Shown: piece after piece, positions 1-45,586 of the stretch
How positions within the stretch are numbered: the stretch's first letter is position 1
Layout: the number at the start of each line of letters is the position of its first letter
NCBI GenBank assembly: GCA_016188705.1
Contig: JACPHH010000003.1
Coordinates: 1 to 45,586 of the forward strand
Direction: 5' to 3'
DNA length: 45,586 nucleotides
Origin: Candidatus Peregrinibacteria bacterium
GTDB lineage: Bacteria; Patescibacteriota; Gracilibacteria; UBA1369; JACRIC01
Translations under genes and position numbers: made by a program
Notes under the pieces: generated by a model
Databases searched by the model: none
The model's input: the letters and a program-made list of their open reading frames with translations, nothing else
Told to the model about the DNA's origin: nothing

Positions 1-142
1 AAATTGAAATAAAGGAAATTTTACGTTGTTAAAAATTTTCAGCATAATGGAAAATTTTCTATTATTTTTTAAAATTATTCATAACAAAATACATCTCAAT
101 TTTCCCTTTAAAAAGCCAAAAAATCAAGTTTTTTCTATGGCG

Positions 143-444
143 AATTATGTGAAAACATGATGCGATAATATTGCATTTATTGGCTCAAGTAAGCCATTAA
201 ATCAATCCATTTTTGTTGCGGATTTTATAAAATATTATACGATAATATTGAATTTATTGGTTTAAATGAGCCATTAAATTAATTTATTTTTGTTGCAAAT
301 CTTATGAAAATATGATGCAATTATGCAATCTTTATGGCTTATAAAAGCCATTAAATTAACTCATTTTTATTGCAAGTTTTATAAAACATGACGCAGTGAT
401 ACTTAAAACTTATCCATAAATATGTATTCCACCGCAATCTGCAA
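143..444. repeat. Degenerate ~77-bp tandem repeat with internal hairpin
   Basis: Three adjacent units are seen at 143-221 (79 bp), 222-298 (77 bp) and 299-375 (77 bp), followed by a more decayed fourth at 376-444. Each of the first three ends in TTTTTrTTGC followed by GG or AA, and contains CCATTAAATyAA. Each also has a small inverted repeat: TGGCT/AGCCA in unit 1, TGGTTT/GAGCCA in unit 2 and TGGCTT/AAGCCA in unit 3. The stem survives while its bases change, with a wobble-type change in unit 2. Function is unknown. It is not CRISPR-like, because units are directly abutting without unique spacers. Confidence 0.7.
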
Positions 445-626
445 ATTTTATGAAAAATTGATAATTTTAAACATAACGTCTTAAATTATCGAACATATAT
501 CGTTTAGTGTTTCCCATTATGATGGTCAAATATTTATGACGCTATGTATAAAATATTCCAAATCCCATTTTGACGCAGTAATACTTTCAAGAGCATGTTC
601 TGCTTCTAAAAAGGAGTATTTTTTGG

Positions 627-632
627 TATAAT
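627..632 (+). promoter_or_regulatory. Candidate -10 box for the cyclase gene
   Basis: A perfect TATAAT lies 31 bp upstream of the ATG at 663. The matching -35 position (about 604-609, TTCTAA) is poor. Transcription would start near 640, giving a 5' leader of about 20 nt. No ribosome-binding site is visible next to the ATG; the AAGGAG at about 611 is too far upstream to serve. Confidence 0.4.
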
Positions 633-662
633 TATAAGAATAGTCAACCCTTTTGACGTTGT

Positions 663-2759
663 ATGACTCTGTCAAAACGCACACTCATCGCCATTCCTCT
701 TTTTACCCTCATAATAACGGGTATCCTTGGATTATTTGTTTTTCTTCATATCGGAGACACATGGCAATGGAAACTCACTGATCAGCTCTACCCGAGAGAA
801 TCATGGAGAGAAGTATCAAATTCTAAAAATGATGAACAGCGCAACGACCAACCTCCTACAAGCCAAGTGATGACAGACGAACGGCTTACCGATGAACGGA
901 GTTTAAACAAACGACTTGAGAACGAACGACGAAGCGAGCAACAACTAACTGACAATCGTATCACCATCGTTGCGATTGATGAAAAAAGTCTGAGCGATGA
1001 AATTGGTCTTGGACGATGGAGCAATTGGCGGCGAAGCTTCTATGCCAAGGCTATCGAACATCTCAATACTGCCGGCGCGAAAGTGATTGGCATTGATCTT
1101 TTTTTTAATAAAAAACAGACGGGAATTCCTGGCGCTGATATCGAAACGCTTGTGAAGAACGCAAAAAACGACCCAAAAGACATTGTCGACGCGCTCCAAA
1201 AATATGCCGATTCAAATGGACATCCCGATGATCTTGAGCTGTCTGAAACTCTTAAAAAAAATAACAATGTTGTTTTGGCGACCTATGGAGGAATACCTGA
1301 ACACGCGGCAAATGAATTGCCAAAAATACTTGCAATGGAGCCATTAGTGCCGATTTTGCAAGCAAACTCTACCACGGGATACGTGAATGTGTTTCCCGAC
1401 GAGGATTCGGTCGTGAGACGGACCATTATCCTTGCTCAAAGAGAAAATGTTGGCAAACGATGGTTCGAGGAAAGTTTTGACCTTCAAATACTTCGAAAAT
1501 TCTACGGACTGCCTGCTGAAAAAATCGATGAACGTGAAAAAGATGGTTACACCGTGATTCAAAAAATTGATAATAACTATCAATTCGCTGATACGTTTAT
1601 TCCATTCGAAGGCGTTGGAAAGATGCTTATTGCCTTTGAAAAACCGCGACTCCATTTTGATACTATTTCTTTTTCCGATGCGTACTCAAATCGTTTTGAT
1701 CCGCGAAAAGTGAAAGATCGAATTGTACTCATCGGAATTACCGCCATGGAATTGAGAGATGTCGTAACCACGCCGAACTCAAAAGTAACCCCTATGCCCG
1801 GAGTCGAGGTTCACGCGCACGCTTTGAAAACTATTTTGGACCAAAATTTTTTGCAAACTCAGTCAGAGAAAATGCAAATAATTATTATAGCGGTAATCGC
1901 GCTTCTTTCGGTAACACTTTTCCTCACGATAGGCATTATACAAAGTTTTATTCTGCTGATTTTCACGGTGCTTTTTATTGGGGTGGCGTCGATAGGAAGT
2001 TTTAGATCAGGCATCATTATTCCTTCATTGTCGTATTCCATGACGGCTGTATTGAGTTTTATCGTCACTCTTGGATATCGATATTTTACGGAACTCAAAC
2101 AAAAGCGTTTCATTAAAAATGCTTTTGAACATTACATCAGCAAAGAATTTGTCGAAGAAATCGCCAATGATCCGAAAAAACTCATTTTAGGCGGAGAAAA
2201 ACGCGAGCTGACGGTCTTTTTTTCGGATATTGCCGGTTTCACAAGTTTTTCGGAAAAAATATCTCCAGAAAAAATGGTATCGCAAATGTATGAATATTTT
2301 TCCGTGATGACCTCAATCCTCATGAGAAACGGCGGAACGCTTGATAAGTATGAAGGTGACGCGATTATGGCATTTTTTGGAGCGCCGATTCATTATAAAA
2401 ATCATGCCGAACGCGCCTGCAGAAGCGCGCTGGAATGCAGAAATGCCCTTAATTTGCTGAATGAAAAATGGGAACAAGAAGCTCGTCCAAAGCTCGATTT
2501 TCGGATTGGCCTGAATACGGGAGAGGTTATTGTTGGAAATATCGGTTCAAAGGCGAGATTCAACTATACAGTCATGGGAGACACGGTGAATTTGGCCTCG
2601 AGATTGGAAAAAGCTAACAAAGAAACCAATACGCATATTCTGATGAGCGAAACAACTCATATCCAGATCGCAGAAAAATTTACCACTCTGAAACTCGGCC
2701 CATTAACGATTCGCGGTAAAAAAGAGCCGATATGGGTCTACGAACTTATTGCCATGTAA
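663..2759 (+). CDS. CHASE2-domain class III adenylate cyclase
   Basis: Membrane-bound enzyme predicted to make cAMP from ATP in response to an extracytoplasmic signal. Residues 8-30 form a first membrane helix, about 98-400 an extracytoplasmic CHASE2 sensor (starting ITIVAIDEKSL), and 403-472 two or three further helices. Residues 510-698 are the class III cyclase domain. The metal aspartates are visible as D522 (FSDIAGFT) and D566 (EGDAIMAFFG). The base-selecting lysine is K562, paired with T636, and the transition-state pair is N643/R647 in TVNLASRLE. This Lys-Thr set favours ATP over GTP. A charged low-complexity segment (51-97) precedes the CHASE2 fold. The 3' end overlaps the convergent gene by 14 bp. 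A stand-alone cNMP-binding protein at 15228 is a plausible partner, by inference. Confidence 0.93.
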   Translation: MTLSKRTLIAIPLFTLIITGILGLFVFLHIGDTWQWKLTDQLYPRESWREVSNSKNDEQRNDQPPTSQVMTDERLTDERSLNKRLENERRSEQQLTDNRITIVAIDEKSLSDEIGLGRWSNWRRSFYAKAIEHLNTAGAKVIGIDLFFNKKQTGIPGADIETLVKNAKNDPKDIVDALQKYADSNGHPDDLELSETLKKNNNVVLATYGGIPEHAANELPKILAMEPLVPILQANSTTGYVNVFPDEDSVVRRTIILAQRENVGKRWFEESFDLQILRKFYGLPAEKIDEREKDGYTVIQKIDNNYQFADTFIPFEGVGKMLIAFEKPRLHFDTISFSDAYSNRFDPRKVKDRIVLIGITAMELRDVVTTPNSKVTPMPGVEVHAHALKTILDQNFLQTQSEKMQIIIIAVIALLSVTLFLTIGIIQSFILLIFTVLFIGVASIGSFRSGIIIPSLSYSMTAVLSFIVTLGYRYFTELKQKRFIKNAFEHYISKEFVEEIANDPKKLILGGEKRELTVFFSDIAGFTSFSEKISPEKMVSQMYEYFSVMTSILMRNGGTLDKYEGDAIMAFFGAPIHYKNHAERACRSALECRNALNLLNEKWEQEARPKLDFRIGLNTGEVIVGNIGSKARFNYTVMGDTVNLASRLEKANKETNTHILMSETTHIQIAEKFTTLKLGPLTIRGKKEPIWVYELIAM

Positions 2760-5700
2760 AAAATTTTTCAATAAATGACGGCGTTTTCGTGAGATCTTTA
2801 TCGATTGCTTGTTTCGCTTCCGTACTGATTTTTTCAAAAAATGTCAGGGTACGCACCAAAATTTTTAATGTTTCCGCGGAAGTAATCTCCTTGTCGGGCT
2901 TAAATGTGCTGTCAGGGTATCCAATGATAGTTTCCGAGTGGAAGCCAAATTTTATGTAATTCGTAAACCATTGATCGTCTTTAACATCGAGAAAAGGATT
3001 CGAAAATAATGCAAAATCTTGAGGTTTGAATTCCGTTTTGAAATATTTTGTCACGGCGAGCGTGATTATTTTTAAGGCTTCCGCCCTGTTTATGGAAGCA
3101 TTTGGCCGGAATGTTCCGTCGGGGTATCCATGAATGGCTCCTGTTTTTTTCAAAGCCATGACATATTTGGTACATGGATTTTTTTGGTCCATATCGGTAA
3201 ATGTTGATGGTTCATTTTCATCCGTTTGAAGGAAAAAATATTCCACGACAGTCTTGCTTACAGCGCATCGAGTTGTAGGAGCGTGAATTTTATCGGCATC
3301 TATTTGTTTTTTTTCGGTTGCTGATATGAAACCTGTTTTTTCCATAAAAGCTATGTAAGGCTCAATCCAATCGTTATCTTGAATTTGTGCTTTTTCATCA
3401 ATATTTACTGTTCCCGAAAAACTGTTTTCGAAAATATCGACAGCATTTTCTTCATTTCGAATTATTGGACTTTCGTCTTTTCTTTCCAATATTTTATGTA
3501 ATTTTTCGTCTATAATTTCGTATTTGTTTTTTTTGGAAACATCGTCATTTTCGATTGTTTCAAAAACAAATTTTCGAAGTTCCGGTCCGTTCGGTTTTGT
3601 GTTTTCCATTTTTCTCTCCTCAGCTATTTTATTGAGAATTTCTCTTTGCTTTTCTTCGTTTTTTTCCGTCGGTTTGAGTACTTCGAATTTTGTACTTATC
3701 GGATTTGTTTCTGTTTTATTTATTTTCGTTTCATTGTTTTTCGCACTTGTGTCGCTTTTACTGGACATGGAACTGCTGCTGCTGCTGCTACTGCCACCGC
3801 TACCGCTGCCACCACCGCTTGATGTTTGATTTGTCGTAACCGTCGTGGTTGAATTTGAGATCGTCGCAAATGTATGATACGCATCCGTGGCCGTTGAATT
3901 TCCGACACTGATGATTTCATAATAATAGGTAAGTCCCGCGGTGAGTCCTGTAATCGTTATGGAATGCGAGGTGACGAGGTCGGTGGATTGTATGTCCGAT
4001 CCGTATGCCGTGGAAGTTCCATAGTTTACTTTTGAAGTTGCCGCGTGATTCGTTGTCCATGTGATGACCGCGCTGATGGTGGAAATATTGGTCGCGGTCA
4101 CTCCAGATATAGTGGTGAGTCCGAGGGTTGTAAAGGTTTTTTCCGAGCTTACATTCGTTTGTCCATAAGAATCCACGGACGTCACAATGTAGTAATAGGC
4201 TGTTGATCCCGATAAACTTGTCAGCGATACTTGATGGGATGTGGTTTCGGCGCTTTGTGTTCCTGAAAGCGTGTAATTTCCAGAAGAAGTTCCATAATCC
4301 ACTTGCGAAGTGGTGGTGGCATTGAGGGTATTCCACGTAATGGTTGAGCTGTTTGCTGTAATATTCGACGCGGTTATATTGGAAATGGTCGGAGCTGAAC
4401 TGTTATATTTTATGGTATACGTATCAAATGTTACCGAGGGATTGTGATTGACGTCGTGAGCGATCATGTGTACATACCATGTTCCATTGGCATTGATGGT
4501 TCCGCTTGGAACCGTGAAGGATCCATCTTCATCGGATGTGCCGGATTCTACCTCAAGTTTGGTTGGCGTGGCGTTTTGGTTGATAAGATAATGATAATGA
4601 TTAGGAGTAGGCGTGCCTGCAGAGGTGGTAAATGATGGAGTAGCGTTTCGGAAATAATCGCTTTCCGAAGGGTGAGAGATTGATGCTAGCGTGGGATTTG
4701 CTGGCGGAGTTACCGTGGTGAATGATACCATATTCGCCCAATCGCTATCAGCGCTAGCCGCATCCATCTGGAGCATTCGAGCGTAGTAGGTTGTTCCAGG
4801 AAGGAGCTTGGTTCTGCCACTGATGGCATTTGAAAATGTTCCCTTGCTATCATTTACTATAATTGAAGTTTTGTTTGCGGAGTCATTGAGTTTTTGCCAA
4901 ACAAGATTGGAGCTTCCGAGGAGCGAACTATCATAAATTTCCCATGATGATGAGACGTGTTGCGTGTCGTCTGTATCGGAAAACGCGGATGATTGCAATG
5001 TCGGAGTAGTGCTTGTTTCTATTGCGCCGCTCGAAGGAGAAATGATGGAAGGTTTATTCGGCGCCACATTTGTTCCTGTGGTAAAGGCGATAGCGTTTGA
5101 CCAATTGCTGTCTTGATTTTCGCTGTCTGTGTGTCTCATACGAACATAATAGGTTACTTCCGGATCAAGTAATTCTTTTCCGCTTAAAGCGTTTTGAAAG
5201 GTGAGATTGCTTGAAGTTAGAGCCACGGATGTTTTCTTACTGGTAGAATCATATACAAAGGCTACCAATCTTGTGAGATCGATATCGTCGTATACTTCCC
5301 AGTCTGATGATTGATGCGTGTCATCGGGGTCGGCATCGGAGAAGGCCGCTGAGGAAACCAGTTGATTGCGAGCCTGATTGGTCGCGGCGTTTGTCGGACT
5401 GGAAATGGTTGGTTTCGATGGGGTGGCGTTTACTTCGGTGGTAAATGAAATGACGGATGATGTGCTGGAAGTTCCATTTTCGCTATCTGTATAACTTGCT
5501 CTTGTGTAGTAGGTAGTTGATGGTAAAAGTTCTGTTTTACCTGATAACGTTCCTTGAAAAGTAAAATTGGTGGAATTAACCGTGATGGATGTTTTGTTAG
5601 AAGTGTCGCTTGATTTGATCGCAACAATGCTGGTAAATCCACTATCGGTGGCTATTTCCCAAGTGCTTGAGGTGTGCGTGTCGCTCTCGCTGTCTGAAAA

Positions 5701-7998
5701 AGCGGAACTTGTGAGCGTAAGTGTTCGACTTTGACTGGTCGCTCCATTACTTGGTGAAGAAATGCTCGGGGTAGCTGGTACTGTATTGGCCGCAACGGTA
5801 AAACTGATTCCCGTTGACCACGACGATGTTGCTACGGCATTGGTATGTTGTACTCTTGCGTAGTATGTTGTGTTTGGAGTCAAATATGTTTTTGTTGCGA
5901 GAGCATTTTGAAAAGTGAAATTTGTTGAATTGGCAACAATGGATGTGAGATTGGTAGTATCTGTTGATTTGGTTGCGACGATCGTATTAAAGCCACTATC
6001 GGTTGCTATCTGCCAATTGGACGAAGTATGTCCCGGCGCTCCGGAAAAAGCGGAACTTTCAAGAGTCGGTGTTCGTGAAACACCTGTTGCTCCATTTGCT
6101 GGAGATGCAATAGTTGGAGTGGACGGCGTTGCCGTGTATGTTACGGCCAGATTATTGATTTCCACGGCCTGATTTCCATTGGAAACGAGAAATGCTTTAT
6201 AATAGAAATTTCCGGTTCCTATGACGGTGTCAAAGTCGTCGAGCCAGAAATTTACTGAAGCCGCAGTATTGTTATCCGTGCTATCGGTGGTTACCGCTGT
6301 CCAGCTGGTTCCATTGTGGTAGTACCAGCTTGTGCCGTTATTGGAAATTTGATAATAGGTAGATCCGGCATTGCTTCCGCCGAGTGTTTCCGTGAAACCA
6401 TAGAGATTCGTATAGGTCGGATGTGTGCCGGCAGAAGCTGGTAGAATTTTTATTCCATCATAACTTGAATTCGCTTGTTCGCTTCCCATAGACGAAGATG
6501 GATCGCTTGAAGCGTATTTTCGTATAAAGAGCCAGTCGTATTTTGTCGATGCTCCTCCTGATATTGCTGTCACCCAATCCCATGTGACCGCAGACCAATC
6601 GTTTTGAGTCGAAGAATATGAACCTATTGATACCCGTGCATCAGAAGAACCATTGACTGCTAAATTTGTAGAGCTCCCTTTTGTAATTTTTGTTTTGTAC
6701 CATGTATTCACGGAAAATGATCCGAGATTGCTTGGACAATACACGTCTGTACTTGGAAAATTTCCATTTACGCCCAAAAATGCTCCCATGGCATCGCCAG
6801 TATATCCGCAATCTTCACCATCGGTCAGTCCGAATCTATTACTTCCATCACTATTCCAGATTTCACTCGTATGAGAAGCATCGTTTGCGAGTTTTTGAAA
6901 ACGTGTTTCGATTACACCTGTGAAACTCGGAGCAAAATCATAATTAAGTTTTAACATTTTCCAACCTCCTGCTGAAGCAACCGTCAATACTCCGCCACTG
7001 ACCGTTATTGTTGGCGCATCAAAAATATAACCATCCGTATCCCAATTGGCATCAAGACTTGCTCCTGTAAAATCGTCAAAAAATGTAAAAACATTGCTTC
7101 CGTTGCTGTTGGATGAGAGCGAGGCATTCCCATAATACATATAAATCGTCGCGGTCGAGGAAGCCGTGATGGATGGCGCTTCCACCCATACCATCGCTGA
7201 TGTTGAATCTGTTTTACCTTCGAGCCAATAGTCGAGCTGTGTCGTGCCGTCTGAACTTGTGAATCGCAGATCGTCAAAATCCGCTTGCATGTCGGAGTCG
7301 TAGGTAATATTGAGAAGTACTGGAAAATTTGTCAGCGTGGATCCGGAGTTTTCAGTTACTGTGATTTTTTTTCGTCTTGTGGTGCTTTCTACTCCATTTA
7401 TGAAAGCATAATCGCCGCTAGAAGAAATAAGTTTTGTTAGACTGTCGCTTGAAGCGTTTACTGAAATTTTTGCATTATCGTAGGTGTAATTGGTCGTTGC
7501 TTCCCCGAATGTCCAGTTTTGAGTTCCAACGGTTTCGCTGATGCTGGTTTTGAATCCGACCAATACTGACCAATTCGAATCGCCGGATGCATTGGCGTGC
7601 CGGACACGTGCCCAATATCGCGTTCCAGTCGCTAGTGCGGTTTGTCCTGATAATGCGTTTGAAAAAATTCCATTGGTTGTATTGACCGTGATGGAAGTGA
7701 GATTGCTGGAATCGTCATATTTGGACCAGACGAGATTTCCTGCGATCGCGGTTGAACTTGTATAGATTTCCCAGTCCGAAACCGTATGCGGCGCATCGCC
7801 TGAAAAATTCGCAGAGGTAAGCGTGAGGTTTATGCCTTGACCTGTCGCTAAACTGGTTGGAGATGAGATGGTTGGTTGGTTGGGTATCGCTGCCTGAACA
7901 ATAAGAATATGAGTCAGTAGGAGTAAACTGCTGGTTATGAAAAAAATAATGAATATTTTTTGTTTTTCGGAAACGAGCCAATTTTGAATTTTGAACAT
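2746..7998 (-). CDS. Giant secreted surface protein: fibronectin-like repeats, DUF2341, C-terminal SLH region
   Basis: A 1750-residue exported protein. It starts with a signal peptide (hydrophobic 15-35, likely cut near VQA-A, residue 36). It continues with a fibronectin-type-III-like unit (about 40-150), a DUF2341 domain (about 204-310) and a probable lectin/LamG-like stretch (about 310-510). From about 620 to 1090 come four similar units of about 110-120 residues, each opening with a motif like PTISSPTNAAT and carrying TTYYARVRHTD. A fifth PTLA-type unit and two further FN3/phosphatase-like units (about 1206-1380, SSTITWNT) follow. Then come a Gly/Ser linker (about 1390-1412), a charged segment and SLH-type repeats (about 1536-1716, YPDGTFRPN and YPDSTFKPD). 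A cell-surface structural or adhesive role is inferred. SLH motifs suggest envelope attachment. Transcription is from the promoter at 8021-8049. Confidence 0.9.
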   Translation of the reverse strand: MFKIQNWLVSEKQKIFIIFFITSSLLLLTHILIVQAAIPNQPTISSPTSLATGQGINLTLTSANFSGDAPHTVSDWEIYTSSTAIAGNLVWSKYDDSSNLTSITVNTTNGIFSNALSGQTALATGTRYWARVRHANASGDSNWSVLVGFKTSISETVGTQNWTFGEATTNYTYDNAKISVNASSDSLTKLISSSGDYAFINGVESTTRRKKITVTENSGSTLTNFPVLLNITYDSDMQADFDDLRFTSSDGTTQLDYWLEGKTDSTSAMVWVEAPSITASSTATIYMYYGNASLSSNSNGSNVFTFFDDFTGASLDANWDTDGYIFDAPTITVSGGVLTVASAGGWKMLKLNYDFAPSFTGVIETRFQKLANDASHTSEIWNSDGSNRFGLTDGEDCGYTGDAMGAFLGVNGNFPSTDVYCPSNLGSFSVNTWYKTKITKGSSTNLAVNGSSDARVSIGSYSSTQNDWSAVTWDWVTAISGGASTKYDWLFIRKYASSDPSSSMGSEQANSSYDGIKILPASAGTHPTYTNLYGFTETLGGSNAGSTYYQISNNGTSWYYHNGTSWTAVTTDSTDNNTAASVNFWLDDFDTVIGTGNFYYKAFLVSNGNQAVEINNLAVTYTATPSTPTIASPANGATGVSRTPTLESSAFSGAPGHTSSNWQIATDSGFNTIVATKSTDTTNLTSIVANSTNFTFQNALATKTYLTPNTTYYARVQHTNAVATSSWSTGISFTVAANTVPATPSISSPSNGATSQSRTLTLTSSAFSDSESDTHTSSTWEIATDSGFTSIVAIKSSDTSNKTSITVNSTNFTFQGTLSGKTELLPSTTYYTRASYTDSENGTSSTSSVISFTTEVNATPSKPTISSPTNAATNQARNQLVSSAAFSDADPDDTHQSSDWEVYDDIDLTRLVAFVYDSTSKKTSVALTSSNLTFQNALSGKELLDPEVTYYVRMRHTDSENQDSNWSNAIAFTTGTNVAPNKPSIISPSSGAIETSTTPTLQSSAFSDTDDTQHVSSSWEIYDSSLLGSSNLVWQKLNDSANKTSIIVNDSKGTFSNAISGRTKLLPGTTYYARMLQMDAASADSDWANMVSFTTVTPPANPTLASISHPSESDYFRNATPSFTTSAGTPTPNHYHYLINQNATPTKLEVESGTSDEDGSFTVPSGTINANGTWYVHMIAHDVNHNPSVTFDTYTIKYNSSAPTISNITASNITANSSTITWNTLNATTTSQVDYGTSSGNYTLSGTQSAETTSHQVSLTSLSGSTAYYYIVTSVDSYGQTNVSSEKTFTTLGLTTISGVTATNISTISAVITWTTNHAATSKVNYGTSTAYGSDIQSTDLVTSHSITITGLTAGLTYYYEIISVGNSTATDAYHTFATISNSTTTVTTNQTSSGGGSGSGGSSSSSSSSMSSKSDTSAKNNETKINKTETNPISTKFEVLKPTEKNEEKQREILNKIAEERKMENTKPNGPELRKFVFETIENDDVSKKNKYEIIDEKLHKILERKDESPIIRNEENAVDIFENSFSGTVNIDEKAQIQDNDWIEPYIAFMEKTGFISATEKKQIDADKIHAPTTRCAVSKTVVEYFFLQTDENEPSTFTDMDQKNPCTKYVMALKKTGAIHGYPDGTFRPNASINRAEALKIITLAVTKYFKTEFKPQDFALFSNPFLDVKDDQWFTNYIKFGFHSETIIGYPDSTFKPDKEITSAETLKILVRTLTFFEKISTEAKQAIDKDLTKTPSFIEKFFTWQ

Positions 7999-8020
7999 TG
8001 TGGTGTTTTTATGTTTTTAA

Positions 8021-8049
8021 ATAATAACATTTTTTTATATTATTGTCAA
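8021..8049 (-). promoter_or_regulatory. Promoter of the giant SLH/FN3 protein
   Basis: On the minus strand a consensus TTGACA (8044-8049) is followed by a 17-bp spacer and TATTAT (8021-8026), about 22 bp upstream of the ATG at 7998. The transcript would start near 8014, leaving a very short leader with no Shine-Dalgarno site. Confidence 0.7.
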
Positions 8050-8093
8050 TTTTTCAGTTTTGTAATTCCTCTCTCTTTCTAATTTTTAAAAAT

Positions 8094-8123
8094 TTGCTTT
8101 TTTTGGCTTAGTGAAGATATAAT
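8094..8123 (+). promoter_or_regulatory. Promoter of the pseudopilin cluster
   Basis: TTGCTT (8094-8099), 18-bp spacer and a perfect TATAAT (8118-8123) lie about 50 bp upstream of the first pilin ATG (8173). It is divergent from the promoter at 8021-8049. The predicted transcript includes the ATG at 8173, which supports that upstream start. Confidence 0.55.
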
Positions 8124-8172
8124 TTTGTTTATATAAGTAGTATAAAATATCTATAATTTTATCTATGCCTGC

Positions 8173-9219
8173 ATGAAATTTCAAAAAAACAACCGAAAGA
8201 CGTTAAAAAATAACATATTTCACGAAACAGAGAAAAATAAAAATTCGAGCGGTTCACAATTGTACGGATCACCATGTATTGTGGACTCCTTTGATCGCGG
8301 AAAAACGCTTTTTGCTTTTTGCCAAAAAGAAACAAAAAAAAATGGAAAAAAAGAGCCCTATCGCAAGAAAAAACTTTTAAAGCTCGAAAAGCGATTCCAT
8401 GAAGAAGAACTCTTGCCAAAGCGTGCAAATTACAAGAAAAAATATGTTTTTCAGCATGTCCCAAGCGCGTTTACGCTCATTGAGCTTATTATTGTCGTCA
8501 CTTTCATCACGATTATTAGCGCGGTTGGAATGGAAACTTTTAAAACGGCCCGTCTGCAATTGCAACATGAAAATGCCGTCAATACGGTTGTCTCCATGAT
8601 GCAAAAAGCGAGAAATTTAGCCATTAACAGCCAACTTTATAAAAATTACACTGAGCTCGCGACGGCTCATGGCTGGGACCAGGCTCAGGCGGCGGAATGG
8701 GAAAAAGTTGTGCCTTCGGGCTATGGAATCCAAATAACACGACCGCACAGTAAGGGTTTCGGCGATCACCAAACGAAAGGCTATGGCGGAGAGATAACAC
8801 TTTTTGTTGATAATCGATATGTCGGCACATCCGGATGCGACGACCTCAAAATACCAACCTCACCATATTATTTATCTATTCCAAGTGTTGACACATGCCC
8901 ATATAACACTTCAACCGAAGACATAATAATGGAAACGTACCACATTTCTGACGATATCAGCGTGGAAGTGAATGCCGTAAATGGAATACACATGATTTTT
9001 CTGCCGCCATTTGGCGATGTCATCCTTTATAAAAATTTTGACACATCACTCACGAATTTAAGTCAGGATGAATCAATATCATCGCCACCTACAGACAGTT
9101 TTTGGAAAACCGATAAAAATACCGCCATGATTCGACTTACAAGCAGACTCTTGCCATCTACCTCAAGCACGATTTACTTTAACCGCCTTTCCGGGCATTT
9201 GGAAGTAACGAAGAATTAA
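8173..9219 (+). CDS. Type IV pilin-like / pseudopilin (GspH/FimT type) with ~99-residue leader
   Basis: Prepilin-like protein of 348 residues. The class III signal is A99-FTLIELIIVV: cleavage would fall before F100, with the conserved Glu at mature +5 and a hydrophobic helix after it. The residue before the cut is Ala instead of the usual Gly, which is tolerated in some pseudopilins. The C-terminal part is a globular domain that begins with the amphipathic part typical of GspH/FimT minor pilins. The leader is about 99 residues, Lys-rich and much longer than the usual 6-25. A TTG at 8413 would give a 19-residue leader and may be the true start, but the promoter and the only in-frame ATG favour 8173. 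First of three prepilin genes in a row. Role in pilus or pseudopilus initiation is inferred. Confidence 0.8.
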   Translation: MKFQKNNRKTLKNNIFHETEKNKNSSGSQLYGSPCIVDSFDRGKTLFAFCQKETKKNGKKEPYRKKKLLKLEKRFHEEELLPKRANYKKKYVFQHVPSAFTLIELIIVVTFITIISAVGMETFKTARLQLQHENAVNTVVSMMQKARNLAINSQLYKNYTELATAHGWDQAQAAEWEKVVPSGYGIQITRPHSKGFGDHQTKGYGGEITLFVDNRYVGTSGCDDLKIPTSPYYLSIPSVDTCPYNTSTEDIIMETYHISDDISVEVNAVNGIHMIFLPPFGDVILYKNFDTSLTNLSQDESISSPPTDSFWKTDKNTAMIRLTSRLLPSTSSTIYFNRLSGHLEVTKN

Positions 9220-9333
9220 GCATAATTCGTAATAAACAACCATGAATATACGTCAGAATTTTCAAATAAGAACCCGAAAAAGATTACAACCTGAATCGAA
9301 ATCTCAAAACGACGTCTTCAGCTCCCTGCATAC

Positions 9334-10188
9334 ATGATACGCTTTCAAAACATAAGAAACAGAATGATACAACTTTTCAAAAAACAAGCGTGTCTGACAA
9401 ACAAAATAAGCCGTCTGACAAGTAAAACAAGTTATATGACAAGTAAAAGTGGAATTTCTTTGCTTGAAGTTATTATTGCGGTTTTTATCGTTGTCATAGC
9501 GGCAATCGCCGCAACTGCGATCATCACAAGCAGTTTTCAGATAAATCGCATCAGTAAAAATAAAATGATAGCTGCTAATCTGGCTCGCGAAGGCATCGAA
9601 GGCGTGCGAAATATTCGCGATTCCAATTGGCTTCGTTACAGTTCGATTCGCGATGAATGCTGGAATTTTATGGAAAATCCAGAAGCGGCAACTCCAGTCT
9701 ATTCTTGTACATCCGGCAATAAAATAGGCCATCAAAAATATTATGCCCTTCAATTTGGAAGATACGATCAAAAAAACAGCACTATTCCTTACACGTATAA
9801 ATGGTACCTTTCGGAAATAACAGAGTTAACGCTCATCTACCCTCTCGAAAACATTTCTAAATCAGAACTTGATACCAGCCCTTATAAACTAAAATTACGC
9901 GATCTTTTGCGTGGCAATGATGGCAACGGCGACGGAAATACTATGAATGATATCGATGAATCGGTATTCGCCGCGACTTCTTCAGGCATATCAGATCAAG
10001 ATTCGATTCCTACCACTTTTTACCGACAAATATACGTCGAATACATTGATACAGATGGCAATGGAACTCCCGATGCAAATGACAGCGGCATGAAAGTAAC
10101 CTCTCGCGTGGTCTGGTTTGAAAAAGGAAATCCTAAAACCATAAAACTTGTTTCGCAGATTACTAATTATCTCGAATCCAATGAGTAA
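9334..10188 (+). CDS. Prepilin-like protein (PilV/GspI type)
   Basis: A 284-residue prepilin. The cleavage motif is G40-ISLLEVIIAV, with Glu at mature +5, followed by a hydrophobic helix to about residue 67. It then has the RNxxxAxxLAREGIEGVRNIRD-like amphipathic stretch seen in PilV/GspI minor pilins. The remaining part is an Asp/Gly/Asn-rich globular domain. The ATG at 9334 gives a 40-residue leader. Internal ATGs at 9364 and 9436 would give leaders of 30 and 6 residues, and the last is closest to the family norm. None has a clear ribosome-binding site. Middle gene of the three-gene cluster, 114 bp after the first and overlapping the third. Confidence 0.8.
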   Translation: MIRFQNIRNRMIQLFKKQACLTNKISRLTSKTSYMTSKSGISLLEVIIAVFIVVIAAIAATAIITSSFQINRISKNKMIAANLAREGIEGVRNIRDSNWLRYSSIRDECWNFMENPEAATPVYSCTSGNKIGHQKYYALQFGRYDQKNSTIPYTYKWYLSEITELTLIYPLENISKSELDTSPYKLKLRDLLRGNDGNGDGNTMNDIDESVFAATSSGISDQDSIPTTFYRQIYVEYIDTDGNGTPDANDSGMKVTSRVVWFEKGNPKTIKLVSQITNYLESNE

Positions 10189-11548
10189 AACTTACGAAAA
10201 ATGTAGTAAAAAAATCTCTGAAAAATATCCTTTCGATCGCAAATGCAAAAATTCGGTTGCAAACATTTCATTCTTTTTTGCTCTATCCTCATCTGATACG
10301 CTTTTATCCTCGTTCAGACAGAATTGGAATTTTAGAAAAACTCTGAAAAAAAGAGGTTTTACTCTGATCGAACTTCTTATCGCAGGATCGATTTTTGCCA
10401 TGGTGGCGCTTATATCCGTCAATATTTTCATAAACGTGTCGCGTTCCTATCGCCGCATCACTCTTGAAAATGAAATCTACAGCGAATCATACCTGCTCAT
10501 GGAAAAACTCTCCCGCGAAGTTCGAAAAGGGACCATTGATTACGAAGAATACCATAATCAGACGGTTTTGAAATCCTCCGATTACGGGGAAAATTACAGC
10601 GAATACGCGAAAAAATTTTTTCATCCGGGATTCAAGGAGGAAAATAGCACTCCGAAACAAATAGATGTCTTTGGCGGAGTGTGCGCCAATGATCGAGATA
10701 AAAAATATCCCGATGATTGTCCGGGAGAAGCCATTTATACACCATCTCTCGATCAAAATACTGGAAAAAATCCATTTGAAGGATCTTCTCTTATTTCAGG
10801 CGTAACGGAAGGAAGCGATCAAGCCACCGCGCTCTGTGATAATAATTTTAATAAAGCGCTTGATACCTCAGTGCCTCTAAACAGAAATTGTAATATTGAT
10901 GGCAATGCAACTTCATCTGAAGCTACAGATTTTGAAATGTTACATTTTCAAAAAGAGCTGTACCTCGTAAATAGCGCCGGTGATCAAAAAACCATCATGG
11001 CTCGAGAAGTCGTCAATGATCCTGACGGAAGTTTAAGAGCAGCTTCACCAAGCGCGAGTGGCGATGAAGAATACGCGCTTTCGCTGGTTCGTCTCGATGG
11101 AACAGATGACGATCAAAACGGAGTCAAGGAGAAATGGCAATGCACAGCGGATTTTATATGTACGAAGACCGTTTCTTCCATAAAAAAACCCGACAAAAAT
11201 GATCTTGTTATGACAAATTCAAATCAATCATGCCCGGGTGGAGCGGCTTCATGCGATGAAGTCACGAATGGCGAAGATTTTGTGCCGCTGACGCCTTCAT
11301 CCATGAACATCATAAGCGTAAAATTTCTTATCGCGCCGCTTGAAGATCCTCATAAAGCGTTTGGAGAAGATGACGCGACAGGTGATTATATTTTCATGCA
11401 GCCTTATGTCACTATCGTTCTCACGGTTCGACCATCCGTTGACGCCGCGAAAAAAATCTTTGGCGATCCGAAAAATTTCCCGACCATTACACTTCAAACA
11501 ACCGTTTCCTCACGCGTTTACAACGAAATTAAGAGCTACGGCGATTAA
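10181..11548 (+). CDS. Prepilin-like protein (PilW/GspJ type)
   Basis: Start chosen at the ATG at 10181, which overlaps the stop of the preceding gene by 8 bp (coupled translation). An ATG at 10148 is possible but lies deep inside the previous gene. The product has 455 residues. The cleavage motif is G59-FTLIELLIAG, with Glu at +5, after a 59-residue basic and Ser-rich leader. The mature N-terminus resembles PilW/GspJ, with SYLLMEKLSREVRKG following the helix. The long globular part has several Cys residues and Asp/Asn-rich segments. With the two upstream genes this looks like a minor-pilin set that could cap or initiate a type IV pilus. No motor or secretin genes are in the window. Confidence 0.8.
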   Translation: MSKTYEKCSKKISEKYPFDRKCKNSVANISFFFALSSSDTLLSSFRQNWNFRKTLKKRGFTLIELLIAGSIFAMVALISVNIFINVSRSYRRITLENEIYSESYLLMEKLSREVRKGTIDYEEYHNQTVLKSSDYGENYSEYAKKFFHPGFKEENSTPKQIDVFGGVCANDRDKKYPDDCPGEAIYTPSLDQNTGKNPFEGSSLISGVTEGSDQATALCDNNFNKALDTSVPLNRNCNIDGNATSSEATDFEMLHFQKELYLVNSAGDQKTIMAREVVNDPDGSLRAASPSASGDEEYALSLVRLDGTDDDQNGVKEKWQCTADFICTKTVSSIKKPDKNDLVMTNSNQSCPGGAASCDEVTNGEDFVPLTPSSMNIISVKFLIAPLEDPHKAFGEDDATGDYIFMQPYVTIVLTVRPSVDAAKKIFGDPKNFPTITLQTTVSSRVYNEIKSYGD

Positions 11549-11581
11549 AAATGTGCTCAAGCCGTTGCTTTTTATTTATAT

Positions 11582-11675
11582 AGCAATGGGGCTGGAACTC
11601 CATTTTCGCTATGCTATGCGCTTAAATGGTGGCCCCCACCCCATTGCTTCAAAAAAATGGTGGGCAGTTACCAAA
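11582..11675. repeat. Intergenic hairpin element, GTGGGCAGTTACC family, copy A
   Basis: A perfect 10-bp inverted repeat, AGCAATGGGG (11582-11591) and CCCCATTGCT (11639-11648), encloses a smaller hairpin GGTGG/CCACC (11628-11640). It is followed by a run TTCAAAAAAA and then GTGGGCAGTTACC (about 11661-11673). The tail recurs at about 18725-18738 and, slightly changed, at about 14449. It lies in the gap between convergent genes. Confidence 0.6.
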
Positions 11676-11719
11676 GCGTCGTAGAGAAAAATATTTTTCG
11701 AAAATTCCTAGGAGCTGTT

Positions 11720-11760
11720 AAGGAGCCTCTGAAAAACGTAACTTCGTAATGAAATTTTAG
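11720..11760 (+). repeat. GGAACCTCTGAAAAACGT-family repeat at the leuS stop
   Basis: About 40 bp beginning AAGGAGCCTCTGAAAAACGT and ending GAAATTTTAG. It differs at only about three positions from the copy at 17403-17442. The TAA stop of leuS (minus strand, 11757-11759) lies inside the repeat. Confidence 0.8.
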
Positions 11761-14312
11761 ACGACAATATTTACGAGCTTTTTCGGCACGTATATTTCTT
11801 TTCGAATCGTTTTTCCTTCGATATACCGCTTCACATTTTCAACTTCCTTCACTTGACTTATGGCTTCTTCCTTCGAAATATCAACGGAAACCATAAGCCG
11901 TCCGCGCACTTTTCCATTGACCTGAATAACGAGCTCAACTTCTGTTTCCGCTGCCAGCGCGCTGTCAAATTGAGGCCAAGCAGTTTCAGACATTGGAGCA
12001 TCGAAAACACTGAATTTTCCGCCCAAGTAACCCCACATCTCCTCGGAAAAATGAGGAGCCAGCGGCGCTAAAAGTTTTACCAAAAATTTCGCCGAATCGC
12101 GACTCAGTCCCTTTTTATAAGCCATATTCGTACATTCCATGAGCGCGGCAATCGCGGTATTAAATTGGAAGCGTTCAATATCAAAACCAACCTTTCGAAT
12201 TGTTTTATGAATCAAACGCAACATTTCAGGATCATCAATATCAGTTTTTTTCTGAGTAATTAATGTATAGACCTTTTCAATAAACCGCGCGAGTCCGGTA
12301 ATGCCGCGATCATCCCAGTCGCCGCCTTCCGTAAATGGCCCCATAAACAGCAGATACATGCGAAAAACATCGGATCCATAACGTTTTACAAAGGCATCTG
12401 GTGAAACGACATTGCCACGCGATTTTGACATTTTTGCCGAATTTTTTGTAATAATCCCCTGATGCACGAGACGCGTAAAAGGCTCTTCAAAATCAATATA
12501 ACCCAAATCGTGCAATACTTTCGTGAAAAAACGAGCATACAAAAGGTGCATGCACGCATGTTCAGCGCCTCCAATATACATGTCCACAGGAAGCCATTTT
12601 TTCGTCAATTTTTGATCAAAAGCGTGTACATTATGAGAAATGTGCGTGTTTTTAGAAAAATGTGTCTGTTTTGAGCCTTTTTTTGATGAATCGATTTCGC
12701 GAAAAAAGTCGGACGAAGGATACCTCAAAAAATACCACGAAGAACAGACAAAAGTATCCATGGTATCCACTTCGCGCTCGGCAGATTCACCACACTTGGG
12801 ACAGGTTGTATGGACGAATTGCTTCGAAGTTCCAAGAGGAGACCGTTCATCACCTTTTGGCAGATAATTGACTTTTTCCGGCAAGAGCACAGGCAAATCC
12901 TTTTCGGAAACAGGCACTTCACCGCAGCTCTTGCAGTACACAATCGGAATGGGACAGCCCCAATATCGTTGCCGCGACAGAAGCCAATCCTTGAGCCGAT
13001 AGTTGATAACCCGCTTTCCGAAACCTTTTTTCTCTATATAATCCATCATTTTCGAAATCGCTTCGGTCGGATGGAGACCATTCAAAAATTCAGAATGAAC
13101 CATAATGCCATCGTCTTCCTGCACTTTATCGATACTGTCAATCGGTCCGGTATTGCCGTCAATCCCCTGAATAACACGAATTATCGGTATGGAAAATTTA
13201 TTGGCAAATTCAAAATCACGCCGATCATGTCCCGGAACACCGACCACAACACCTGTTCCGAAGTCCATAAGCACGTAATCAGCGACGTAAACAGGCATTT
13301 CGTAGCCCGTCAGGTCATTTATGGCATAACTCCCTGTAAAAACACCTGTTTTTTCGCGGACATCATTCATGCGTTCAATTTCGCTTTTTGACTTCGCGTC
13401 TTGAATATAATCATGAACCGCCGCTTCATTTTCCATGGTTGTCAGAGAATCAACAAGCGGATGTTCCGGCGCTATAACCACAAAAGTCGCTCCAAAATTC
13501 GTGTCCGGACGGGTGGTAAAAACCGTAATTTCTTTGTCGGAATCTTTGATTCGATACCTGATATTGATACCTTCCTTCCTCCCGATCCAATGTTCTTGCA
13601 TGCTTTTTGTTTTTTCCGGCCATGTAAGTCCCTTAAAATCGAGAAGGCGATCGGCGTAGTCTCGAATTTTGAAAAACCACTGAGTTAGATCCTTTTTAGT
13701 AACTGCTGTGCCGCAGCGTTCACATATCCCATTTTGAACCTGTTCATTGGCCAAAACCGTCTGACAATGAGGACACCAATTCACAGGCGCCTTGGTTCGG
13801 TAGGCCAGTCCTTTCTTGTAAAATTGCAGAAAGAGCCACTGTGTCCACTTATAGTACTCGGGGTCGCATGTTACCACTTCTTTCTCCCAATCATACATAG
13901 CTCCAAGAGATCGGAGCTGTTTTCGCATATAGGAAATATTTTTGGCCGTGCTTTTCGCAGGATGAACGCCTGATTTAATGGCGTAATTCTCCGCAGGCAG
14001 CCCAAAAGCGTCAAATCCCATAGGTTCAAAAACATTATGCCCTTTCATGCGCATGAAGCGCGCGAAAGTGTCAGTTCCGCCATAATTGTACCAATGTCCG
14101 ACATGGAGCTTATCTCCTGAAGGGTAGGGAAACATGACTAGACAGTAATATTTCTGCTTTTTATTGGAAAACATTTCGGTCTTAAAAAGACCCTGCTCTT
14201 CCCATATCCGCTGCCATTTTTTTTCAATAAGCGGCGCTTGATATTTTTTTGGCATGGTTCGAGATTTTCTCGGAGCAACTGCTTTTGAGCGCGTCGATGA
14301 TTTCTTTTTCAT
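11757..14312 (-). CDS. leuS: Leucyl-tRNA synthetase
   Basis: Charges tRNA-Leu with leucine in the cytoplasm; class I synthetase of 851 residues, a normal bacterial length. The HIGH-type signature is HVGH at 70-73 in FPYPSGDKLHVGH, and the KMSKS signature is intact near residue 627. The connective-polypeptide editing domain is present (TTRPDTNFGAT), as is a CxxC...CxxC zinc element (CPHC and CERC). The first 20 residues are Lys/Ser/Arg-rich and a second Met (residue 20) starts at the conserved MPKKYQAPLIEKKW, so the real start may be 14255. The stop falls inside a dispersed repeat. Confidence 0.97.
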   Translation of the reverse strand: MKKKSSTRSKAVAPRKSRTMPKKYQAPLIEKKWQRIWEEQGLFKTEMFSNKKQKYYCLVMFPYPSGDKLHVGHWYNYGGTDTFARFMRMKGHNVFEPMGFDAFGLPAENYAIKSGVHPAKSTAKNISYMRKQLRSLGAMYDWEKEVVTCDPEYYKWTQWLFLQFYKKGLAYRTKAPVNWCPHCQTVLANEQVQNGICERCGTAVTKKDLTQWFFKIRDYADRLLDFKGLTWPEKTKSMQEHWIGRKEGINIRYRIKDSDKEITVFTTRPDTNFGATFVVIAPEHPLVDSLTTMENEAAVHDYIQDAKSKSEIERMNDVREKTGVFTGSYAINDLTGYEMPVYVADYVLMDFGTGVVVGVPGHDRRDFEFANKFSIPIIRVIQGIDGNTGPIDSIDKVQEDDGIMVHSEFLNGLHPTEAISKMMDYIEKKGFGKRVINYRLKDWLLSRQRYWGCPIPIVYCKSCGEVPVSEKDLPVLLPEKVNYLPKGDERSPLGTSKQFVHTTCPKCGESAEREVDTMDTFVCSSWYFLRYPSSDFFREIDSSKKGSKQTHFSKNTHISHNVHAFDQKLTKKWLPVDMYIGGAEHACMHLLYARFFTKVLHDLGYIDFEEPFTRLVHQGIITKNSAKMSKSRGNVVSPDAFVKRYGSDVFRMYLLFMGPFTEGGDWDDRGITGLARFIEKVYTLITQKKTDIDDPEMLRLIHKTIRKVGFDIERFQFNTAIAALMECTNMAYKKGLSRDSAKFLVKLLAPLAPHFSEEMWGYLGGKFSVFDAPMSETAWPQFDSALAAETEVELVIQVNGKVRGRLMVSVDISKEEAISQVKEVENVKRYIEGKTIRKEIYVPKKLVNIVV

Positions 14313-14387
14313 AGAAATTTTTATGTGCGAATATCAGTATACTATAAAAATTTTATGTACACAGCTTCTAAAGTATTTGCTCACCGC

Positions 14388-14465
14388 TTTTTTTGAAACA
14401 ATGGGGGCGAGGACTCCATTGCTATCTGAATAAAAAGTAACGGCGGTGGGCAGTCACCTTCTAAA
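14388..14465. repeat. Intergenic hairpin element, GTGGGCAGTTACC family, copy B
   Basis: Starts with GCTTTTTTTGAAACAATGG, which is the reverse complement of the CCATTGCTTC-A7 part of copy A. It continues with GGACTCCATTG and ends with GGTGGGCAGTCACC. CAATGG/CCATTG can pair. It sits upstream of leuS and downstream of the small minus-strand gene at 14594. Confidence 0.5.
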
Positions 14466-14523
14466 ACGGTAAAACATTAAAAATATCGATTTTCTACACG
14501 CTTAATATATCGAAAATCGACTT

Positions 14524-14600
14524 AAAGAACCTTAAGAAAAACGTACCATCTACTGCAATTTTACCATGTCGACTGCAAAATGTTCAAAGCTCCTTAAAGA
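14524..14600 (+). repeat. GGAACCTCTGAAAAACGT-family repeat, long form
   Basis: A diverged copy of the left half of the argD/argB element. AAAGAACCTTAAGAAAAACGT is followed by CTACTGCAATTTT, GACTGCAAA and GCTCCTTAAAGAGG, in the same order and spacing as at 32878-32949. The stop codon of the minus-strand gene starting at 14872 lies in its distal end (TAA, 14594-14596). Confidence 0.65.
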
Positions 14601-14872
14601 GGCTTAACTCTGTTTTTCCTAACTTTCTGAGTTACCGCATCATCAGTGATCGCGTCTTTCGTGTCCGCATCTTTTAACGTATTTTCCACTTTCTCTCCAT
14701 TCTCCTCATGAATAGCTTCTTTTGGAACTAAAATAAGGTTCGTCTGAAGACTTGTCTCTTGGATTTTATCCCTTCCCTCTTGAGGAAAAGAGTTCGTGAC
14801 AAGCATCCCGACCGACATGCTGATAAGGAATACCAGAATAGCTATAACCATTAATTTCAGATTTTGACTCAT
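14594..14872 (-). CDS. Small single-pass membrane protein, unknown
   Basis: Not recognised. The 92-residue product has one N-terminal membrane helix (about 7-27, LMVIAILVFLISMSVGML), then a charged, mostly hydrophilic tail ending VRKNRVKPL. It could be an anchored or secreted small protein. The C-terminal codons and stop lie in a dispersed repeat, so the original end may have been elsewhere. Codon use and the clean helix argue for a real gene, but no family evidence supports it. Confidence 0.55.
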   Translation of the reverse strand: MSQNLKLMVIAILVFLISMSVGMLVTNSFPQEGRDKIQETSLQTNLILVPKEAIHEENGEKVENTLKDADTKDAITDDAVTQKVRKNRVKPL

Positions 14873-15227
14873 GGTGAGAGAAGTGTAAGGGTGTAAAGAG
14901 TGAAGGAAAAACTAAAAATTCAAAGTATTGACTGAGGCAGATATTGAGTTAATGGCTTTTACATGCTATAAAATGTCATATATTTTTTAAATCTCATATA
15001 AAAGCTATCGATAAATTATAAAACAATAAAATAATAAAGTCAAGTAAAAAAATAAGAAAAATGGCTTCAAATAAAGCTTTTCTTAAGGATCATGCACAAA
15101 CCACTTTGAATATAAGTACATATTCTGGCAGGCAAGAGTTCGTTGCTCGGATACTCGGCCAGATCAAAAAAGATTGTAATAATATAAAAAATATGTTATT
15201 ATAAATGATAACAAAACAAAAAATTCC
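14873..15227. other. Intergenic region with a shared 24-bp motif
   Basis: No gene is seen in these 355 bp between divergent neighbours. A GC-richer island at about 15125-15162 carries TTGCTCGGATACTCGGCC (motif 15138-15161). It matches, in reverse complement, part of the long palindrome at 17583-17607. The right part holds the promoter at 15174-15202. Confidence 0.55.
15174..15202 (+). promoter_or_regulatory. Promoter of the cNMP-binding protein gene
   Basis: TTGTAA (15174-15179), a 17-bp spacer and TATTAT (15197-15202) precede the ATG at 15228 by about 25 bp. The layout is the same short-leader type as at 8021-8049. Confidence 0.6.
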
Positions 15228-15662
15228 ATGGAAAAAAACTCAATTTTGCCCATTTTAAAAAAAATTCCCCTTTTTGAAACTTTCAATGAAATGGATTACG
15301 AAAAGATTGTCAAAAATATTACACTCCAGTATTATCCTCCGCGACATGTGATTTTTGCCGAAAAAGATCAAGGTGATGCTCTCTATATAATCAAATCAGG
15401 AAAAGTACGAATTTTTCACCCTGTTGGACAGGATGAAGGTGAAAAAGTAGCGGATTTGAAAGAAAACGATTTTTTTGGTGAAATGTCACTTTTCTCCGAG
15501 GAAAAAAGAAATGCCTCCGCCATTACTGAGACGGAATGTGAACTTTTTAAGCTTCTCAAAAAAGATTTTTGCGAACTTCTCCTCAAAGACGAAAATATGG
15601 CCTCCAGACTCAGCAGCGAATTTATACGTCGCCTCAAAGAAAATAACTCTTCTGCGCATTAA
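15228..15662 (+). CDS. Stand-alone cyclic-nucleotide-binding (CRP-like) domain protein
   Basis: A 144-residue protein made of one cNMP-binding beta-roll and short helices. The phosphate-binding cassette is visible as FFGEMSLFSEEKRNASAIT (about 83-101), with the Glu and Arg that contact the cyclic phosphate and ribose. Unlike CRP/FNR regulators (about 220 residues) it has no helix-turn-helix after the C-helix, so it is not itself an obvious DNA-binding factor. It may sense cAMP for a partner protein. The CHASE2 cyclase at 663-2759 is a plausible source of ligand. The next gene follows after 9 bp, with AAGGA formed over the stop (TAAGGA), so the two are probably one operon. Confidence 0.85.
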   Translation: MEKNSILPILKKIPLFETFNEMDYEKIVKNITLQYYPPRHVIFAEKDQGDALYIIKSGKVRIFHPVGQDEGEKVADLKENDFFGEMSLFSEEKRNASAITETECELFKLLKKDFCELLLKDENMASRLSSEFIRRLKENNSSAH

Positions 15663-15671
15663 GGAAAAAAC

Positions 15672-16244
15672 ATGCCTACCCTCTACCTCATTCTCGCACA
15701 CCTTTTGGCTGATTTTACGCTACAGCCCACCAAACTTCTCAAATGGAAAATGAAGAGCTGGAAAGGAACATTTATTCACTGTCTTATTTTTTACGGCATT
15801 ACGCTCCTCTTTCTTTTTCCTTATCTTGGGAAAATCGAAACCTGGGTGATTTTAACCATTCTTTCTTTTTCGCATTTTATTCTCGATCAAACAAAAATAA
15901 AGCTTCAAGAAGCCATTGGTCACTATCAAAGTCTCTTTATCATTGATCAATGTCTCCATTTGCTTTTTCTCTTTTTGGCAGGATACTGGATAAAATGGCT
16001 TAATATCGAATTGCCGCAGACTTATTTTTACACGTCACTCTATAAAAATATTGAGCTTATAGCCTACGCATCGATTGCCATTTTCATTACTTTTACCTAC
16101 GATCTGATACGTTTTCTGGCGAATAACCATTTTCATCCCGTTGTACCATATAAACCTGATTATCATGGTTTTACCAAGCGAGTGCTGGTTTTTATCGCAC
16201 TCTATTTTTCTTTCCTGCTCTATTTAAGAGCAATCATTGCATAA
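15672..16244 (+). CDS. DUF3307 family membrane protein
   Basis: A 190-residue multi-pass membrane protein of unknown function. It opens with the DUF3307 signature HLLADFTLQPTKLL (about 9-22), and a second conserved His/Asp patch FSHFILDQTKI follows at about 70. About six hydrophobic segments are visible. The start ATG is preceded by AAGGA at a fair distance, one of the few ribosome-binding-like sites in the window. Co-transcription with the cNMP-binding gene is likely and might link its activity to cyclic-nucleotide signalling, but that is inference. Confidence 0.8.
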   Translation: MPTLYLILAHLLADFTLQPTKLLKWKMKSWKGTFIHCLIFYGITLLFLFPYLGKIETWVILTILSFSHFILDQTKIKLQEAIGHYQSLFIIDQCLHLLFLFLAGYWIKWLNIELPQTYFYTSLYKNIELIAYASIAIFITFTYDLIRFLANNHFHPVVPYKPDYHGFTKRVLVFIALYFSFLLYLRAIIA

Positions 16245-16317
16245 AAAATTTCGCGCTTACGCAGGAAAAATTCTCGAACTCATAAACGATCTCGATTAAG
16301 AATGAGTCGAAGTTTTT

Positions 16318-16360
16318 AGGCAGTGTTCATAACGAAACCACGTTTTTCAAAATTTCCTCA
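16318..16360 (-). repeat. Dispersed repeat at the 3' end of the 16358-17329 gene
   Basis: Minus-strand reading gives TTGAGGAAATTTTGAAAAACGTGG followed by TTTCGTTATGAACACTGCC. This is a diverged member of the GGAACCTCTGAAAAACGT family fused to AGGCAGTGTTCATA (16318-16331). The latter word recurs at 23466-23478 and, in part, beside the transposase at 44793. The TGA stop of the gene directly abuts the repeat. Confidence 0.55.
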
Positions 16361-17329
16361 AGCGCTATTGCCATGGTCGAGAGCTGAAACGGTCACGCCT
16401 ATCTCTCTAGCGCTCACTTCGCCTTTGGTCGTAAGCGCCAGAAACGTATTGACCCATACAGCCGTGGTAAAAACTTCCAAAATCGCGCCGAAGTACGCGG
16501 CGAAAAAAAGCGCGACAACGCCTATGACGAGACCAAAAATAAAACCTATAATGGCAAGGGTTTTCGTCGCGATATAACCCGCTGGAATGAGAATAATCGC
16601 GGGAATAACGAGAACGAGCAAAATATTAAAAATAATTCGAATCGTAATAAGCGTCATAAGAATGACAATGAGAAAGGTCGCTTGCCACTGCAAAAGCACT
16701 AATTTGGAACTTTGGATGATGGAAGAAAATACGGGTTGTTTATCTATAACAATAAAATAGTCCGCATAGGTAAAGAGAAGTGACAGAATGAGGCCGATGA
16801 AAGCGAATAACAGGAATGGAAAAAAGAGCGTTTGAAACCATCCGATGCCAAGATTTCTGAAAATAAAAGCAGCTTCTACGAGAATCGCTCCAACACTGAA
16901 GCTTTTTATCAGAAGATGATATTCAAGCAAGGGAAGAAAACTGAAAAGACCGTATGTGAGACCGTCGCGGATGCGAATTTTTTGGTTATTTTGAATGCGG
17001 GTGGTCAGTTGAATAAGCGCGCCGCGGCAGAGAGTTGGCAACAAAAGGTAGAGGACAAGGATAACAGCCGAGACAATAATGAGAAAAAGTCCCAAATCAT
17101 GATGTGTTTTAACAAAAGTTATGATCATTTCAATGACTTCCCTGAGAAAACTTTTTTGTTCCTTTCCGGAAAAATATGGAGTTTTGTAAGTGGCGACGAT
17201 TTGATAGCTCACATAGAGAATTCCCACGAGCGTTGTCAAAAGCGAAGGTATAAAACCATACCACATAATAAGACGCTTTTGAGTCTGCGTAAGCTCCCAC
17301 GCATTTCTTATGACGATGCGATAGTTCAA
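16358..17329 (-). CDS. Multi-pass membrane protein, unknown
   Basis: Not recognised. The 323-residue protein has an N-terminal soluble segment with NAWELTQTQKRL, then about six to seven strongly hydrophobic segments (about 22-45, 72-95, 120-140, 160-190, 215-245, 250-285), and a polar C-terminal tail. The pattern resembles YciC/GDPD-membrane-domain-like proteins, in which a short amphipathic start is followed by paired helices, but no diagnostic motif supports a name. It is flanked by two oppositely oriented copies of the GGAACCTCTGAAAAACGT repeat (16318-16360 and 17403-17442). Confidence 0.75.
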   Translation of the reverse strand: MNYRIVIRNAWELTQTQKRLIMWYGFIPSLLTTLVGILYVSYQIVATYKTPYFSGKEQKSFLREVIEMIITFVKTHHDLGLFLIIVSAVILVLYLLLPTLCRGALIQLTTRIQNNQKIRIRDGLTYGLFSFLPLLEYHLLIKSFSVGAILVEAAFIFRNLGIGWFQTLFFPFLLFAFIGLILSLLFTYADYFIVIDKQPVFSSIIQSSKLVLLQWQATFLIVILMTLITIRIIFNILLVLVIPAIILIPAGYIATKTLAIIGFIFGLVIGVVALFFAAYFGAILEVFTTAVWVNTFLALTTKGEVSAREIGVTVSALDHGNSA

Positions 17330-17402
17330 TCAAAAAAAGTTAGAAAAATCAATTTTGATGGACCTCTGATGATATTACCCCTTTGACTTACTGAGTCAAG
17401 TA

Positions 17403-17442
17403 AAGGAACCTCTGAAAAACGTAACTTCGTAACGAAATTTTA
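17403..17442 (+). repeat. GGAACCTCTGAAAAACGT-family repeat, short form
   Basis: The cleanest short-form copy: AAGGAACCTCTGAAAAACGT followed by AACTTCGTAACGAAATTTTA. It holds the near palindrome TTCGTAACGAA. It directly abuts the long palindrome at 17443-17660. Confidence 0.85.
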
Positions 17443-17660
17443 CGGATCATACGCAAATTTCTTTGAAAACATATGCTGGGAGGCGGGGGTTCGGAGCGAG
17501 TTACGCAGGCTGGTTTTCAAAAAGAGGCGAAAATGAGCGTTAAAAAATGCGTAGCCGATAGCATTTTTAGCGAATTTTCGTCCCAGCCGAGTATCCGAGC
17601 GACGAGCCCCCGCCTTCCAGAGATATGTACTTTTTTTCAAAGAAAAAAGCGTATGATCCG
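17443..17660. repeat. 218-bp long palindromic element
   Basis: The arms pair over most of their length around a centre near 17551. CGGATCATACGC (17443-17454) pairs with GCGTATGATCCG (17649-17660), and TTTCTTTGAAAA (17458-17469) with TTTTCAAAGAAA (17634-17645). The inner parts ACATATG-TGGGAGGCGGGGG and CCCCCGCCTTCCAGAGATATGT match with a few mismatches. The inner arm also shares CCGAGTATCCGAGCGACGA with 15138-15161. No credible protein is encoded. It could be a MITE-like element or a very strong transcription block between the divergent neighbours. Confidence 0.8.
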
Positions 17661-17751
17661 AAGTTCGTGTGTCCTTATTTTTCTCAACACGAAATTGACT
17701 TTAAAAATGGAACGATTTACAGTAAAAAAGATGTATTACCTTTAGCTTCGA

Positions 17752-18675
17752 ATGGAACAAAAAAAAGTGACATTCAAGGGCTTGCAATGGACTAATATTA
17801 TAGCTCCGGATAAGGAAACGACGGAATATTTGCGAAATACTTACCGCTTTCACGAACTCGATCTTGAGGATTGTCTTTCCGAAACGCAGCGATCAAAGAT
17901 CGACGAATATGAAAAATACCTTTTTATCGTACTCCATTTCCCGGTATTTCATCCCAAAAAAAAGCTTACTGATACCGCCGAAGTTGATATTTTTGTCGGC
18001 CAAAATTATATCATCACACTGCATGACGGCAATATAAAGGCTTTGAACGAACTTTTTCAGAATGTCCAGGAAAAACTTGCGTCACGAAAAAAACTCATGT
18101 CGCAAGGCGCAGGCTTTCTTCTCTATGAAATTACGAGTGAACTTTTTAAGGCCTGTTTTCCATTGCTCGATGCCATTGAGGATGAAATCGGCGTGGTTGA
18201 AAATGATGTTTTTGGAGAAGAAGTACATCACCGCGACATGCTGCAAGACATCATGAGATTGAAAAAAAATATCCTTACATTTTATAGAATTATCGTGCCG
18301 CAAAGAGCGGTCGTGGCTCAATTGGAGCACAAAAATAAAAAATTTCTTCCAAAAGATCTTGAAGTATATTTTGACGACATCGTGGATCAGATTGAAAAAA
18401 TGTATAACACTCTTGAAAATTTTAAAGCGCTCGTACAAAACCTCCACGATACGAATGAATCGATTATTTCCCACAATACCAATAAAGTAATGAAAGTTTT
18501 GACCATTTTTTCCGTTATCCTCCTTCCAATGAATCTTATCGCAAGTATTTACGGCATGAATTTAGCACGACTTCCCTACTCTGAAAATCCAATGGCGTTT
18601 TACTTGTTCCTTTTGGGAATGGCTGTGCTTGCCCTCACCATGTTTGTTTTTTTCCGTTATAAAAAATGGCTTTGA
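17752..18675 (+). CDS. corA: CorA-family divalent metal transporter
   Basis: Inner-membrane channel for Mg2+ (or Co2+/Ni2+), 307 residues. A long cytoplasmic N-terminal domain is followed by the stalk helix and two C-terminal transmembrane helices. The family signature YGMN sits at about residues 266-269 at the end of TM1 (LLPMNLIASIYGMNLA), and the C-terminus ends with the basic FFRYKKWL. The usual acidic/aromatic loop after GMN is replaced by LARLPYSENP. The ATG at 17752 fits the family length. It lies downstream of the palindrome, with no clear promoter seen. Confidence 0.93.
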   Translation: MEQKKVTFKGLQWTNIIAPDKETTEYLRNTYRFHELDLEDCLSETQRSKIDEYEKYLFIVLHFPVFHPKKKLTDTAEVDIFVGQNYIITLHDGNIKALNELFQNVQEKLASRKKLMSQGAGFLLYEITSELFKACFPLLDAIEDEIGVVENDVFGEEVHHRDMLQDIMRLKKNILTFYRIIVPQRAVVAQLEHKNKKFLPKDLEVYFDDIVDQIEKMYNTLENFKALVQNLHDTNESIISHNTNKVMKVLTIFSVILLPMNLIASIYGMNLARLPYSENPMAFYLFLLGMAVLALTMFVFFRYKKWL

Positions 18676-18701
18676 TCAAGCGCGGTATTTTTTATAATCG
18701 C

Positions 18702-18745
18702 CACATTGCTTCAAAAAAAGCCGTGGGCAGTTACCACATTTCGAC
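18702..18745. repeat. GTGGGCAGTTACC family, copy C
   Basis: ACATTGCTTC, a run of seven A, then GCCGTGGGCAGTTACC. This matches the tail of copy A at 11642-11673 nearly base for base. It lies between corA and rpsO. Confidence 0.6.
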
Positions 18746-18832
18746 TTGCCTTGTTTAGCAATCTTTGATAAAGTATCTTTCGGTAAAGAGTGCATAGAAA
18801 TTTCTTCAATATACTTTATTTAACTTTCATTA

Positions 18833-19096
18833 ATGAAACGCGCTAAAAAAAAGACTGTCATCGATTCATTTAAAACCCATATAAAAGATACAGGATCACC
18901 TCAAGTACAGATAGCGATTCTGAGCGAAAGAATTAAAGAACTTTCAAAACACCTCGAAACGCATCCAAAAGATCACCACTCCAGACGCGGACTGCTTGGA
19001 ATTGTCGGCAGGAGAAGGAAACTTTTGAATTATCTTAAAAATGTCGATAAGGAAACTTACGACGCATACGTCGATAAACTGAAACTTGAAAAATAA
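18833..19096 (+). CDS. rpsO: Ribosomal protein S15
   Basis: Binds 16S rRNA and helps assemble the small-subunit platform. The 87-residue length and the conserved [16 protein letters not shown] (about 21-36), HHSRRGLL and [10 protein letters not shown] match the S15 family over its whole length. The gene overlaps pnp by one base (TAATG), the classic rpsO-pnp pair whose expression is often balanced by S15 and PNPase themselves. Confidence 0.98.
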
Positions 19097-21318
19097 TGAT
19101 GGAATCGAAAAAACATGTCTCTCTCGAACTCGCAGGAAGAACTTTTTCGTTTGAAACCGGCGAACTCGCGACTCAATCGGATGGATCTGTTGTCGCCATT
19201 CTTGGTGACACCATAGTCATCGCGAACGCCAATATGAAAGAAACCGCTAATGAAAACGCGGATTTTTTTCCAATGATGGTGGATTACGAAGAACGATTTT
19301 ACGCTACGGGAAAAATAAGCGGCAGCCGTTTTATTAAACGTGAAGGCAGACCTTCGGAAAATGCCATTTTGACATCACGACTTATTGATCGACCTCTCCG
19401 ACCGCTGTTTCCTAAAGGCATGGTGAACGACGTGCAAATACTTTGCACGGTGCTTTCAGCTGACATGGAAGTTGATCCTGGCACAACGGCAATCAACGCA
19501 GCTTCGGCGGCCCTGACCATTTCGGGTATTCCTTTTATGGGACCGATTGGAGCGGTACGAGTCGGCTATATAACGGACTCGGAAGGGCAAAAAAAGCTCG
19601 TCGTGAATCCAAGCTATGAAGAAGTGGAAAAAGGTTTGTTGAATTTGGTTGTCGCCGGCACGATTGACGCGATAACCATGGTTGAAGCCGGAGCCAATGA
19701 GGTTTCTGAAGATATTATGGTGGAAGCTATGGGTTTGGCTCATGAAGAAATTCGTAAAATATGCCAGCTTCAGCTTGAACTCAAAGATATGGTGAAGCCT
19801 GAAACCAAAAATATTACGGTAAAAATAATGCCGGAAGAAGTGAAAATCGCAGTAAAATCAGCCGTGGAACATGAAATGCTTGATTCGGTCGGTGGAAAAA
19901 CGAAAAAAGAAACAAAAAAGAAGATACAAGCTCTTGAAAAAAATATTCTTGAAAAATACGCGAAAGAAATAGAAGAAGAAAAATTTAAAGAATCTGATAT
20001 AAAAAATGCCATTCAGGAACTTTTGGAAGAAAGGATGCGGGAGAATATTTTGGAACGCGGCATACGAATTGATGGCCGAAAGCTCAATGAAATTCGCACA
20101 CTCAAGATAAAAACAGGACTGCTTCCCCGAACGCATGGTTCAGCGCTTTTCCAACGGGGAGAAACGCAGGCTTTGACCATAACGACGCTGGGATCACCTG
20201 GCGCGGCTCAAATTATTGATACAATGTCTGAAGATTCGGTGAAGCGTTACATGCATCATTACAATTTTCCACCGTATTCAGTAGGAGAAGTACGTCCGAT
20301 GCGAGGCACTTCGCGTCGCGAAATCGGGCATGGCAATCTCGCGGAACGGGCTCTTTTGCCGATGATTCCTCCAAAGGAGGAATTTCCTTATACCATGCGT
20401 ATGGTTTCGGAAATTCTCACGTGTAACGGTTCAAGTTCGATGGCATCGATTTGCGGATCCTCTCTTTCACTCATGGACGCGGGAGTTCCGATAAAAAAAC
20501 CTGTCGCTGGAATCGCCATGGGTCTTATTACGGATAAAAATTTCGGGCAAAACGGAAAAGGCAGTTACAAAATTTTGACGGATATTCAAGGATTGGAAGA
20601 TTTTGCCGGCGATATGGATTTTAAAGTGGGTGGAACCGTTGATGGCATTACGGCGCTTCAGATGGATATTAAGGTAAAGGGAATATCACTCGAAATTTTA
20701 AAACAAGCTTTACAGGCAGCGAAAGAAGCGCGGCTTGCCATTCTTGATGCCATGACGCAGGTTATCGCAAAACCAAAAAGCGAACTTTCGCCCTATGCTC
20801 CTCTTATTATTTCACATCGAATTCAGCCTTCGCAGATACGCGAGGTTATTGGAAAAGGCGGCGAGACCATTCAAAAAATTATTGAAGAAACAGGAGCTGA
20901 AATTGATATTGAAGATGATGGACTTGTGATGATTACCGCGACAAATCAAGAAAGCGGACAAAAAGCTCTGACCATTATTAAAAATATCACCTATACGCCA
21001 CAGGCAGGAGAAGTGTTTGAAGGAAAGGTAACGCGGATCATGGAATTTGGCGCGTTTGTTGAATTCCTTCCTGGAAAAGAAGGCCTCGTTCATATTTCTG
21101 AAATTGCTCCGTTTAGAATCAATCGAGTAGAAGATAAGGTGAAACTCGGTGACCGCGTGAAAGTAAAACTTATTGAGAGAGACGAACAGGGTCGTTATAA
21201 TCTTTCCATGAAAGCGCTTCTTCCAAAAGGACCTCCTCCGACGCAAGGTGATTTCGATCGAGGTCAAGAAGACCGCGGTCCTCATAATCGAAGACCATTT
21301 CCAGGAAAACGGTTTTAA
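19096..21318 (+). CDS. pnp: Polyribonucleotide nucleotidyltransferase (PNPase)
   Basis: 3'-to-5' phosphorolytic exoribonuclease acting in RNA turnover; 740 residues. The order is RNase PH-like domain 1 (about 10-145, with REGRPSENAILTSRLIDRP), a helical linker (about 230-320, Lys/Glu-rich), RNase PH-like domain 2 (about 325-555), a KH domain (about 575-630, VIGKGGETIQKI) and an S1 domain (about 635-705, GKVTRIMEFGAFVEFLPG). Domain 2 holds RGTSRREIGHGNLAERAL and DMDFKVGGT with the catalytic acidic residues. The tail is Pro/Arg/Asp-rich. Start codons are two tandem ATGs at the end of rpsO. Confidence 0.98.
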   Translation: MMESKKHVSLELAGRTFSFETGELATQSDGSVVAILGDTIVIANANMKETANENADFFPMMVDYEERFYATGKISGSRFIKREGRPSENAILTSRLIDRPLRPLFPKGMVNDVQILCTVLSADMEVDPGTTAINAASAALTISGIPFMGPIGAVRVGYITDSEGQKKLVVNPSYEEVEKGLLNLVVAGTIDAITMVEAGANEVSEDIMVEAMGLAHEEIRKICQLQLELKDMVKPETKNITVKIMPEEVKIAVKSAVEHEMLDSVGGKTKKETKKKIQALEKNILEKYAKEIEEEKFKESDIKNAIQELLEERMRENILERGIRIDGRKLNEIRTLKIKTGLLPRTHGSALFQRGETQALTITTLGSPGAAQIIDTMSEDSVKRYMHHYNFPPYSVGEVRPMRGTSRREIGHGNLAERALLPMIPPKEEFPYTMRMVSEILTCNGSSSMASICGSSLSLMDAGVPIKKPVAGIAMGLITDKNFGQNGKGSYKILTDIQGLEDFAGDMDFKVGGTVDGITALQMDIKVKGISLEILKQALQAAKEARLAILDAMTQVIAKPKSELSPYAPLIISHRIQPSQIREVIGKGGETIQKIIEETGAEIDIEDDGLVMITATNQESGQKALTIIKNITYTPQAGEVFEGKVTRIMEFGAFVEFLPGKEGLVHISEIAPFRINRVEDKVKLGDRVKVKLIERDEQGRYNLSMKALLPKGPPPTQGDFDRGQEDRGPHNRRPFPGKRF

Positions 21319-21854
21319 AAAAGGCCTTCAAAACTTCTTGATAAGAGAAATGTTAAAGACCTTTTAACCGCGACAAACTGTAGTATTACACTCAAAAATA
21401 TTACAACCAACCAGATGAATGGATGGGATAAATACGTTACCACATACACTTACCGATGAAGGTAGGAGTATGAAAGATAAGCAATACTTAAACGATGAAA
21501 ATGAAGGAAAAAAACCAGTGAAGGTTTCTTAAGAACCGCATAACATCGATAAAGCATCTTAAGAAGCGCAGATACCCAATTTGTCGAGGAGCGAACTCCA
21601 GAATCCTAAACTTTTGAGGGTCTAAAATTCTATTGTTCATATAAGTATATCAATATATTTTAAGTATGTCAAGTGTAATTTTTCAACAAAATATACGATA
21701 ATTGCAAAACATCATTTTCTTGATTACAATTCATAGTGTACTTTTTTATGATAATGTATTTTTACGGTAATTATTTTCAAAATAATTACCCATAGAATTT
21801 TTTCACGGTATTTTTTTTTGTACAGTTATTTTTCTCAAGTACATAGTAACATAA
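21319..21854. other. Non-coding region between pnp and tRNA-Gly
   Basis: No gene is seen in these 536 bp. TCTTAAGAA-CGCA occurs twice, 30 bp apart (21526-21539 and 21556-21569). The first is part of a near palindrome GGTTTCTTAAGAACC. The right half is very AT-rich and ends in the tRNA promoter. No convincing pnp terminator hairpin was found. Confidence 0.5.
21818..21845 (+). promoter_or_regulatory. Candidate promoter of tRNA-Gly
   Basis: TTGTAC (21818-21823), a 16-bp spacer and TACATA (21840-21845) end nine bases before the first tRNA base, a usual spacing for a tRNA promoter. Confidence 0.45.
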
Positions 21855-21929
21855 GCGGGTATAGTATAGTGGCTATTATGCGGCCTTGCCAAGGCCGAGA
21901 TACGGGTTCGAATCCCGTTACCCGCTCCA
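21855..21929 (+). tRNA. tRNA-Gly (anticodon GCC), CCA encoded
   Basis: The cloverleaf can be drawn completely. The acceptor stem is GCGGGTA/TACCCGC. The anticodon stem is CGGCC/GGCCG around loop TTGCCAA, with anticodon GCC. The T arm is CGGG-TTCGAAT-CCCG. A discriminator T is followed by CCA at 21927-21929, so the 3' end is encoded in the DNA. It reads GGC and GGU glycine codons. Confidence 0.97.
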
Positions 21930-22531
21930 AACAGTAAATCGCGATTTTTCGGACGCGGCTGCCCACGGAAAACTCAATTCCACGGCGGCTTTTTGGCTTC
22001 GGATGTGGAAGTTCGAGCCAATTTTTTGCAGAAAGCTCCGCTTTTCTTCCGTGATCGTGATCAGTTCAGGTATTTGGCTGCACACATTGAATAGTGTATG
22101 CAATTTGATAGCTCATTTCTCCCTACGAAATTTTGCCCATGGAAAGATGGAAAGGCATAAATCAATAGTCGTGGAATCGAGAGCGTACAGATCATTTTTG
22201 AAGAAAAATGATGCTGTCCCAAAACGAAGCATTTGGCATTTTTTGAGGACTTCTTAGAAGAGTGATGAGTAGATTAGATATGGCCTCGTTTAAAATCTTA
22301 ACGGGACAGTACTGATATTCACCCATGCTATTAGCTAAAGAGCCATAAGAAACTTGAATTTATACTTTCCATTATTCCATACAAAGGAGACTCCTCTTGG
22401 GTAGAACCGACTATTCTCGAAATCAAGAGATGTTTAAACGGCAAAAATCCTCCAAAGTCTAATCGCCCCTGAATGTGAGTATTGTACATATCGTGCTGGT
22501 TTCGAATGAAGTTTTAGTGTAAATTAAGTCC
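21930..22531. other. Non-coding or decayed region
   Basis: No recognisable gene is seen in these 602 bp. One weak feature is an inverted pair CTGTCCC (about 22213) and GGGACAG (about 22303), about 95 bp apart, which could mark the ends of a small decayed insertion. An open frame overlapping the tRNA is not credible because it starts inside the tRNA. Confidence 0.4.
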
Positions 22532-23005
22532 ATGAATAAAATGAGCATTCCCAAATTAATCTTTTCAATCGCTATCTGTCAGGCGGCAGGAATAGTGGGA
22601 TCATTATTTACCGCCCCAGCCATCCCAGGTTGGTATGCCAAACTAGATAAACCGGTTTTCAATCCACCTAATTGGATTTTCGGACCAGTTTGGATAATTT
22701 TATATCTATTGATTGGAATAGCTCTTTATTTGATATTAGTTGATAAGAACAAGAATAAAAAAATAGCATTATGGTTATTTGGGATTCAGCTTGTTCTGAA
22801 TAGTGTTTGGTCAATCATATTTTTTGGATTACAAAATCCATTTTACGCATTGATCGAACTTGTAATACTTTGGATAGCAGTTCTTCTTACTATTTGGCAA
22901 TTCTGGAAGATAAATGCAAAAGCAGGGGCATTGCTTTTGCCGTACATTGCTTGGGGAACATTTGCAATGGTGCTCAATTATTCGATTTGGCAGCTCAACT
23001 TTTAG
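22532..23005 (+). CDS. TspO/MBR family membrane protein
   Basis: A 157-residue tryptophan-rich membrane protein with five predicted helices, the normal TspO size. The family core is visible: PAIPGWYAKLDKPVFNPPNW, then GPVWIILYLLIG (about 31-62), then LNSVWSIIFFG and a Trp-rich last helix (WGTFAMVLNYSIWQLN). TspO proteins bind porphyrins and related ligands and affect stress and tetrapyrrole handling; the ligand here is unknown. A strong terminator follows 66 bp downstream. Confidence 0.95.
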   Translation: MNKMSIPKLIFSIAICQAAGIVGSLFTAPAIPGWYAKLDKPVFNPPNWIFGPVWIILYLLIGIALYLILVDKNKNKKIALWLFGIQLVLNSVWSIIFFGLQNPFYALIELVILWIAVLLTIWQFWKINAKAGALLLPYIAWGTFAMVLNYSIWQLNF

Positions 23006-23071
23006 AACCCACCCAGCCCACCCTGATTCCGCCTCGAAACAGGAGTTCTTTAGCCTGTTTCTTTTTCTTTC

Positions 23072-23109
23072 ACTGCGGCGCCCGAGAGGGGGAGGGCGCC
23101 GCAGTTTTT
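23072..23109 (+). terminator. Rho-independent terminator after the TspO gene
   Basis: A perfect 12-bp GC-rich stem, ACTGCGGCGCCC (23072-23083) and GGGCGCCGCAGT (23094-23105), is followed by TTTTT. It is the strongest terminator in the window. Confidence 0.9.
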
Positions 23110-23123
23110 GCAACCATTACTCA

Positions 23124-23153
23124 GGCGCGCGGTGGTCGGTCGCACCGCGCGCC
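23124..23153. repeat. GC-only hairpin
   Basis: GGCGCGCGGTG (23124-23134) and CACCGCGCGCC (23143-23153) form a perfect 11-bp stem with an 8-base loop and no T run. It follows the terminator by 15 bp. Confidence 0.75.
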
Positions 23154-23177
23154 GTAAGCAGCGTTTTGTAAAATTTT

Positions 23178-23197
23178 CATGGAGGCTAGCCTCCATG
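23178..23197. repeat. Perfect 20-bp palindrome
   Basis: A loopless perfect palindrome with centre GCTAGC and arms CATGGAG/CTCCATG. It could be a protein-binding site or a cruciform. Confidence 0.75.
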
Positions 23198-23240
23198 CTT
23201 GTCCTTGAAATAAGTTCTAACTTCTAAAATTTTTACAGAT

Positions 23241-23342
23241 GGAAGAGATGTATTTTGTTCAGTTCAAGGAACGACGACGAGAGTGTACCCAAAGGTACAT
23301 CGAGAAGGAGTGACGCGGAAATGGACAAAATACATCTCTTCC
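23241..23342. repeat. 102-bp inverted-repeat element (hairpin 4)
   Basis: Perfect 18-bp arms, GGAAGAGATGTATTTTGT (23241-23258) and its complement (23325-23342), enclose a core starting TTCAAGGAACGACGACGA. The apex is a small hairpin GTACC-CAAA-GGTAC (23285-23298). Confidence 0.8.
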
Positions 23343-23347
23343 CTTTG

Positions 23348-23450
23348 GGTTGGACGGAAAGATGTCCGTCTTCTTTGTTGCTCGTCGCTTATGGAGCACT
23401 GCTCCACCGCGCTCCTCGCGCCTTGAATCCAGACATCTTTCCGTCCAACC
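23348..23450. repeat. 103-bp inverted-repeat element (hairpin 5)
   Basis: Perfect 19-bp arms, GGTTGGACGGAAAGATGTC (23348-23366) and its complement (23432-23450), enclose an apex GGAGC-ACT-GCTCC (23393-23405). Read in reverse complement its core also begins TTCAAGG and includes AGCGACGAGC, like its neighbour and the palindrome at 17.4 kb. Confidence 0.8.
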
Positions 23451-23493
23451 ATCGCAAAAATTTTATATGAACACTGCTTAGAGCGATTTTGGT

Positions 23494-23522
23494 TTGACTT
23501 TTGCGATTCACTCAATTATCAT
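23494..23522 (+). promoter_or_regulatory. Promoter of the trp operon
   Basis: TTGACT (23494-23499), a 17-bp spacer and TATCAT (23517-23522) place the transcription start near 23529, about 20 nt before the trpR ATG. The 5' leader has no Shine-Dalgarno site. Confidence 0.65.
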
Positions 23523-23529
23523 ATTGATA

Positions 23530-23548
23530 TACTAGTACAAAAGTATAC
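23530..23548 (+). promoter_or_regulatory. Candidate TrpR operator
   Basis: TACTAGTA is a perfect palindrome at 23530-23537, followed by CAAAAGTATAC. It overlaps the predicted transcription start. The CTAG core is the same as in the E. coli trp operator half-sites, though only one CTAG is present. Autoregulation of trpR is inferred. Confidence 0.4.
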
Positions 23549-23812
23549 ATGGCTAATCACTTTGTTCATGAACTCGTTGAAACCATTCTTTCCTTGAAAA
23601 AGAAAGATATTGCTTTGGCTTTTTTACAAAATATTCTCACTCCTTCCGAGCTCGATGAAATAGCTACCAGATTACAAATTGTAAGGCTACTTAAAAAAGG
23701 CGTTCCGCAAAGAGAAGTGGCTAAAAAATTGGGGGTGAGCATTGGGACAGTAAGTCGTGGAGCAAGAGAGTTGAAATATGGGGCGCCAGGATTTAAACAG
23801 GTATTAAAATGA
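23549..23812 (+). CDS. trpR: TrpR-family trp operon repressor
   Basis: An 87-residue all-helical DNA-binding protein of the TrpR/YerC superfamily. Helices B-C carry ILTPSELDEIATRLQIVRLL (the Trp-binding region, with the conserved Arg), followed by the helix-turn-helix QREVAKKLGVSIGTVSRGA (about 52-70). TrpR binds tryptophan and blocks transcription. Its start and central part match E. coli and chlamydial TrpR better than YerC, and its position at the head of the trp operon supports the name. It is the first gene of the transcript. Its stop (TGA, 23810-23812) overlaps the start of the leader peptide, so the two are translationally linked. Confidence 0.87.
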   Translation: MANHFVHELVETILSLKKKDIALAFLQNILTPSELDEIATRLQIVRLLKKGVPQREVAKKLGVSIGTVSRGARELKYGAPGFKQVLK

Positions 23813-23871
23813 TGACAAGAAATAATAAAAATTGGTGGTGGATTAATACTTCAGAGCAATTGAGGCGTTAA
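23809..23871 (+). CDS. trpL: trp leader peptide with three consecutive Trp codons
   Basis: A 20-residue ORF (two ATGs in tandem at 23809 and 23812) reading MMTRNNKNWWWINTSEQLRR. Codons TGG-TGG-TGG are at 23833-23841. It ends 25 bp before the attenuator stem. Stalling of the ribosome at the Trp codons would leave 23860-23869 free to pair with the 5' arm of the terminator. Finishing the peptide would cover that segment and allow termination. This is the classical leader-peptide attenuation layout. Confidence 0.93.
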   Translation: MMTRNNKNWWWINTSEQLRR

Positions 23872-23923
23872 TTCAAATATGAATTTTAAACGTTAAACAC
23901 CTCGGTTGCTGAGGTGTTTTTTT
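23860..23923 (+). terminator. trp attenuator (antiterminator / terminator pair)
   Basis: The terminator is ACACCTC (23897-23903) paired with GAGGTGT (23911-23917), loop GGTTGCT, then a T run to 23923. The alternative partner of the 5' arm is GAGG-GTT at 23862-23869, inside the last leader-peptide codons, opposite AACACCTC with one mismatch. The two structures exclude each other. A possible TTG start for trpE at 23925 follows the T run directly and is unlikely to be used. Confidence 0.88.
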
Positions 23924-23969
23924 ATTGAGAAAATTATATGTATCAGGATTTTTTTTATTCAATTGTATT

Positions 23970-25502
23970 ATGATCAATTATCAAACTATCAATTCAGACT
24001 TATTAGAAGGTTCATGCGGATTTTCATATCAAGAGCCTCATAAAGTATTTACACGTTTGTACGGGACATATAGGTATAAATTTTTATTTGAATCAAAGGA
24101 TATTTCTTCTATTTATGGCAGATTAAGTTTAATCGGCATCGATCCTGTCTTAAGAGTTACAGGGAAAAAAGATACATTTTGCATAAAAGTACTCAATGAG
24201 CGTGGACAACTCTACTTAAAGCAATTCAATGATAAAGATTTTAAAATTTGCGACAGGTTCAAAATCTCAGAAAAAAGTGTTTCTGGAACGGTTTATAACC
24301 ATACAGCCCTTTTTGAGGAAACAGAAAGATCAAAAAGAAAAAACATCGCCCAGATCATGAGAATTATTTTGAAAAAGTTTGAAACCAAGCAGAAATCATT
24401 CCTCGGCCTTTATGGAGCCTTGAGTTACGATTTTATAAGATTATTTGAAGACATAGGACAAAGTACTCCTGAAAACGACGTGGATGATTTTACGTTATTC
24501 CTGTATGACACTTTTATATTTTTCGATCACCTGAAACAGACAAATAAAATCATTGCTTATAGAAAAAATACGCAAGAAGCGGAAAAGGATATCAATCTTA
24601 TTCAAGCAAAAATGAACCGCGAGGGAACAAGTAATATTTCTTACCGTATAAGCGACTCATGTTTTGAATTAAATCAAAAGCAATACCAAAATTTAGTGAA
24701 ATTGGCTAAAAAATATGCTGCTGAAGGAGAACTTTTTGAGGTTGTTTTTTCAAACGTTTTAAAGGCTTGTTTCAATGGCGATCCTTTTGCGTTGTATTTA
24801 AAATATCGTGATTCCAATCCTTCTCCTTATCTTTTCTATTTTGATTTTGGAAAAGAACAGCTCGTGGGTGCTTCTCCAGAAATGATGGTGAGATGTGAAA
24901 ATAAAATTGTGAGTTTACGGCCAATTTCAGGGACAGTTCAAAGAGGAAAAGACCCGATAGAAGATCACGAAAACATGCTTTCTTTATTATCTGATCCAAA
25001 AGAAAGGGCGGAATTAGATATGCTTATCGATCTTGGTAGAAATGATTTGAGCCGAGTTTGTGAGCCAGAAATACAAATCACCGATTACCGCTTCGTCGAA
25101 AAATATTCACGCGTAATGCACACAGTCGCCCATTTGTCAGGAAAATTAAGAAAAAGTTACACCGCGCTCGATGCTCTGATTGCTTGTTTGAACGCGGGAA
25201 CTTTGACCGGCGCTCCCAAAGTCGCAGCCATGAAAACAATTGAGAAACATGAAAAAGAACGCAGAGGTTACTATGGCGGAACCATCGGATATTTCACCTT
25301 TTCCGGCGATATGGATACCGGAATTATTATACGAACTGCTCATATTCGAGGACGTCAATTACGATTTCAAGTTGGGGCCACGCTGCTTTACGATTCAGTG
25401 CCTGAAAAAGAGTATACAGAAACGCTTAACAAAGCATCGGCGTTTTTAAATTGCAGTAGTAACTACGTTTTTCAGAAGTTCTCTAATAAATTCAACATAT
25501 GA
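23970..25502 (+). CDS. trpE: Anthranilate synthase component I
   Basis: Converts chorismate to anthranilate with the glutaminase TrpG; first committed step of tryptophan synthesis. Start set at the ATG at 23970 (510 residues); a TTG at 23925 abuts the attenuator. The N-terminal LFES (in FLFESKDIS) corresponds to the Trp feedback site LLES of E. coli TrpE, and GRLSLIGIDP follows. The C-terminal chorismate-binding core has GASPEMMVR, RPISGTVQRG, DLGRNDLSRVC, VMHTVAHLSG and LTGAPKVAAM. The last ~20 residues (NCSSNYVFQKFSNKFNI) are encoded by a dispersed repeat. ATGA overlap with trpG. Confidence 0.96.
   Translation: MINYQTINSDLLEGSCGFSYQEPHKVFTRLYGTYRYKFLFESKDISSIYGRLSLIGIDPVLRVTGKKDTFCIKVLNERGQLYLKQFNDKDFKICDRFKISEKSVSGTVYNHTALFEETERSKRKNIAQIMRIILKKFETKQKSFLGLYGALSYDFIRLFEDIGQSTPENDVDDFTLFLYDTFIFFDHLKQTNKIIAYRKNTQEAEKDINLIQAKMNREGTSNISYRISDSCFELNQKQYQNLVKLAKKYAAEGELFEVVFSNVLKACFNGDPFALYLKYRDSNPSPYLFYFDFGKEQLVGASPEMMVRCENKIVSLRPISGTVQRGKDPIEDHENMLSLLSDPKERAELDMLIDLGRNDLSRVCEPEIQITDYRFVEKYSRVMHTVAHLSGKLRKSYTALDALIACLNAGTLTGAPKVAAMKTIEKHEKERRGYYGGTIGYFTFSGDMDTGIIIRTAHIRGRQLRFQVGATLLYDSVPEKEYTETLNKASAFLNCSSNYVFQKFSNKFNI
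25448..25485 (-). repeat. Dispersed repeat inside the 3' end of trpE
   Basis: This 38-bp stretch matches the left arm of the argD/argB element (reverse complement of about 32878-32914) at about 32 of 37 positions, including TTGCAGTAGTAA and ACGTTTTTCAG. It encodes the final residues of TrpE. Confidence 0.75.
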
Positions 25503-26065
25503 AGTATAAAAATATTTTTATCATAGACAATTTCGATTCTTTCACTTTCAATCTTGCTGATTATTTTAAACAATTAAAATGCGCGGTACATGTTTATAGA
25601 AACAACATTGACCCTCATGTCATAGAAAAAATTGCTCCCGATCTCGTTGTTATCTCCCCAGGACCGTCCATGCCAAAAAATGCCGGAAATGTAATGAAAA
25701 TTATTGATAAATACCACGCTCAATTTCCTATTTTTGGAGTTTGTTTGGGTCACGAAGCTTTGATCGAGTACTTTGGAGGAACACTCAAATTCGTGGATCC
25801 TGTACACGGAAAATCTTCTAAAATTCACCATGATTCCAAAGGAATTTTTCGAAACGTAGCGCAGGATTTTGATGCGGGAAGATACCACTCCTTAGTTGCG
25901 GATAAAGTACCTGATTGCTTTGAAAAATCAGCGACTTCTTGTGGCTTTGTAATGGCGATTCGTCACAAAAATTTATCAATAAACGGAGTTCAATTTCATC
26001 CGGAATCGATTCTCACCATGAAAGGTGGCAACGGCTTTAAAATTATTAAAAACGTAATTTCATGA
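25499..26065 (+). CDS. trpG: Anthranilate synthase component II (glutamine amidotransferase)
   Basis: Releases ammonia from glutamine for TrpE. The class I amidotransferase triad is complete: C82 in FGVCLGHEAL, and H167 and E169 in QFHPES. The oxyanion region SPGPSMPKNAG is at 53-63. The 188-residue length is normal. It overlaps trpE (ATGA) and the next gene by four bases, so the trio is translationally coupled. Confidence 0.96.
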   Translation: MKYKNIFIIDNFDSFTFNLADYFKQLKCAVHVYRNNIDPHVIEKIAPDLVVISPGPSMPKNAGNVMKIIDKYHAQFPIFGVCLGHEALIEYFGGTLKFVDPVHGKSSKIHHDSKGIFRNVAQDFDAGRYHSLVADKVPDCFEKSATSCGFVMAIRHKNLSINGVQFHPESILTMKGGNGFKIIKNVIS

Positions 26066-28992
26066 AACTCATTACCTTTTTCAAAAAAAGTATTGCAGGA
26101 GAGCTTTCAGCGGAAAAACAGATAAAGTTTTTAAATGCTGACCTAAACATCACGCCAAAAGAATTGGCGGCCACGGTACAATTTTTGCAAAGTCAGATTC
26201 CTAAAAAACCGCGCCTTGAAAATGCCATGGATGTCTGCGGAACAGGAGGTTCAGGACTTTTAAGAATCAATACTTCAACCATTGCGGCATTTCTACTTTC
26301 CTCGCTTGGTGTTGGAGTTGCCAAGCACGGAAACAAAGCGGCAAGCGGCAGATTTGGAAGTTTTGATCTTCTTGAATCGCTAGGCATTGAATTTACAGAT
26401 AATGTCATTGAAATTGAAGAAAAATACAAAAAGGAAAATATAGCGTTTCTCTTTGCTCCGTTTTTTCATCCAGTCATGAAACATTTTGCGGAAACGCGCA
26501 AAAAAATAGGCAAACCAACTTTTTTTAATCTTCTTGGTCCTCTTTTAAATCCCGCTTTTCCGAAAAAACAAATAATAGGCACGGCTTTTAGAGATAAAAT
26601 GCTCTTGATCGCCGAAACGTGCCGATTGCTCGGTAAAGAAAAAGTTTATGTGGTGTGTGGTGAAGACGGTTTGGATGAAGTAACTTTAACAGGACGAACA
26701 TTTGTCACGGAATTTTCAGATGGCACGATGAGATCTTATACGATATCGCCAAAGGATTTTGGGGTCTCAAAAGCGACTTTTTCCGAAATACAAGGCGGGA
26801 ATGCTGAGTTTAACACTGAAATTGCCCGAAAAATTCTTGCAGGGACTTGTAAAACACGTCATCAAGATCTGGTTTTAATGAATGTCGCCCTTGCGTTAAA
26901 GTTAGCGGATAAAGTTAAAACTCTCAAAGAAGGCTATAAAATGGCAACGCGCGCCATAAATATCCCAAGTATTCTTCTAAAAATAGTTGAACAAAAAAGA
27001 CTGGACGTCGAAAGGAGAAAGCGTAAAAATCCGATTAAAAATGTACATCCGTCAACTCGAAATTTTACTGCCGCTATTCAGGGCAATGATCTTGCTCTTA
27101 TTGCCGAAATAAAAAAAGCATCACCAAGCGAAGGAATAATCAATAAAAAGCGATTCTCTCCAGCTCTGATAGCAAAAAAATATGAAAGATTCGGCGCGAA
27201 TGCCATTTCCGTACTGTGCGACAAAAAGTTTTTTCACGGAGACATAAAACATCTTAAAAATGTTGCTGAAAATACATCGAAAATTCCTCTTCTGTGTAAG
27301 GATTTTATCATTGATGAATACCAAATGTATGAAGCAAGGAAGAATGGCGCCGACGCGATTTTGTTGATTGCTTCAATATTAACCGAGGAGCAAATACGCC
27401 ATTTTTTAGAAGTAGCAAAGAGCATGAAAATGGCTGTGATCTGCGAGGTTCACAACTTTGAAGAACTCAAAAAAGTTCTAAAAACTCCTGCAAAAATCAT
27501 CGGAATTAATAATCGAGATTTACACACATTTAAAATAAATATTTCTACCACGTTAGAGCTTGTTAAACATGTTCCTCCGGATAAGTTGATTATTTCTGAA
27601 AGCGGTTTTTCTTCCAAAAAGGATGTGGCTAAAGTTCGCGGAAAAGTTGATGCGATTCTGGTCGGCGCGGCTTTAATGAAAGGCGTAGACATCAGCGAGT
27701 TCACACAAAGAACGGCGATTGATCACGATAAAATAATACATTTTCCGAGAATAAAAGAGGTCATTCGTGTGACTAAAAAATACATGCTGAATAAAACCGG
27801 ACATTTTGGGAAGTTTGGTGGCCGATACATTCCTGAACTTTTAATTCCGATAATGGAAGAACTTGAGACAGCTTTTTATCAGGTCATAAAAGACCAGGGA
27901 TTTAAGAATGAACTAAAAAATCTTTATCAGAACTATTCAGGAAGGCCAACGCCTCTTTATTTTTGTGAAAATCTTACAAATTACCTTGGAGGCGCTCAAA
28001 TCTTTTTAAAAAATGAAGGACTGAATCACACTGGCGCCCATAAAATCAATCATTGTTTGGGGCAAGCTTTACTTGCAAAGCGGCTTGGGAAAAAACGTTT
28101 AATCGCCGAAACCGGAGCCGGACAGCATGGCCTCGCGACAGCAACTGTGGCAGCAAAATTTGGTTTGGATTGCGCTGTTTACATGGGCGCCAAAGATTTT
28201 AAAAGACAACTGCCCAATGTTTTTTTTATGGAGAGGCTTGGGGCTAAAGTCGTTCCCGTAAAACACGGTGGACAAATACTCAGAGACGCAATCAATGCAG
28301 CGTTAAAAGATTTAATGGCAAATCCTAAAGACACTCACTACTTGCTTGGAACTGTTTGCGGGCCACATCCTTATCCCGCTATGAATACTTATTTTCAAAG
28401 CATTGTTGGCCAAGAGGTTAAAAACCAGCTTTTTTCTCAAACCGGCAAAACGCCAGATTATTTAGTGGCATGCGTTGGAGGTGGAAGCAATGCCATGGGG
28501 CTTTTTTACGAATTTTTGAATGACAAAAATGTAAAAATGATTGGAGTGGAAGCCGGAGGAAAAAGAATTTCAGAAGACGATAAAAAGTGTCAGCATGCCG
28601 CAAGATTTCAAACAGGAAAAGTTGGTGTCGCGGAAGGATTCAAGTCATATTTTTTGCAAAATCAAGATGGGCAAATTAAAGAAACACATAGTATTTCCGC
28701 TGGACTTGATTATTCCGGTGTCGGCCCTCAAATCGCGTATTTAAAAGATATTGGACGGATTCAAATGAGTTATTCTTTTGATCGAGATGTTTTGCGGGCT
28801 TATGAATTACTTGCACGGCAGGAAGGAATTTTTGCGGCGCTCGAATCTTGTCATGCCCTTGCCGAGGTAATTAAATTGGCGCCAAAATTAAAGAAAGATA
28901 AAATTATTATTTTTAACTGTTCGGGTCGTGGAGATAAGGATCTTTTCATAGTCAGCAAAAAATTTAACTTTCAGCTACCGGAGCCGAAGTAA
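26062..28992 (+). CDS. trpDCB: TrpD-TrpC-TrpB triple fusion (anthranilate phosphoribosyltransferase, indole-glycerol-phosphate synthase, tryptophan synthase beta)
   Basis: One uninterrupted 976-codon frame. Residues 1-300 are TrpD, with the phosphoribosyl-pyrophosphate loop CGTGGSG (59-65) and KHGNKAASGRFGS (88-100). Residues 303-548 are TrpC, with IAEIKKASPSEG (347-358), the catalytic-type Lys in LCKDF (411-415), E462, NNRDL (483-487) and SESGF (512-516). A linker follows at about 550-572. Residues 575-976 are TrpB, with the PLP lysine K661 in HTGAHKIN, ETGAGQHG (683-690) and the phosphate-binding GGGSNA (806-811). All three domains look intact. The normal trpF between trpC and trpB is absent. 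The nearest internal start for a separate TrpB is an in-frame ATG at residue 575. Substrate hand-over between the domains is inference. Confidence 0.96.
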   Translation: MKLITFFKKSIAGELSAEKQIKFLNADLNITPKELAATVQFLQSQIPKKPRLENAMDVCGTGGSGLLRINTSTIAAFLLSSLGVGVAKHGNKAASGRFGSFDLLESLGIEFTDNVIEIEEKYKKENIAFLFAPFFHPVMKHFAETRKKIGKPTFFNLLGPLLNPAFPKKQIIGTAFRDKMLLIAETCRLLGKEKVYVVCGEDGLDEVTLTGRTFVTEFSDGTMRSYTISPKDFGVSKATFSEIQGGNAEFNTEIARKILAGTCKTRHQDLVLMNVALALKLADKVKTLKEGYKMATRAINIPSILLKIVEQKRLDVERRKRKNPIKNVHPSTRNFTAAIQGNDLALIAEIKKASPSEGIINKKRFSPALIAKKYERFGANAISVLCDKKFFHGDIKHLKNVAENTSKIPLLCKDFIIDEYQMYEARKNGADAILLIASILTEEQIRHFLEVAKSMKMAVICEVHNFEELKKVLKTPAKIIGINNRDLHTFKINISTTLELVKHVPPDKLIISESGFSSKKDVAKVRGKVDAILVGAALMKGVDISEFTQRTAIDHDKIIHFPRIKEVIRVTKKYMLNKTGHFGKFGGRYIPELLIPIMEELETAFYQVIKDQGFKNELKNLYQNYSGRPTPLYFCENLTNYLGGAQIFLKNEGLNHTGAHKINHCLGQALLAKRLGKKRLIAETGAGQHGLATATVAAKFGLDCAVYMGAKDFKRQLPNVFFMERLGAKVVPVKHGGQILRDAINAALKDLMANPKDTHYLLGTVCGPHPYPAMNTYFQSIVGQEVKNQLFSQTGKTPDYLVACVGGGSNAMGLFYEFLNDKNVKMIGVEAGGKRISEDDKKCQHAARFQTGKVGVAEGFKSYFLQNQDGQIKETHSISAGLDYSGVGPQIAYLKDIGRIQMSYSFDRDVLRAYELLARQEGIFAALESCHALAEVIKLAPKLKKDKIIIFNCSGRGDKDLFIVSKKFNFQLPEPK

Positions 28993-29017
28993 TCCCGTAG
29001 CTATAATAATAAAAAAT

Positions 29018-29791
29018 ATGAAAAATAATTTAATGACACATGTCGTCGCGGGTTATCCCAGTATGAAAAATTGTGAGGAAATTGTTATGGCAATGGCTAA
29101 AATGGGAGTCGCTTTTATTGAAATTCAAATACCTTTTTCTGATCCGATTGCTGACGGGCCAACAATTATGCATGCAAACGAACAAGCTCTTTTAAACGGG
29201 GTAACAACAGAGGACTGCTTCAAGCTCATTAAAAGACTAAAAAAGGAGATCGATACCCCTATTCTTATAATGACATATTTCAACATTCCTTTTCGTTATG
29301 GATTAGAAAAGTTTTGTATGAAAGCTCAAGAATGTCAGGTTTATGGCTTAATTATTCCGGACATCCCGATTGATGAAGAAAAATATGAAAATTATCTTGG
29401 CAATTGCAAAAAATATGGATTGCATGCGATACAGATCATTTCTCTTATAACGCCAGAAAAAAGATTAAAAAGAATTTCTAAGGTTGCAAGTGGTTTTGTG
29501 TATTGCGTATCAACATTTGGAACAACTGGAGAACGGGAGCAACTGAATCCTGATCTAGGTTCTTACATTAAAAAGGTTAAAAAATATATCAAAACGCCTT
29601 TAGCTTTGGGGTTTGGCATTTCCAGCAAAGATCAAGTATCAATGGCTCTCAAATATGCAGATATTGCAGTCGTTGGGAGTAAAATCATCAACATTCTAAA
29701 CTCATCCAAAAAAGATACAATAAACGAGCTAAAAATTTTCTTAAAGAATTTGATATTTTGTTGCACTTCATTTTTGATTATACTCGTTTAA
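29018..29791 (+). CDS. trpA: Tryptophan synthase alpha subunit
   Basis: Cleaves indole-3-glycerol phosphate and passes indole to TrpB. Catalytic acids E35 and D46 sit in FIEIQIPFSDPIADGP, with the same 11-residue spacing as E49/D60 of E. coli. The phosphate-binding FGTTGER and LGFGISS are also present. At 257 residues it is about 10-14 short at the N-terminus. The C-terminus ends in an unusual hydrophobic FCCTSFLIILV, whose last codons overlap the convergent argH by 14 bp. The gene follows the fusion after 25 bp. Its partner TrpB is the third domain of that fusion. Confidence 0.95.
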   Translation: MKNNLMTHVVAGYPSMKNCEEIVMAMAKMGVAFIEIQIPFSDPIADGPTIMHANEQALLNGVTTEDCFKLIKRLKKEIDTPILIMTYFNIPFRYGLEKFCMKAQECQVYGLIIPDIPIDEEKYENYLGNCKKYGLHAIQIISLITPEKRLKRISKVASGFVYCVSTFGTTGEREQLNPDLGSYIKKVKKYIKTPLALGFGISSKDQVSMALKYADIAVVGSKIINILNSSKKDTINELKIFLKNLIFCCTSFLIILV

Positions 29792-31067
29792 TTAAATTTT
29801 TATAGTATTGCAAATTTAAATTCCCTGGCGCGCCAAGATGCTTTTTCGATTTAAGATTTTCTATCACGTTTGGAGGTTTAATTTTATTCAAAACATTGGC
29901 AGTTTTTTTATAAGCATCTCGAAATGGAATCCCTTCCTGCGCTAATCTATTTACTTGATCGGTTGCAAAAATTTCAGGATGCATTGCGTGTTCTAACTTT
30001 TCTAGGTTCGGAATGATATTAGAAAAAAGCAATTTAATAATGGATAAACTTTCTAAAACTATAAGAAAAGCTTCTAATAAGGGCTTTTTTGTTATTTTCA
30101 AATCCTTATTGTATCCAGAAAGCAGGTTTAAACTGACGCTCTGAATCTGCGTTTGGCATGACATTACCACGTGAACATTTGCCCTCAACACTTCCATGAT
30201 GTCGAGATTCTGCTTTTGAGGCATGATACTGGAACCCGTGGCGAGACTTTTATTCACATTAAAAAAAGAAAATTCCGTGCTGGTAAACCACACCATGTCA
30301 TTGGCAATTTTTCCCAATGTCATCATGACTTGAAAAAGAGCGCTGACAACAAAGCTTTCAATTTTTCCTCTGCTGTTTTGGCAGTAAAGCGTATTAAGTT
30401 GAAGCTTTTTGAATCCTAATTTTTTCGTCGTATATTCTCTATCAATAGGTAAGCTTGTGCCAAAACCCGCAGCGGATCCAAGTGGATTTTGGTCATTTAA
30501 TTCGTAGGCCGCCTCCAAGAGCTTAACATCGTCTAAAAGCGATTCCACGAATGCGCCAGCCCACTGCCCAACGCTTGACGGCATGGCTTGTTGGGTGTGA
30601 GTGTAGCCAGGCATAGGCACAAATTCGTGCTGCTGTGCAAAATTCAGAATAGTTTTTGCAGTTTCTAAAACCTGCTTCTGAACTTCTTGAAGTTTTTCTT
30701 TAGAGTAAAGTCTCAATGCCGTAAGCACTTGATCGTTTCTCGATCTGCCCATATGTATTTTTTTTCCAATGTCACCAATTTTTTCAACGAGATAATTTTC
30801 AATCGCCGTGTGACAATCTTCATCTTCCTGCTTAAGAGCAAATTGCCCTTTTTTATCGAGTAAAAAAATTTCTTTTAATGTTCTTACTAGCGCGAAAGCT
30901 TCTTTTTTTGAAATCAGCCCTACATGTGCAAGCATTTTCGCATGAGCTATTGAAGCTAGGATGTCGTATTTGAGTAAAAGCTTATCTTGCGCGCAGTCTT
31001 TGCTGATAATATATTTTGTAACGAGTGGATGAGTTTTAGTTCCTGATTTTTGCCAAAGTTTAGCCAT
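29778..31067 (-). CDS. argH: Argininosuccinate lyase
   Basis: Splits argininosuccinate into arginine and fumarate; last gene of the arg operon. The 429-residue product has the fumarase/aspartase superfamily signature GSSIMPQKQN near residue 280 (the usual Lys after Gln-Lys is Gln). It also has MGRSRNDQV (about 107-115), GYTHTQQAMP (with the general acid/base His) and NPLGSAAGFGTS. The start ATG follows the deacylase gene by 38 bp, containing a dispersed repeat. Stop overlaps trpA. Confidence 0.95.
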   Translation of the reverse strand: MAKLWQKSGTKTHPLVTKYIISKDCAQDKLLLKYDILASIAHAKMLAHVGLISKKEAFALVRTLKEIFLLDKKGQFALKQEDEDCHTAIENYLVEKIGDIGKKIHMGRSRNDQVLTALRLYSKEKLQEVQKQVLETAKTILNFAQQHEFVPMPGYTHTQQAMPSSVGQWAGAFVESLLDDVKLLEAAYELNDQNPLGSAAGFGTSLPIDREYTTKKLGFKKLQLNTLYCQNSRGKIESFVVSALFQVMMTLGKIANDMVWFTSTEFSFFNVNKSLATGSSIMPQKQNLDIMEVLRANVHVVMSCQTQIQSVSLNLLSGYNKDLKITKKPLLEAFLIVLESLSIIKLLFSNIIPNLEKLEHAMHPEIFATDQVNRLAQEGIPFRDAYKKTANVLNKIKPPNVIENLKSKKHLGAPGNLNLQYYKNLIKRV

Positions 31068-31080
31068 ATAAAAATATTTA

Positions 31081-31118
31081 AAATTTTGTTACGAAGTTAC
31101 GTTTTTCAGTAGTTCCCT
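31081..31118 (-). repeat. GGAACCTCTGAAAAACGT-family repeat at the deacylase stop
   Basis: In minus orientation: GGGAACTACTGAAAAACGT, then AACTTCGTAACAAAATTT. It matches the short form at 17403-17442 closely. The TGA stop of the deacylase gene (31106-31108) is the TGA of CTGAAAAACG. Confidence 0.8.
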
Positions 31119-32002
31119 AAATAACATGCGGGTGTTCCCGGAATAATTTTTCTCTTCGGAAAAATAACAAACGAGACTTTTGTCGCTCTGTAAATCTTTC
31201 CTTGGTCCTCAGCGATTATTTCGCCTTTTTTAACGATATCAAAATTCGAAAAATCTTTTTTAAAATGAAAATGAAGACTTTGCGGAATCACATAATCATT
31301 TATTTCCACTTTTTTAGGAATTTTTTGAGATTTTTTTGAATTGGCAAAGGATGATTGTAAACTGCCGACTGCCTCGAGAAATTTATACGTTTTTGTCATG
31401 GCTTCAGAAAAAATAATCTGCCCTTCCAGCCACCCGGCCTCATAGGTAAAGCCTAAACCTCCATGCTGATCCACATAATTATCAGTGGACGAAGCGAGCT
31501 CGGAAATTCGGCAGTGAGTCGCGGGAAAAACCACATATTCTGTTTCAAATACATACGCGAACTTGAGATGCGCTTTCGTTTTTTCGCAGTAAACGAAAGG
31601 CACCGATGGCTTCATCGTGGCATGAATATCCAAAAGATAATCAGCTTTTTCTAAAAAAGGCGCGATTTCGATAGCTCTTTTTTCTTCAATGTTAAGAGTA
31701 CTCACTGCTTTTTTCTTTAAAATTTCGATCTGCGCGCCAAAAAGTCTATTGAGATCAGAGTGAATACATCGCTGATGCTGAGCGTATGCCACCGGATTAC
31801 CAATGATCAAAACGAGTTCTCCATAAAGATTTTCAGGTTGTATCTCGTGCCACAAACTCTCGACCACGGCTTTTCCAAGCCTTTCGTTGCCATGAACAGC
31901 TCCCATGATAACAACGCATGGACCATTTTTTTTACCTTGAACGCATTTAATATTTGATGGAAGTGTTTTCAGCCGAATTTTGCAATGTGCGGTAGTAAGC
32001 AT
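31106..32002 (-). CDS. AstE/AspA-type zinc deacylase, likely N-acyl-citrulline (or -ornithine) deacylase
   Basis: M14-fold metallohydrolase of the succinylglutamate desuccinylase/aspartoacylase family, 298 residues. Zinc ligands H37 and E40 (GAVHGNE) and H127 (LLDIHAT), the substrate-binding NR pair (85-86, DLNRLFG) and the catalytic Glu E188 (TYEAGW) are all visible. Members remove N-acyl groups from amino acids. Lying between argB and argH in an operon with no argE or argJ, it is the natural candidate for removing the acyl group. Because the carbamoyltransferase is of the acyl-ornithine type, N-acyl-citrulline is the more likely substrate. Acetyl versus succinyl cannot be told from sequence. 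Confidence 0.85.
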   Translation of the reverse strand: MLTTAHCKIRLKTLPSNIKCVQGKKNGPCVVIMGAVHGNERLGKAVVESLWHEIQPENLYGELVLIIGNPVAYAQHQRCIHSDLNRLFGAQIEILKKKAVSTLNIEEKRAIEIAPFLEKADYLLDIHATMKPSVPFVYCEKTKAHLKFAYVFETEYVVFPATHCRISELASSTDNYVDQHGGLGFTYEAGWLEGQIIFSEAMTKTYKFLEAVGSLQSSFANSKKSQKIPKKVEINDYVIPQSLHFHFKKDFSNFDIVKKGEIIAEDQGKIYRATKVSFVIFPKRKIIPGTPACYLGNY

Positions 32003-32007
32003 ATGTA

Positions 32008-32865
32008 TCAGAGTTTTTTTAAATAAAATTGTTTTTCTTTTTCTGAAGTGATCATTGTTCCGATTCCTTTTTTGGTCAGTACTTCGACGAGTAAGCTGTG
32101 CTTCGAAAGACCGTTTACAATGTGAACTCTCTTTACTCCGCCCTGAAGCGCGGCAATAGCATTATTGAGTTTTACCGCCATTCCATCTTTGGCGATCGAA
32201 TGTGAAATCATTTCAAAAGCTTGTTCTGCCGTTATAACGCTCAGCAATTTTTTGCCGTGATAGACTCCTCGAGCGCTGGTAAATATAATCAATTTTTCCG
32301 TTTTGAGCGTGATCGCTATTTCCGCGGCGATTGTATCGGCGTTGATATTGAGAATTATTCCATCGTTGTCGCTCGCGAGCGGAGAAACAACGGGAATATA
32401 CCCTTTCGCCAAAACATCAAACAAGACTTGAGGATTCACTGCGTCAACGTCGCCAACATATCCGAAATCAAATTCTTTTGTGTCTCGAATATGAACTTCA
32501 AGAAAATTGCCATCCAAACCGCTTATCCTTATCCCTTTCATATTGAGCTTTTTCATCAAGCTTAAAATTTCTACATTAAGACTTCCTCCATACAGCATTT
32601 TCGCGATTTCAAGATCCTGCTGGCTGGTTACTCGTCTGCCGTTTATTTTCACCGGCGTATGGCCGATTTGAGCAGCCAATAGATCAGCCTGTTTCCCTCC
32701 GCCATGAACTAAAATAATTTTAATGCCAGCTTCGGTGAGCTTTTTTATATCTTTCAAAATAGATTCAAGCGCGTTTTTTTCCGCCACAACTTCTCCACCG
32801 ATTTTTAAAACAAAAATTTTATTTTGAAATTTCGCCAGATAGTGTTTTTTCTTTGAATAAGACAT
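32008..32865 (-). CDS. argB: N-acetylglutamate kinase (acyl-glutamate kinase)
   Basis: Phosphorylates N-acyl-glutamate, second step of arginine synthesis. Start placed at the ATG at 32865 (285 residues, MSYSKKK). A longer frame from 32940 would begin inside the repeat element and adds a repeat-derived 25 residues. Amino-acid-kinase motifs are KIGGEVV, the glycine loop HGGGKQ, GGSLNVEI, and the nucleotide-binding region from IIFTSARGVY. It lacks the long N-terminal helix of the arginine-inhibited hexameric type, so it may be less feedback-sensitive. Five bases separate it from the deacylase gene. Confidence 0.94.
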   Translation of the reverse strand: MSYSKKKHYLAKFQNKIFVLKIGGEVVAEKNALESILKDIKKLTEAGIKIILVHGGGKQADLLAAQIGHTPVKINGRRVTSQQDLEIAKMLYGGSLNVEILSLMKKLNMKGIRISGLDGNFLEVHIRDTKEFDFGYVGDVDAVNPQVLFDVLAKGYIPVVSPLASDNDGIILNINADTIAAEIAITLKTEKLIIFTSARGVYHGKKLLSVITAEQAFEMISHSIAKDGMAVKLNNAIAALQGGVKRVHIVNGLSKHSLLVEVLTKKGIGTMITSEKEKQFYLKKL

Positions 32866-32877
32866 GCAATTATAATT

Positions 32878-33044
32878 AAGGAACCTCTGAAAAACGTGCT
32901 TACTACTGCAATTTGCAAACTTTGGCTGCAAATTTTTCACCGCTCCTTGAGCGTATCTTATCTGATACGCCTTCGTCGCGGTTCAAAATTTTCGCACAAA
33001 GTTTGCAAATTTCGTGACGAAACCACGTTTTTCAGAGGTTCCTT
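32878..33044. mobile_element. 167-bp MITE-like palindromic element between argD and argB
   Basis: Perfect 21-bp terminal inverted repeats (32878-32898, beginning AAGGAACCTCTG, and 33024-33044) bound the element. An inner perfect 14-bp pair follows, ATTTGCAAACTTTG (32911-32924) and CAAAGTTTGCAAAT (32997-33010), and a third imperfect pair around AATTTTTCACCGC. The apex hairpin is GCGTATC-GATACGC (32951-32970). The whole can fold into one long stem. It is non-autonomous, and no target-site duplication is obvious. It provides the stop and last ~19 codons of argD. Confidence 0.8.
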
Positions 33045-34197
33045 GAGTAAGTACTTGAAAAAATAATTTCACGAAAAGATCGATTTCGTTTTTGCTTACT
33101 GTGAGCGGAGGCATAATTCGGAAAACTTTTTTATTATAAGAAGTTCCCAAAATAAAGCCGTTTTCAAGGCAAAGTTCTACAAAATGCGGCATCGGTTTCG
33201 TGAATTCGATTCCAAGAAGTAACCCTTGGCCTTTCACGCAGGCAATGAGCGGATGCGCCGTAAGTTTTTTTCGAATATATGCTTCTTTATTTTTAACGTT
33301 GGCTAAAAAGCCTGGTTGTAAAATTGTTTTTATTGTTGCTAAACCCGCCGCGCATACCGCGGGTCCTCCTCCAAAAGTCGTCGCATGATCGCCAATTTTA
33401 ATTTTCGCGCTGATTCTTTTTTTTACGATCACGGCGGCAAGCGGTAATCCACACGCGATTCCTTTGGCGCTGGTAATGATGTGCGGAAAAACACCCACAT
33501 TTCGCGCGAACCAAAAAGTTCCCGTTCTACCAAGTCCTGTTTGCACTTCATCAAAAATAAGCAGGATGTTTTTTTCTTTGCAGAACTGAGCCAAAGCCTT
33601 ATAAAATTCCGGTTTTGCCATGTTCATGCCACCGATACTTTGAATTGGCTCGCATATAACCGCCGCGGTGTCAGGTTTCCAAGCCGATTTGACGCTATTC
33701 ATGTCTCCCAACTCCGCAAATGAAGTGAAGTCATCGATATTTGGAACGCATTGATGGTATGAATTAATCCCTGTAACGCCAAGAGCAGTTATACCTCTTC
33801 CATGAAATGAATTTTTAAATGAAATAATATGTTTTTTTCCTGTATGTTTTCGCGCGATTTTAAGCGCTGTTTCATTGGCTTCCGATCCGGAGTTTGTAAA
33901 ATACACTTGGTATTTTTTTGGTTTTAAAGTAAGAGCAACCTGCTCGGCGAGTAAGATCGCGGGCGCCGTGTTAAAAATATTTGAATAGAAAATGAGTTTT
34001 TTGGCTTGCTGACACAGAGCATTGAGTGTCTCTTTTGGGTTATGTCCGAGTAAACACACCGCGTGTCCTCCATAAAAATCGAGATATTTTTTACCATTAT
34101 TATCCCAAACAAAACTTCCTTTTCCTTGTGTCAATTGGATAGGATATTTCACATAGGTGTTTATGAGATAGTGATGGGCTTTTTCAAAGAGTTTCAT
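32983..34197 (-). CDS. argD: Acetylornithine (N-acyl-ornithine) aminotransferase
   Basis: PLP enzyme that makes N-acyl-ornithine from the semialdehyde; 404 residues. Fold-type I class III features are NSGSEANETALK (102-113), FHGR (131-134), D216 in FDEVQTG and the PLP lysine K245 in SAKGIACG. The C-terminus is odd: residues from about 386 (GTSEKRGFVTKFANFVRKF) are encoded by the MITE-like element, so the native end was probably near residue 385. The gene is otherwise intact, and its end lies 118 bp from argB. Confidence 0.94.
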   Translation of the reverse strand: MKLFEKAHHYLINTYVKYPIQLTQGKGSFVWDNNGKKYLDFYGGHAVCLLGHNPKETLNALCQQAKKLIFYSNIFNTAPAILLAEQVALTLKPKKYQVYFTNSGSEANETALKIARKHTGKKHIISFKNSFHGRGITALGVTGINSYHQCVPNIDDFTSFAELGDMNSVKSAWKPDTAAVICEPIQSIGGMNMAKPEFYKALAQFCKEKNILLIFDEVQTGLGRTGTFWFARNVGVFPHIITSAKGIACGLPLAAVIVKKRISAKIKIGDHATTFGGGPAVCAAGLATIKTILQPGFLANVKNKEAYIRKKLTAHPLIACVKGQGLLLGIEFTKPMPHFVELCLENGFILGTSYNKKVFRIMPPLTVSKNEIDLFVKLFFQVLTQGTSEKRGFVTKFANFVRKF

Positions 34198-34206
34198 ATA
34201 ATTGTA

Positions 34207-35238
34207 TTATGGAAAAATGGGGCTTATAGGTTTTAAACCTAAAGTTTCATCAAATCCGCACATGATATTCATATTTTGAATTGCCGTTCCCGCGGCGCCT
34301 CGAACGAGGTTGTCGATAACCGCTTGAATAATGAATTTTCCATTCACGTTATGCACGGCGATGTCACAAAAATTTGAACCAATAACATCCGCGAGTTGCA
34401 CATTTTTTTTCATTCGCACGAATGGAGCTTTCGCGTAGGTTTTTTTATACAAATTCATAATTTTTTTTTGAGAAAATTTTTTTTGAAAATAAAAATACGC
34501 GGTGAGATGAATGCCCCGTGTAAAAGGGCCTCTTGTCGGCACAAAAGTGAGCTGCGATTTTTCAATTTCGAGTTCTTGGATAATTTCAGGAATATGCTGA
34601 TGAACACCAATTTTATAGCTTGTCACATTATGATTTCTGATTGAATGATGTGTCTCGTCTTGAGGTTTTTTCCCCGCGCCGCTTGAGCCAGTTATGGCAA
34701 AAAGAGAAACATGTTCAATACATCCTTTTAAAGGAAGAATGGCCAGTTCCGCGGTGATGGCAAAACAGCCAGGGTTAGCGATATTTTGAGCAGAAACGAT
34801 TTTTTCTTTATGGAGTTCAGGAAGCCCGTATATAAATTGAGAAAGACCTTCGGCATAATCATGTTCATGGTCGTAATATTGAGCGTATAGACTTTTATCA
34901 TGGAGTCGGAAATCAGCCGAGAGATCAATAATCTTCGTTTTATTGATAATGATTGGAACGATTTTTTGGCTTTCATGATGAGGAAGCGCCAAAAAAACGA
35001 CATCACTTTCTTCCGCGACTTTTTGAACATCCATGTCAGTCAGATCAAGATCACAGATATTTTTTAAATGCGGCCAAACATCGCTTATCTTTTGTCCGTA
35101 ATCTTTCGAATGTTCGCCATGAGTTTTTGAAACAAGATATTTGAGTTTTACGTACGGATGATTCACGAGCAGTCTGATAAGTTCGATGCCAGTAAATCCC
35201 GTTACGCCGATAATGGAAATATTTATTTTTTTAAACAT
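34207..35238 (-). CDS. argC: N-acetyl-gamma-glutamyl-phosphate reductase
   Basis: NADPH-dependent reduction of acyl-glutamyl phosphate to the semialdehyde; 343 residues. The Rossmann motif GVTGFTGIEL (11-20), catalytic C158 in ANPGCFAI and the HQHIPE patch (213-218) are in place, and SGAGK matches the family. Start overlaps the end of the upstream P-loop gene by 16 bp; argD follows after 9 bp. Confidence 0.96.
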   Translation of the reverse strand: MFKKINISIIGVTGFTGIELIRLLVNHPYVKLKYLVSKTHGEHSKDYGQKISDVWPHLKNICDLDLTDMDVQKVAEESDVVFLALPHHESQKIVPIIINKTKIIDLSADFRLHDKSLYAQYYDHEHDYAEGLSQFIYGLPELHKEKIVSAQNIANPGCFAITAELAILPLKGCIEHVSLFAITGSSGAGKKPQDETHHSIRNHNVTSYKIGVHQHIPEIIQELEIEKSQLTFVPTRGPFTRGIHLTAYFYFQKKFSQKKIMNLYKKTYAKAPFVRMKKNVQLADVIGSNFCDIAVHNVNGKFIIQAVIDNLVRGAAGTAIQNMNIMCGFDETLGLKPISPIFP

Positions 35239-36398
35239 GTTGAAAGTAAATGATCGAATAATTGCTCGCCATAAAAAAGAGCGTTAAAAGCAGGCACATG
35301 AAGATTGTCTTTTACAAATTTCACGCCGACGCTGTTATCGGTTACTGGTCCGGAAATGAGATCAATTGGCGCGCCGATTTCTGCGCATACTTCGACCAAT
35401 TTCGCGGCGCCCATCGGATCATGCGCGCAGCCTACGTGAGCGATGATATTTTTTTGTATTTCTTTATCTTTGAGAATTTTCATCACGCCGTATTCGCCAT
35501 ACACTCCATCCCCAAATTCGATAACGATACAATGCGGCTGGCCATTTGCAAGATAATCAATAGCTCCTTTTGAGATTTCAACGGCTTTATCACCGTTATT
35601 TACGGTTGAAGTGAAGCCCGCGTCCACAAAAGTCACCGCTTCTTTCGCGCCGTAATCTTTCATGTTTTCGGTGTCCCGAAGAGCCGCTACTCCCGCGAGT
35701 TTCGCGGCAAAAACTTTATATTTTTTTCGATGAGCATGTTTGATAATTTCACAGGCAACCGATGTTTTACCAACATTCATGCATGTTCCGCTTACAACAA
35801 TAAGTGGGATGGTTGATTCTAACCTCATTTTTGGCGAAAAAAGCGTGAATTGTTTTATATTGAGAGAATGTTCGCAGGCATTCATTTCAATAGCGCCAAA
35901 AGTTTTCGCTGGAACGGCGTCAAGCGTTTTCGTTACAACGACGCCAAGCGATTTCATTGGAACGACACCAAACGTTTTTGTCGCAACAGCTCCAAGTGTT
36001 TTCGCTGCAATGGCGCCAAGCACTTTCGCTTTCAAAGAATGGCCAACTTCTTTTAAATTTTCGCTTGTACAAAGACCAGCCACGCCACCTAAATTTAAAA
36101 TATTGATGGTATCTCCAACAGCAAGTGTTTTCGGTACTTCTCCCACAAAGCCTTTGAGAGCCCTTCTGTTACCAAGCGCCACGGCGACAATATCGCCTTT
36201 TTTTAATATCGACAGACGACCTGACGCAAGCTCAACTTGGTTATATATTTTTTTATCTTCCAAAATTTTTACTACGAGCAAACTACCTTCCCGTGCGACA
36301 ATTTTTTCCGTGATGGTGACTTCTTGAGGGAGGTTCGCGTTTTTTGTAACGGAAGCAATTTTATCAAGCACTATGTTCAAATGAAGATTGGATTGCAT
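35223..36398 (-). CDS. P-loop protein (dethiobiotin-synthetase/DUF1611-like) with octapeptide repeats; role in arginine operon unknown
   Basis: Not recognised with certainty. Start at the ATG at 36398 (391 residues); a longer frame from 36476 overlaps argF'. Residues 1-110 form a beta-rich domain (GDIVAVALGNRRALKGFVG). Residues 125-172 are six octapeptide repeats of the type KTLGAVAT. A SIMIBI-type P-loop GTCMNVGKT (204-212) follows, with the same spacing as GTDTEVGKT of dethiobiotin synthetase, then AAKLAGVAALRDT and an acidic IEFGDGVYGEYG (293-304). DUF1611 proteins, some reported as D-glutamate N-acetyltransferases, share this P-loop style. Placed between argF' and argC in an operon with no recognisable ArgA/ArgJ, it is a candidate for the missing acyl-glutamate-forming step. 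That is inference only. Confidence 0.7.
   Translation of the reverse strand: MQSNLHLNIVLDKIASVTKNANLPQEVTITEKIVAREGSLLVVKILEDKKIYNQVELASGRLSILKKGDIVAVALGNRRALKGFVGEVPKTLAVGDTINILNLGGVAGLCTSENLKEVGHSLKAKVLGAIAAKTLGAVATKTFGVVPMKSLGVVVTKTLDAVPAKTFGAIEMNACEHSLNIKQFTLFSPKMRLESTIPLIVVSGTCMNVGKTSVACEIIKHAHRKKYKVFAAKLAGVAALRDTENMKDYGAKEAVTFVDAGFTSTVNNGDKAVEISKGAIDYLANGQPHCIVIEFGDGVYGEYGVMKILKDKEIQKNIIAHVGCAHDPMGAAKLVEVCAEIGAPIDLISGPVTDNSVGVKFVKDNLHVPAFNALFYGEQLFDHLLSTCLKK
35881..36024 (-). repeat. Six in-phase 24-bp tandem repeats coding octapeptides
   Basis: Units at 35881-35904, 35905-35928, 35929-35952, 35953-35976, 35977-36000 and 36001-36024, all exactly 24 bp with no indel. On the coding strand they read K-(T/V/S)-(L/F)-(G/D)-(A/V)-(V/I)-x-x: KVLGAIAA, KTLGAVAT, KTFGVVPM, KSLGVVVT, KTLDAVPA, KTFGAIEM. 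Third-position and conservative changes outnumber frame-breaking ones. Confidence 0.92.
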
Positions 36399-36420
36399 AA
36401 AAAGTAGGATGAGTAAGTTT

Positions 36421-37440
36421 TTAAAGTAAATAAAAAATAAGAGCCATTTGAACCCACATTCGATTTTCTGCTTCATCGATGACTTTTGACCGCGGGCTGT
36501 CTAAAACGCCATCGGTTACTTCAATATTTCGACGGACGGGCAAGCAATGAAGAAAAAGAGCATTATTGGTAAGCTTCATTTTTTCTTCATTCAAAATCCA
36601 ATGTTCAAACTGTTTTCTATAATCGCTTTCTTTGTCCCAATGACCGAAATATTGAAGAGACGCCCAACTTTTTGCAACAACAACGTCAGCATTTTTAAAA
36701 GTTTCATATTGGTCATGAGAAATTTTGACCGAGCCGCCTGCTAGCAAAGCTTTTTCTTGAGCCATTTTCAAAACATCACTATCAAGATCGAAACCAAGAG
36801 GATGAACAACGGTTACATTCATGCCAAAAAGCGCGGGCATCAGAAGCTGTGAATGAGGCGTCGCCAAAGGGAGCGCTTTTATATGAGGAGACCAAGTGAG
36901 TACGTACTTTTTCTTTTTTATATTTCCAAATGTTTCCTTCATCGTCATTACGTCCGCCATGGCTTGGCAAGGATGAAACATATTAGACTCCATATTGATA
37001 ACGGGTTTCTCGGCATACGTCGCGAGCTTCGAAATGGCCTCATCTTGCTTTAATATTTCCCACGATGATATGCTGTTATGCCGTGATGCCGTAGTGACAA
37101 GTTCACTTTGTCGCAGCGCGATAACGTCGCTGTATCGAGAAATAACTTTTGCGCCTTCTTTGACATGTTCTTGCTTATCGCCATTCATCACGGCGCCATT
37201 TTTATATTCAAACTGCCATGAATTGCCGGCGTGCAAAACATTTACTTCACCTTTCATTTTTTTCATTCCTGATTCGAATGAAAGATGGGTTCGGAGCGAC
37301 GGATTCGCGAAAATCAAGGTGAGCATTTTTCCAGAAAGATCAGGTATTTTTATGCCTTTTTTATATGACATTGCAAGATGTATAATTTTTTCTAATTCTT
37401 GCAATGAATATTCCGCGCCGGTAATAAAATTTTTTTTCAT
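36421..37440 (-). CDS. argF': N-acyl-ornithine carbamoyltransferase (AOTCase/SOTCase type)
   Basis: Transfers the carbamoyl group to N-acyl-ornithine, giving N-acyl-citrulline. Start at 37440 (339 residues), overlapping argG by ATGA; a longer frame is out of line with the family. Motifs are the carbamoyl-phosphate loop NPSLRTHLSFE (46-56), GAVMNGD (82-88), FHPCQ (155-159), KYVLTWSPHIKALP (178-191), AKSWASLQYFGHW (256-268), and LTNN with HCLPVRRN (290-305). These match Xanthomonas N-acetylornithine and Bacteroides N-succinylornithine transcarbamylases much better than ordinary OTCases. At the residue that switches acetyl (Glu92) and succinyl (Pro90) specificity this protein has Gln90 (GDKQEH). 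Confidence 0.88.
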   Translation of the reverse strand: MKKNFITGAEYSLQELEKIIHLAMSYKKGIKIPDLSGKMLTLIFANPSLRTHLSFESGMKKMKGEVNVLHAGNSWQFEYKNGAVMNGDKQEHVKEGAKVISRYSDVIALRQSELVTTASRHNSISSWEILKQDEAISKLATYAEKPVINMESNMFHPCQAMADVMTMKETFGNIKKKKYVLTWSPHIKALPLATPHSQLLMPALFGMNVTVVHPLGFDLDSDVLKMAQEKALLAGGSVKISHDQYETFKNADVVVAKSWASLQYFGHWDKESDYRKQFEHWILNEEKMKLTNNALFLHCLPVRRNIEVTDGVLDSPRSKVIDEAENRMWVQMALIFYLL

Positions 37441-38627
37441 ATTTTTTTGTTGATAAAAAAGGCATGCGTGCTCTCCATGCCATAAAGTTTGCAAAATCCC
37501 CGTGCTTCTTTGCCGCTCCATGAGCCGATTTTTTCACCATATATTCCGAATTTGGAACTCATGAGCGAGTATGGGCTTTTGAGAGAAGTAATCATGAAAT
37601 TCCCTTTATGAATCTGAATCCCGACCTCGCCTTCAACATGAGCGTTTGCCGAATCAAGAAAAGCTTCTATGTTTCTCAGGAGCGGATCAAAATAAAGGCC
37701 TTCATGAATGAAATCACCGTATGTTGTTCCGAGAATACTTTTCCAAAAAATCTGTTTGGAAGTCAGAACAATTTTTTCGAGTTCGCCATGAGCTTTAATA
37801 AGAATTTTCAATCCAGGAGCTTCAAAGGCAATTCGGCCTTTTATGCCAATTATCGTGGTTCCAATATGATAATCTTTTCCAAATCCGTTCGCCGCGCCAA
37901 TTTGATTAAGCTTTTTAATAATCTTTATTCCTGTCATTTTTTTTCCATTCAATCCAGTTGGAAGACCTTTTTGAAATTGAAGAGTAAAATATGCAGGTTC
38001 TTTTTTCCCCGAAGTTTTTACCGTGGGCCAAATTTCGTCTGGCAATTTCTGTTCTAAATTGAGCGTTTCCGCGCCTGAAATGGTAGTTCCCAGTAGACCA
38101 ATATTGATCGAATATTTGCTCTTTTCGGTGTTGATATCAAAACCATTTTTTTGTAAAAATTCGACCTCCTGTTTTCGAGTCAAATTTTCATCTCGAATGG
38201 GCGCCACAATGACGACTTCAGGAATAAGGGCTTTGAGCGCGAGATCAAATCGAACTTGATCATTTCCTGCTCCAGTCGATCCATGCGCGACAATTTTTGT
38301 TTTTTCCAAATTCGCGATTGCCGCGACTTCCTCCGCGATCACATTTCTTTCTGGTCCAACGCAGGCTGGATACACGCCGCCTTTAAGATAATTGGCTTTA
38401 ATGAGATAACTCGCGAAATATTTATAAAGCGTATTTTGAGCATCTTTTGTGTAATGCTTTTCAGATCCGAGCTGTTTCGCTTTTTTCTCAATTTGCTTCA
38501 ATTGCTGAAATGAAAACCCGCCGGTGTTTACTGTTACCGTAATAACTTCGTATCCCTTCTCTTTAAGAAATGGAATGCAAAAACTGGTATCAAGACCACC
38601 TGAGAAAGCAAGGATGACTTTGTTCAT
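37437..38627 (-). CDS. argG: Argininosuccinate synthase
   Basis: ATP-dependent joining of citrulline and aspartate. Start at the ATG at 38627 (396 residues), since a longer frame would run into the T-box terminator. The N-terminal ATP pyrophosphatase loop LAFSGGLDTS (5-14) is intact. Family motifs such as AHGSTGAGNDQVRFD and KEPAYFTLQFQKG are present. First gene of the arg operon, under the T-box leader. Confidence 0.95.
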   Translation of the reverse strand: MNKVILAFSGGLDTSFCIPFLKEKGYEVITVTVNTGGFSFQQLKQIEKKAKQLGSEKHYTKDAQNTLYKYFASYLIKANYLKGGVYPACVGPERNVIAEEVAAIANLEKTKIVAHGSTGAGNDQVRFDLALKALIPEVVIVAPIRDENLTRKQEVEFLQKNGFDINTEKSKYSINIGLLGTTISGAETLNLEQKLPDEIWPTVKTSGKKEPAYFTLQFQKGLPTGLNGKKMTGIKIIKKLNQIGAANGFGKDYHIGTTIIGIKGRIAFEAPGLKILIKAHGELEKIVLTSKQIFWKSILGTTYGDFIHEGLYFDPLLRNIEAFLDSANAHVEGEVGIQIHKGNFMITSLKSPYSLMSSKFGIYGEKIGSWSGKEARGFCKLYGMESTHAFFINKKI

Positions 38628-38648
38628 AGAGATAAAAAAATGAAAATA

Positions 38649-38707
38649 AAAAAAACTCACGCCTCTGCACCTGTAGAACGATCTACAGATGAAGGAGCGA
38701 GAGTTTT
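38649..38707 (-). terminator. T-box terminator
   Basis: Minus strand: AACTC/GAGTT closes a long imperfect stem (with CGC/GCG and ATCTGTAGA/TCTACAGGT) around loop TCGT, followed by eight T. It ends about 20 bp upstream of the argG ATG. Confidence 0.88.
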
Positions 38708-39018
38708 TACTATTTTACAATATGAACTCCGCGGTACCATCCTTCTTTATCCCGATAGTATCGAGACCTTAGTCGCTTCTCTCCAAAATATGGAGGTGAA
38801 AGCGCGATGTTTGATAACGGACATCTTCCGGCGACGCCTACTTGCCCTAAGTTATTGAGGGCTTTCTTCGGCTGCTACCATTATTCAAGGCGCGTCAGTA
38901 CAGTCTCTCCTGCCAGGCTTCCACCATCCCCGGCTCTCTCTAAGTGAGGGCTATACCTACTCTTCCTTGCGGTATTTAAAGCAAGATTTGAAAAGAACAA
39001 CTACTTTAAAAGTAGTAT
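38649..39018 (-). promoter_or_regulatory. T-box riboswitch leader of the arg operon
   Basis: The minus strand from the promoter to argG shows stem I with AGAGAGCCGGGG (AG-bulge region), AGTAGG...CGTTATC of the later stems, and the highly conserved T-box AGGATGGTACCGCGG at 38729-38743. GAAGGA (38740-38745) can pair with TCCTTC (38691-38696) as antiterminator. That segment is otherwise part of the terminator. T-box RNAs sense uncharged tRNA. By alignment with the usual specifier position, CGC (38892-38894, in CTGACGCGCC) is the best candidate: an Arg codon, which fits the operon. The exact specifier is less certain than the T-box call. Confidence 0.93.
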
Positions 39019-39025
39019 ATATTAA

Positions 39026-39054
39026 CTTGTATAGATTTATGTCGCCGTTGTCAA
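39026..39054 (-). promoter_or_regulatory. Promoter of the arg operon
   Basis: On the minus strand a consensus TTGACA (39049-39054) is followed, after 17 bp, by TACAAG (39026-39031); TATACA (39028-39033) is an alternative with 15 bp. The transcript would then enter the T-box leader. Confidence 0.55.
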
Positions 39055-39086
39055 TAGATTTTTTTTACAATTTTCTAAAAACACCT

Positions 39087-39188
39087 TTATTTTCGCCATC
39101 GTTGATAACCAGTTGCCAAAATAGCCATTGCGAGAAATAAAAATAATTCTTTCCACGATAATCTTTTGCCAAACAAAGTCTCTTTCAT
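39087..39188 (-). CDS. 33-residue single-pass membrane microprotein
   Basis: An ORF overlooked by size. ATG at 39188 overlaps the stop of the upstream gene (ATGA), TAA at 39087-39089. The product MKETLFGKRLSWKELFLFLA... has basic ends (FGKR, RWRK) around a short hydrophobic segment (14-27, ELFLFLAMAILATG), so it looks like a small membrane protein. It is the last gene of the operon that begins at 43034. Translation by coupling is plausible; function is unknown. Confidence 0.45.
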   Translation of the reverse strand: MKETLFGKRLSWKELFLFLAMAILATGYQRWRK

Positions 39189-39556
39189 AGCTTATTGATT
39201 TTGTCATTGAGCAAATGTTGCAGGTCGTCCAGACTTTTAACATTATTGATTGTTTCATCTGATAATAATAGTGCTGGTATTCCTTGTTTAAAAGAAAAAA
39301 TTGCCGGCAAAGGCGTATCGGCTAATTTTGGATAACGAGCGGCAAATTCATCACGATGCAAAAATGCTTTTTCTGCATGTAATGAATTAAGAAAATTTTT
39401 CCATCCTCGTTGTATACTAAAATTACTATATGTAAGCTTACATAAATTACATGAATATGTAGCAGGCGAAATAATCTTGTGCGCATAATCGGTTAACTGA
39501 TTAAATAAACCGGAATCGGCATTATACACAAACAAAAGTCTGAGGTTTGAGGACAT
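39185..39556 (-). CDS. Conserved hypothetical protein with YSCNLC motif
   Basis: A 123-residue cytoplasmic protein without signal or membrane helix. It begins LRLLFVYNADSGLFNQLTDY, then carries CNLCKLTYSNF (about 35-46) with a CxxC pair. It resembles small uncharacterised proteins found elsewhere in bacteria (sometimes miscalled GTPases); recognition is from memory. Located eleven bases after the truncated trxB in the thiol/redox operon. The CxxC may bind a metal or be redox active, by inference. Confidence 0.65.
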   Translation of the reverse strand: MSSNLRLLFVYNADSGLFNQLTDYAHKIISPATYSCNLCKLTYSNFSIQRGWKNFLNSLHAEKAFLHRDEFAARYPKLADTPLPAIFSFKQGIPALLLSDETINNVKSLDDLQHLLNDKINKL

Positions 39557-39567
39557 AGAAAAAACCG

Positions 39568-39858
39568 TTATTTATCCATAGCCGGTCGCATATGCCACGG
39601 GCATAGATCACCGTGAATTTTATGATCTTCATAGGCCGATGTGGCAGCAACAGCCCCGGTTGCTGCGGCGGTAATATCTTGCTTAAAACCGTCGACGGCT
39701 TTAAATCCGGGATAATTTTCAATCCTTCCGGCAAGAGCCGTCTCCCCGCCGAAATTTTCGCCAATAACCAATAATTTCAGACGATAGCGTGCGGCATATA
39801 CTGCCGCCGAGAGTCCGGCCGCGCCGGAACCGATAATAATAAGATCGTATAAGTCCAT
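39568..39858 (-). pseudogene. trxB: Thioredoxin reductase with large internal deletion
   Basis: The 96-residue frame starts like TrxB: FAD motif [16 protein letters not shown] (10-25), [19 protein letters not shown] (34-52). At about residue 57 it jumps to what reads as the C-terminal end of the same enzyme, [21 protein letters not shown] (57-77). About 220 residues are missing, including the redox CxxC and the NADPH domain. It ends with an unrelated [17 protein letters not shown]. The joint lies at a repeated Gly-Phe-Lys, as expected for a deletion between short repeats. It cannot act as a TrxR, but the reading frame is still open within the operon. Confidence 0.8.
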
Positions 39859-39864
39859 ATTATT

Positions 39865-40224
39865 TTATGAACGATCGCCTTTGATAATTCCGCCAAGCCG
39901 CACAGGCATCATAATGAGGGCAAGGAGAATGTTAAAAAGGATAATAAAAATCCCGGTGAGTATTTTCCCAACGCCTACGAGTTTGAGACGAAGAAGTTCA
40001 GAAGGATAGTTTTGAATTTGAACCAATTGTTTGTTGAGTTCTGAATTATCGGGTGCTACTTCTCGCGTGGCTTTACTTAAAACAAAATAATCTGCTTGTA
40101 GCTGATGAAATTTGGCTTCTTCAACCGTCACTTGCCGGTGCATGTTCACTCCCTGCCATGCAAAAACCAGAGAGGCAACAAAGAGTATGAGCATAAAAAG
40201 CATCATGGGCATCATTTTTTTCAT
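39865..40224 (-). CDS. Small two-helix membrane protein, unknown
   Basis: A 119-residue protein with an N-terminal Met-rich membrane helix (MMPMMLFMLILFVASLVFAW, about 4-23), a hydrophilic helical middle with heptad-like Gln/Leu content, and a second helix near 87-107. Six bases separate it from the trxB remnant and 12 from the gene upstream. It looks like a genuine operon member, without an assigned function. Confidence 0.6.
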   Translation of the reverse strand: MKKMMPMMLFMLILFVASLVFAWQGVNMHRQVTVEEAKFHQLQADYFVLSKATREVAPDNSELNKQLVQIQNYPSELLRLKLVGVGKILTGIFIILFNILLALIMMPVRLGGIIKGDRS

Positions 40225-40236
40225 AGGAAAAATAAA

Positions 40237-40947
40237 TTAAAGGATAAAAATGTTAATAAAAAACAGGAGAATGAATGAACTCGTGCCTGCTAAAAAATAA
40301 ACAGGCAGAATCTTTCTCTCCTGGGAAAATATTTCTCGAACAATTATTGAAAATACTATCCCGCCGTAAATGGCAAGCAGGACTGTGGTTATCATTTCTG
40401 AAACGCCTATAAAGTAGGCGTATAAAAAACCCAATAGCGGCCATATTGAAAGAAATATTTTTTGAAGCTGGCTACACATTTTTTGGGAAGATTTTTTTTC
40501 ATGAATGATATGAAAAGACAATTGTTCGATAAGTTCGTAGGAAAGCAAAATGCCAAGAAAAATAAATTCGGACAAAAGATTATTTCGCACTTGTGAAACA
40601 GCCAAAATACCTATGAGAACGTCCGAGAATGACATCGCCGTTTTTACGACTGTGTTTAATTCATTGGATTGTCGCTGGCTGTCTTTGTGTTGATATATGT
40701 GTCGGTGAAGAAAGAAAAATAAAATGAACGAGATGGGTAATATAAGAACAAGCAGTTTGTTGGTCTCATGGATTCCGGTATAGATGCTGTCAAGAAGCTC
40801 GGTGAATAAAGAAATAACTGTTGCCCCAATAACTACAGAGGTAATTTTTCGTCCGTAGCTGAGACAAGCGAGACAAAAACGATCTTCAAAATACTTTAAT
40901 ACGCTCATCAAACAAATAAAGACGATAACGACTGAGATGTTGTTCAT
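40237..40947 (-). CDS. Multi-pass membrane protein, unknown
   Basis: A 236-residue protein with about seven or eight hydrophobic segments and a His-rich loop (HRHIYQHKDSQRQ, about 81-93) that could bind metal. Two early Cys lie in RFCLACLSYG. Some ZIP-like character is possible, but no diagnostic motif is seen. It sits between a SEC-C microprotein and a small membrane protein in the ArsR operon, so transport or sensing of a metal or thiol compound is a reasonable guess only. Confidence 0.6.
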   Translation of the reverse strand: MNNISVVIVFICLMSVLKYFEDRFCLACLSYGRKITSVVIGATVISLFTELLDSIYTGIHETNKLLVLILPISFILFFFLHRHIYQHKDSQRQSNELNTVVKTAMSFSDVLIGILAVSQVRNNLLSEFIFLGILLSYELIEQLSFHIIHEKKSSQKMCSQLQKIFLSIWPLLGFLYAYFIGVSEMITTVLLAIYGGIVFSIIVREIFSQERKILPVYFLAGTSSFILLFFINIFIL

Positions 40948-40994
40948 GGTTATTTTTTGAAAAGCCCCTCCGAATTGAAGAGTGGCCTATTTAC

Positions 40995-41138
40995 TCATTG
41001 TTCCTTAAAGCAGCATTGTCCTGCCTCTTTTCCTGACCCGCAGGAGCACGGTTGTTTTGCCATGCAGCAAGAACCTGCTTTCTTACCGCTTCCGCAGCCG
41101 CACTGTTGATCGAGCTGCTGTTGTTGTGACTGTTCCAT
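40995..41138 (-). CDS. 47-residue protein with two SEC-C-like zinc motifs
   Basis: A short ORF with ATG at 41138 and TGA at 40995-40997. It begins MEQSQQQQLDQQ and then has two copies of C-x-CGSGK-x-(A)-G-x-CC: CGCGSGKKAGSCC (13-25) and CSCGSGKEAGQCC (31-43). These match the SEC-C zinc-binding signature CxCGSGKKxxxCC of SecA tails, here duplicated and free-standing. Eight Cys in 47 residues suggests metal binding. It sits in the ArsR-headed operon, consistent with metal buffering. Confidence 0.8.
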   Translation of the reverse strand: MEQSQQQQLDQQCGCGSGKKAGSCCMAKQPCSCGSGKEAGQCCFKEQ

Positions 41139-41170
41139 AGAAATAAAAAGTTAAAAAAATAAAAAGTATT

Positions 41171-41359
41171 TTAGGAATTCTTGAGCGGACACTTTTGACT
41201 CCCATAACTACAGAATACACAACAATCGCCGTCTTTCGCCTTTATAACTCTACCACATTCATTGCACTTATAAAAAGGAACGCATGAGTCTGTAGGGATT
41301 TCAGCAGTTTGAGAGCCACCACATGATGGACAGGTAAGTGTTGCTTGTACATTTGGCAT
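41171..41359 (-). CDS. GDCCVxC-type small zinc protein
   Basis: A 62-residue protein, start at the ATG at 41359 (MPNVQATLTCPSC). It has CPSC (about 10-13) and YKCNECGRVI, forming a zinc ribbon, then GDCCVFCSYGSQKCP (about 44-58), the hallmark of the GDCCVxC small (seleno)protein family. No in-frame TGA is present, so it is the Cys form. These proteins are often found near thiol and heavy-metal genes. Confidence 0.85.
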   Translation of the reverse strand: MPNVQATLTCPSCGGSQTAEIPTDSCVPFYKCNECGRVIKAKDGDCCVFCSYGSQKCPLKNS

Positions 41360-41369
41360 AGGGAAAAAA

Positions 41370-41933
41370 TTATTGAATAAGAGAAAGGATGTCTGATTCA
41401 CTGATATCGCCGGGAATAACTCGAATAAGATTTCCATTTTTATCAATAAGAACGTGAACATTCGCGTAATTCATTTGATACAGGCTTGCGGCTTGTCCAG
41501 AAGAATCAAGAGCGATTGGAAACGAGATATTTTTTGAGGAAATGAAATCTTGCGCATCACTTTCGCTTTCTCCAAGATTAACGCCGATTACTTCAACACG
41601 ATCTTTATATATTTGATAAAACTCGTTCAGTTTTGGCATGTCTCTGCGGCAATTTGGACACCATGATGCCCAAAAATCGAGAATAACCGGTTTTTTACCA
41701 CGATAATCTGATAGTTGAATGTTACCGCCTCCAAGTTTTGTCAAAGAAAAGTCCGGTGCGAGTTGAGTGGTGTCTTTGTTCTCCGCTTCAGAAACTTTTG
41801 ATGGTGATTTTTCCGCAACTTGAAGCGTGTTTGTCTCTGTATTTGCGATAAAACTGTTTCCATTTGATGATAAGGAGAATGAGACGATAGCAACGCCAAT
41901 GACAAGAAGAACCGGAATAATAATTTTTTTCAT
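41370..41933 (-). CDS. TlpA/ResA-like membrane-anchored thioredoxin
   Basis: A 187-residue protein with an N-terminal signal anchor (5-23), a low-complexity linker to about 57, and a thioredoxin-fold domain with the active site WCPNC (91-95, FWASWCPNCRRDMP). It reduces disulfides outside the cytoplasm and would take electrons from the CcdA product immediately upstream (9 bp gap). Oddly, the stretch that should hold the cis-proline opposite the active site reads NYANVHVLID (155-164), with Asn in place of Pro, so reactivity may be altered. Confidence 0.9.
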   Translation of the reverse strand: MKKIIIPVLLVIGVAIVSFSLSSNGNSFIANTETNTLQVAEKSPSKVSEAENKDTTQLAPDFSLTKLGGGNIQLSDYRGKKPVILDFWASWCPNCRRDMPKLNEFYQIYKDRVEVIGVNLGESESDAQDFISSKNISFPIALDSSGQAASLYQMNYANVHVLIDKNGNLIRVIPGDISESDILSLIQ

Positions 41934-41942
41934 AAGAATGGG

Positions 41943-42707
41943 TCAAAGATAATTAAGTATTTTTTCATAATTCACGAAATCAAAGAATCGGTAAAAAAAG
42001 CCGATCCATGCAGAAAGTTTATTGGTAAGAAGGACGAACCCTAGAACCACCAAAAATATGCCACCCATGATAGAAATAACATTAAGATATTTGCTGATTT
42101 TATTAATATGTGCCGAAGCGCTGCCGATGCCAAAGGCAACGAGTAAAAACGGAACCGCGAGACCTAACGAAAAAACGCTGAGCAGTAATGCCCCCTGTCC
42201 TACTGTGGTTGATGCCGATGCCAGTAATAAAATAGAACCAAGAATTGGTCCGACACAGGGAGTCCAGCCAAACGCAAATGTTGCTCCAAAAATAAATGAA
42301 CTCAACGGGTGTCCTGGTGTTAAAAATCTTCCGACTGATATACGTTTTTCGCTTTCGAGAAATTTGAAAAGAGGTAATTTAAAGAGTCCGACCATGTATA
42401 GTCCGAAAAAAATAACGATAATCCCTCCTATTTGAGCGAGTCGCGCACGATAGGGCGCAAGCGCGAGACCTCCTAATCCCGCCAGGGTTCCGAGAAGAAT
42501 GAACACCCCGCTAAACCCGAGAATAAAAAAAACGCCATTAAGGAAAATTTTCCACCGCGCATGTTTGAGTTGCAATGGATCACGAATTTCATTCAGCGAG
42601 ACTCCGCTGATGAATGCTAAATAGCCGGGAACGAGTGGCAACGTGCACGGAGCAAGGAAGGTGAGAATACCTGCAATAAAAGAAGGAATGATAAGATTTG
42701 TATCCAT
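41943..42707 (-). CDS. ccdA: CcdA/DsbD-type membrane thiol-disulfide carrier
   Basis: A 254-residue polytopic protein that carries electrons from cytoplasmic thioredoxin to outside partners. The two redox Cys are C21 (FLAPCTLPLVPGY) and C151 (GWTPCVGPILG), the conserved CcdA pair. Six transmembrane helices are evident. It lies 6 bp after arsR and 9 bp before the TlpA-like gene, an electron-relay pair. Confidence 0.94.
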   Translation of the reverse strand: MDTNLIIPSFIAGILTFLAPCTLPLVPGYLAFISGVSLNEIRDPLQLKHARWKIFLNGVFFILGFSGVFILLGTLAGLGGLALAPYRARLAQIGGIIVIFFGLYMVGLFKLPLFKFLESEKRISVGRFLTPGHPLSSFIFGATFAFGWTPCVGPILGSILLLASASTTVGQGALLLSVFSLGLAVPFLLVAFGIGSASAHINKISKYLNVISIMGGIFLVVLGFVLLTNKLSAWIGFFYRFFDFVNYEKILNYL

Positions 42708-42713
42708 GGGTGA

Positions 42714-43034
42714 TTACGGCATCATTTTAATAAATTTTTGCATGAACGGATCTTTTTTGTTAAGCATATAACAAACCACTTGCCCCATTCGCTCTCTTAC
42801 TAAGAGTCCGCTTTGTTCAAGGATTTTTAATTGCTGTGAAGCGGCAGGAACTGTTTTTTTGCATACCTTTGCCACATCGGTAACACATACTTCATGCTGC
42901 AAAAGCAGTAATTGAAAAATATAGAAACGGCAGGGATCCCCGAGTGCAGAAAAAATTTGCGGAAGACGCGCATCGTAATTTTTGTACAGGTGCTTTCTAA
43001 TTTTTTCTATTTGCTTTTTCGACAACATGAGCAT
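42714..43034 (-). CDS. ArsR/SmtB-family metalloregulator
   Basis: A 106-residue winged-helix repressor: ALGDPCRFYIFQLLLL (30-45), then the recognition region VPAASQQLKILEQSGLL (62-78) and the wing GQVVCYML. The metal box usually ELCVCDL reads EVCVTDV (48-54), with only one of its two Cys. C35, C50, C58 and C88 are alternative ligands. ArsR proteins leave DNA when they bind a metal or an oxidised thiol. It heads a ten-gene minus-strand operon and faces the glutaredoxin gene. Confidence 0.9.
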   Translation of the reverse strand: MLMLSKKQIEKIRKHLYKNYDARLPQIFSALGDPCRFYIFQLLLLQHEVCVTDVAKVCKKTVPAASQQLKILEQSGLLVRERMGQVVCYMLNKKDPFMQKFIKMMP

Positions 43035-43040
43035 ATTCTT

Positions 43041-43058
43041 ATTAAGGATTTGCTTAAT
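43041..43058. promoter_or_regulatory. Candidate ArsR operator
   Basis: A perfect dyad ATTAAG-N6-CTTAAT lies 7 bp upstream of the arsR start, in the divergent gap to the glutaredoxin gene. Spacing and form suit a dimeric winged-helix protein. Confidence 0.4.
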
Positions 43059-43220
43059 TGCTTAAAGCTTACCTCTCCTTAGCAATCCATGTCAATAAAA
43101 ATCATTTAAAGAAGGAATTATTCGTGATTCTCACTTTAGTCCGCTTGATTCAAGATAAATGAAAGAAAAAATAAAATTCAAGCTCGATTTATAAATTTTT
43201 ATTTTTTAATTTTTTACTTT

Positions 43221-43472
43221 ATGAAAACGATTACCATCTATTCAACTCCTACATGCGGGTTTTGCAAAATGCTTAAAGCATTTTTGCAATCACAAAGTAT
43301 TCCCTATACCGATCACAACGTGGCGGATGACGAAAAGGCGGCTTTTGAAATGCAGCAAGTTGTTCCTGGAAATATGAGCGTTCCTGTTGTTGTTTTTAAC
43401 AAGGGGGAAAAAGATCAAGAAATACAGCTGGGATATGACCAGAAAAAAGTCGAAAAAGCTCTCGGGCTTTAA
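43221..43472 (+). CDS. Glutaredoxin-like protein
   Basis: An 83-residue thioredoxin-fold protein with the active site CGFC (12-15, STPTCGFCKML) and the cis-proline in MSVPVVVF (about 54-61). It probably reduces protein disulfides or glutathione-type mixed disulfides. Divergent from the arsR operon across 186 bp, and 24 bp before the next gene. Confidence 0.9.
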   Translation: MKTITIYSTPTCGFCKMLKAFLQSQSIPYTDHNVADDEKAAFEMQQVVPGNMSVPVVVFNKGEKDQEIQLGYDQKKVEKALGL

Positions 43473-43496
43473 TGGAAATTATTGTAAAATAACATT

Positions 43497-44783
43497 ATGA
43501 AGAAAATAATATTTTTCGGACTCGGGGGAGTTGCGACCGTTATGGCGCAGTGCTTTTATGAATTATTCAATAATTCGCATGAGAAAGTACAATTTGTATT
43601 TGTAGTTCGTAATAAGATAAAGGCAAAAAAAAATCTTCTGCACATGAGGGATGTGTTTGCGGTATCGAGTTTTATCGAGGTCAAAGAATTTTCACAGGTG
43701 GTTGAAAATATCAGCGCGTACCGTTCCCAATTTTCAGGCGCGATTGGCATTATGAATACTTCGGTGCCTGATTTTAACGATATTCTTTTAAAACTCGCAT
43801 CAATGTTAGGGATACATTATTGCGATATGGCATCTGATATGTATAACAAGAAAACGCTTGCGACTCTTCGATTTGGACAGGAAAGTTACGACGCGGTCTT
43901 TAAAAAGAAAAACATTTTCGGCCTGATAAATGCCGGAATTTCTCCAGGAGTTACAAACTTTCTCATCGGTGAAAAAATGCTGGATTGCGACGATAAGTGC
44001 AGGATCAAAATCGGGAGCGTAAACCTCTACCTTCTTGAGAATATTCGTTCAAGTGAAATCGTTTTTTCATGGTCTCCTCAAGTGGCTTTCGATGAACTTG
44101 AGCAGAAGCCAAGATTTTTTGAAAACAAAAAATTACACACGGTTGAACCATTTTCTCATTCAATGGAATATGAATTTCCACATTTTAAAGAACCAGTTGA
44201 ACAGTATCCGCTCTATCAGGAAGAAATACTATCCCTGCATCAAACATTTCCGCAGATAGCTTCGATTAAAGTCTATACAGGAGGCAGCGAGGTGGAACTT
44301 GTTAAAAGCCTATACCAGCTGAATCTTCTTTCAAAAAATGATCCTGTGTGCAAAGAAGCGGGAATCTCGGTTGAGGCGATTGTGAGAAACGCTGTTCCCA
44401 AAATGAAAACTCCAGATGAGATGGAACAATTGGTGCGAAAAGGAGTAATAAAAACTGCACAATTTGCAGCTATGGCAGAGATTACAAAAGATGATGTTGT
44501 TGAAGTAACTGGTCTTAGTTTCCACCGCTACAAGGATTTGTTGAATTCTCCGTACAGAGGAGCTACGTACATATCATATCCCACTGGCATTGGCGCCGCG
44601 GTCATGTTTTATTACACGCATAAGGCATGGAAGCAAAATCGCAAAAATGTAAACGGCATTATTCGCGGAGAGCAGTTACCGATGAAAATAGGTCCGCATT
44701 TATCTGAAACGATGAAATTGGAACTCACTAAATTTGGCATTGATTTTGTTTCACACGTGCACTCGTTGAAATTTGTGGAATAA
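43497..44783 (+). CDS. Saccharopine-dehydrogenase-family protein
   Basis: A 428-residue Rossmann-fold protein: nucleotide site FGLGGVATVMAQC (7-19), then a catalytic region INAGISPGVTNFL near 142-154 and the C-terminal domain LSFHRYKDLLNSPYRGATYISYPTGIGAAV. This family includes saccharopine dehydrogenase (lysine), carboxynorspermidine synthase and related enzymes. The GISPG-type motif is common to several of them, so the substrate is not settled. It lies next to glutaredoxin, with no polyamine or lysine genes in the window. Confidence 0.85.
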   Translation: MKKIIFFGLGGVATVMAQCFYELFNNSHEKVQFVFVVRNKIKAKKNLLHMRDVFAVSSFIEVKEFSQVVENISAYRSQFSGAIGIMNTSVPDFNDILLKLASMLGIHYCDMASDMYNKKTLATLRFGQESYDAVFKKKNIFGLINAGISPGVTNFLIGEKMLDCDDKCRIKIGSVNLYLLENIRSSEIVFSWSPQVAFDELEQKPRFFENKKLHTVEPFSHSMEYEFPHFKEPVEQYPLYQEEILSLHQTFPQIASIKVYTGGSEVELVKSLYQLNLLSKNDPVCKEAGISVEAIVRNAVPKMKTPDEMEQLVRKGVIKTAQFAAMAEITKDDVVEVTGLSFHRYKDLLNSPYRGATYISYPTGIGAAVMFYYTHKAWKQNRKNVNGIIRGEQLPMKIGPHLSETMKLELTKFGIDFVSHVHSLKFVE

Positions 44784-44792
44784 ATGCGCATT

Positions 44793-45586
44793 AGGCAGTG
44801 TTAAGAAGCCAACATTTAACCACCCCACCATGAAGTATAAGCATTTGAGCGCAGAGCAAAGCGGAACGAAATCAGATTTTGTGATAATTGAGGTTTTCAT
44901 CTATTGGAGATTGAAATTTCGGATTATAAGATTTTTGGGATATAGGTAAAAACGGGTTGCTAGAAATTTTCCAGGAAATAATCAATCATTTGCTTTCTTC
45001 GTTTTTTAGAGATGCCACGATGAATAAGTATTTTTTGTTTTAGGTGTGCAAATAAACCGTCACAATGATTAGTGGTATTTGGAATTTGCAATCTCGATTG
45101 TTTTTGGAAGGTGAAGAGATAAGAGAGATTTGTACACAGAGATCGATAAGCGCTACGTAGCCTGCGGTGTGTGTAGTGCCAGCGATTAGTTTCTTCAATA
45201 AGGCTTTTTTCTTTTAGAAAATCTCCGTATTTTACATGCCATTCATCTAAATCTCGAGTAAACTCTGCTTCGTAGGTCTTTGTAAGATTCAGTGTAATTT
45301 TCCTCAAATCTCTAGCTGCTTCCGTTTTGGCTTTACCGGGAATATAGCGCTTCACAATCTGGATTTGGTGGAACTGGCACATCTGGATAGGAATCCCAGG
45401 ATATTTGTGCATAAGAAGCTGTATCACGCCACGTCTGCCATCTATCACAAAGGCACTGAAGCGGTATTCCATTGCGTTCAGTTGCATTAACAAATATTCA
45501 TACTCCCGAATACTTTCAGAGCCAATTTCTCGCCAAACAAGCACTTTTTCCAGGTTTCTAGACATCAAAATACCATAGCCTCTCCC
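44793..45586 (-). mobile_element. Insertion sequence, IS256-variant type (partial, cut by window edge)
   Basis: The transposase gene (44960-45586) and its left flank. AGGCAGTGTTAAG begins at 44793, ten bases after the preceding stop codon, and may be the IS end. Related words AGGCAGTGTTCATA (16318-16331) and AGCAGTGTTCATA (23466-23478, reverse strand) occur elsewhere. The other end is outside the window, so inverted repeats and target duplication cannot be checked. Confidence 0.55.
44960..45586 (-). CDS. IS256-family transposase, variant zinc-binding type (5' end missing)
   Basis: A DDE/MULE-type transposase; the frame is open to the right edge of the window (GRGYGILMSRNLEKV...), so the N-terminal zinc-binding part is outside. 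Visible are the catalytic FVIDGRRGVIQLL, the typical IPIQMCQFHQIQIVKRYI, LRSAYRSL, and NTTNHCDGLFAHLKQKILIHRG near the C-terminus. It ends at TAA 44960-44962. No frameshift is seen, so it may be active. Confidence 0.88.
   Translation of the reverse strand, partial: GRGYGILMSRNLEKVLVWREIGSESIREYEYLLMQLNAMEYRFSAFVIDGRRGVIQLLMHKYPGIPIQMCQFHQIQIVKRYIPGKAKTEAARDLRKITLNLTKTYEAEFTRDLDEWHVKYGDFLKEKSLIEETNRWHYTHRRLRSAYRSLCTNLSYLFTFQKQSRLQIPNTTNHCDGLFAHLKQKILIHRGISKKRRKQMIDYFLENF

Follow-up and report, generated by a model that had tools for sequence, protein, structure and literature searches.

Trp repressor gene and a predicted ribosome-mediated attenuator in series at the head of a trp operon in Peregrinibacteria

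Control of a trp operon by both repression and attenuation is a textbook example of layered regulation, in which the repressor gene is located elsewhere. The arrangements closest to the one described here come from Chlamydia and its allies. In Chlamydia, trpR comes first and a putative trpL precedes trpB or trpEb, encoding a 40-residue peptide with a WW pair in C. felis and one of 59 residues in C. trachomatis (PMC3937554). The Chlamydia trpL has been found to be a poor attenuator, attenuation being assigned to YtgR (PMC7755916). In Simkania negevensis, trpR lies 18 nt before trpAa and there is no leader (PMC3937554). Within the open-access literature, whose scope does not take in the main reviews, we found no account of trp attenuation for Peregrinibacteria or for any other member of the Candidate Phyla Radiation. 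The initial annotation of the DNA considered here held that the two devices are rarely found on one transcript, and this fits the literature, given that the Chlamydia leader is putative and disputed (PMC3937554, PMC7755916) and the Simkania operon leaderless (PMC3937554).

The window, a stretch of 45,586 nt from an uncultured Candidatus Peregrinibacteria genome of 1.37 Mb (95% complete), has on its plus strand a predicted promoter and TrpR-type operator, then trpR, a leader and competing antiterminator and terminator hairpins (23494-23970), followed by the genes trpE-G-(D-C-B fusion)-A. Its nearest TrpE relatives place the genome in the order of Candidatus Peregrinibacteria/Peribacteria, Candidate Phyla Radiation. 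These are trpE, for anthranilate synthase component I (23970-25502; PF00425, E 5.6e-75, and PF04715), trpG (25499-26065; PF00117, with TIGR00566 scoring above its cut-off), a trpD-trpC-trpB triple fusion of 976 residues in which TIGR01245, IGPS PF00218 and TIGR00263 domains lie within one ORF (26062-28992), and trpA (29018-29791; TIGR00262, PF00290). In the nearest relatives, L061 and L062, the gap between trpD and trpC is only 3-6 nt and these genes may also be joined. A mechanical ORF list starts trpE at TTG 23925; the ATG at 23970 is the best supported start because near relatives begin with similar M-I-N-Y residues. A gene for trpF (PRAI, PF00697) was not found in the genome, where the other pathway genes are present. 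Two HisA/HisF-type proteins are encoded; a PriA-like HisA may substitute for TrpF, or the gene may lie in the absent 5% of the genome.

The first gene, trpR (23549-23812, plus strand), encodes an 87-residue Trp repressor homologue that itself has no Trp residue. Its membership of the superfamily is clear (PF01371, E 3.7e-26; 91.4 bits, threshold 27) and it is the sole PF01371 gene of the genome, with no paralogous TrpR found there. Against the NCBIfam TrpR equivalog model, TIGR01321, it scores 64.9 bits, 2.4 bits below the cut-off of 67.25, and the protein is therefore called TrpR-like. The score of 54.1 bits against the YerC/YecD model TIGR02531, in contrast, lies above the cut-off of 42.2, and the best match in the PDB is a TrpR-like protein from Eubacterium eligens. 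Both facts would suit a homologue of YerC/YecD type that does not sense Trp, leaving a functional attenuator as the single Trp sensor of the operon. We nevertheless consider this improbable. The TrpR model outscores the YerC/YecD model by 11 bits, the QRE and RG motifs (Arg84, Gly85) are kept where YerC-like structures read SRV, and an operator like E. coli trpO is found on the operon's own promoter throughout. From E. coli TrpR, we take residues T44, R54, R84, G85 and S88 to form the Trp pocket; the first four are retained and S88 is replaced by Glu. The matched TrpR-like structures carry Val at position 85.

The operator was located with a matrix built from the corresponding sites of relatives, the window being left out. 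The best site in all 45.6 kb is at 23529, with 15.2 bits, E. coli trpO scoring 12.9 bits with the same matrix. This site, ATACTAGTACAAAAGTAT (23529-23546, plus strand), ends 2 nt 5' of the trpR ATG and is overlapped by a second operator-like site at 23521-23538. Its counterpart in nearly all trpR-trpE loci is an 18-bp palindrome 5' of trpR, of consensus GTACTATTACAATAGWAC, and the same consensus precedes trpL in L080, whose trpR is the last gene of the operon. A consensus scan places a predicted sigma-70 promoter at 23494-23522 (plus strand; -35 TTGACT, 17-nt spacer, -10 TATCAT), a match that taken alone is at chance level; nearly all relatives have TTGAC 5' of an A+T-rich -10 and the operator. 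The locus thus has what is expected of a TrpR target, a palindromic CTAG-type operator at the regulated promoter, and since that promoter is trpR's own, TrpR probably represses its own transcription. Further upstream (23225-23481) lies a dispersed element of MITE-like kind that contains two long internal hairpins; this copy lacks its left end, and its right end is 12 nt 5' of the trpR -35 box. About 13 near-full copies of 93-98% identity are present in the genome, in which the terminal inverted repeats GGCAGTGTTCACATAAAATTTT, allowing up to two mismatches, occur 67 times, compared with 0 for the reversed control pattern.

The stop codon of trpR overlaps by 4 nt, as ATGA, the start of a 20-codon leader, trpL (23809-23871, plus strand), encoding MMTRNNKNWWWINTSEQLRR. 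ORF and profile searches together with this overlap bear out the proposal that trpR is the first gene of the operon and runs into the leader. Three tandem Trp codons at 23833-23841 form the presumed stall site, and Trp-rich leaders occur at the same position in relatives. No clear Shine-Dalgarno sequence is seen by eye, so that translation of the leader, which is assumed here, probably needs coupling to trpR. In the minimum free energy fold a protector hairpin pairs segments 1 and 2 (23839-23875; outer stem 23839-23847 with 23867-23875). Segment 2, the antiterminator 5' arm CAATTGAGGCGTT (23857-23869), extends to the leader stop codon and forms a duplex of -14.2 kcal/mol with segment 3, AACACCTCGGTTG (23896-23908), over 13 positions with one mismatch. 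Segment 3 acts either as this antiterminator 3' arm or as the 5' arm plus loop of an intrinsic terminator (23895-23923; -13.7 kcal/mol) with an 11-bp stem and 3-nt loop (23895-23919) and a run of seven T (23917-23923). Leader, antiterminator and terminator all therefore lie between trpR and trpE, where an attenuator had been proposed. The RNA of the leader region folds with a z-score of -4.6, none of 200 shuffles being equally stable. No other short WW ORF on either strand of the window has a terminator after it. Sixty dinucleotide-shuffled windows yielded 133 short WW ORFs, none with a terminator score of 17 or more, compared with 25.8 in the window, and a WW leader arising by chance was thereby ruled out.

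The behaviour of the switch was assessed by folding the RNA left free by a ribosome at successive positions, cut before the terminator 3' arm. Stalling at each of the three Trp codons gives a probability of 0.76 that segment 3 is sequestered, and a ribosome at the stop codon gives 0.06. Varying the assumed footprint between 9 and 17 nt changes these values little; stalling at codons from S15 onward gives no antitermination. The positive control, E. coli trpL, in a sequence verified against E. coli genomes, gave 0.62 when stalled and 0.00 at the stop. With full-length RNA the terminator probability is 0.00 stalled, 0.95 at the stop and 0.94 untranslated, the last because the 1:2 hairpin protects. 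Such thermodynamic folding leaves kinetics out of account. Tandem Trp codons in a leader ORF, a terminator before the first biosynthetic gene and a computed antiterminator that switches with ribosome position are among the features expected of a ribosome-mediated trp attenuator. The locus does not match the Rfam Trp leader model, at gathering threshold or up to E 10, and is not filed in that RNA family.

The conservation of this arrangement was assessed by a TrpE search covering the order (89 genomes), the class (353 genomes) and a sample of the phylum (379 genomes), plus named genomes, which yielded 17 distinct attenuators. A separate leader follows trpR at 11 loci, namely the window and 10 further Peregrinibacteria-type lineages. 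The latter encode MKQSMSAIQWWWTISQSQQGC (L062), MNWWWEDHMIRRF (L063), MIKNLRKNWWNNLIALL (L064), MGKRINQNNVWWWTRLYMQTRR (L035), MSSISKKTWSWHWFSPKRH (L066), MNTYIVKNWWQLSTFRRRKS (L068), MIRTNTTWWNWNQKSRF (L069), MNIASKMWWWNEDLM (L079), MISLLSTFHDSWWTHSF (L074) and MKPLFQKSYWH (L096). The sequences of leader and stems vary among the 11 while the switch logic is alike, and in 8 of them there is a 4-nt overlap between the trpR stop and a leader ATG. The layout of trpR followed by an attenuator extends over many families of the order and one family outside it. The flip between stalled and stop states is clear in 16 of the 17 loci despite differing stems. The exception is L096, where the stop codon comes almost directly after the single Trp; L035, L069 and L080 show no flip in the full-length equilibrium. 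Across loci the combined shuffle p is about 1e-10, to be read with the shared ancestry of the loci, which are not fully independent. A better test is the specificity of the 2:3 pairing. Cognate duplexes average -12.9 kcal/mol over the 17 loci and swapped ones -7.5, and none of 20,000 permutations of partners matched the cognate set. The letters of the stems differ while their job is the same, being CCGGCG/CGCCGG in L063, TCTCGGCA/TGCCGAGA in L048 and of GAGG/CCTC type in the window.

Other relatives show other states. In eight (L067, L070, L071, L073, L075, L076, L078 and L097) trpR abuts trpE with no attenuator. In L080 the operator, leader and attenuator precede trpE and trpR lies 3' of trpA in the same operon; in L102, trpR (6910-7167 in reverse-complement coordinates) has moved to the 3' side of the trp operon, where it overlaps trpA, with operator and trpL still before trpE. 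L072 and L099 have leaders with no trpR upstream. The distant L099, from another class, is the only locus obtained in the phylum-wide sample outside the window's class; its leader, MQNLTNKIWPSFYFTDYSSRRA, has one Trp and is followed by antiterminator and terminator, with no trpR and no evident operator. In L051, L052 and L060, a distant TrpE clade, the trpR-trpE gap contains in place of an attenuator a second operator-like palindrome, for example GTACTGGTGCATCAGTAC, possibly a repressor roadblock or an internal operator. The next TrpE relatives (Entotheonella, Methanophagales, Lambdaproteobacteria and two MAGs labelled Deltaproteobacteria) have neither trpR 5' of trpE nor an evident trp leader. 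The TrpR core is free of Trp in all 14 cases where it is encoded upstream of a leader, and several TrpR not so placed contain Trp. This is suggestive of a link between a Trp-free core and a downstream leader, an association confounded by ancestry.

These comparisons bear on a simpler reading of the window, that the hairpin is merely the terminator of a monocistronic trpR, the WWW ORF an accident and trpE served by a promoter of its own. The terminator is indeed strong and directly 3' of trpR, and the eight relatives without an attenuator show that one is dispensable. Even so, we give this reading very little credence. In the gap between trpR and trpE the consensus scan found no promoter match on the plus strand; exclusive use of a separate promoter there was one of the outcomes that the initial annotation had named as fatal to its proposal. 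Moreover, WW or WWW leaders of diverged sequence occupy the equivalent position in relatives, antiterminator and terminator arm pair in a conserved and cognate-specific way, and the shuffled windows lacked any such leader. As for a T-box (tRNA-binding) or TRAP-like (protein-binding) switch in place of ribosome-mediated attenuation, such devices do control trp operons in other phyla, yet we regard this as wholly implausible here since Rfam gave no match at gathering threshold but a tRNA elsewhere, no T-box or Trp leader match appears in the region up to E 10, and neither device needs tandem Trp codons regularly spaced before an antiterminator arm.

We conclude that this trp operon is, very probably, autoregulated and senses tryptophan twice in succession, first through TrpR and then through the attenuator. 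The original proposal of both devices on a single transcript agrees, at the computational level, with the 11 separate-leader and three fused loci (below), the ribosome-state folding and the operator. From the observed parts, the degree to which they are conserved and the computed energies of the switch, we infer how Trp binding, DNA binding, stalling and termination would proceed in the cell. Judging from homology and the operator, Trp-loaded TrpR would bind its own operon at the start site, lowering all transcription. Every transcript that does start would carry trpR, and ribosomes ending trpR would enter the 20 codons of trpL through the ATGA overlap. With charged tRNA-Trp scarce they would stall at WWW, segment 2 would pair with segment 3, no terminator would form and trpEGDCBA would be transcribed. 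With charged tRNA-Trp plentiful the ribosome would reach the stop at the end of segment 2, segments 3 and 4 would pair and transcription would end near 23923, leaving a short trpR-trpL message. Free Trp would thus set promoter activity and charged tRNA-Trp would set read-through, with the supply of repressor uncoupled from attenuation. It had been suggested that repressor is made even with the biosynthetic genes off. This would hold when attenuation shuts the operon, because the order of parts means that attenuated transcripts carry all of trpR, but probably not when repression does, the operator being on trpR's own promoter.

In three relatives, L061 (Peregrinibacteria GWF2_43_17), L065 (GWA2_33_10) and L048, trpR continues in frame through the Trp codons, which encode the C-terminus of the repressor. 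The proteins end in ILKKLWRLNPSGRLRE, QVIAWWQPSTIWQMWS and ELQKNKNWRNTEKSRQSLA, respectively, each directly before the stop codon. Antiterminator and terminator are retained in all three. The terminator probability, stalled and at the stop, is 0.00 and 0.71 for L061, 0.00 and 0.45 for L065 and 0.00 and 0.93 for L048; the terminator is weak in L048 (-4.9 kcal/mol) and in L065 (-4.3 kcal/mol). There is just one Trp codon in L061 and one in L048, and in L061 an internal TTG may be an alternative start. The tail of L061, W-R-LNPSGRLRE, is similar to the last part of the window leader, W-INTSEQLRR, as would be expected from a fusion of trpR and trpL. In AlphaFold2 models pLDDT is above 90 for most of the TrpR core and below 50 for the six C-terminal residues of L065, so that this tail looks like an add-on to the core. 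The three fused rows are scattered over the TrpE tree, which amounts to three changes, and two of them pair, with moderate support, with a separate-leader row. Given this distribution, repeated fusion of trpR and leader is likely rather than proven. We rather favour the idea that in these relatives the last codons of trpR serve as the Trp stall site with no separate leader. Finishing the repressor would then itself be the sensing of tRNA-Trp, Trp starvation would both block new repressor and open the operon, and the ATGA-coupled trpR-trpL of the window would represent the unfused condition that could have given rise to it, perhaps three times on the tree. If true, amino-acid sensing would here be wired in a new way, with the end of the repressor's own coding sequence acting as the leader peptide.

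More broadly, a single compact transcript appears to hold both Trp sensors in this streamlined lineage of the Candidate Phyla Radiation. Among the relatives there is a natural series of states, with separate leader, fused leader, no attenuator or trpR at the operon end, which opens the evolution and the value of each control layer to testing.

How, then, does the locus compare with known systems? It shares with E. coli trpL-trpE and TrpR the use of two Trp sensors for one operon, a short leader in which Trp codons stand in tandem, four segments (1-4) whose 2:3 and 3:4 hairpins exclude each other, and a related operator. In contrast, the E. coli trpR is unlinked and its trpL has its own start, whereas in the window trpR comes first and the leader overlaps its stop codon. 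The leader stop, at the end of segment 2, is nine codons past the last Trp in the window and three in E. coli. The Chlamydia trpR-(trpL)-trp operons are alike in having trpR first, TrpR acting on the upstream promoter and a putative Trp-rich leader before the biosynthetic genes. The window has this same order, the likeness being one of architecture alone. Unlike the Peregrinibacteria loci, the Chlamydia attenuator is disputed and the C. felis group has a gap of about 230 nt; in Peregrinibacteria the gaps are short, the leader overlaps trpR, the switch and its pairing specificity are clear and the leader may be fused to TrpR. Simkania negevensis also has trpR first in a complete trp operon, with autoregulation inferred (PMC3937554), but its leaderless 18-nt gap sets it apart from the window and resembles instead the eight relatives in which trpR abuts trpE. 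Finally, the WWW of Chlamydia YtgCR is, like the fused TrpR relatives, a cluster of Trp codons in a regulator gene that couples tRNA-Trp charging to termination (PMC7755916). There, however, stalling leads to termination within the gene and to less of an iron-dependent repressor, whereas in the fused TrpR relatives it is predicted to prevent termination, so that trpE is transcribed. An attenuator after trpR therefore has a disputed precedent in Chlamydia and is cleaner and conserved here; what is new is the apparent fusion of leader peptide and repressor in the relatives.

Follow-up and report, generated by a model that had tools for sequence, protein, structure and literature searches.

A P-loop protein encoded within an arginine operon of a Peregrinibacteria genome as a candidate N-acyl-L-glutamate synthase

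Which protein forms N-acylglutamate in an organism whose arginine operon encodes every later step? Annotated genomes repeatedly lack a gene for this first step of arginine synthesis, and in other phyla the gap has been filled by new enzymes, either GNATs or an M20 homolog (PMC7311316, PMC9026213). Here we analyzed a stretch of 45,586 nucleotides from a Candidatus Peregrinibacteria genome (contig JACPHH010000003.1; hereafter the window) in which a 391-amino-acid P-loop protein, denoted X, is encoded in the midst of arginine genes.

An arginine operon with one step unaccounted for

The operon lies on the minus strand in the order argG, acylornithine carbamoyltransferase, X, argC, argD, argB, AstE/aspartoacylase-like deacylase, and argH (Table 1). 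The genes beside X cover all steps from N-acylglutamate to arginine; the formation of N-acylglutamate alone is without a known gene. Because the acylornithine-type carbamoyltransferase and the acetylglutamate-type ArgB both score over their cut-offs, the pathway needs an acylated start, that is, N-acylglutamate. LysW-type kinase models gave lower scores for this ArgB (118 bits versus 205.6 bits for TIGR00761). The original prediction of a P-loop ORF that overlaps argC within an arg operon describes the locus correctly: the ORF is real, with an ATG at 36398 and a stop codon at 35225-35223, and all of its neighbors are arg genes. Its stop end overlaps argC (start at 35238) by 16 bases, and its start lies 22 bases past the stop of the carbamoyltransferase gene (36421). 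A plus-strand ORF for the same interval was rejected, there being no long ORF in frame. Two bacterial groups have homologs of 48-67% identity in which the loop retains its G, M, G, K, and T, so the ORF is more than chance; the best homolog matches in the window's order were Peregrinibacteria records.

Neither an ArgJ nor a credible ArgA was found elsewhere in the organism's own genome (1.37 Mb, 94.65% complete), in agreement with the original claim that the first step has no recognizable gene. ArgJ gave no match there, in a search that was positive in 10 of 14 control genomes. The GNAT search, based on PF00583 (GNATs outside this family could escape it) and positive in 14/14 controls, returned three matches: a GNAT domain inside UvrC, Elp3 itself, and a 294-amino-acid GNAT-type protein. 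The last of these (L009) had as its only homolog among 58 relatives one weak 20-bit match, and thus cannot be a conserved pathway enzyme. The UvrC excinuclease subunit (L008:1033-3180, minus strand, in G000:C14) carries its GNAT domain in mid-protein, at about residues 455-578.

Table 1. Features of the arginine operon and of gene X in the window
Feature	Position	Strand	Basis
argH, argininosuccinate lyase	29778..31067	-	TIGR00838, 307.6 bits, over cut-off
AstE/aspartoacylase-like deacylase, presumed acylcitrulline deacylase	31106..32002	-	PF24827, 1.2e-23
argB, N-acylglutamate kinase, 310 aa, without GNAT domain	32008..32940	-	TIGR00761, 205.6 bits, over cut-off
argD, acylornithine aminotransferase	32983..34197	-	TIGR00707, 373.8 bits, just below cut-off of 410
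argC, N-acyl-gamma-glutamyl-phosphate reductase	34207..35238	-	TIGR01850, 365.7 bits, over cut-off
Gene X, candidate N-acyl-L-glutamate synthase	35223..36398	-	Translation, homologs, structure model (pTM 0.80), fold search
Walker A (P-loop) GTCMNVGKT, residues 204-212	35763..35789	-	Translation, conservation
24-bp tandem repeat, 5.7 copies, interdomain linker insert	35893..36028	-	Repeat detection, alignment gap in relatives, low pLDDT at 137-176
Acylornithine carbamoyltransferase (acetyl/succinylornithine type)	36421..37521	-	NF003384, 369.8 bits, cut-off 288
argG, argininosuccinate synthase	37437..38660	-	TIGR00032, 318.6 bits, over cut-off

On the plus strand of the window, at 26062-28992, three tryptophan enzymes are fused in a single 976-amino-acid product: TrpD, of the glycosyl transferase family; TrpC, or IGPS; and a PALP domain taken to be TrpB. 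A separate trpF was not seen near it.

Co-occurrence with argC and exchange at the arg locus

X was surveyed in two sets of genomes, most of them MAGs. In the window's order, 14 of 59 genomes had X and 9 had argC over its cut-off, and the two co-occurred (Fisher p 2.8e-4). The operon order of the window recurs, as far as contigs reach, at L001, L002, L004, L032, L034, L035, and L037. In total, with L002 and L004 included, eight X genes lie in arg operons of this arrangement and eight elsewhere; relatives of X are therefore not consistently outside arg operons, as they would have to be to speak against the original prediction. A phylogenetic tree grouped the window's arg-operon copy with those of L001, L002, L032, L034, L035, and L037 in one supported set, which also took in L038 (SH-aLRT 95). 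Copies from the window's order that lie outside arg operons fell on other branches, implying repeated gain or loss of the association with arg genes (at fewest four changes).

The second set, reached via the homolog at L006, comprised 142 genomes of the order of Micavibrio (Alphaproteobacteria), which is unrelated to the window's order and whose X copies fell outside the window's arg-operon set in the tree. Full-length X was encoded by 38 of the 142 genomes, all 38 of which also had argC, and by none of the 87 that lacked argC (Fisher p 1.4e-21, with relatedness ignored); one argC-less genome, G083, had only a distant X paralog. In 37 of the 38, X was immediately upstream of argC, with both genes on one strand; in the exception, G127, the two are on different contigs. 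ArgJ was found in a single genome of the 142 and in 0 of the 38 with X.

Genomes with argC that lacked X showed what can stand in its place. In Micavibrio relatives of this kind, a GNAT was found beside argC or within the operon (loci L129, L137, L140, and L135; genomes G075, G104, G119, and G099), and 4 of 17 X-negative genomes, compared with 0 of 38 X-positive ones, had a match at E<1e-60 to the GNAT family of G075, G104, and G119 (L129, L137, and L140; Fisher p 0.007). In the window's order, G045 has a LysX beside argC, and G048 has an argC-argJ pair and also carries X. G007 has two argC loci, one an X-type acyl arg operon (L032) and the other with a LysX ligase beside argC (L063). That X is exchanged at the arg locus with GNAT, ArgJ, and LysX, three enzymes that share a step but are unrelated to X, points to the first step and is our main argument for function.

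Together, gene order, co-occurrence, and replacement give good support, drawn from genomic context, to the original proposal that X is an acyl-glutamate-forming enzyme. The neighbors of a distant homolog in a Priestia megaterium cluster, described below, also speak for it. Weighing against it are seven relatives that carry X but no argC, the presence of both X and ArgJ in G048, and 12 Micavibrio relatives with argC in whose arg locus neither X nor a recognizable replacement was seen. We put the probability at roughly three in four that X is a non-orthologous N-acyl-L-glutamate synthase, with either acyl donor (an acyl-CoA, or a free acid plus ATP) included in that estimate. The enzyme step is known; the protein family that would perform it appears to be new.

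Fold, conserved residues, and relation to known families

X consists of an N-terminal all-beta domain (about residues 1-131) and a SIMIBI/BioD-like P-loop domain (about residues 195-391); the AlphaFold model had a mean pLDDT of 76 and a pTM of 0.80. In the linker between the two domains, the 24-bp repeat adds about 40 amino acids, and among aligned relatives only the window copy has it. Within the Walker A motif of 25 family members, M207, G210, K211, and T212 were invariant and G204 nearly so, and all five residues were conserved throughout the wider superfamily. The latter includes a distant group (Micavibrio paralogs L179-L183 plus proteins of Paracoccus and Sulfitobacter) that is homologous to X over both domains (hhalign E 3.7e-40, 306 columns). 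Residues conserved in X and its distant homologs alike were K13, R61, D69, R78, the GxxMxxGKT loop, K233, D242, D248, D259, S264, T265, E294, D297, and G298. Those conserved in X only (among them Y52, E56, N102, E117, H321, C324, D354, and N355) are candidates for the substrate site.

Among solved structures, the P-loop domain was best matched by 2obn, a DUF1611 protein (E 6.7e-6; TM score 0.35 when normalized by the whole query), which ranked first, and by 1dts, a dethiobiotin synthetase (E 8.5e-6). When modeled by itself, the N-terminal domain yielded a structure of low confidence that matched no PDB entry at an E value below 0.8 and had no recognized fold. In a deep-profile sequence search of the PDB, X was without a significant match, and its paralogs matched only the loop region of dethiobiotin synthetase. 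X fell under every Pfam and NCBIfam cut-off, its P-loop region giving weak matches to CbiA and DUF1611.

The original description of the loop as of dethiobiotin/DUF1611 style is apt in that these are the structurally nearest relatives of the P-loop domain, but it does not extend to membership in DUF1611. The best E value for PF07755 (gathering score, 25 bits) among X members was 2.7e-4, and none exceeded the cut-off; the window protein itself gave no DUF1611 match at E values up to 10, and the DUF1611_N family (PF17396) was matched by no X member. With its all-beta N-terminal domain, X was therefore rejected as a DUF1611 protein. The DUF1611 proteins (PF07755/PF17396; solved examples, 2obn of Ava_3511 and 2g0t of TM0796) share with X a P-loop fold and a proposed N-acylation of glutamate, but the two are 13% identical, the PF07755 match is mainly to the loop region, and the context is D-glutamate breakdown for DUF1611 versus an arginine operon for X. 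The DUF1611 protein DgcN is reported to be a D-glutamate N-acetyltransferase; a search of the accessible literature for this precedent, which the original prediction invokes for DUF1611 members, found none.

Like X, BioD (TIGR00347; 1dts and 3fgn) has a SIMIBI P-loop domain with a GTxxxxGKT-style Walker A, and the conserved E-x-x-D-G of X may match its E-G-x-G-G. BioD, however, has one domain only, some 220 amino acids long, whereas X has the extra beta domain, is about 12-15% identical to it, and is encoded in an arg operon. The window protein gave no match to TIGR00347, and its distant homologs reached at most 26 bits against a cut-off of 83; an identity as dethiobiotin synthetase was rejected on both the score and the architecture.

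The first-step enzymes known to date are GNATs (ArgA, S-NAGS, Cg3035, and ArgA2) and ArgJ, to which a predicted M20-like ArgA3 has been added (PMC3827942, PMC9026213, PMC7311316). All of these resemble X in their place in the pathway and in the operon but belong to unrelated protein families. Neither X nor its relatives matched a GNAT profile, which excludes a GNAT synthase (ArgA, S-NAGS, or ArgA2), and X had no match to PF01960, which excludes ArgJ. A LysX/ArgX enzyme of the LysW type was rejected by profiles, and the ArgB and carbamoyltransferase of the window are of the acetylglutamate and acylornithine types, respectively.

Proposed reaction and competing explanations

We propose that X would convert L-glutamate and an acyl-CoA to N-acyl-L-glutamate and CoA. 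The P-loop would, in the reading that we prefer, hold the pyrophosphate of acyl-CoA, or else ATP, and E294 and D297, together with R61 and R78 of the beta domain, might complete the site. The product would then be carried to arginine by ArgB, ArgC, ArgD, the acylornithine carbamoyltransferase, the AstE-like deacylase, ArgG, and ArgH. The acyl group would more likely be acetyl than succinyl. At the presumed acyl-specificity position of the carbamoyltransferase, placed here by matching the GDxxEH motif, the window has Gln (GDKQEH), and some relatives have Ser or Ala. The position that switches between acetyl and succinyl is S, P, A, or V in succinyl-preferring forms, as cited in PMC7311316. In the Bacteroides-type pathway, the intermediates are succinylated and ArgF3/SOTCase works with ArgA2 (PMC9026213, PMC7311316). 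The window's operon is like that pathway in combining an acylornithine carbamoyltransferase with a late deacylase; it differs in that its first enzyme would be X rather than the GNAT ArgA2, its deacylase is AstE-like, and the carbamoyltransferase position holds Gln in place of S, P, A, or V.

Counting against an acyl-CoA donor, the loop of X and the acidic residues surrounding it are of a fold type that uses NTPs and is not a known acyl-CoA binder. X might instead be an ATP-dependent ligase that joins free acetate, succinate, or formate to the amine of glutamate and re-uses the acid released by the deacylase. This variant of the main reading is possible and takes a minor share of the total probability. 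Dethiobiotin synthetase and formyltetrahydrofolate synthetase activate a free carboxylate with ATP, the usual chemistry of the fold, and the SIMIBI-type nucleotide binders 2obn and 1dts are the nearest folds to X. Positions of the kind found in Mg-ATP sites (the GKT of the loop, D242, D248, D259, E294, and D297) are also conserved across the superfamily. An acyl-phosphate or acid-binding motif, however, was not assignable in X, and the DUF1611 enzyme acting on glutamate is reported to be an acetyltransferase, both of which count against the ligase.

An accessory or regulatory role for X in arginine synthesis, as a supplier of carbamoyl phosphate, an activator, or a nucleotide sensor, with an unrecognized acetyltransferase elsewhere performing the first step, seems unlikely. 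SIMIBI proteins do include regulators and ATP-dependent N-carboxylating enzymes, and X adjoins the carbamoyltransferase gene in the window. Moreover, in 12 argC-positive, X-negative Micavibrio relatives (L126-L128, L130-L134, L138, L139, L141, and L142), the arg-locus stretches read, some of which end at contig ends, showed no X and no GNAT or other recognizable substitute for it, which leaves room for a hidden first enzyme in those genomes. Such a role would nevertheless leave the swapping of X with a GNAT, ArgJ, or LysX at the arg locus unexplained, and the sole unexplained GNAT of the window's own genome is not conserved in relatives.

X could also be an N-acyltransferase that acts on another amino acid or on a peptide and hitchhikes in arg operons, which we consider improbable. 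In the window's order, X occurs without argC in seven relatives (G002, G009, G015, G026, G035, G049, and G053), so the family has at least one further role there, perhaps in supplying N-acyl amino acids for another purpose. The X copies at three loci in argC-less genomes (L029, L030, and L033), outside arg operons, adjoin one or two genes for RimK-type ATP-grasp ligases. Distant paralogs lie near an ABC transporter (L012, L013, and L186) or near polyamine genes: at L181:4036-10982, in a Micavibrio relative, an X paralog is found near genes of the ornithine/arginine decarboxylase and agmatine deiminase (PAD_porph) types, which suggests a polyamine-linked role for that paralog. These contexts favor the hitchhiker reading, but two bacterial groups far apart from one another conserve the adjacency to argC, and among the Micavibrio-order genomes the dependence of X on argC is strict. 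Finally, the reduced genomes of Patescibacteria-like organisms would allow that the first step was lost and that X either survives as a remnant or uses N-acylglutamate taken up from outside, which is highly improbable given that the X frame is intact, that residues of catalytic type are invariant in 25 members, and that X tracks with complete arg operons.

If X is the N-acyl-L-glutamate synthase that we propose, it would be another unrelated solution to the first step, from a family unnamed in Pfam and NCBIfam, and seeming arginine auxotrophs among Peregrinibacteria-like and Micavibrio-group genomes would become predicted prototrophs. It would also assign a function to a superfamily some of whose members are encoded in gene clusters for phosphonates and polyamines. 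We advance only tentatively, as rather doubtful, the larger proposal that X founds a new synthase class that combines a SIMIBI P-loop domain with a new beta domain. This class would work as an ATP-dependent ligase, starting arginine synthesis without acyl-CoA, and would belong to a wider family acylating amines and amino acids that the profile libraries used here leave unnamed and that would include the homologs in a Priestia phosphonate cluster and beside polyamine genes. One further match (H21) came from a phage, in an unannotated, unverified record with no arg genes nearby. The Priestia homolog, 26% identical to X, is encoded on a Priestia megaterium plasmid (L011:2736-11424) in an apparent phosphonate natural-product cluster with genes for a PEP mutase, a split TPP enzyme, two ATP-grasp ligases, a carbamoyltransferase, and an M20 deacylase, neighbors that fit with N-acylation of amino acids.
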